From assembly GCA_902632055.1 (NCBI GenBank), contig CACPAS010000011.1, forward strand, positions 1-38,323: a stretch of DNA of 38,323 nucleotides, written 5' to 3'. How positions within the stretch are numbered: the stretch's first letter is position 1; each line of letters begins with the position of its first letter. The stretch comes from an uncultured OCS116 cluster bacterium (lineage in GTDB: Bacteria; Pseudomonadota; Alphaproteobacteria; Rhizobiales; TMED25). The notes below the pieces were generated by a model that was not told the origin of the DNA, made no database searches, and saw nothing but the letters and a program-made list of their open reading frames with translations. This document shows positions 1-38,323 of the stretch, piece after piece. The position numbers were made by a program, and so were the translations under genes.

Positions 1-393
1 AGATCTGCATCTTGTAGAATTCCTTTCGGTCAATCACCAAGCGCAAAACGAATAGAAATACGATTCCCTGATCCATCAGCTAACCCGTATCTTGCATTCG
101 CTTGTATGCTCATGGCTGGAATTGATGGCATTAAGAATAAAATTCATCCGGGAAAACCAACAGACCAAGATCTATACGATCTGCCACTTAAGGAGCTAAA
201 GAAAATACCAACAGTCGCTGGCAGCCTAAGAGAAGCTCTCACTAGCTTGGAAAAAGATAATAGCTTCCTAACTGAAGGAGATGTATTTACAAAAGACCAG
301 ATTGAAGCATACATTGAGCTGAAAATGGAGGATGTTATTCGGTACGAGCACACCCCTCATCCAGTTGAATTCGATATGTACTACAGCGTGTAA
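1..393 (+). CDS. glnA: Glutamine synthetase type I, C-terminal part (5' truncated by window edge)
   Basis: Frame 1 is open from base 1: [33 protein letters not shown]..., with DLYDLP (adenylylation-site region) and the terminal [13 protein letters not shown] typical of GlnA. Confidence 0.95.
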
Positions 394-415
394 ATAATCA
401 AATATTACTAACAAT

Positions 416-455
416 AACCAAAAGTAGTGTTCACTCACTACTTTTGGTTTTTTTT
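416..455 (+). terminator. Rho-independent terminator of glnA
   Basis: Perfect 14-bp stem AACCAAAAGTAGTG / CACTACTTTTGGTT with a 6-nt loop, followed by an unbroken T tract. Confidence 0.93.
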
Positions 456-510
456 ATCTGCTAGTTTTCATATAATATACAGATTCGATTGATTCTTATC
501 TTTTAGCGTT

Positions 511-2490
511 ATGAATGATTTTTTTAAGAAATTGCCTGAACAAAGCCCAAAAAAAAATAAAGTAAAAAAGACTAATAGGTCAAGTATTGCTGACTATACA
601 GCTAAGAATATTACAATTCTGGAAGGCTTAGAGCCTGTTAGAAAGAGACCTGGAATGTATATCGGCGGAGTAGACTTCAGGGCTCTTCATCATCTTTTTA
701 GTGAAGTTATTGATAATGCAGTTGATGAGGTTGTGGCTGGGCATGCAAGTGAAATCGATGTGATATTAAACATAGATAATGAGCTAGTTATTAGCGACAA
801 TGGACGTGGTATCCCTATTGACTCACACCCAAAGTTTCCGAATAAGTCCGCTTTAGAGATCATCCTTACAACACTTCATGCTGGTGGTAAATTTGATAAT
901 AATTCATACAAAACCTCGGGTGGCCTACATGGGGTGGGAATATCTGTAGTGAACGCATTATCTGAATATTTGTCTGTGGAGGTTGTTCGCGATAAGTCAC
1001 TGCATCGACAAGATTTTGCACGCGGCAAACCCACGACAGAATTGGAAAATAAAGGTAAAACCAAAGTACAAAACGGAACTACAATTCGCTTTAGGCCAGA
1101 CAAGGAGATATTTGAGGATGGGATTGATTTTAATTCAGGTGAGCTAATCGAAATACTTAAAACAAAAGCGTATCTTGTGTCTAGTTTAAAAATAACTTTT
1201 ACTGATGCAAGTGATCCAATTAATTCTAAACAAGTACAATTTTATTATCCCAATGGAATTGCAGATATCATAGAAGAAAATGCTCGACAAAAAGACTTGA
1301 TTATTACCTCACGTTTTACTGGTTCATCATCAGCTAAATCCTCAGCCGGCAAAGTTGAATGGTCCATCATATGGACGGCAGATCGAAAAAATAGAATAAA
1401 ATCTTTTTGTAATACAATTCCAACTATAAACGGAGGTACTCACGAAAATGCTTTTAAAAGCGCGATCCTCAAATCAATCAAAAGATACGGCGAAATAATT
1501 GGCCTAAGAAATACAAAAATCATTACGCTAGATGATTTAATAGAAAGCATGGATGGTATATTATCTATTTTCATTGCAGATCCAGAGTTTCAAGGTCAAA
1601 CAAAAGAAAAATTAAGCTCAAAAAATGCTACTACACTTACAAGTAAGATCATCGAGGATAACTTTGATTACTGGCTATCGGAAAACCCGACCGACGCAGA
1701 AAAACTAATCAGCTTCCTTATCAATACAGCAAATACAAGAATTAATCGCAAACACGAAAAGGATTTAAACCGGAAGTCTGCCCTAAGAAAACTGAGGTTA
1801 CCAGGAAAATTAGCTGATTGTCTTGAAGATAAAGCTGCGGGTACTGAATTATTTATTGTTGAAGGTGACTCAGCAGGTGGATCTGCAAAACAGGCTAGAG
1901 ATAAGAAGTACCAAGCCGTCCTGCCCTTGCGGGGTAAAATATTAAACATTGCGAGCAGTAGTGCGCAAAAATATTTTCAAAATCAACAACTGAAGGATCT
2001 TGTGCAGGCTCTAGGCTGCGGTACATCTCATAGTTACAATGAAGATAATTTAAGGTATGATAAAATTATTATAATGACAGATGCTGATGTTGATGGGGCC
2101 CATATAGCATCTCTATTGATAACGTTTTTCTATATTGAGATGCCTGAATTAATAAATAGCGGGCATTTGTATGTGGCAGTTCCACCCCTCTATAAATTAT
2201 CAGCAAATAATAAAATATTCTACGCCATTGATAACGACGATAGAGAAAGAATAATAAAAGAACACTATAAGAAAAGCGAAAAGATCGATACATCACGTTT
2301 CAAAGGTTTAGGTGAAATGCTTCCAAACCAGTTGAGAGAAACAACAATGAATAAGTCTACAAGGAAGCTATTAAAAATATCAATGGATAGCTATTCCTCG
2401 GACCAATACGCAAAAACGATCTATGAACTGATGGGTAACAAACCAGACGCAAGATTTAAATTCATTCAAGAAAATGCAAACTTTAATTAA
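511..2490 (+). CDS. parE: DNA topoisomerase IV subunit B
   Basis: GHKL ATPase motifs (EVIDNAVDE, DNGRGIP, GGLHGVGISVVNALS), TOPRIM EGDSAGGSAKQARD and DADVDGAHI; about 660 aa, as for ParE. Confidence 0.93.
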   Translation: MNDFFKKLPEQSPKKNKVKKTNRSSIADYTAKNITILEGLEPVRKRPGMYIGGVDFRALHHLFSEVIDNAVDEVVAGHASEIDVILNIDNELVISDNGRGIPIDSHPKFPNKSALEIILTTLHAGGKFDNNSYKTSGGLHGVGISVVNALSEYLSVEVVRDKSLHRQDFARGKPTTELENKGKTKVQNGTTIRFRPDKEIFEDGIDFNSGELIEILKTKAYLVSSLKITFTDASDPINSKQVQFYYPNGIADIIEENARQKDLIITSRFTGSSSAKSSAGKVEWSIIWTADRKNRIKSFCNTIPTINGGTHENAFKSAILKSIKRYGEIIGLRNTKIITLDDLIESMDGILSIFIADPEFQGQTKEKLSSKNATTLTSKIIEDNFDYWLSENPTDAEKLISFLINTANTRINRKHEKDLNRKSALRKLRLPGKLADCLEDKAAGTELFIVEGDSAGGSAKQARDKKYQAVLPLRGKILNIASSSAQKYFQNQQLKDLVQALGCGTSHSYNEDNLRYDKIIIMTDADVDGAHIASLLITFFYIEMPELINSGHLYVAVPPLYKLSANNKIFYAIDNDDRERIIKEHYKKSEKIDTSRFKGLGEMLPNQLRETTMNKSTRKLLKISMDSYSSDQYAKTIYELMGNKPDARFKFIQENANFN

Positions 2491-2507
2491 CGAAAAACAA
2501 GTTATCA

Positions 2508-3518
2508 ATGTTAGGTGAAAAACAATTCATATCACTGCTCGAAAAGCTGGATGAAGGGGTAATAATTACATCATCAGAATTTGATATTATGTATGCTAAC
2601 GAAATCGCTATTGCCTACTTTGGGGAAAAAATTGTTGGCAAACCAATATATAATCTCATTAGGAACAGTGAAGTAATTGATGCAATTAATGAATCTCAAG
2701 AAATAAATATTTCTTTTCCGTATGCGTCAAGTATTGGGAAGCATAATTTACAACTTCACTATTATCAAAAACATGAAAACCCTGGAATTATTGTTATCAA
2801 TGACCGTACAGAGGAAGAGAAATTTCAGAATATAAGGCGTGATCTCATTGCGAACGTCAGTCATGAATTAAGATCTCCTCTAACCAGTATAACAGGATTT
2901 ATCGAAACATTACAAAATGAGGATGTAAGCAAGGATCAAAGGAGTCGCTTCCTATCCATTATGCAGGAAGAGTCCAATAGAATGAATAGAATTATATCGG
3001 ACCTCCTTTCATTATCAAAAATTGAAATAGATATGTATAAGGAGCTTGTGGATGAAGTAAATGTAATCGACCAAATTAATATTGCAAAAAATGCCCTAGA
3101 GCATCGCGCCGCCGAGTCTGGGAAGATGATAAACGTTGTAATCAAAGGAGACATACCGAAAATCAAAGGTGATGCTGACCAGATTGTTGAAGTATTCCAT
3201 AACCTATTTGATAATGCTATTAAATACTCAAATGATGGGAGCACAATAACGGCAATAATCGATCTTCATTTAGTAGATACCCAAGAATATATCAGGGCCA
3301 CAATTGCAAATGATGGCGCCGGTATTAACGAAGAACACCTACCACGATTAACTGAGAGATTTTATCGCGTAGATAAGGCGAGGTCGCGAGACATTGGGGG
3401 TACTGGACTTGGCTTAGCAATAGTCAAACATATTCTAATCAGACATAATGCAAATATGGAGATTACAAGTAAAATAAATGGGAAAACAAAATTTATTGTA
3501 TCCTTTCCCTGTGGATAA
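2508..3518 (+). CDS. phoR: Phosphate regulon sensor histidine kinase PhoR-like (PAS plus HisKA plus HATPase)
   Basis: H-box LIANVSHELRSPLTSITGFIETL, N-box FHNLFDNAIKYS, G-box GGTGLGLAIVKHI; directly upstream of pstS. Confidence 0.88.
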   Translation: MLGEKQFISLLEKLDEGVIITSSEFDIMYANEIAIAYFGEKIVGKPIYNLIRNSEVIDAINESQEINISFPYASSIGKHNLQLHYYQKHENPGIIVINDRTEEEKFQNIRRDLIANVSHELRSPLTSITGFIETLQNEDVSKDQRSRFLSIMQEESNRMNRIISDLLSLSKIEIDMYKELVDEVNVIDQINIAKNALEHRAAESGKMINVVIKGDIPKIKGDADQIVEVFHNLFDNAIKYSNDGSTITAIIDLHLVDTQEYIRATIANDGAGINEEHLPRLTERFYRVDKARSRDIGGTGLGLAIVKHILIRHNANMEITSKINGKTKFIVSFPCG

Positions 3519-3533
3519 AATAAATAAAATCAA

Positions 3534-3566
3534 CTTGTAATATTTTTGTAATATTTACGTAACAAT
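3534..3566 (+). promoter_or_regulatory. Candidate triple Pho box upstream of pstS
   Basis: Three consecutive 11-nt units: CTTGTAA-TATT / TTTGTAA-TATT / TACGTAA-CAAT. The 7+4 periodicity matches PhoB boxes; about 70 nt upstream of the pstS ATG. Confidence 0.7.
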
Positions 3567-3634
3567 AATTTAAAAAATAAAAAGCATAAAGTTAGTAGTT
3601 TTGAATATTAACTTGTTATTGGAGCTTTTGAAAA

Positions 3635-4687
3635 ATGAGAATCTTTAAATATTTTATATTTATATTTTTTAGTGGCCTGTATCTGCTTCCGACTAGTAGG
3701 GTAGATGCCCGTGATACAATTTCAATTGTCGGATCATCAACGGTATTTCCCTTTGCAACAGTTGTTGCTGAAGAATTTGGTCGCGGGTCTAGAAATAGTA
3801 CCCCTGTTATTGAGGCAACAGGTTCAGGCGGCGGAATGAAGTTATTCTGTGCAGGTATTGGGCTTGAGCATCCTGATATAACAAATTCATCTAGGCGCAT
3901 CAAGAAAAGTGAGTTTGATAAATGTCAAGCTAATGGGATTGATATGAGTGAGTTTGTTATTGGTTATGACGGAATAGTTGTAGCTAACTCTAACTCAGGG
4001 GCTGAGCTAAATTTGACCCTTGGTCAACTATTTCAAGCTGTTGCGGCAAAAGTTCCAAGTTCTGAAGCTACTAATGATGATTGTAAACTCATAAATAATC
4101 CATACACAAAATGGAATGATATAGATGTATCACTGCCAAATATAAGCATTGAGGTCTTGGGCCCTCCCCCAACATCCGGAACCCGTGATGCGTTTGTAGA
4201 ACTGGCGATGGAAGGTGGGACTAAATCATTTGAATGCCTAAACGCTATGAAAAAAGCTGACAAAAAGAAATGGGAAGCTGTTGCTCATGGGATGCGTGAA
4301 GACGGAAAGTGGATTGACGCCGGCGAAAATGATAACCTCATGGTTTCTAAGCTAGTTACAAATCCTAACGCAGTTGGCGTATTTGGTTTTAGCTTTCTAG
4401 ATCAAAACTCTGATACGCTAAAGGGTGCAAATATTGACGGTATTTCACCAACTTTTGAGAATATCGCTGAGGGTTCTTATAATATTTCAAGATCACTTTA
4501 TTTTTATGTTAAACATGCGCATATAGGCGTTGTTCCGGGCATTAAGGACTATGCAAGAGAATTTACATCCGAAGATGCGTATGGAGAAGATAGCTATCTT
4601 GTTGACAAGGGGCTTATTCCACTACCAGAAGTCGAGAGAGTAATATATCGTGAAGCCGCAGAGAATATGCCAAAACTGTCTATGTAA
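3635..4687 (+). CDS. pstS: Phosphate ABC transporter substrate-binding protein
   Basis: N-terminal signal peptide, ISIVGSSTVFPFATVVAEEFG, PTSGTRDAFVELAM; first gene of the pst cluster. Confidence 0.93.
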   Translation: MRIFKYFIFIFFSGLYLLPTSRVDARDTISIVGSSTVFPFATVVAEEFGRGSRNSTPVIEATGSGGGMKLFCAGIGLEHPDITNSSRRIKKSEFDKCQANGIDMSEFVIGYDGIVVANSNSGAELNLTLGQLFQAVAAKVPSSEATNDDCKLINNPYTKWNDIDVSLPNISIEVLGPPPTSGTRDAFVELAMEGGTKSFECLNAMKKADKKKWEAVAHGMREDGKWIDAGENDNLMVSKLVTNPNAVGVFGFSFLDQNSDTLKGANIDGISPTFENIAEGSYNISRSLYFYVKHAHIGVVPGIKDYAREFTSEDAYGEDSYLVDKGLIPLPEVERVIYREAAENMPKLSM

Positions 4688-4701
4688 TGGAAATTTACAT
4701 C

Positions 4702-4740
4702 TACCCCCGCACTTATTTTTACTAAAAAAGTGCGGAGGTA
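4702..4740 (+). other. Intercistronic hairpin between pstS and pstC
   Basis: TACCCCCGCACTT ... AAGTGCGGAGGTA, a 13-bp stem with one mismatch. Flanks GGAAATTTACA / TAATTTCC extend the symmetry. No T tract follows. Confidence 0.75.
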
Positions 4741-4776
4741 ATTTCCGTTTAAGATCAATATTTGTAGTAAATTAGT

Positions 4777-6150
4777 ATGCTAACAATCTATCTCATAATG
4801 TTACTTGGATTAAGTTTTGTATCCTATTTTTATGGAAAAAGATTAATCAGAAGGCGGGTATATGAACAAAAAATTAGTCAGCACTCGAGAGACAGTTATC
4901 ATGGCTTATATTTATCTCTTTATTTAATCATACCATCTGTCATACTCACGCTTATTTGGTTGGCATCAAGCCCAAATATTATCGACTCTCTTTTAAAGAG
5001 TAAAATTAAAAACTCATTTCCTGATCTAAGTTTGGGCGAAATTAATATCCTTAAATCCAAAGTAATTTCAGCATATGATGGCATATTACCAGTAGACTCC
5101 GAACAAATGGAAATGTTGGTAAATTTTTATAACAGCGCTAACATTATCAGTACAAATTTCCTAATTATAATTAGCGCTCTTGTGTCTGTCAGTTTTTTTC
5201 TTTTTGCCCTAAACCGTATTAGAGTGAGATTTAATGCGCGTAGTAAAGTTGAAAATATTTTAAAATTTTCGATGATTTTAGCTTCTTGCGTTGCCATAAT
5301 CACTACGATCGGAATTGTACTTTCCTTAATCATAGAAACAATCGAATTTTTTAAAATAATTAAAATTACTGATTTTCTTTTCGGCCTGCAATGGAGCCCG
5401 CAAATTGCTCTTCGGGAAGATCAAGTTGCAGGTGAAGGGCTATTTGGTGCAATACCAATTTTTATTGGTACGATTTTAATAACGCTCATTGCCATGTTCA
5501 TAGCCGTGCCAATTGGCTTGCTATCGGCTATATATCTATCAGAATACTCAAAACCTAAAATTCGCGCAATTGCTAAACCGATGCTGGAAGTGCTAGCAGG
5601 AATTCCAACAGTTGTTTATGGGTTTTTTGCAGCCTTAACTGTTGCACCACTTTTACGAAATAGTGGCGCAAGTGTTGGGCTAAGCTTATCATCAGAGTCG
5701 GCCCTCGCAGCAGGACTGGTGATGGGAATTATGATCATACCTTTGATATCATCTCTATCCGATGATGTGATCAATGCTGTGCCTCAGAGCTTGAGGGAAG
5801 GATCTGCCGCCTTGGGCTCTACTCAATCAGAAACTGTTAAACTCGTAATCTTACCGGCAGCTCTTCCTGGAATAGTAAGCGCAATTTTACTAGCGTTATC
5901 TAGGGCCATTGGTGAAACTATGATAGTCGTCATGGCCGCAGGGGTTGCTGCAAATCTGACATTCAATCCTTTTGAGTCAGTAACAGCTGTGACTGTTCAA
6001 ATTGTCGTTCTGCTTATTGGAGATCAAGAATTCGATAGCGCAAAAACACTAGCTGCATTTGCACTTGGTTTTACGCTATTCATCATAACACTCCTATTGA
6101 ATGTACTATCAATATACATCGTTAGAAAATATAGGGAGCAATATGACTGA
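4777..6150 (+). CDS. pstC: Phosphate ABC transporter permease PstC (extended N-terminus)
   Basis: Permease motif PQSLREGSAALGSTQSETVKLVILPAALPGIVSAILLALSRAIGETMIVVMAAG; multiple TM segments. Confidence 0.92.
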   Translation: MLTIYLIMLLGLSFVSYFYGKRLIRRRVYEQKISQHSRDSYHGLYLSLYLIIPSVILTLIWLASSPNIIDSLLKSKIKNSFPDLSLGEINILKSKVISAYDGILPVDSEQMEMLVNFYNSANIISTNFLIIISALVSVSFFLFALNRIRVRFNARSKVENILKFSMILASCVAIITTIGIVLSLIIETIEFFKIIKITDFLFGLQWSPQIALREDQVAGEGLFGAIPIFIGTILITLIAMFIAVPIGLLSAIYLSEYSKPKIRAIAKPMLEVLAGIPTVVYGFFAALTVAPLLRNSGASVGLSLSSESALAAGLVMGIMIIPLISSLSDDVINAVPQSLREGSAALGSTQSETVKLVILPAALPGIVSAILLALSRAIGETMIVVMAAGVAANLTFNPFESVTAVTVQIVVLLIGDQEFDSAKTLAAFALGFTLFIITLLLNVLSIYIVRKYREQYD

Positions 6151-7402
6151 TAATTTTATAGAGACTCGTCTAAGAAAAAGGTATAGTGCAGAAAAACGAT
6201 TTAAGATCTACTCTGTTAGCGCTCTAATTTTAGCTTTGCTAATACTTGCAACTCTGATTTCATCAATTGCAATATCATCTATACCCGCTTTCACGCAAAT
6301 AAATATAGGCATTGATATAAAAATGAATGATGATCAAATTCTGCAATTCGAAGAAGATCCTGAAAATGTCTCATGGCGTTCCCTGCAAAAGAAATCATTC
6401 TATTCAATGTTTCCAGATGTTGAAACACGCAAAGATAAGAAAGAACTTAATAAGCTATTATCCACTGGTGCGTATATAGAAATTAAAAAATTCTATTTGG
6501 ATAACCCAAATAAACTTTCCGATAATAATATAATATATGTACCCGCATCTGATGACGTTGATCTTCTGATCAAAGATATAATTGATAGGGATTTACCGCA
6601 AGATATGAGAACAATTTCTGATAACCAAATATCCTATTTGGATAAACTAATTAGCAACAATAGAATTAAGAAAACTTTATCTTGGCGATTATTCAGCAAC
6701 AGTGATAGCAGAGAGCCCGAGTTAGCGGGGCTTAAAGGTGGAATTGTTGGTACGCTGCTGACAATGTTTGTGACACTTATTATTAGTTTTCCAATTGGTG
6801 TTTTGGCGGCAATATACCTTGAAGAGATTGCGCCAAAAAATAAATTTACAGATATAATTGAAGTAAACATTAATAATCTTGCGGCCGTTCCCTCTATTGT
6901 TTACGGACTGTTAGGCTTGGCTGTTTTTTTGAATTATATGAATATGCCTCGATCCGCGCCTCTTGTAGGAGGTATCGTATTAGCTTTGATGACACTACCG
7001 GTTATAATTATTGCAACAAGAGCTGCAATGGCTTCAATCCCTCCATCGATCAGAGAAGCAGCATATGGTGTAGGCGCATCGCAGATGCAAGTCATAGTTC
7101 ATCATGTCTTTCCACTCGCTCTACCTGGTATTCTTACTGGCACTATAATTGGTATTGCTCGGGCTGCCGGCGAAACAGCGCCATTGCTGATGATTGGAAT
7201 GATGGCATTTATCGTTGATGTGCCATCGAAGATTACGGATAAGGCGACAGTTCTTCCGGCACAGATATACATGTGGGCCAATAATCCCGAGAGATCCTTT
7301 GAGTATTTAACAAGTGCTGCAATATTAATTTTACTTGTTATTTTGATAATGATGAATTTATTAGCTATACTACTCAGAAAAAAATATGAAAGACGTTGGT
7401 AG
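6143..7402 (+). CDS. pstA: Phosphate ABC transporter permease PstA
   Basis: [48 protein letters not shown]. Start set to [10 protein letters not shown] (ATG 6143, overlapping the pstC stop), preceded by GGGAG, rather than the ORF-track 6101. Confidence 0.9.
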
Positions 7403-8171
7403 CATGATTCCAAATCAGTACAAAATAACTACAAGTAATGTAAATGTTGATTATGGCAGCAAGAGAGCCCTACATGATATAAATCTACAGATTGAAGAGA
7501 AAGAAGTGACAGCCTTGATAGGGCCTTCTGGTTGTGGAAAGTCAACATTTATTCGATGCTTAAATCGTATGAATGACCTTATCGAAGGGTGTAAGGTTGA
7601 GGGGAAAATTATGATTGATGACGTTGATATAAACTCCTCAGATACAGATATTGTTGAACTGCGCGCGAGAATTGGTATGGTCTTTCAAAAGCCCAATCCA
7701 TTTCCAAAATCAATCTATGACAATGTTGCTTATGGGCCTCGAATTCACGGCATAGCAAAATCAAACGAGGATTTGGATAACATTGTTATGAAGAGCTTGA
7801 AAAGGGCAGGATTATGGAATGAAGTAGAGGATAGGCTTGACGCGTCTGGATTATCACTCTCTGGTGGTCAACAGCAAAGACTTTGTATAGCACGGGCTAT
7901 TGCTGTAAATCCCGATATCTTATTGATGGATGAGCCATGTTCAGCACTCGATCCAATTGCAACCGCTGTAATAGAAGAGCTCATCAATGAACTAAAAGAG
8001 AGATATACAATTGTTATCGTAACACATTCAATGCAACAAGCAGCGAGATTATCAGAAAAAACGGCTTACTTTCATTTAGGAAAAATGATTGAATATGACG
8101 TCACATCCAATATATTTACAAATCCAAAACATGAAATGACTGAGGCTTATATCTCAGGAAGAATAGGTTAG
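7386..8171 (+). CDS. pstB: Phosphate ABC transporter ATP-binding protein
   Basis: Walker [10 protein letters not shown], signature [16 protein letters not shown], Walker [14 protein letters not shown]. An alternative start is ATG 7404. Confidence 0.95.
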
Positions 8172-8180
8172 GAGAAAATA

Positions 8181-8870
8181 ATGACGGAGCACATAAATTC
8201 AGCCTTTGATACCGGTTTAAAAGAGGTAAACAAACAAATAGCAAAGCTTGGAGCGCTTGCAGAAACTCAGCTTGATGACTCCTTGACCGCCCTTAAAGAG
8301 AAAAATATACAAAAATTTGAGTCCATTATAAATCGCGATAAGAGTTTGGATAAGATTACCGCGGATGTCAGCTCATCAGTTTTTGAATTATTGGCATTAT
8401 GGTCACCCATTGCATACGATCTACGAAGTTTATTGGTTGCTGATAGAGTAGGCGCAATTCTTGAGAGGATTGGCGATTATTCAAAAAATATTGCGAGACG
8501 AAGTCAGGTAATCGTATCTGAAGAGAATTTTGATCGTCTTCCGGTAAACATTATTGGACTTGGACAGCACGTTCAAGACCTTCTTCATAAAAGTCTTGAC
8601 GCGTATATGGAATTAAATATTGAAAAGGCAATGAATATCTGGGAGTCAGATATTGATACAGATCGACTATACCTAAGTATTTTTAAAGAAATTCTGAGCT
8701 ACATGACTGAAAATCCCGACGATGCAAAGATGCTGACTCATTTGATCTTTATATCAAAGAATTTAGAAAGAGTTGGTGATTATACGACATCCATCGCCAA
8801 GCAGACATATTTTTTAATTGAGGGAACGGTTCCACAGACCAAGCGCCCGAAGGCAATGACAACATTCTAA
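8181..8870 (+). CDS. phoU: Phosphate signalling complex protein PhoU
   Basis: Two PhoU repeats (e.g. SVFELLALWSPIAYDLRSLLVADRVGAILERIGDYSKNIARR; LIFISKNLERVGDYTTSIAKQTYFLIEG). Confidence 0.92.
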   Translation: MTEHINSAFDTGLKEVNKQIAKLGALAETQLDDSLTALKEKNIQKFESIINRDKSLDKITADVSSSVFELLALWSPIAYDLRSLLVADRVGAILERIGDYSKNIARRSQVIVSEENFDRLPVNIIGLGQHVQDLLHKSLDAYMELNIEKAMNIWESDIDTDRLYLSIFKEILSYMTENPDDAKMLTHLIFISKNLERVGDYTTSIAKQTYFLIEGTVPQTKRPKAMTTF

Positions 8871-8879
8871 AGCAATAAA

Positions 8880-9566
8880 ATGCCCCTTGCAGTAATAGCT
8901 GACGACGAAAATAATCAACTTGAGCTGATATCTTTTCATCTAAAAAAGAATAATTTTGATGTGATTGCCGCTGGAGATGGTGATGAGGCTTTTGATTTAA
9001 TAGTCGAACACAGACCTGATATTGTAATATTGGACTGGATGATGCCAAACTCCTCAGGCATTTCAGTTTGCCGTCGCATAAGATCTACAAAAGAACTCAA
9101 AAATCTACCAATAATTATATTGAGTGCCCGCGGTGAGGATATTGACACCTCTCACGGCTTATCTTCAGGCGCTGATGACTATATCACTAAGCCTTTCTCA
9201 CCAGTTGAATTGATTGCGAGAGTAAACTCATTGTTAAGGCGTACTAACTCTGAAATAAATTCCTCTATAATTGAGTACGAAGACTTATTAATTGATAATA
9301 ATAAAAAAATACTACAAGCTACTGATAAGATTGTAAAAATTGGGAAAACAGAGTTTAAGATTCTCTCCCTTTTGATGAGCAGACCAGAAAATGTTTTTTC
9401 TCGTGACCAAATTATAGATTTTGTATGGAACAACATGCCAGATATTGACAATAGAACAGTTGATGTTCATGTTAGCCGACTGAGAAAGGTGTTGAGTGAT
9501 AATTATCACGGCACATGTAAAATACACACTGTGCACGGGTTTGGTTATTGTATTCGTAACAATTAA
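8880..9566 (+). CDS. phoB: Phosphate regulon response regulator (OmpR/PhoB family)
   Basis: REC domain (VILDWMMPNSSG, ADDYITKPFSPVELIARV) plus wHTH (RTVDVHVSRLRKVL...IHTVHGFGYCI). Confidence 0.92.
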   Translation: MPLAVIADDENNQLELISFHLKKNNFDVIAAGDGDEAFDLIVEHRPDIVILDWMMPNSSGISVCRRIRSTKELKNLPIIILSARGEDIDTSHGLSSGADDYITKPFSPVELIARVNSLLRRTNSEINSSIIEYEDLLIDNNKKILQATDKIVKIGKTEFKILSLLMSRPENVFSRDQIIDFVWNNMPDIDNRTVDVHVSRLRKVLSDNYHGTCKIHTVHGFGYCIRNN

Positions 9567-9931
9567 TTATTGATTTCCAGCTCAGATAATGGGGTAATCT
9601 CGACCGACTCTCCGCAACCACATGCTGATGTCTCATTCGGATTATTAAATTTAAATCCAGCACTAAATTTTTCTTCAACATAATCCATTTCAGTGCCAAG
9701 TAGATATAAGATTGCTTTTGGATCAATAACAATAGTAATACCTTCCTGTTCTACAACCTCATCACCTTCGGAAATTTCAGAAACATAATCCATAGAGTAG
9801 TGTAAACCAGCACAGCCGCCTTTTTCTATACCAATGCGCAGTATTTTATTATCTTGATTTGAGTCATCAATTAAGTAATTGATCCTCTCGATAGCTCTTG
9901 AAGTTAATTTGAATATGTTTGATTTACTCAT
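9563..9931 (-). CDS. sufA: HesB/IscA-family Fe-S carrier (SufA-like)
   Basis: A-type carrier with C-terminal CGCGES and upstream conserved Cys (KGGCAGLHY); distal in the SUF operon. Confidence 0.85.
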   Translation of the reverse strand: MSKSNIFKLTSRAIERINYLIDDSNQDNKILRIGIEKGGCAGLHYSMDYVSEISEGDEVVEQEGITIVIDPKAILYLLGTEMDYVEEKFSAGFKFNNPNETSACGCGESVEITPLSELEINN

Positions 9932-9944
9932 ATAACAACTTTCT

Positions 9945-10283
9945 TTACATCATATTTAGCGCAACTTGCGCCTCTTCTGACATCATAGAGATGTCCCATG
10001 GCGGATCAAAGACTAAGTTTGCTTTCGCAGATGCAATGCCTCCAACAGATAGCACAGCATCCTCAACCCATTTTGGCATATCACCAGCCACGGGGCACCC
10101 TGGAGCTGTTAGAGTCATCTCAACATCCACATGAAAGTTTTCATCAATATCCACTTTGTAGATAAGGCCTAATTCATATATATCGACAGGAATTTCAGGA
10201 TCGTAAACTGTCTTTAGGGCGGAAACAATCTTGTCAGTTAATTCAGCTATTGTATGTTCATCCAATAATGGTTTTTCTGTCAT
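9945..10283 (-). CDS. sufT: SUF system Fe-S assembly protein SufT (DUF59/MIP18)
   Basis: VYDPEIPVDIYELGLIYKVDI...MTLTAPGCPVAGDMP, adjacent to sufS. Confidence 0.9.
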   Translation of the reverse strand: MTEKPLLDEHTIAELTDKIVSALKTVYDPEIPVDIYELGLIYKVDIDENFHVDVEMTLTAPGCPVAGDMPKWVEDAVLSVGGIASAKANLVFDPPWDISMMSEEAQVALNMM

Positions 10284-10297
10284 AATACCAATTTCCC

Positions 10298-11515
10298 TTA
10301 GGAAAAAAATTTTCTACAATATACCAAAGACTCACATAAAGTATCAATATCTTTCTCATTATTATACATTGCTATGGAAGCACGGCAAGTAGAAGTGACC
10401 CCGAAGGATTGCATAAGAGGTTCCGCGCAATGTGTCCCCGCTCTTATAGCAATGCCTTTTCTGTCTATAATAGTGCTCACATCATGCGGATGTGCACCAG
10501 CCATATTAAATGAGAAAATTCCTTTGCTGTGAACCGGTTCTACAAAAAAGGATAAGCCATCAATTTCTTGCAGTTTAACCTTTGCGTAATCTGAGATTTT
10601 CGCTTCATGTTTATGGATTTCATCAATCCCAATTTCATTGATATACTTTATCGCATGACCAAGCCCAATAGCCTGAGCAATGGGAGGGGTCCCCGCCTCA
10701 AACTTTTGCGGGGCATCGGCATAAGTGACATTCTCTTGCGTTACTTCAGCGATCATCTCTCCACCCCCTTGATAGGGTATCATATCCTTCTGACGCTCTT
10801 TTTTTGCGTATAGTACACCTATACCTGACGGGCCATAGAGCTTATGACCTGTGAATACATAGAAATCGACCCCAATATCGTCAACATTAATACTGTCGTG
10901 TACGGCACCTTGCGTACCATCTATTAGCACAGGAATATCATGATGATGGGCAATGTTTACAATATCTTTTATCGGCTGCACTGTACCAAGAACATTAGAC
11001 ATATGGGTTAAAGCAACCATTTTAGTCTTGTTTGTAATTAGTGAACTAAAATGATCAATATCAATCAGACCGTTTCGGTCAATATTTACCCATTTAAGCA
11101 CTGCCCCATTTCTTTCTCTTAAAAAGTGCCAAGGAACTATATTTGAATGATGTTCAAGCATAGAAAGTATAATCTCATCACCATCCTGTATATTTACTGA
11201 AGCATACGATGTTGCAACTAAGTTGATAGCTTCCGTTGCATTTTTTGTAAATATTATCTCATCACTTGATTTTGAATTTATAAATTTTGTAATTTCATTT
11301 CTTGCATCTTCAAAATTTTCAGTAGCCTTCATTGACAGGTAGTGTATGCCTCTGTGAACATTTGCATATTCTTGCTCATAGGCTTTTGTCAAACGATCAA
11401 TTACTGTTTTTGGTTTTTGAGATGAAGCCGCATTATCTAAGTAAACGGCATTACCCTCGTTTATCTTAAGATTTAAAAAGGGGAAATCAGCGCGTATCTT
11501 TTTGATATCAAACAT
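10298..11515 (-). CDS. sufS: Cysteine desulfurase SufS (class II)
   Basis: PLP-Lys context FTGHKLYGPSGIG, catalytic Cys RAGTHCAEPLM. Start set to MFDIKKIRADFP (ATG 11515-11513), which overlaps the sufD stop. Confidence 0.92.
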   Translation of the reverse strand: MFDIKKIRADFPFLNLKINEGNAVYLDNAASSQKPKTVIDRLTKAYEQEYANVHRGIHYLSMKATENFEDARNEITKFINSKSSDEIIFTKNATEAINLVATSYASVNIQDGDEIILSMLEHHSNIVPWHFLRERNGAVLKWVNIDRNGLIDIDHFSSLITNKTKMVALTHMSNVLGTVQPIKDIVNIAHHHDIPVLIDGTQGAVHDSINVDDIGVDFYVFTGHKLYGPSGIGVLYAKKERQKDMIPYQGGGEMIAEVTQENVTYADAPQKFEAGTPPIAQAIGLGHAIKYINEIGIDEIHKHEAKISDYAKVKLQEIDGLSFFVEPVHSKGIFSFNMAGAHPHDVSTIIDRKGIAIRAGTHCAEPLMQSFGVTSTCRASIAMYNNEKDIDTLCESLVYCRKFFS

Positions 11516-12857
11516 TGAGATTACCTTTTGATACACGATTGAGCATGCTATTCATCACATCTGAAAAAGTTTCTAGGATCTTCTTATCCTTAATCTCCTC
11601 AAGTGCATCTGTTAAGAAGGCATTTACAAGAAGTCTTTTTGCCTCTTCTTCTGGTATGCCACGAGACTTCAGATAGAATAGTGATTCTTGGCTTATTTGC
11701 CCAGTGGTTGCGCCATGCCCACATTGTACATCATCAGCATAAATTTCTAGTTCAGGTTTTGCATCATGCTCTGCAGTCTTTGATAAAATTAGAGCATCAA
11801 TTGACTGCTTTGCGATTGTCTTTTGCGCAATATCATCAACTATTATGTTGCCCTGAAATACACCTTTTGAGTTGTCGTTTAATATAGATTTATATTTTTC
11901 TCTACTTATGGTGTTTGGTGCCTTATGCTTAACAGACAGCATGGTGTCTATATGGCTATCTCCATCTAGAAGGTTAATACCAGAAATAGAAATATTGCTA
12001 TTAGATCCATTGCAATTAATGTCCCTGAATTCACGCAGTAGTTTAGATCCAGAAGATATTGTGAAACTATTAAATTCTGTGTTATTTTCAATATCTGCGT
12101 ATTGCTGGTTAAATCCTATTGTGATTTGGTTATGAGCTTGATATTTAACATTATTTACAACACAGTTATCACTAATATTCCAAATAATAGATGATGTATA
12201 TAATGCTTCAATATTTGTTTTATTTGATATCTTGAATTCGATAATATTGACGTGGGCACCATTTTCTACATTTATCATGTGCCTATAATTATAAAAACCA
12301 TCATTATTTCCAACATGGATAATGTATATGGTGTCAGCGATTCCTCCATTATCAGAAATATTAATCAAGGCTCCATCTTCCATCAGCGCAGTATTTAGGT
12401 TAAAGAGCTCATTAACATTCTGTGAATGCTTTTTAGAATTAAGTTTAATTGCCCAATCTGGAATAGGGTCTTTTTTCAGCGATGAGATACTGATTGTTTT
12501 GCTTTCACTATTGACTGCGGATAGTTGACTTTGCATTGCCCCGTCCATAAATACTAAAACACTATCTTTATTCTCTTTCGCCTTTTTCACAATCTCAAAA
12601 TTATTAATAAAATTATCGAGGTTGACGGGCACAGGCTTTATCTCAGACTGAGAAGGAATTTTCTCAAGCTTAGCTGCTATATTTGTGTATTTCCATTGCT
12701 CATTTCTAGTTGTAGGTAAGCCGTGCGCTCTAAAAAGCTCATAGGCACCAAGGCGACTTGGGTATAGTGGATGTTTTATATCTTGACTACAAATGTTGTC
12801 TTTACAATAGGAAATGATTTGCTCTTCCACATTGATATTTTTATCTTCTGCTAACAT
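11508..12857 (-). CDS. sufD: Fe-S cluster assembly protein SufD
   Basis: C-terminal SufBD core: AKQSIDALILSKTAEHDAKPELEIYADDVQCGHGATTGQI. Confidence 0.92.
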   Translation of the reverse strand: MLAEDKNINVEEQIISYCKDNICSQDIKHPLYPSRLGAYELFRAHGLPTTRNEQWKYTNIAAKLEKIPSQSEIKPVPVNLDNFINNFEIVKKAKENKDSVLVFMDGAMQSQLSAVNSESKTISISSLKKDPIPDWAIKLNSKKHSQNVNELFNLNTALMEDGALINISDNGGIADTIYIIHVGNNDGFYNYRHMINVENGAHVNIIEFKISNKTNIEALYTSSIIWNISDNCVVNNVKYQAHNQITIGFNQQYADIENNTEFNSFTISSGSKLLREFRDINCNGSNSNISISGINLLDGDSHIDTMLSVKHKAPNTISREKYKSILNDNSKGVFQGNIIVDDIAQKTIAKQSIDALILSKTAEHDAKPELEIYADDVQCGHGATTGQISQESLFYLKSRGIPEEEAKRLLVNAFLTDALEEIKDKKILETFSDVMNSMLNRVSKGNLNV

Positions 12858-12864
12858 TTAAAAA

Positions 12865-13605
12865 CTATTTAGTGTAGTTATTATAACCAGATTTTTCCAA
12901 CTCCAAAGCGAGCGAACTATCACCTGTTTCTACAATCTTCCCATTGTACATAATATGGACAAAGTCAGGCTTTATGTAGTCCAATAATCTTTGATAGTGC
13001 GTGATAACAATAAAGGATCTTTTCTCACTCCTTAAATTATTCACCCCTTCAGCGACTAGCCTAAGTGCGTCAATGTCTAATCCCGAGTCAGTCTCATCTA
13101 GAATACAAATTTGAGGGTCTAAGAGTGCCATTTGTAAGATTTCATTTCGTTTTTTTTCACCCCCTGAAAACCCAACGTTGAGTGGTCTTTTTATCATACC
13201 GTCATCAATGTTTAGCTCTGCGGCTTTTTTCTTTACTAGTTTCATAAAATCTGGTGTTGAGAGAATTTCTTTGTTGTTAGCCTTGTAATGGGCTTCTAAA
13301 GAGCTTTTTAGAAAGGTGAGTGTTGTAACTCCAGGAATTTCAATTGGATACTGAAATGCTAAAAATAATCCTTTTGTTGACCTTTCATCAGCTTCAAAAT
13401 CAAGTAAATCTTCACCATTTAAGATAATTTCCCCATTCAAAACCGTATAATCTTCTTTACCCGCACACACATGGGCGAGAGTTGATTTTCCAGAACCATT
13501 AGGACCCATAATGGCATGAACTTCTCCTGGGCCAACTTCTAAACTAAAGTTATTAAGTATTTCATTATCTTCAACTGCTACTGTAAGATTTGATACATTA
13601 AACAT
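12865..13605 (-). CDS. sufC: Fe-S cluster assembly ATPase SufC
   Basis: Walker A GPNGSGKST, GFSGGEKKRNEILQMALLDPQICILDETDSGLDIDAL. Confidence 0.95.
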   Translation of the reverse strand: MFNVSNLTVAVEDNEILNNFSLEVGPGEVHAIMGPNGSGKSTLAHVCAGKEDYTVLNGEIILNGEDLLDFEADERSTKGLFLAFQYPIEIPGVTTLTFLKSSLEAHYKANNKEILSTPDFMKLVKKKAAELNIDDGMIKRPLNVGFSGGEKKRNEILQMALLDPQICILDETDSGLDIDALRLVAEGVNNLRSEKRSFIVITHYQRLLDYIKPDFVHIMYNGKIVETGDSSLALELEKSGYNNYTK

Positions 13606-13617
13606 TTTATTTCCTAT

Positions 13618-15084
13618 TTAACCGACACTGCCCTCTAGTGAGATTCCAACGAGCTTTTGAGCTTCTACAGCGAATTCCATCGGGAGCTCTTGTAAGACCT
13701 CTTTACAAAATCCATTTACGATGAGCGCAATTGCATCTTCCATACTGATGCCTCTTTGACCACAATAGAATATTTGATCATCTGATATTTTTGATGTGGT
13801 TGCTTCATGTTCAAAGATGGAAGTTGAGTTTTTTGTTTCTATGTATGGCACTGTGTGGGCTGAACATTTATTTCCGATTAACAATGAGTCACATTGAGTA
13901 AAATTTCTTGCATTTTCGGCACGTCGGTGTGATGATACCAGACCTCGGTATGCATTAGATGAATGCCCCGCAGATATGCCTTTGGAGATAATCTTGCTAC
14001 TAGTATTTTTACCCAAATGAACCATTTTTGTTCCAGAGTCTATTTGTTGATAGGAATTTGAAATTGCAATCGAGTAAAATTCGCCTACTGAATTATCACC
14101 TCGTAAGATGCAGGATGGATATTTCCAAGTAACAGCAGAACCGGTTTCGACTTGAGTCCATGAGATTTTTGAATTTTTCCCTCTGCAGTCACCTCTTTTG
14201 GTAACAAAATTGTATATACCCCCAACCCCATTCTCATCACCGGGATACCAATTTTGTACGGTTGAATATTTTATTTCTGCATTTTCAAGCGCGATTAATT
14301 CCACACAAGCAGCGTGAAGCTGGTTTTCATCTCTTTGTGGTGCAGTACACCCCTCTAAGTAACTTACATAAGATCCCTTATCTGCAATGATTAGTGTCCT
14401 TTCGAATTGTCCTGTGTTTTGTGCGTTTATCCTAAAGTAAGTAGATAGCTCCATCGGGCAACGTGTATTTGGCGGTATATACACAAACGATCCATCAGTA
14501 AATACTGCAGAGTTGAGTGCTGCGTAATAATTATCAGATTTTGGAATAACAGAGCTTAGATATTTTTTTACCAATTCAGGGTGATCTTTAATGGCCTCTG
14601 AAATTGAGCAAAAGATTATCCCTTCCTCTGATAGCTTTTCTTTAAAAGTTGTAACAACAGACACCGAGTCAAATACAGCATCCACAGCAATGTTACTTTT
14701 TACACCCGACAATATTTCTTGCTCTTTTAGAGGAATACCCAACTTATCATAGGTCTTTAAAAGCTCTGGGTCTACTTCATCAAGGGATTTTGGGCCATCA
14801 ACATCTTTCGGCGCAGAATAAAAATACATGTCATCATAATTGATTTCTGGGTAATTAACCTTTGCCCACTCGGGTACCTTCATCGATAAAAATCTCTGAT
14901 ATGCATCCAGTCTCCATTGCAGCATCCATTCAGGCTCATTTTTCTTTTGTGAGATGAATCTTACGGTCTCTTCTGATAGACCAATTGGAGCTTTTTCAGT
15001 TTCAAGGTCTGTAGACCAACCAAATTTGTATTTGTCTACACCGATGTCATCAACTTGTTTTACTGTCTCTTTTATTGCAGGCAT
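13618..15084 (-). CDS. sufB: Fe-S cluster assembly protein SufB
   Basis: Full-length SufB (488 aa): [70 protein letters not shown]. Confidence 0.95.
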
Positions 15085-15134
15085 ATTATTATAACGTTAT
15101 GATTGATTAAAAAAGTTTATTTTAACATAATTGT

Positions 15135-16268
15135 TTAAAAATTAAAATTCATCCCATCAAGTGTATTATTTAACGTTTTGAGAAAAAAATCTACTTGTTC
15201 GGGGTAGTTATGCCACCCAAAACTAACTCTTATTGCGCTATTTATCTCATTTTCATTATATTTTAAGGCGCGAAGAACGTGCGAACCACCAATTTTCCCT
15301 GATGAACAGGCAGCGCCAGCACTAACTGCGATTCCTTCAATATCTAGTGCAATAATTATATTTTCTGATTTAAGCCCAGGAAATATTAATGTTGAAATAC
15401 TCTCATCTTTTTCTGCAGCTATAGATGGAATTGCTATATTTTTAGAGATTTGAGATACACCTTCAAATAGTTTCTTATAGATTTTCTTATTATTAGCCTG
15501 TTCGGATTCCATTTTACTCAGACACGCTTCAAGTGCAATCTGAAAGGCTGTAATACCGATTACATTTTCAGTACCAGCTTTTCGACCAAACTCTTGTTCA
15601 CCCCCATATACTTGTTTGAATACCGGCTGGCTATCACGCATATATACAAGGCCAACACCATGAAGACCCCCGATTTTATGGGAAGCAAATGATGCAAAAT
15701 CAGCAAGACTAACTGCTTGTAGTATATCTATTTTTCCAAGTGCCTGTATCATATCAGAAAAGAGAAGTGCTTCGTATTTTCTACATATTTTTGAAATATC
15801 CTCAATCGGTTGAAGGACACCGGTTTCATTATTAATCAGCATTACACAAACAAGTGTTTTGCCAGATAAGCACTTAAGTTGATTTTCGAGGTCAGCCAAA
15901 TTAATTACACCATCCCGCGTCATTTGACATTTAACTCTTTTTGCATTTGTAGAATATATTGTGTCAATGACCGCACTGTGCTCAGTTTCAAGATATAGAA
16001 TATTCTCTATTTTGTAGGAGTGAATGGCATGGCTAATAATGTAGTTGCATGCCTCAGTCCCGCTTGAAGTGAAAAGAATATTTTCCGTTTGACACTCGAA
16101 GATATCTGAGACTAAGTCTCTTGCTTGGTTTATTTTTATCCTCGACTTTTGACCTTCCTGATGAACAGAAGATGGATTATAAAACTCTTCCGCATCCCCA
16201 CTTTTTAGAAATTGACTAACTTCATCCCTTATCGGTGTTGAGGCGGCGTTATCAAAATATACTCTCAT
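15135..16268 (-). CDS. Cysteine desulfurase, class I NifS/IscS-like, head of the SUF operon
   Basis: MRVYFDNAASTPIR, ASHKIGGLHGVGL, catalytic loop SAGAACSSGKIGGSHVLRAL. Confidence 0.88.
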   Translation of the reverse strand: MRVYFDNAASTPIRDEVSQFLKSGDAEEFYNPSSVHQEGQKSRIKINQARDLVSDIFECQTENILFTSSGTEACNYIISHAIHSYKIENILYLETEHSAVIDTIYSTNAKRVKCQMTRDGVINLADLENQLKCLSGKTLVCVMLINNETGVLQPIEDISKICRKYEALLFSDMIQALGKIDILQAVSLADFASFASHKIGGLHGVGLVYMRDSQPVFKQVYGGEQEFGRKAGTENVIGITAFQIALEACLSKMESEQANNKKIYKKLFEGVSQISKNIAIPSIAAEKDESISTLIFPGLKSENIIIALDIEGIAVSAGAACSSGKIGGSHVLRALKYNENEINSAIRVSFGWHNYPEQVDFFLKTLNNTLDGMNFNF

Positions 16269-16463
16269 AAGTCAAGTACCTCGATACTGTTACAGAAAAA
16301 AAATCCAAAGAAAGAATAAAATGACATCATTCAAATCTTATATAACAAGAATTAACTACTATATATGTCGTTAATAAAAAAAATCATCCTTTTGAACAAA
16401 TATATTTACTATTGATAATCATATATGCTAATTATTGCAAGTTGAATGCATTGGGAGGGATAA

Positions 16464-17108
16464 ATGCCAGAGATCATGTTCAATGGTCCATCGGGTCGTA
16501 TTGAAGGACGCTACCATCACAACGAGGATCCTGAATCAAAGATTGTCCTCTTGTTACACCCTCATCCAAAATTTGGCGGTACCATGAATAATCCGATTAT
16601 TCATAATGCATATTACACTTTTGTAAAGAATGGCTTTTCTGTCTTAAGATTTAACTTTAGAGGTGTTGGAAAAAGCCAAGGTGAATATGACGCGGGTATC
16701 GGTGAATTATCCGATGCAGCATCTGCTTTAGATTGGATACAAGAGCTAAATAGGGACTCAACAGGCTGCTGGGTTGCAGGATTTTCATTTGGAGCCTGGA
16801 TTGCGATGCAATTGCTGATGAGAAGGCCAGAAATAGAGTCATTTATTTCAATCTCACCACCAGCAAACTTATATGATTTCAATTTTCTTGCACCCTGCCC
16901 TTCTTCCGGGCTAATTATTAACGGCACGGATGATATTGTTGCGCCTAAAAATGATATCCAGAAGCTTGTTGATAGACTCAAATCTCAGAAAGGTATTGAA
17001 ATTAATCACTCGTTAATAGATGGTGCAAATCATTTTTTTGATAATGAAATTGGGTCACTTAACAACGAAATCTCAAAATACATAGCAAAAATACTACAAA
17101 AAAAGTGA
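16464..17108 (+). CDS. Alpha/beta hydrolase family protein
   Basis: LLLHPHPKFGGTMNN, VLRFNFRGVGKSQGEYDAG, nucleophile elbow AGFSFGAWIA, catalytic Asp/His context NGTDDIVAP...GANHFF. Confidence 0.85.
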   Translation: MPEIMFNGPSGRIEGRYHHNEDPESKIVLLLHPHPKFGGTMNNPIIHNAYYTFVKNGFSVLRFNFRGVGKSQGEYDAGIGELSDAASALDWIQELNRDSTGCWVAGFSFGAWIAMQLLMRRPEIESFISISPPANLYDFNFLAPCPSSGLIINGTDDIVAPKNDIQKLVDRLKSQKGIEINHSLIDGANHFFDNEIGSLNNEISKYIAKILQKK

Positions 17109-17116
17109 ATTTAGTC

Positions 17117-18223
17117 TTATGGCTTAAATACTGATCCACCGCTCATCGGGGCATTTACACCTGTCGTCGCTGGGTATGTAATATCATAATTTAAAAGACA
17201 CCTCACCGCTAAATAAGCAAATGCTTCAGCTTCAACATATTTGCTATCAACACCAATGCTATCAGCGATGATTGTATCTTTTTTCGATAATTGTGAAATT
17301 TTCCTTGTTATATATTCATTTTTACTACCTCCACCACATATAATAATTTTATTAACACGGGTCGGTAAATACTTCAGAGAATGCACGATTGCATTTGCCG
17401 TAAAATAACTCAGCGTGCTTACTAAATCTTGAGGTGATAATGAACTATATTTGAGGTATTTATGGAAATAACTTCGATCTAATGATTTTGGTGGCTTTAT
17501 ATTAAAAAAATTATCAGTCATAAGAGTCTCAAGAAATTCAAGATTAACATCTCCTTGGGATGCTATTGTACCCTGATTATCATAATTTTTTGAAAAATAT
17601 TCATGCATCACATCATCGATCAGACAATTGCCGGGTCCAGCGTCAAATGCAATTAAACACTTATTGTCAATATAAGTCATATTTGATATCCCGCCGATAT
17701 TAACAATAGCAACAGGATCCTGAAAGCTCTGATTAAATCGTGCGGAGTGATATATTGGGGTCAAGGGAGCTCCTTGACCACCATTTAAAATATCACATAT
17801 TCTAAAATTAAAAATAACAGGAATTTTTGTTACTTTTGACAAGTATTTTGGATCGCCAAGCTGTATTGAAATTTTATTTAGTGGGCTATGATAGACCGTC
17901 TGACCATGATAACCTATTAGATCTACTGTTAATGAGGGGTCATTATTTTTCCTTAAAATTTCTTTGATCACAACTGAGTTGAGCATTGCAAGGGACCTTT
18001 TAAGTTTTTTTAAATTGACCCAGTTTACCTTTTTTTCTATGAACTGCTCTGAAGCTTCTTTGATTTTTACTTTGATATCATTCGGGTACTCAATTGAATG
18101 ATTATTAACAAAATCATAAACCATAATCCCATCGGTTCGTATTAGTGAAGCATCTATACCATCCATTGAAGTTCCACTCATCAAACCAATAGAATAAAAT
18201 TTTTTTACATTTTTTTTACACAT
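17117..18223 (-). CDS. anmK: Anhydro-N-acetylmuramic acid kinase
   Basis: SIGLMSGTSMDGIDASLI, NIGGISNMTYI, FDAGPGNCLID. Start set to MCKKNVKKFYSIG; the ORF track extends to 18244. Confidence 0.9.
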   Translation of the reverse strand: MCKKNVKKFYSIGLMSGTSMDGIDASLIRTDGIMVYDFVNNHSIEYPNDIKVKIKEASEQFIEKKVNWVNLKKLKRSLAMLNSVVIKEILRKNNDPSLTVDLIGYHGQTVYHSPLNKISIQLGDPKYLSKVTKIPVIFNFRICDILNGGQGAPLTPIYHSARFNQSFQDPVAIVNIGGISNMTYIDNKCLIAFDAGPGNCLIDDVMHEYFSKNYDNQGTIASQGDVNLEFLETLMTDNFFNIKPPKSLDRSYFHKYLKYSSLSPQDLVSTLSYFTANAIVHSLKYLPTRVNKIIICGGGSKNEYITRKISQLSKKDTIIADSIGVDSKYVEAEAFAYLAVRCLLNYDITYPATTGVNAPMSGGSVFKP

Positions 18224-18288
18224 TTGTATTGATATGTAAGCCAACGCATTTAATATAATTATAACTTTTAATCAATTTATCTTATGAC

Positions 18289-19545
18289 ATGGCAAACTTA
18301 AACAAGAAAAAATTTAAATCAGAATTTTTGCAAACTCTTATGGAAAGGGGTTTCATTCACCAAACCTCCAATGATGATGCCCTTGATCATCATTTACATA
18401 CAGAAAATGGGTTGGGATATATTGGATTTGATCTAACAGCAAAGAGTTTACACGTTGGTTCAATGATTCAAATTATGCTTTTAAAGTGGATGCAAGTTTT
18501 TGAACACAAGCCTATCATTCTTTTTGGGGGCGGAACAACATTAATTGGAGATCCCTCAGGAAAAGATGAAACTAGAAAAATAATCGAGGAGAATGATATT
18601 CGCCAAAACGAGACGGGAATTTTAAACGTATTTAAAAGATTTCTCAATCTTGACGAAAGTAAACTAATTATTGAAAATAACGTAGAATGGTTGAGAGATC
18701 TAAACTATATTTCTTTCCTAAGAGATTATGGAAAACATTTTACAATCAACAGAATGCTAACATTCGACTCTGTAAAATTAAGATTAGATAGGGAACAGCC
18801 ACTTACATTCTTGGAATTTAATTATATGCTATTTCAAGCATATGACTATCTTGAGTTGTTCAAAAGGCATGGTTGTAGAATACAAATGGGGGGCTCAGAT
18901 CAATGGGGAAACATTATAAACGGTATAGAGCTCATCAGACGAACCTCTAAGAATGAGGTATTTGCATTAACTACCCCTCTAATTACAACTGCCTCAGGCG
19001 GGAAAATGGGAAAAACAGCAGATGGCGCAATTTGGCTAGATGAAGACCTCACAAATCCATATGATTTTTGGCAATTTTGGAGGAATACCGATGATAAGGA
19101 CGTAGTCAGATTTTTAAAACTTTTTACTGATATCCCAATGGTAGAAATAAATAAATTATCAAAACTTGAGGGCGAAGAGATTAACGAAGCTAAAAAAATT
19201 CTTGCAAACGAACTCACCAAAAATACACATGGTGAGGAGGTGTCGAAGAAGATTTATAATTCTGCCTTGGAGACCTTTGAAAAGAGGTTAATATCAGAAA
19301 ATCTCCCAGTCAAAGTGTTAAATTCTAGCAATTTTTCTCAAGGCTATGGGCTATTATCCGTTTTGGTTGAGGTAGGGTTTGCAAATTCAAACAGTGATGC
19401 AAGAAAATCTATACAAAATGGTGCAATAAGGCTGAATGACGTAAATATTGACGATCCATCCATGACTCTTTCAAGTGAAGAAATTAATGGCTCAAAACTA
19501 TCCTTTGGTAAGAAAAAACATTTGCTTTTAAGAGTGAGTAATTAA
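18289..19545 (+). CDS. tyrS: Tyrosyl-tRNA synthetase
   Basis: YIGFDLTAKSLHVG, GGSDQWGNIINGIELIRR, KMGKTADGAIWL (KMSKS-like), C-terminal S4 domain. Confidence 0.95.
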   Translation: MANLNKKKFKSEFLQTLMERGFIHQTSNDDALDHHLHTENGLGYIGFDLTAKSLHVGSMIQIMLLKWMQVFEHKPIILFGGGTTLIGDPSGKDETRKIIEENDIRQNETGILNVFKRFLNLDESKLIIENNVEWLRDLNYISFLRDYGKHFTINRMLTFDSVKLRLDREQPLTFLEFNYMLFQAYDYLELFKRHGCRIQMGGSDQWGNIINGIELIRRTSKNEVFALTTPLITTASGGKMGKTADGAIWLDEDLTNPYDFWQFWRNTDDKDVVRFLKLFTDIPMVEINKLSKLEGEEINEAKKILANELTKNTHGEEVSKKIYNSALETFEKRLISENLPVKVLNSSNFSQGYGLLSVLVEVGFANSNSDARKSIQNGAIRLNDVNIDDPSMTLSSEEINGSKLSFGKKKHLLLRVSN

Positions 19546-22500
19546 TCATAATCAAAAGCGTCCCTGAGTATACCGGGGGCCAATAGTCCTGTAGTATTTC
19601 TTCTAAGAAGAGTTGGCTCACCCCATGACTCCCTTAGGATCTGGAATGGAAGCGAAAACATACAATTATTATCGCCGCCTGTTAGAACTGGTCCAAATAT
19701 TGGTATGGTGCCGAATGAAGCATTCAATTCATATTCTGGGCAATAAGTGCCGGGTAATTTTAAGCTGCCTGTCTCATTATTTAATTGACCACTTAGTTCA
19801 AACTTTACATTTTGACCAAAAAGCTCTGCTCCGTCAATAAGAAGGGTTTCATCAATAATTCTATATCTTGCTCTGGAGTCAAATTGTACCCTATTGATAT
19901 CAATTAATTCGCTTGGGCTAGACTCCACAAATAATCTGGCCAAGTACTTATCATTATATACATCTATGTTTTCGATAAATATCTCCCCACTCATATTGTT
20001 GATATTTGGACCGGTTGCTCGTAATTGTAAATTGCCATTGAAACCGTTCTGATACAAACCTAAAAAACCCAAAAAAGCACCAGCATCTCCAGTATTTACT
20101 CCCAAATCAGCCGGCAGATCCTCTTCTTGTAAGGTATATTTAACTTCGATTCTCTTATTAGTATCCTGATTAAAAAAACCGTCTAACTGCATCCTATTAA
20201 GTTTTTTATTTTGTACAAAAATTTCTCCTGAAAGTAATGAAATATCTCTATTATTACCTGTAACTTTATCAACGTTTAATATGCTCAAGCGCATATTTGG
20301 TAGATTTCTTAATATATTCTGATCGTCTCTGTCTCGAGAAAATAAATTCTGTCGGATAAAGGCTGATAGATCAGCTTCTTTTGCTATTATTTCAGCTATT
20401 AAAATATTATTTTCAACACTACCAATAATTTGAGCATCAGAAATATCATCTGAAGATAGGTTTAATACTTCAAAATCAACAAGGTCCCAATTATTTGTTA
20501 TCGAGTTAAAAGCCCTCCTTAGCTCTAATTCAAAAACGATATTCTCAGCATCATACTCAATTTTGTATTTTGCAATACCTTCATCAGTTGGCTTATCAAC
20601 TATAAATCGAACTTCAGCCCTTTCATTGGTCTGCTTTGCATTTCTAAAAAATGGGTAAAGGATGCTTACATTTGTTAAATCACTTTCAATGCTAACATTA
20701 TCAAAAGAGTTTATATCTAAACTATCTATATCTGACAGTGGTAGTACAATGTTTACCTCTGTTGGAATTCTACCTAACCCTGAAATATAATTTGCTAATG
20801 CTGGCTGAAGTATGCTCAATTCAGTTGGACTGGGCTGCGCCTCAATTGCTATCTCCAATTTAGGGTCGGATGACGAGATGTCTGCAAGGATATCAAATTT
20901 GGATTGTATACCACTAATATTAAATTCGCCAGAAGAGCTTATCTTTGAGTCTTCAATCTTAAATACAGCAAGCGGGGAAATAAAAACATTTTCATTGTCA
21001 AGTCGAAATGAAAATTGTTCAACTTCAATGCCAGCCTTTAAATCCACACCAAAACTAGGTCCCACAACTGTTGGAAATTCAACAGATGAAGAGATTTTTG
21101 CATTCCCTGAGATCCTTGACTCGACTGATTTAAGCTTTTCATCGTCAATACCCAGGTAGCTAAGATAATCAACGCAAACATCAAGTTTGCATTCGGCATT
21201 TATATTAAATGTTGCCGTGCTTTGTCCATCCATATTTTTAATTTCACCTGATGTTTGTGTTATTTTTGCAGAGCCTCTTGCGAGCTGTAAATTCCCCCCA
21301 TAAATTTCAGTTAAAATTTTATCATCATTGAATGTTATTAGCCCATTACCCTCTGTGATTTTGGGGTGATTTTTATAATATAAGAATTCAGATTCTTTAA
21401 ATTCGATCCGCATATTCACCGATGAACTTCCCTCCTTATCAGTCTTCCTGTTGAGGGATAATTCATCAATAGAGCCTGAAAATACGTTTTCGTTAAACCA
21501 ATTTGTAATCTTATTTGCGTTTACGAAAGAAAATAACTCTTTAACATTCTCAACATTTGAATTTTCGATAATTACTTTTGTTTCTTTGTGATTTGCTAGC
21601 TCCTCCTCTTTTATATTTATTTTGCCCTGTATCAGTTCGCCATCAAGTTCCCTAAAATGTATTTCATTGTTAACAAGATCAATATTCATAATAATATTTG
21701 CGTTGCTGAGTATTTTTTGCTCACCCTTGGAAAGGCTAAGGCCAGACATATGTGCATCAAGAGAGGATATTAATCCATTCCCGTCGTAATTTAATTCAAT
21801 GACCCCTGTCGTATTTAAGCTAAAGTCATCATGTTTTATTTGTATCTCATTAATATCTATCTGTTCATCTGAGCTTTTGTAAGAAACACTAAAATATGCA
21901 TCCTCAATGTTGTGAATATCACTCTTTGAGTATGGTAGATCGATATCAAAACTACCAACACCAATATTCAAATCCAATGTTGAGTCAATAACCCTTCCCA
22001 ATTTATTGAAATTAAGGTTTAGTCGACCAGACAGATTTCCATCATAAATATTCGCATATGACCTCAAGCCAAAGCCATCAAATGACTGATCTAAGTTCAT
22101 ATTCTTAAATATTATATCTGCATTTGTAATTCCACTGGTAGTATTATGATCCAATGCAATTTCAATATTTTGAGAATTCTCAGAAGAACCCGCGATATGT
22201 GTAAATTTCAATTTTCTTGAGTCATTAATTAGTTCCGAACTGAGAGTGATGCCATTAAGTGTGAAAATCTGCTCAGACGCTGTAACTGAAATAGATCCAT
22301 TATCTAAACTCAAGGTATTGGCCGCATTGCTATCAGCATAAGGACTTTGCAGAGCACTATTTATGGCACTCAATAAATTTTGATAGAAATGGTGAGATGT
22401 TACCGCTTGATTGCCAAATTCTATTGTATCAATATAAGTGGCTTGGCTTTGATCACTGATTAAGTTTTTATCAATTATATTCGTTCGCAGATCCTGAAGA

Positions 22501-22922
22501 AGAATATCCAAGTTTAAATCAATCATGGGGTCAAAAATTTTTATATCGTTATACTCTCTCTCACTAAATAAGCCAGATATTGGTCCCAGAATTGAACTTA
22601 TAACTCCATTCCTGAACTCTGTTTTTGCAGCATTCATTGTTATTCCATTTTGATTGCTGTTCACTTGCATCTCCTTCAATAATAGCAAAATTTCTTGATT
22701 TTCAGATTTCATAAGGATAATTTTCTCAAAATCAAATTTGAGCCCTGAGTAATTTTGGTTTAGGTAATTTCGGACGTGAGAATTTATAAATGTAACGTCA
22801 AGTATTCCAGATTCTAGTCTGCTGTCCAACCATGACTTAAAAATAAAAAAACCTGATATTAGAATTACGAGCACGAAGCCTACGAAATAGGATAGGTATT
22901 TAAAAAATGGTCTTAACTTCAT
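19542..22922 (-). CDS. Large AsmA-like/DUF3971-type envelope protein
   Basis: 1126 aa, one N-terminal TM (FLKYLSYFVGFVLVILISGFFIF), long beta-rich body, C-terminal AsmA_2-like LFVESSPSELIDINRVQFDSRARYRIIDETLLIDGAELFGQNVKFELSGQL. Confidence 0.75.
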   Translation of the reverse strand: MKLRPFFKYLSYFVGFVLVILISGFFIFKSWLDSRLESGILDVTFINSHVRNYLNQNYSGLKFDFEKIILMKSENQEILLLLKEMQVNSNQNGITMNAAKTEFRNGVISSILGPISGLFSEREYNDIKIFDPMIDLNLDILLQDLRTNIIDKNLISDQSQATYIDTIEFGNQAVTSHHFYQNLLSAINSALQSPYADSNAANTLSLDNGSISVTASEQIFTLNGITLSSELINDSRKLKFTHIAGSSENSQNIEIALDHNTTSGITNADIIFKNMNLDQSFDGFGLRSYANIYDGNLSGRLNLNFNKLGRVIDSTLDLNIGVGSFDIDLPYSKSDIHNIEDAYFSVSYKSSDEQIDINEIQIKHDDFSLNTTGVIELNYDGNGLISSLDAHMSGLSLSKGEQKILSNANIIMNIDLVNNEIHFRELDGELIQGKINIKEEELANHKETKVIIENSNVENVKELFSFVNANKITNWFNENVFSGSIDELSLNRKTDKEGSSSVNMRIEFKESEFLYYKNHPKITEGNGLITFNDDKILTEIYGGNLQLARGSAKITQTSGEIKNMDGQSTATFNINAECKLDVCVDYLSYLGIDDEKLKSVESRISGNAKISSSVEFPTVVGPSFGVDLKAGIEVEQFSFRLDNENVFISPLAVFKIEDSKISSSGEFNISGIQSKFDILADISSSDPKLEIAIEAQPSPTELSILQPALANYISGLGRIPTEVNIVLPLSDIDSLDINSFDNVSIESDLTNVSILYPFFRNAKQTNERAEVRFIVDKPTDEGIAKYKIEYDAENIVFELELRRAFNSITNNWDLVDFEVLNLSSDDISDAQIIGSVENNILIAEIIAKEADLSAFIRQNLFSRDRDDQNILRNLPNMRLSILNVDKVTGNNRDISLLSGEIFVQNKKLNRMQLDGFFNQDTNKRIEVKYTLQEEDLPADLGVNTGDAGAFLGFLGLYQNGFNGNLQLRATGPNINNMSGEIFIENIDVYNDKYLARLFVESSPSELIDINRVQFDSRARYRIIDETLLIDGAELFGQNVKFELSGQLNNETGSLKLPGTYCPEYELNASFGTIPIFGPVLTGGDNNCMFSLPFQILRESWGEPTLLRRNTTGLLAPGILRDAFDYD

Positions 22923-23074
22923 GAAATATTCTGAAACCTATAAAACAATAAATATTATTAGTTTTAGACTTAACAATCCTTGTAAATTTAACTTAATGTA
23001 ATAATATTAATATAGATATGTAAAAATTTAGTTATCTTATCTTAAATTCTCAATTAATTAAGCAGGGGTCAGCA

Positions 23075-23536
23075 ATGATAAATGAAGGCGATAATGCAAT
23101 AGACTTTGAAATGCCAATTGACGAAAAAAATTTTATAACACTTAAATCATTTCCTGATAATAATATTGTTTTATATTTTTATCCGAAAGATGACACACCG
23201 GGATGCACGAAAGAGGCAATTGATTTTACCGCCCATATAGATGCTTTCAATAAATGCAAAACCACAATCATAGGCGTTTCAGCCGACTCGACAACCAAGC
23301 ACAAAAAGTTCATTGAAAAACACAAACTTGAAGTCATTCTGGCATCTGACGAAGATAAAAAGGTTTGTGAGAAATATGGCGTATGGATTGAAAAAAGTAT
23401 GTATGGTAAGAAATTTATGGGTATTGAGAGGGCTACTATATTAATTGATAAGGATAGAAAAATTAGAAAAATTTGGCGTAAAGTAAGTGTTCCAGGACAT
23501 GTCCAAGAAGTTTTAGAGGCAGTACAAAAAATCTAA
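23075..23536 (+). CDS. bcp: Thioredoxin-dependent peroxiredoxin (Bcp/PrxQ)
   Basis: LYFYPKDDTPGCTKEAIDFTAH active-site motif; GVSADSTTKHKKFIEKHKL. Confidence 0.93.
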   Translation: MINEGDNAIDFEMPIDEKNFITLKSFPDNNIVLYFYPKDDTPGCTKEAIDFTAHIDAFNKCKTTIIGVSADSTTKHKKFIEKHKLEVILASDEDKKVCEKYGVWIEKSMYGKKFMGIERATILIDKDRKIRKIWRKVSVPGHVQEVLEAVQKI

Positions 23537-24634
23537 TCTATGCTTAATCCTGTCAAAGCTGACTCAAGAAAATTATCGATATCTCCATCCAAAATTGCGT
23601 CGGGATTAGAGCTTTCAAGTTTAGTCCTAAGATCTTTTACTTGACGATAAGGGTGTAATACGTACGAGCGTATCTGGTGCCCCCATCCAATATCGGACTT
23701 TTCCGTATTTGCTATATTTGCGGCCTCTTCTCGTGCCTTGATTTCACTCTCATAGATTTTTGCGCGCAACATATTCCATGCGGTTTCTTTATTTCTATGT
23801 TGCGATCTTTCATTTTGGCATTGAACAACGATCCCTGTTGGTATGTGAGTAATACGCACAGCGCTATCTGTAGTATTTACGTGCTGACCCCCTGCCCCAC
23901 TTGCGCGATAAGTATCAATCCTTACATCTGTTTCAGATATATTTATGTCAATTTTATCATCAATTATTGGATAAATACTGACTGAAGCAAAACTTGTATG
24001 TCGTCTGGAATTCGAGTCGAAGGGGGATATTCGAACTAATCTGTGTACACCGTTTTCTTGTTTGAGCCAACCGTGTGCAAATTTTCCACTGATGGAGATT
24101 ATAACACTTTTTATGCCTGCCTCATCTCCCTCATGCATGCTTATCTGGGTTGTTTTGTATCCCCTTTTTTCTGCCCATTTTAGGTACATTCGTAATAACA
24201 TACTCACCCAATCTTGGCTTTCAGTTCCGCCTGCCCCTGCGTGTATTTCTAGATAAGTATCATTGGAGTCAACTTCTCCTGAAAATAATGTTTCTAGATA
24301 TTTTGATTGGACTTTTTTTTGTATATTGAGGATATTTTTTAATGACTCTTCTAATAAATCCTGATCATTTTCATCTATTGCTAGTAGGTAAATTTCTACA
24401 GAGTCTGCGAAAGATGCCTTTAAATGCTCGTAACTACTTAATTGTAATTCAAGATTTTGTCTCTCTTGCATTACCTGCTTGGCATTTTCTGGATTATTCC
24501 AAAAATTTTCTTTCTCGATTAAAATATCTAATTCTTTTATCTTTTCTTGTGCGGATTCTAATTCAAAGACCCCTCCATGTCATTTTTAGTTTATTATCAA
24601 TATCTTGTGTTATTGTTTTAAAATCAAAATCCAT
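23533..24634 (-). CDS. prfB: Peptide chain release factor 2, expressed by +1 programmed frameshift
   Basis: GGQHVNTTDSAVRITHIPTGIVV identifies RF2. Upstream ORF from ATG 24634 (SD AGGAG): MDFDFKTITQDIDNKLKMTWRGL-TGA. +1 shift at CTT-TGA gives LELESAQEKIKELDILIEKENFWNNPENAKQVMQERQNLE..., joining the track ORF in frame. Confidence 0.93.
24562..24576 (-). promoter_or_regulatory. RF2 +1 programmed frameshift site
   Basis: GGAGG-GGT-CTT-TGA-A on the minus strand: SD-like GGAGG three nt upstream of CTT, then in-frame TGA at 24565-24563. Confidence 0.92.
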
Positions 24635-24646
24635 ACAATTATTCTC

Positions 24647-26521
24647 CTAAAAAAATTCCCAAACATAGTTATCTACATAATTAAACCTGTTGCCAGTATT
24701 TTTATTTATTTTTTGCACATTAATTTCATCAGGGATTAAAAAGTCACTCAACTGGGCCTGGTCTAATAAATCAAGAGAACCTAAAGCAACATCATCCATT
24801 ATAGATATTAAATGATCTTCGTTTTTTAAATTAACATTAGAAACAATTGCAAAAAAAGCAACATTTCCTGTAAACCTTAAATAAAATAACTTATTTCCGG
24901 CTTGGGCATAATAAACACAATTATTTGATCCCATATATTTACTATTTCTGCTTATTTCTACTTTATCTATATCACAAAGCAAACTTTTTATTTTAAAGGC
25001 AATTTCTCTCTCAAGATATTTTTCATTATTCCCGTCTTTATACAAATAGATTTGATTTCCATTCAGATCATCGATCTTATCTAAGTAACGCATTTTGGGC
25101 GATGATCCATCTGAGAGGATTGGCGTATATAGAGATATGATATTATCTAGGTTCAGCTCTATTTTTTCATCCCAAGTGATAGTTATCGCATCTTCTTGTA
25201 TTTTACCCATAAGATATTCTAATAAGTATGTGCTAGCGTCGCCACTTAAATTATCATCAAATAAAGTTGCCCCTGAAAGAAATAATTTTCGAACTGAGAC
25301 AAGACTTGTGCGAGTATCAGTGCCAGCAATTTCTGTCGAAAGCAGTTTACTATTTAGGTCTATTCCAGAATTTATAATGCCAGCATAATAAATAGGTCTT
25401 AATATTGATTTATCGTTTGTTCTGATTTTCATGATTTCTGAAACTGTCTGCTTATTTCGAATATCAACCAAAGTTCTTCCAGAAATTAGAGATATGACCC
25501 TAATATTGGCGTGAACCACTTCCTGATCCTCAATTTCCTCAAGTCTATTTATTCGATCACTCACATAGTCTGTTGCATCTTGATTTATGGTTAAGAAATA
25601 GGTGAGACCATAATCTCTAGCAATATTTTCATCAAAGTAAAGTTTGCTTTGAACCATGTCTTTAATACTTTTATCCAGAAGGTTTGGCTTAATATATGCA
25701 TTCCTGTCAACGTATTTAATCGGTGACTCTTGCATTATCTGGGATACCACGCCTGTTATCACATCGTTTTCTGCCATTCTTTCTAAAACCCAATCCCTTC
25801 GCTCTTTTACCGCTTCGTAGTTTTCCTGAGGATCGTAATTACTTGGAGCTTTTGGAAGCGCTGCCAGTAGAGCCATTTCTTCGATATCCAATTCATTCAG
25901 GGTTTTTTCAAAATACTTCTCTGATGCCGCAACAACTCCAAAAGCTCCCCGTCCTAAATATATTTCGTTCAGATATAACTCTAATATTTTTTCTTTTGAT
26001 AAAACTCTCTCTAATCTTATTGCTAGCATAATCTCTTTAATCTTTCGCCCAATAGTTCGTTCATTATCATTAAGTAAGTTCTTAATCAATTGTTGCGTGA
26101 TTGTTGAAGCTCCAATTAATCTACTATTATCCCTAAGAAATAGATGGTTATATATATTCTGTGAGGTTGCCCTTATAATACTCTTTAAATCAAATCCTGG
26201 ATGACTATAAAAGCTTTTGTCCTCAGCAGATATGAATGCAAGCTTCAAATATTCCGGTATATTGTTATGATCAACATAAATACGATGAACTTCATATTCT
26301 TCAGCAATTAATACCCCGTCCTCGGAAAAGAATCTGTTTGCACTTATTGGTTGTGTTTTTAAAATACGCTCAAAAGCATCAGTATCCTTCGTATAATAAA
26401 AATACATAAGAATTAGAACAGAAAAAAAAGTAACAGCAGCCATTACACATACACTGAAAAAAGCTGTTATAAATTTTAAGTACAATTTTATTTCCCCCAC
26501 ATGGTAAAATTTAATTTCCAA
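24647..26521 (-). CDS. mrcA: PBP1a-family protein: intact GT51 glycosyltransferase domain, degenerate transpeptidase domain
   Basis: N-terminal TM; GT51 motifs ISAEDKSFYSHPGFD, GASTITQQLIKNLL, RKIKEIMLAIRLE, ILELYLNEIYLGRGAFGV; C-terminal half aligns colinearly with PBP1a transpeptidase but lacks SxxK/SxN/KTG. Confidence 0.88.
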   Translation of the reverse strand: MEIKFYHVGEIKLYLKFITAFFSVCVMAAVTFFSVLILMYFYYTKDTDAFERILKTQPISANRFFSEDGVLIAEEYEVHRIYVDHNNIPEYLKLAFISAEDKSFYSHPGFDLKSIIRATSQNIYNHLFLRDNSRLIGASTITQQLIKNLLNDNERTIGRKIKEIMLAIRLERVLSKEKILELYLNEIYLGRGAFGVVAASEKYFEKTLNELDIEEMALLAALPKAPSNYDPQENYEAVKERRDWVLERMAENDVITGVVSQIMQESPIKYVDRNAYIKPNLLDKSIKDMVQSKLYFDENIARDYGLTYFLTINQDATDYVSDRINRLEEIEDQEVVHANIRVISLISGRTLVDIRNKQTVSEIMKIRTNDKSILRPIYYAGIINSGIDLNSKLLSTEIAGTDTRTSLVSVRKLFLSGATLFDDNLSGDASTYLLEYLMGKIQEDAITITWDEKIELNLDNIISLYTPILSDGSSPKMRYLDKIDDLNGNQIYLYKDGNNEKYLEREIAFKIKSLLCDIDKVEISRNSKYMGSNNCVYYAQAGNKLFYLRFTGNVAFFAIVSNVNLKNEDHLISIMDDVALGSLDLLDQAQLSDFLIPDEINVQKINKNTGNRFNYVDNYVWEFF

Positions 26522-26766
26522 TAAATCTTCTTGCTAAAATATCAAAATTATCAATATAATATCAATTATTATGTATTTTAGAATCATTAATACATCATTG
26601 TAAGAGAATTTATTATGATAGATATACACTCAAACAACCAAGAAAGAGCCCCATCGAGGTTCGGCTATATTTATCATAAAAACCCCATAAATTTAATAGC
26701 GCCATCAAGAAGAGCTAATGCGGCTAGATTGCAAATGATCAGCGCTACAATAAAAAGGAATAAAAG

Positions 26767-28842
26767 ATGCCAAATCGAATGCTCATCGATGCAAATCATG
26801 ATGAGGAAACTAGAGTCATTGTTCTTAATAAAGAAGGCAAAATCCAAGAATTTGATATTGAGGCAAAAGATCAAAATCAAATTCGGGGAAATATATACTT
26901 AGCAAAAGTCACAAGAGTTGAGCCTTCACTCCAAGCCGCTTTCGTTGAATATGGTGGGAATAGACATGGATTTCTTGCCTTTAATGAGATTCACCCAGAT
27001 TATTATCAAATACCAACTTCGGAGAGAAAAAAATTACTGGATGAAGAATCTGAATTGATATCCAAAAGTGATACGGCCGATGAAATTGATGAGCCTGCCT
27101 CTGATGAGGCTGAGGATATAGCTGAAGAAGAGATTGGTGAAGATATTGTCAATCATGATGAGTCAAAAAGAAATACGAAACATAGAAAACGCTATAAAAT
27201 ACAGGAAGTAATAAAAAAAAGACAAATCATACTTGTTCAAGTCACAAAGGAAGAGAGAGGCAATAAAGGTGCCGCGTTAACAACATATATCTCATTGGCA
27301 GGTCGCTATTGCGTATTAATGCCAAATACTGCAAGGGGCGGTGGAATATCACGAAAAATATCGGATATTAAAACAAGAAATAAAATTAAAGACTCAATAG
27401 GCTCACTCAAAATCCCAGAGGGGATGGGAGTCATTATAAGAACTGCAGGGGCTCAAAGGACAAAAACAGAAATTAAAAGAGATTTTGAATATCTGACTCG
27501 ATTATGGCAAACGATAAGAGATCTAACTTTGAATTCTTCAGCACCAGCGCTAATTTATGAAGAAGGTAGTTTAGTTAAAAGGTCAATCAGAGACCTTTAC
27601 AACAAAGATATTGAAGAAATTGTAATTTCAGGTGAGAGCGCATTTCTTGAGGCGAAAAACTTTATGAAAATGCTAATACCGAGCCATGTCAAATTTATAA
27701 AAAAATATATGGACGCTGTCCCCCTATTTATTAACTACAATGCAGAGTCAGAGCTCGATAATATGTTCCATGCAAATGTAAGGCTTCCGTCAGGTGGATA
27801 CCTTGTAATTAATCAAACGGAAGCGCTCGTGGCAATTGATGTAAACTCAGGAAGATCCACAAGAGAACACAATATTGAAGATACAGCACTGAGAACAAAT
27901 CTTGAGGCATCAGACGAGGTTGCCCGACAGTTAAGACTGAGGGATTTAGCTGGCCTTATTGTGATTGATTACATTGATATGGAAGAGCGAAGAAATAATA
28001 GGTCAGTCGAGAAACAATTAAAAGATGCGCTGCGAATGGACAGAGCAAGAATACAAGTGGGTCATATTAGTCAATTTGGTTTGATGGAGATGTCAAGGCA
28101 GAGAATGAGGTCTTCTTTATTGGAGTCTTCAATGACAAAATGTAATCATTGCAATGGGGTTGGTAGAGTAGGTTCAATTAGCTCTCAGTCAGTCCATATA
28201 ATCCGTGCCATAGAGCAAGACTTAATAAAGAATGGAAAAAATAACATCATATTAAACACAAATATTGAATTATCAAATTATTTGCTAAATGCAAAGAGAA
28301 AAAATTTATTCGAAATAGAAGATAGATATGGAATAATAATAGAAATAAAAGTTGCAGAAATAGATGGTGATGAAACATTTAAAATTGAAAGAAGTGAATT
28401 AAAAATAGATCCACAAATGAGTAACTCAGCCATAAGCATAGATAGTGTTTATGAAGATAACTTAGACTCAAAGACGGCCAATGATACAAAACCTGAGCAG
28501 GATAAAAGTGAAAAAAATGAAGGAAAATTAAAGAAGCCTGTAAGGAAAAAACCCAAGGAAAATGAGAAAAAAATAAAAACAACAACCAAGGATATAAATA
28601 AAAAAGATAAGTCCGAGAGCGGAGAAGAACCGAAAGTCTCTAAAGGCGGGGCAAGAAAAAGAAAAAAAATAAACACAGATAAGGCAGAAGTGAAAGAAAT
28701 TGTCGCCAGTGATACGAAGGAAAATAAGAAAAAAACCAAAACGAAGAGAGATGCCATTAAGAAAAAAACTTCCACAACGGCAAAACCACAAGATACTGTA
28801 AAACCAGTTGAAAATCCAAAAACAGGTTGGTGGGATGATTAA
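26767..28842 (+). CDS. rne: Ribonuclease E/G
   Basis: S1 domain with acidic insert, AIDVNSGRSTREHNIEDTALRTNLEA, Zn-link CNHC, Lys-rich C-terminal tail ending TGWWDD. Confidence 0.93.
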   Translation: MPNRMLIDANHDEETRVIVLNKEGKIQEFDIEAKDQNQIRGNIYLAKVTRVEPSLQAAFVEYGGNRHGFLAFNEIHPDYYQIPTSERKKLLDEESELISKSDTADEIDEPASDEAEDIAEEEIGEDIVNHDESKRNTKHRKRYKIQEVIKKRQIILVQVTKEERGNKGAALTTYISLAGRYCVLMPNTARGGGISRKISDIKTRNKIKDSIGSLKIPEGMGVIIRTAGAQRTKTEIKRDFEYLTRLWQTIRDLTLNSSAPALIYEEGSLVKRSIRDLYNKDIEEIVISGESAFLEAKNFMKMLIPSHVKFIKKYMDAVPLFINYNAESELDNMFHANVRLPSGGYLVINQTEALVAIDVNSGRSTREHNIEDTALRTNLEASDEVARQLRLRDLAGLIVIDYIDMEERRNNRSVEKQLKDALRMDRARIQVGHISQFGLMEMSRQRMRSSLLESSMTKCNHCNGVGRVGSISSQSVHIIRAIEQDLIKNGKNNIILNTNIELSNYLLNAKRKNLFEIEDRYGIIIEIKVAEIDGDETFKIERSELKIDPQMSNSAISIDSVYEDNLDSKTANDTKPEQDKSEKNEGKLKKPVRKKPKENEKKIKTTTKDINKKDKSESGEEPKVSKGGARKRKKINTDKAEVKEIVASDTKENKKKTKTKRDAIKKKTSTTAKPQDTVKPVENPKTGWWDD

Positions 28843-30172
28843 TGGAAATCGTATTTCTTTAGATATATCCAGCAAACAAATAATTATTTTACTTATTCTA
28901 ATCTTGCAAGTAAGTATTGCCAATTCGAAGACCATTGTTAAAGATGCTGAAATTGAGAAACTTCTATCTGAATATACCACTGACCTTCACAAGACTGCAC
29001 TTGGGACAACAAGTCAGAATGTATTTATCATATCTGACCAAAGTATAAATGCATTTGTTACTGCTCAGGGTGATATATACATAAATACTGGGTTAATATA
29101 TAATGCTGATAAACCTAATGAAGTTAAATCAATCATAGCTCATGAGATCGGGCATATTCTGAATAATCACCATATAACCAGAATGATAGAATATGAAAAC
29201 TTCCAAAAGAAACAAAATATTGCTCAAATTATTGGTATTGGTACTGGTCTAACTGGTATGTTTACTGACTCAGAAGCACTTTCTGATATTGGCACAGGTA
29301 TAACACTTGGTGGTTCAGACTTTGCAAGAAGAGATTATCTTCAACATTCACGCGTTCAAGAATACGAAGCAGATATGAGCGCCATTGGCATTATGGAGTC
29401 AATTGGAGAGTCATCAATTGGTTTACTTCAAATGCTTGAAAAAATAAAAAGGTCGCAGCAAATCTATAGCGGTGAGATAAATCCTTTAGAATTAACACAT
29501 GCATTACCACAGAATCGAATAGACTTCCTAGAAAACAAAATCTCAAAACAAAAATCTTACAAAGCACAGGATAGCACAGAACTCATACACAGACATAATC
29601 TAGCTAGGGCCAAGATAATTGGCTACCTCAATCTTCCAAATAAATTTGATGATGGCACAATATATGCAAATTACTCAAGAGCAATATCGTACTATCAAAG
29701 AGGTAAATATGAAAAATCAAAATCAATAATGAGTGGTTTAATTGAAGAATTCGAATATGCCTATTTCTATGAACTTCTAGCACAAATATACTTTGAAATT
29801 AATGAATATGAACTAGCACTTGAGGCGTTGAATAAAGGCATGAAACTTCTGGAGGAGCCTGAGTTAGAATTTTCAATTTTATATGCAAAAATCTTAACAG
29901 CGATTGGTGGAAATGAAAATATACTTGAAAGCATTTCACTTTTAGACCGCCATAAAGACCAGACAATAAGAAATGTCAGAGTTTATTGGCAACTATCTAA
30001 GTCATATTTTAAATTAAATAACATCCCGATGGCTGACCTAAATGTGGCAAAATATTATTCAATACTTGGGAATACTGATAGGGCAAGAAACTTTGCGAAA
30101 CGTGCAAAGAATGGACTCACCCCTTATTCATCTGAATGGCTCATGGCAGACGATATCCAAAATATTAACTGA
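28835..30172 (+). CDS. M48-family metallopeptidase with C-terminal TPR-like repeats (BepA/YfgC-like)
   Basis: HEIGHILNNHH zinc motif, EADMSAIGIM, helical repeat tail. Start set to MINGNRISLD (ATG 28835), overlapping the rne stop. Confidence 0.88.
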   Translation: MINGNRISLDISSKQIIILLILILQVSIANSKTIVKDAEIEKLLSEYTTDLHKTALGTTSQNVFIISDQSINAFVTAQGDIYINTGLIYNADKPNEVKSIIAHEIGHILNNHHITRMIEYENFQKKQNIAQIIGIGTGLTGMFTDSEALSDIGTGITLGGSDFARRDYLQHSRVQEYEADMSAIGIMESIGESSIGLLQMLEKIKRSQQIYSGEINPLELTHALPQNRIDFLENKISKQKSYKAQDSTELIHRHNLARAKIIGYLNLPNKFDDGTIYANYSRAISYYQRGKYEKSKSIMSGLIEEFEYAYFYELLAQIYFEINEYELALEALNKGMKLLEEPELEFSILYAKILTAIGGNENILESISLLDRHKDQTIRNVRVYWQLSKSYFKLNNIPMADLNVAKYYSILGNTDRARNFAKRAKNGLTPYSSEWLMADDIQNIN

Positions 30173-30217
30173 ATAAATAAATAATTAATTCAAATTTAAT
30201 CAATTTTAGTCTTTAAT

Positions 30218-30676
30218 GTGCTTATGTATAGCAATCCAAAAATTATCATTATTAATGGACCGAATCTGAACCTGTTAGGCAAAAGAGAACCTGAATATTA
30301 CGGTAATAGGACATTAAATGATATTAAAGAAAGTTGTATAGAGTATGCGGCTAAAAAAAATATAGAATTAATGTTTGAACAATCAAACGACGAAAGTACA
30401 ATAATTGAGATGATTCAAGCTGCGTCCGAAAACGACGGTATTATAATAAATGCCGGCGCTTACACTCATACATCTATTGCAATTCATGATGCACTGAAGT
30501 CTTCAAAATCACCTGCAATAGAAGTCCATTTATCAAATATCCACAAAAGAGAAGAATTCAGACATAAATCATATATTTCAGGCGTTGTAGACGGTATAAT
30601 AATTGGGCTTGGCGATCAGGGGTATACCCTCGCAATTGATGCAGTCACAAAAATCATGAACGAAAGAAACAGCTGA
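30218..30676 (+). CDS. aroQ: 3-dehydroquinate dehydratase type II
   Basis: IIIINGPNLNLLGKREPEYYG, INAGAYTHTSIAIHDAL, EVHLSNIHKREEFRHKS. Confidence 0.95.
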   Translation: MLMYSNPKIIIINGPNLNLLGKREPEYYGNRTLNDIKESCIEYAAKKNIELMFEQSNDESTIIEMIQAASENDGIIINAGAYTHTSIAIHDALKSSKSPAIEVHLSNIHKREEFRHKSYISGVVDGIIIGLGDQGYTLAIDAVTKIMNERNS

Positions 30677-31152
30677 TGGCAAAAAAACCCATAGACGAGA
30701 TTGAAATTATCAAAGAGATCTCAAATATCCTAAAAGATCAAAATCTCTCTGAAATTGAAATTGAAAGAGATGGTATAAAAATTAGAGTACAAAATCATGC
30801 TTTGCAGACCAATCAGGTAAGCCAAATCGTCACTTCGGCAGCAACTCAGGCAGTATCGTCAGAACCCATTCAACATATCACGGAACAAGATCATCCAGCT
30901 CCAATAAAGCAAGAAAGCTCAAAATATATAAAATCTCCAATGGTTGGAACATGCTATTTATCACCTGATCCGGGAAGTAAACCATTTATTGAAATTGGAA
31001 AAAAAATCAATAAAGGCGATCCTATAATTATTATCGAGGCGATGAAAACCTTTAATACTATACCAAGCACTGAGACTGGCGTTATAAAGAATATATTTGT
31101 CACTGATGGACAGCCAATTGAGTTCGGTGAAGATATCATAGAAATAGAATGA
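30676..31152 (+). CDS. accB: Acetyl-CoA carboxylase biotin carboxyl carrier protein
   Basis: SPMVGTCYLSPDPGSKPFIEIGKKINKGDPIIIIEAMKTFNTI biotinylation domain; starts in a TGATG overlap with aroQ. Confidence 0.95.
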   Translation: MAKKPIDEIEIIKEISNILKDQNLSEIEIERDGIKIRVQNHALQTNQVSQIVTSAATQAVSSEPIQHITEQDHPAPIKQESSKYIKSPMVGTCYLSPDPGSKPFIEIGKKINKGDPIIIIEAMKTFNTIPSTETGVIKNIFVTDGQPIEFGEDIIEIE

Positions 31153-32495
31153 AGAAATTTTTTGAGAAGGTTCTAATAGCCAATCGTGGTGAAATAGCGC
31201 TTAGAGTCCACAGAGCATGTAAAGAGTTAGGAATAAAGACCGTCGCTGTTCACTCTTCAGCAGATAATGAAGCTATGCACGTTAAATTAGCAGATGAAAG
31301 TGTCTGTATTGGACCACCCCAAGCCAAAGACAGCTACCTAAACATTCCCTCAATTATCTCCGCTTGTGAAATTACCGGAGCTGAAGCTGTTCACCCCGGA
31401 TATGGTTTTTTATCTGAGAATGCTCACTTTGCAGAAATACTTGAAGCCCATAATCTTACTTTTATTGGTCCCAGTTCGGAGCATATACAAGTTATGGGCG
31501 ATAAGATAACTGCCAAGGAAACTGTATCAAAATTAGGAATACCAGTTGTACCAGGCTCTGATGGTAAAATTGAGGATTTAAATCACGCAAAAAAAATTGC
31601 GAGTGAAATCGGCTACCCGATTCTTATTAAGGCATCCTCTGGGGGCGGTGGTAAGGGAATGAAAATTGCGCATGACTCATCTGAACTTGAAAGTGCATTC
31701 AATTTAGCAAAAATTGAAGCCAAAGCATCCTTTGGCGATGACACGGTTTATATAGAGAAATATTTAAATGCCCCAAGACATATAGAGATTCAGGTATTCG
31801 GGGATAAACATGGGAATGCGATACATTTAGGTGAAAGAGATTGTTCACTCCAAAGAAGAAATCAAAAAGTTTTGGAAGAGGCAACGTCACCAGTCATTGA
31901 CGCTTCTCAAAGAGATAAAATTGGGAGTATCGCAGCGCAAGCAATATCTCAGCTGGGGTATGTAGGTGCAGGAACTATTGAGTTTTTGTATCAAAATGGG
32001 GAATTTTACTTTATTGAAATGAATACAAGATTACAAGTTGAGCACCCAATAACTGAGATAATAACAAGCATGGATTTAGTAAAGGAGCAAATATCTGTTG
32101 CAGCAGGTAATGAACTCTCCATAAATCAGCAAGATGTAATAATTAATGGCCACGCAATAGAATGCCGAATTAATGCAGAAAATCCAGAGACGTTTGTCCC
32201 TTCAGCAGGGAAAATTATAACCTATCATCCAGCAAGTGGTCCCGGCGTAAGAGTTGATAGCGCAGCATATGCAGGATATTCAATTCCTCCATACTATGAT
32301 AGCATGATAGGAAAATTAATAGTTTTTGGTCAAAATAGAAAAGACTGCCTTGCAAAGCTGGACAGGGCACTGGATGAATTTGTAATAGAAGGTGTGGAAA
32401 CAACACTGCCACTGTTTAAAGACCTGCTTAAAAATAGTGATATTCAAGAAGGCAATTATAACATCCACTGGCTTGAGAAATACTTAGAACAATAG
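31149..32495 (+). CDS. accC: Acetyl-CoA carboxylase biotin carboxylase subunit
   Basis: KVLIANRGEIALRVHRACKELGIKTVAVHS, KASSGGGGKGMKIA, EMNTRLQVEHPITE. Confidence 0.96.
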   Translation: MKKFFEKVLIANRGEIALRVHRACKELGIKTVAVHSSADNEAMHVKLADESVCIGPPQAKDSYLNIPSIISACEITGAEAVHPGYGFLSENAHFAEILEAHNLTFIGPSSEHIQVMGDKITAKETVSKLGIPVVPGSDGKIEDLNHAKKIASEIGYPILIKASSGGGGKGMKIAHDSSELESAFNLAKIEAKASFGDDTVYIEKYLNAPRHIEIQVFGDKHGNAIHLGERDCSLQRRNQKVLEEATSPVIDASQRDKIGSIAAQAISQLGYVGAGTIEFLYQNGEFYFIEMNTRLQVEHPITEIITSMDLVKEQISVAAGNELSINQQDVIINGHAIECRINAENPETFVPSAGKIITYHPASGPGVRVDSAAYAGYSIPPYYDSMIGKLIVFGQNRKDCLAKLDRALDEFVIEGVETTLPLFKDLLKNSDIQEGNYNIHWLEKYLEQ

Positions 32496-32501
32496 ACCAG
32501 T

Positions 32502-32945
32502 TTATTCATAGATTTCATTAAATATTATTTCTTCCTTATTATGGCAATCTAACAGTCGCACTTCGAAATAAGAATTCTCCATAAAGGAATTCAAATTTGG
32601 CTTCTGACTGTGCAGTAAAAAATTTTTGTAAATTCTTTTTTCATAAGGTACGTTGATCTGTACATCCAAATTACTAATAAGCTCATGTGCAGCAATTAAT
32701 TTGAAACATGAATTTACCTTTATTATTAAATCTTGATAGAGCGTCTCTGAATTGATCGGAATAGTTAATGTTTCACGATCGAGTGTGATTGTATTTGATA
32801 TTAAAATAACTGCATTCTTATATTTTATGACATCTTCTGCAAATATTTCTGAGATAGAGACTAAGCAAAATATATTAAATAATAATAACTTTATAATTTG
32901 ATTGATGAATTGGATGGCCTGTACCTCAAGAGCCAAATACGGCAT
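32502..32945 (-). CDS. DUF2155-like exported protein
   Basis: Signal-like hydrophobic N-terminus, ITLDRETLTIPINSETLYQDLIIKVNSCFK..., YFEVRLLDC; sits between accC and an MlaD-like gene. Start uncertain (32969, 32945 or a non-ATG start further in). Confidence 0.6.
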   Translation of the reverse strand: MPYLALEVQAIQFINQIIKLLLFNIFCLVSISEIFAEDVIKYKNAVILISNTITLDRETLTIPINSETLYQDLIIKVNSCFKLIAAHELISNLDVQINVPYEKRIYKNFLLHSQKPNLNSFMENSYFEVRLLDCHNKEEIIFNEIYE

Positions 32946-33366
32946 TACCAAGTAATCCAATGAGATCAATTGAGCCCTGTGTTAGCTCTATGGAGTCACC
33001 AGCGATAAGCATTTCATCAGATCCACCGGGCTCAATTGCAATGTAGTTTCCACCTAGGAGTCCTTCAGAGCTAATTTTTGCGCTACTGTCAGTTGGTATT
33101 TGAATTTCATTATTAATCTGCATCAGAACCACCGCGTCATAGGTTTGTCCGTCAAGATTTTGTGAAGTAACGGATCCGATTTTTATTCCCGATAACCTCA
33201 CGTCGGCACCCGTCATAAGACCCGAAACCTCAGTAAATATTGCAGATATTTCATAGGTGTGGGTAGAATTACTTTTCCCAGAATTAGAGTATGCGTAGTA
33301 AAAAAACAACATTGCAACAATTATGACACCCAGTCCAACAAGACTTTCAAAAAAATTACTTTTCAT
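32926..33366 (-). CDS. mlaD: MlaD-like MCE-domain lipid transport protein
   Basis: N-terminal TM; YEISAIFTEVSGLMTGADVRLSGIKIGSVTSQNLDGQTYDAVVLMQI...ISSEGLLGGNYIAIEPGGS. Confidence 0.85.
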   Translation of the reverse strand: MKSNFFESLVGLGVIIVAMLFFYYAYSNSGKSNSTHTYEISAIFTEVSGLMTGADVRLSGIKIGSVTSQNLDGQTYDAVVLMQINNEIQIPTDSSAKISSEGLLGGNYIAIEPGGSDEMLIAGDSIELTQGSIDLIGLLGNAVFGS

Positions 33367-33385
33367 TCGTATACCCCTATTTTAG

Positions 33386-33775
33386 TTACGGACTCCAAGA
33401 CTCGTAGTTTCCTTTTTTCTCTGCATTATCCTTCCTCCTTGACAAACTCCCTGAAGGTCGATATGCACTGTCCGAGCCAGTTAGGTTTGGCAGATGACTT
33501 CGCATCCACTTCTTATTAGTGTCTTTCTGTTCTGCTGGGATTTCATCAACAACACCATGCAACCACGTATGCCATCTTGCCGGGACTTTTGATGAGTCCG
33601 CATAACCATTATAAATAACCCATCTTTTAATCTTACCATTTTTAGCTTTACTTATGTAATATTGGTTTCCAAATTCATCGTGGCCAACATTCTGACCAAA
33701 CATTCTTGTGTAAATCATTGTTGAAACCGTTTGACCATTCCACCATGTGAAGGCTTGTTTTATTAGTCTGAGCAT
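33386..33775 (-). CDS. NDUFA12/B17.2-like NADH:ubiquinone oxidoreductase-associated subunit
   Basis: FTWWNGQTVSTMIYTRMFGQNVGHDEFGNQYY...RWVIYNGYADSSKVPARWHTWLHGVVDEIP. Confidence 0.88.
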   Translation of the reverse strand: MLRLIKQAFTWWNGQTVSTMIYTRMFGQNVGHDEFGNQYYISKAKNGKIKRWVIYNGYADSSKVPARWHTWLHGVVDEIPAEQKDTNKKWMRSHLPNLTGSDSAYRPSGSLSRRKDNAEKKGNYESWSP

Positions 33776-34093
33776 TTTAATTTCTGCATAAATTAAATAT
33801 TATGTTACATAAAAAAAGAATCAAGTTAGTTTTATATTTAAATAACAAATTTTATATTAAACATATAGTTTTTTATTTGCTTTCTGAAAAAAAACTTTTT
33901 TCTGAACAAACTTTACTTTTTGGTAAGGATCTACATATAGTATGTATGGAATCTTTTAAAGCACTATTTATTGTAATTGTGTATAAAAGTAAAACACTGT
34001 TTAAAAGTGCAAATATTTAAAATTATCTGTAGACATAAGTAACAAAAAAATTAAATTAGTAGTTCTGCGAATACATAAGAAAGAAGGAATAAG

Positions 34094-37000
34094 ATGAAAA
34101 TAGTAAGATGTTTCACAAAAGAAAATGAATCTCCATACACACAAATAGAATTTACAAAAACATCAAGTCAAATAAAGAATCCGGATGGTTCCATTGTATT
34201 CAAGCTTGACGATATAGAGATACCTAAAAGTTGGAGTCAAGTTGCCGCAGATATAATTGCACAAAAATATTTTCGAAGAGCCGGTGTGCCTCAGGCTCTC
34301 AAAAAAGTAGAGGAAAATGATGTACCCAGTTGGCTATGGAGAAGTGTTCCAGAATCAGATGATACTGAAATGGGCTCAGAAACAAGCTCTAAACAGGTAT
34401 TCGATAGGTTAGCCGGAACATGGACATATTGGGGATGGAAAGGTAATTATTTTGACTCTGAGATTGATGCGAAAAATTATTTTGATGAGCTCAGATTTAT
34501 TTTAGCGAGTCAAATGTGTGCGCCAAATAGCCCGCAATGGTTCAATACTGGTCTCCATTGGGCATATGGTATAGATGGACCCGGGCAAGGTCATCACTAT
34601 GTAGATTATGAAACAAAAAGATTAACCAAATCAACGTCAGCTTATGAGCACCCACAACCACATGCGTGCTTTATTCAATCAATACAGGATGATCTGGTTA
34701 ACGAAGGCGGTATTATGGATCTGTGGACAAGAGAGGCAAGACTTTTCAAATATGGGTCTGGTACCGGTTCAAACTTCTCAAAAATTAGAGGTGATGGAGA
34801 AGGGCTCTCAGGTGGAGGGAAATCGTCAGGATTGATGAGTTTTTTAAAAATTGGTGATAGGTCTGCTGGCGCAATTAAGTCAGGTGGGACAACAAGGCGG
34901 GCAGCAAAAATGGTTGTAGTTGATATCGACCATCCTGATGTTGAAGAATTCATTGATTGGAAAGTAAAGGAAGAAAAAAAAGTTGCCGCATTGGTAACGG
35001 GCTCAAAAATTTGCGCCAAACATCTAAATTTAATTCTCAAAGCTTGCGTTAATTGCGAAGGCTCTGCGAAAGACTGCTTTGATCCAAAAAAGAATCCGGC
35101 ACTAAAGAAAGAGATAATTAGTGCAAGAAAGTTGCAAGTACCAGAAAATTATATAAAAAGAGCAATACAATTCGCGGAGCAAGGTTATACCTCAATGGCT
35201 TTCGAAACCTACGACACTGACTGGGACTCCGAAGCGTATCTAACTGTGTCAGGCCAAAACTCTAATAATACTGTTCGCTTATCAGATGACTTCATCCACG
35301 CACTAAAGCGTGATGATGATTGGCACCTAAAATCGAGAAGAGACGGCTCTCCTGTAAAGACTACAAAAGCGAATGATCTCTGGGAACAAATTGGTTACGC
35401 AGCGTGGGCGTCAGCTGATCCGGGTCTTCAGTTCCACACAACAATAAATGACTGGCATACCTGCCCTGAAGGTGGAGAAATTCGTGCATCAAACCCGTGC
35501 TCAGAATATATGTTTCTTGATGACACAGCGTGTAATTTAGCCTCAATTAATCTAATCAAGTTTAGAAATAAAGACGGAAGCTTTAAAATCGACGAATTCA
35601 TTCACACCGTAAGATTATGGACGATGGTTCTTGAAATATCAGTTTTAATGGCTCAATTCCCATCAAAGAATATAGCAAAACTTTCATACGAATATCGTAC
35701 ATTGGGTCTTGGTTATGCAAATATCGGCGGCTATTTAATGACCAATGGTATCGCCTATGACTCTGATGAAGGACGCGCAATCTGCGGTGTTATAACAGCA
35801 TTAATGACAGGAATAGCCTATAGAACATCGGCTGAGATGGCTTCAGAGCTTGGCCCATTCCCTGATTACAAAAGAAATGCAAAACATATGCTTAGAGTAA
35901 TGTCAAACCACCGCAATGCGGCTCACGGCAATACAGATGGTTATGATGGGCTTTCAACAAATCCAGTCCCTCTGAATCATGATAATATTAAAGAGAAGGA
36001 TTTACTAGCGGCTGCAACAAAATCTTGGGATGACGCAGTTGAACTGGGTAAGAAGAATGGATACAGGAATGCCCAAACCACAGTAATCGCTCCAACCGGA
36101 ACTATTGGCTTGGTCATGGATTGCGATACAACAGGTATTGAACCTGATTTTGCCTTAGTTAAATTCAAAAAACTTGCAGGTGGTGGTTATTTTAAAATAA
36201 TCAACAGAGCGGTGCCAGAAGCCTTAAAAACACTTGGCTATGGAGATAATGCAATTAATAATATTGTGGACTACGCTGTCGGTCAAAACACTCTAAAAAA
36301 TGCTCCGGGAATTAATCACGAAAAATTAGAAAGTAAAGGCTTCCAAAAGAAACAACTTGATGCCATAGAAGAGCAGCTTGAAAATGCATTTGATATTAAG
36401 TTTGTATTTAATAAATGGACTTTAGGAGAAGATTTTTGCAAAGATGTACTTAACGTTAGCGCAGAACAGCTCGAGGATTTTTCTTTTGATCTCTTAGAGC
36501 ATCTTGGATTTAGCGAGCAAGATATACTTGATGCCAACATTTACTGCTGCGGCGCTATGACTGTTGAAGGGGCGCCAAGCTTAAAAGACGAGCATTTGAA
36601 TATTTTTGACTGTGCAAATCCATGCGGCAGGACAGGAAAACGTTCATTGTCAGTTGATAGCCATATTTTGATGCTATCAGTTGCCCAGCCATTTATATCC
36701 GGTGCAATATCTAAGACGATCAATATGCCAAATACAGCTTCGGTTGAAGACTGCAAGAATGCATACTTAAAGTCATGGGAGCTCGGCCTTAAAGCGAACG
36801 CACTTTATAGAGATGGTTCGAAGTTATCGCAACCATTAAACGCCCAGGTTCTGGACGAAGAAAATGATGATGATGAAACAATTTTAGAGCCAGCTGCAGA
36901 AAGAACGATTGATAAAATAATCGAAATAGCAGAGAGGACCGAAAGAGAAAAACTGCCCGATAGAAGAAAAGGCTACACACAAAAAGCAGTTGTTGGTGGC

Positions 37001-37705
37001 CATAAAGTTTATCTGAGAACTGGTGAATATGATGATGGCAGAATTGGTGAGATATTTATAGATATGCATAAGGAAGGAGCAGCATTCCGATCACTAATGA
37101 ATAATTTTGCGATAGCAATATCACTAGGATTACAATACGGTGTTCCGCTTGATGAGTATGTTGATAGCTTCACTTTCACAAGGTTTGAACCAGCGGGCCT
37201 AGTCCAAGGCAATGACACTATTAAAAATGCAACTTCTGTCCTTGATTATATATTTAGGGAGCTGGCGATCTCATACCTCGAAAGAAATGATTTAGCTCAC
37301 GTAGATCCAAGTACAATATCTCCTGATACTATAGGGAATGCTGAACTCGATCATCCGGCGCCTGCAACAAAATATATAAGCACAGGATACGGCAGAAGCA
37401 AAAATAATAATCTCTTTATCCTACCGTCTGCCGACTTACAGCTCACAGGAACAAACGATATGCTAACAGCAACCGCCTCTAATGTGAGTATGAGTAACGC
37501 AAGCATTTCGGAGAGCACCGAAGCACAACCAGCTCAAGCTAATCTTGACACTGAGAAAGAGCTTGAAAAGAGTGATCTAATCACACAAGCAAGAATAAAA
37601 GGCTACGAAGGTGTAGCCTGTGATGACTGCGGTAATTTCACAATGGTGAGAAATGGAACATGCCTTAAGTGTGATACCTGTGGCGCAACAAGTGGTTGCA
37701 GTTAA
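34094..37705 (+). CDS. nrdJ: Vitamin B12-dependent (class II) ribonucleoside-diphosphate reductase
   Basis: 1203 aa; [69 protein letters not shown]-terminal Cys-rich [27 protein letters not shown]. Confidence 0.95.
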
Positions 37706-38298
37706 GACTTTAAATATCTATGCTGGATCGTATCAGAGTCTAGGCGCCTTTTATCACTCTGGTACATTCCATGCTTATTCATATATTCGTTAACTAGCTC
37801 AAGCTGATTTATTCCTTTTATCATGTGGATACCCTCTTTTAATTCATAATTTTCTTTTATAGAAAGATGAAATTCACTGTAGGCAAATTGTTCAAAGACT
37901 AGTTGATATACACCCTGACCGCCTGCGACAGCAATTTTCTTTGGATAGGGTTTATACTTTAGTAATATTTGATTCATTGGGATATCGTTTGGATTAAAAA
38001 AACAAAGATCTTCCCTCATATCATATCCATTAATTTGATTAGTTGGTATCAACCTATTTCGCTTATTTTCGGGGAATTTTTTATAACTAGTCCTACCAAT
38101 CATTACCAAATCTGAATAGTAAAGATCCTCCTGAAATAATTTCCAATCAGAATCAGATCTCAAGTCAGGTGGCATTGATCCAACAGCATCTGCTATAAAG
38201 CAATCTCTTGATATAATTGCATGCCCAATGACGGTTATTTTTTTATTATTTTTTTTCAATTGATTTAATTGATAGTTCCGTAAGCTGAGATGGTTCAA
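37702..38298 (-). CDS. Dihydrofolate reductase-like (DHFR/RibD-fold) protein
   Basis: [51 protein letters not shown]. Start uncertain: TTG 38298, or TTG 38259 just inside the preceding gene's stop. Confidence 0.6.
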
Positions 38299-38323
38299 CT
38301 CTCGATGGAGCGCCCATTAAAAG
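38246..38323 (-). CDS. 3' end of an unidentified protein-coding gene (cut by window edge)
   Basis: Open frame [28 protein letters not shown] running in from the edge and overlapping the DHFR-like start region; too short to identify. Confidence 0.35.
   Translation of the reverse strand, partial: LLMGAPSRVEPSQLTELSIKSIEKK

Follow-up and report, generated by a model that had tools for sequence, protein, structure and literature searches.

Class A penicillin-binding proteins (PBPs) are defined as bifunctional enzymes that both polymerise and crosslink glycan strands. One gene in a 38,323-nucleotide stretch of DNA from an uncultured OCS116 cluster bacterium (contig CACPAS010000011.1; hereafter, the window) raises the question of whether a PBP of this class has lost its crosslinking activity and, if so, what would crosslink the strands in its place. 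The gene and its neighbours are the following:

24647..26521, minus strand: PBP1a (mrcA) orthologue with an apparently dead transpeptidase half, 624 aa (open reading frame, PF00912, orthologues and synteny)
26390..26503, minus strand: N-terminal membrane helix, residues 7-44 (modelled by AlphaFold as one long helix; hydrophobic by reading)
23533..24471, minus strand: prfB, peptide chain release factor 2 (PF03462/PF00472), a syntenic marker conserved beside PBP1a
26767..28842, plus strand: rne, ribonuclease E (PF10150), a divergent syntenic marker

The gene order rne - PBP1a - prfB recurs at the PBP1a loci of the window's genus, of its sister genus and of many named Hyphomicrobiales, and we therefore consider the window gene to be a PBP1a orthologue. 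The order itself was placed through another of its genomes (G048), whose PBP1a (L032) is identical over 756 aligned residues to that of a Hyphomicrobiales MAG (L111). Its start codon is TTG; since the proteins of relatives begin at about residue 11-15, translation may in fact start a little further downstream. The gap between rne and PBP1a (26522-26766) measures about 0.25-0.5 kb in the family vs. roughly 3 kb in other Hyphomicrobiales. The window genome comprises 1.03 Mb in 42 contigs and is 77% complete. Elsewhere in the window, a 1126-aa open reading frame without a Pfam match (19542-22922, minus strand) resembles in size one found near prfB in the sister genus (1143 aa, L064:9598-13029), and 34094-37705 (plus strand) encodes a class II (B12-dependent) ribonucleotide reductase of 1203 aa, within a small reduced genome.

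The N-terminal half was readily assigned:

25775..26308, minus strand: GT51 glycosyltransferase domain, residues 72-249 (PF00912, E 2.9e-61)

A preliminary description of this DNA had stated that the GT51 half keeps its hallmarks, and both the PF00912 match and the motif residues agree. E100, R159, K160 and E163 were invariant when the protein was aligned with 32 intact PBP1a proteins, and E100 and E163 are presumably the catalytic Glu pair. In a structure match, the domain shared 47-48% identity with the glycosyltransferase domain of Aquifex PBP1a. The window protein thus has the GT51 domain of a class A PBP with its motifs, and this full motif conservation suggests that the half polymerises lipid II.

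The C-terminal half contained the following features:

24650..25660, minus strand: residues 288-624, a degenerate half derived from a transpeptidase and lacking the OB insert (hhalign; no PF00905 match)
25397..25408, minus strand: residues 372-375, SILR in place of SxxK (family and intact-PBP1a alignments, hhalign)
25286..25297, minus strand: SVRK, residues 409-412, corresponding to the structural STLR motif (family alignment)
25268..25276, minus strand: SGA at the SxN position, residues 416-418, Asn lost (reading of the family alignment)
24884..24919, minus strand: CVYYAQAGNKLF, residues 535-546, KTG-strand region, motif lost (hhalign, alignment and motif scan)
24650..24742, minus strand: conserved C-terminal tail FLIPDEINVQKINKNTGNRFNY...WEFF, residues 594-624 (matches the PBP1a tail VPxGIxLIxIN.KTG...EAF)

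PF00905 did not match the window protein at E 0.001, and when the C-terminal halves were searched in isolation the best E value was 0.15, from one of 10 genus halves. We compared a profile of the ten genus C-terminal halves with a profile of eight intact class A transpeptidases and two sister-genus proteins using hhalign, and obtained a match with a probability of 97.3% and an E value of 2.6e-11 over 281 columns, reaching the C-terminal tail. The best matches of the C-half profile in the PDB were class A PBPs, at E 0.14 or worse. The profile-profile match indicates that the C-terminal half descends from a transpeptidase and is not an unrelated domain, as an earlier alignment by eye had proposed.

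The SxxK position reads SILR, as first reported; both its Ser and the Pro that follows occupy invariant columns in the alignment with the 32 intact PBP1a proteins. We rejected SVRK (409-412) as the true active-site SxxK, because in the family alignment it falls on STLR, a class A motif that precedes SxN, and not on the nucleophile. The SxN motif had been described as absent; its Asn is indeed lost, but by the family alignment its Ser is kept as SGA, a placement that other alignments do not share, and the same position reads S-R/N-A/G in close relatives. Likewise, the loss of KTG stands, as K[ST]G occurs nowhere in the 624-aa protein, but its exact replacement by NKL does not: the strand has been replaced or deleted within CVYYAQAGNKLF. 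By the family alignment, the OB insert of 100-odd residues is absent throughout the window's genus, and the C-terminal extension after EFF is gone in the window protein. Two features of the class, a transpeptidase domain with SxxK, SxN and KTG and the OB (PCB_OB) insert of proteobacterial PBP1a, are therefore missing. The length of 624 aa, also remarked upon as short for PBP1a, proves little: in G586, also a small alphaproteobacterial genome, a class A PBP of 586 aa (L197) has SxxK, SSN and KTGT intact, so shortness alone is no sign of a dead transpeptidase.

The claim that the domain has kept its fold fared less clearly. AlphaFold2, given the 32 intact homologues as alignment, produced a model with a mean pLDDT of 73.6, in which the core transpeptidase strands and helices were predicted around residues 337-385 and 458-585 and the SxN lobe (residues 391-453) was poorly predicted. 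The Foldseek matches to this model covered the full length of class A PBPs (E 1.2e-26 for S. aureus PBP2) and also included isolated transpeptidase constructs at E about 1e-11. Because the alignment supplied to AlphaFold2 held intact transpeptidases, this support is partly circular; a single-sequence model of the C-terminal half reached a pLDDT of 31. A transpeptidase-like core is thus predicted, but the OB insert and C-terminal extension are gone and the SxN lobe is poor.

To place the lost motifs in context, we collected 14 genomes of the family, 12 of which carry the gene (10 from the window genus and two from the sister genus). The active-site motif set was broken in all 12. Each of the 10 genus genomes encodes an uninterrupted reading frame of 604-655 aa lacking the active site. 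At SxxK, the window clade has SILR, two relatives have SILK, and one relative each has DLLR and NILK; the Lys is thus retained in three of the ten (SILK in two and NILK in one), and its loss is not universal. KTG was never present, and its loss and that of the SxN Asn are universal across the genus. The sister-genus proteins are full-length, at 770 and 774 aa, and are still recognised by PF00905 (E 3.5e-19 and 4.4e-23) and, weakly, by the OB model PF17092; they carry SIIQ or SMLQ at SxxK and KRG or KGG at KTG, with SSN kept. Complete genes from other alphaproteobacteria, used as controls, kept SxxK, SxN and KTG; apparent exceptions came from reading frames wrongly picked or from genes truncated at contig ends or by runs of N.

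These comparisons bear on two rival explanations. A sequencing or assembly error, or a lesion confined to one strain, has nothing that we found in its favour, and the same uninterrupted architecture, with synteny kept, recurs in 10 genus genomes. Since the loss is fixed across the genus and the full-length domain of the sister genus is likewise dead, we exclude this explanation and regard its chances as negligible. Alternatively, the domain might be an active transpeptidase with a non-canonical site, in which Ser372 is assisted by Arg375 or a different base. In its favour, the window clade retains Ser372 and two relatives read SILK; but KTG is lost in every member, the SxN Asn is lost in the genus, the Ser itself is replaced in two relatives (DLLR and NILK), and the Lys has become Gln in the full-length sister form. 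We consider a non-canonical active site highly improbable.

No instance of the same degenerate domain was found outside the family in 398 genomes of the order and 385 of the class. Those weak matches outside the family that we read (L192-L198) have KTG and, in most cases, SxxK, one of them (L198) being a 273-aa frame only. In a tree of the glycosyltransferase domain, the genus was monophyletic (0.996); support for genus plus sister genus was only 0.38, and they grouped with other AT-rich alphaproteobacteria. Some genus members retain the SxxK Lys and the sister genus has Gln there, so that inactivation may have occurred once or twice. The sister-genus form suggests an intermediate, and hence a stepwise loss.

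What, then, has become of the C-terminal half? We estimated dN/dS by the Nei-Gojobori method and obtained values of 0.24-0.37 for close pairs and 0.15-0.27 for distant pairs, in which synonymous sites are near saturation, compared with 0.04-0.13 for the glycosyltransferase half (0.05-0.13 in close pairs only). Among intact PBP1a pairs with a glycosyltransferase identity of 0.86-0.92, transpeptidase identity was 0.85 (sd 0.05, n=11), whereas the genus C-halves are 0.56-0.65 identical at similar glycosyltransferase identity. Taken together, the rates and identities show that the C-half is relaxed but still constrained; it is evolving fast and is under purifying selection. Across genus members only 26-29% identical, 35 columns are invariant, including part of the tail and two Cys residues:

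24974..24976, minus strand: Cys516, genus-invariant, absent at that place in intact homologues (alignment)
24917..24919, minus strand: Cys535, genus-invariant, possible disulfide partner of Cys516 (alignment; pairing by inference)

The conservation of both residues suggests that Cys516 and Cys535 may form a periplasmic disulfide.

Two fates of the domain, both of them forms of a glycosyltransferase-only PBP1a, can be weighed against these data. The half may simply be decaying: selection on it would have relaxed as the genome shrank, leaving a remnant that has no function beyond holding the glycosyltransferase domain or protein stability and is heading towards a single-domain enzyme like MtgA. 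Its low identity relative to intact pairs, the loss of the OB insert and C-terminal tail and the sister-genus intermediate would all fit such decay. On the other hand, dN/dS is well under 1 (0.15-0.37), no frameshift or stop interrupts the gene in 10 genomes, and the 35 invariant columns persist; we give plain decay a real but minority chance. The same purifying selection, together with the invariant Cys pair, the conserved tail and the predicted transpeptidase-like core, speaks for a domain repurposed as a docking or regulatory module, for instance for a YcbB-type enzyme or the divisome, and stabilised by the new disulfide. Its partner is only putative, though, the fold support is partly circular, and the single-sequence pLDDT is low, so that we hold repurposing to be not quite an even bet.

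We then asked which other cell-wall enzymes these genomes encode. Near-complete genus genomes contain one each of GT51, PF00905, SEDS, S11 carboxypeptidase and YkuD proteins; the sister genus has two YkuD proteins. In the window genome, the PF00905 protein is FtsI, located in the dcw cluster with STFK, SSN and KTG intact, and the SEDS protein is FtsW, inside the same cluster. FtsI is the sole remaining PF00905 protein in near-complete genus genomes. Profile searches of the family genomes found no RodA, PBP2 or MreB, as in Rhizobiales-type elongation without a Rod complex; the only matches to the MreB model were frames of 589-641 aa and 435-452 aa, which we read as DnaK and FtsA, the latter also from its position beside the dcw cluster. 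An Amidase_2 gene adjoins the dcw cluster (L073:4212-4949), and no Amidase_3 gene was found in any of the 14 family genomes.

A YkuD protein was present in 13 of the 14 genomes. This L,D-transpeptidase is of the YcbB type (E 2.6e-53 for the one compared in full), with the catalytic motif SSGCVR in four. A DacA-type D,D-carboxypeptidase was present in 11 of the 14; its motifs are intact, as SLTK, SAN and KTG. The window genome, at 77% completeness, yielded neither the YcbB-type enzyme nor DacA, and this part of the inventory comes from relatives that are 90-99% complete. We also considered compensation by a second class A PBP. Only one genome (G009) has an additional intact one, of 816 aa (GT51/PF00905), on a separate 15-kb contig (L069, G009:C1:1-8000); as that assembly has 7% contamination, the extra PBP is probably foreign, and we rejected it as a compensating enzyme.

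The explanation that we favour, and regard as very probable, is that a Hyphomicrobiales PBP1a orthologue has become a glycosyltransferase-only enzyme, with the YcbB-type enzyme doing most of the crosslinking of its strands and FtsI acting at division. The loss of transpeptidase chemistry is well supported by the motifs, whereas the crosslinking partners are inferred from the inventory and from precedent in E. coli. With GT51 intact and the transpeptidase motifs broken family-wide, the original proposal of a de facto monofunctional glycan polymerase remains the best reading: by descent the protein is a class A PBP1a without the transpeptidase part of that definition, and it would work like a monofunctional glycosyltransferase. 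In this mechanism, the GT51 half would polymerise lipid II into glycan strands, and in a family without RodA, PBP2 and MreB it would be the only polymerase besides FtsW. The C-terminal half would be a former D,D-transpeptidase, bereft of its Ser-Lys, Ser-Asn and Lys-Thr-Gly set and kept as a shortened domain whose role is probably structural or regulatory. As this crosslinking half appears catalytically dead, crosslinking would be left to the few other enzymes in the genome. DacA would make tetrapeptides, with which the single YcbB-type L,D-transpeptidase would crosslink the PBP1a strands, and FtsI would crosslink at division. Crosslinking had been assigned earlier to other PBPs or L,D-transpeptidases in general, and the inventory narrows the candidates to one FtsI and one YcbB-type enzyme. 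Alternatively, FtsI alone could provide 4-3 crosslinks everywhere. A bolder proposal, which we advance tentatively and think rather unlikely, is that family-wide the pseudo-transpeptidase serves the YcbB-type enzyme as a docking or regulatory module, that elongation yields only 3-3 crosslinks, and that FtsI is the last classical penicillin-sensitive crosslinker.

We found no clear precedent for a natural transpeptidase-dead class A PBP in the literature searched, which covered few subscription journals. MtgA resembles the family protein in having GT51 without a working transpeptidase. However, MtgA consists of GT51 alone, whereas the family protein keeps about 330 residues of a transpeptidase-derived domain, identified as homologous by hhalign. 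By descent, the protein belongs with PBP1a (MrcA) of Hyphomicrobiales such as Agrobacterium, the polar-growth synthase that is essential for polar growth in the absence of RodA or PBP2 (PMC8546619), in an organism where L,D-crosslinking is also essential (PMC11527210). The two share the synteny with rne and prfB, GT51 similarity and the lack of RodA, PBP2 and MreB. In contrast to the Agrobacterium protein, the family PBP1a has lost the transpeptidase site, OB insert and tail, and it is the only class A PBP, vs. four in Agrobacterium. PBP1 of Clostridioides difficile is likewise a class A PBP serving as a main polymerase beside L,D-transpeptidases, but its transpeptidase activity is present and needed for growth, in an organism whose L,D-transpeptidases are essential (PMC12539705), which is a caution.

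The functional precedent is an engineered one. In E. coli, crosslinking by YcbB needs the glycosyltransferase of PBP1b and DacA but not the PBP1b transpeptidase, so that the S510A variant works, and when the D,D-transpeptidases are blocked, PBP1b glycosyltransferase activity, YcbB and DacA suffice (PMC5089857). The family likewise combines a glycosyltransferase lacking transpeptidase function with a YcbB-type enzyme and DacA in one cell, both of the latter having been found in relatives. The differences are that here the condition is natural and fixed, that it concerns PBP1a, that FtsI is also present, and that the functional coupling is putative. A family-wide and apparently stepwise loss of the transpeptidase in PBP1a, the polar-growth synthase of the order, would mean that polymerisation and crosslinking have been separated in evolution. 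The YcbB bypass engineered in E. coli may have a natural equivalent in these genome-reduced relatives of rhizobia, which would also put to the test whether L,D-crosslinking together with FtsI can sustain growth.
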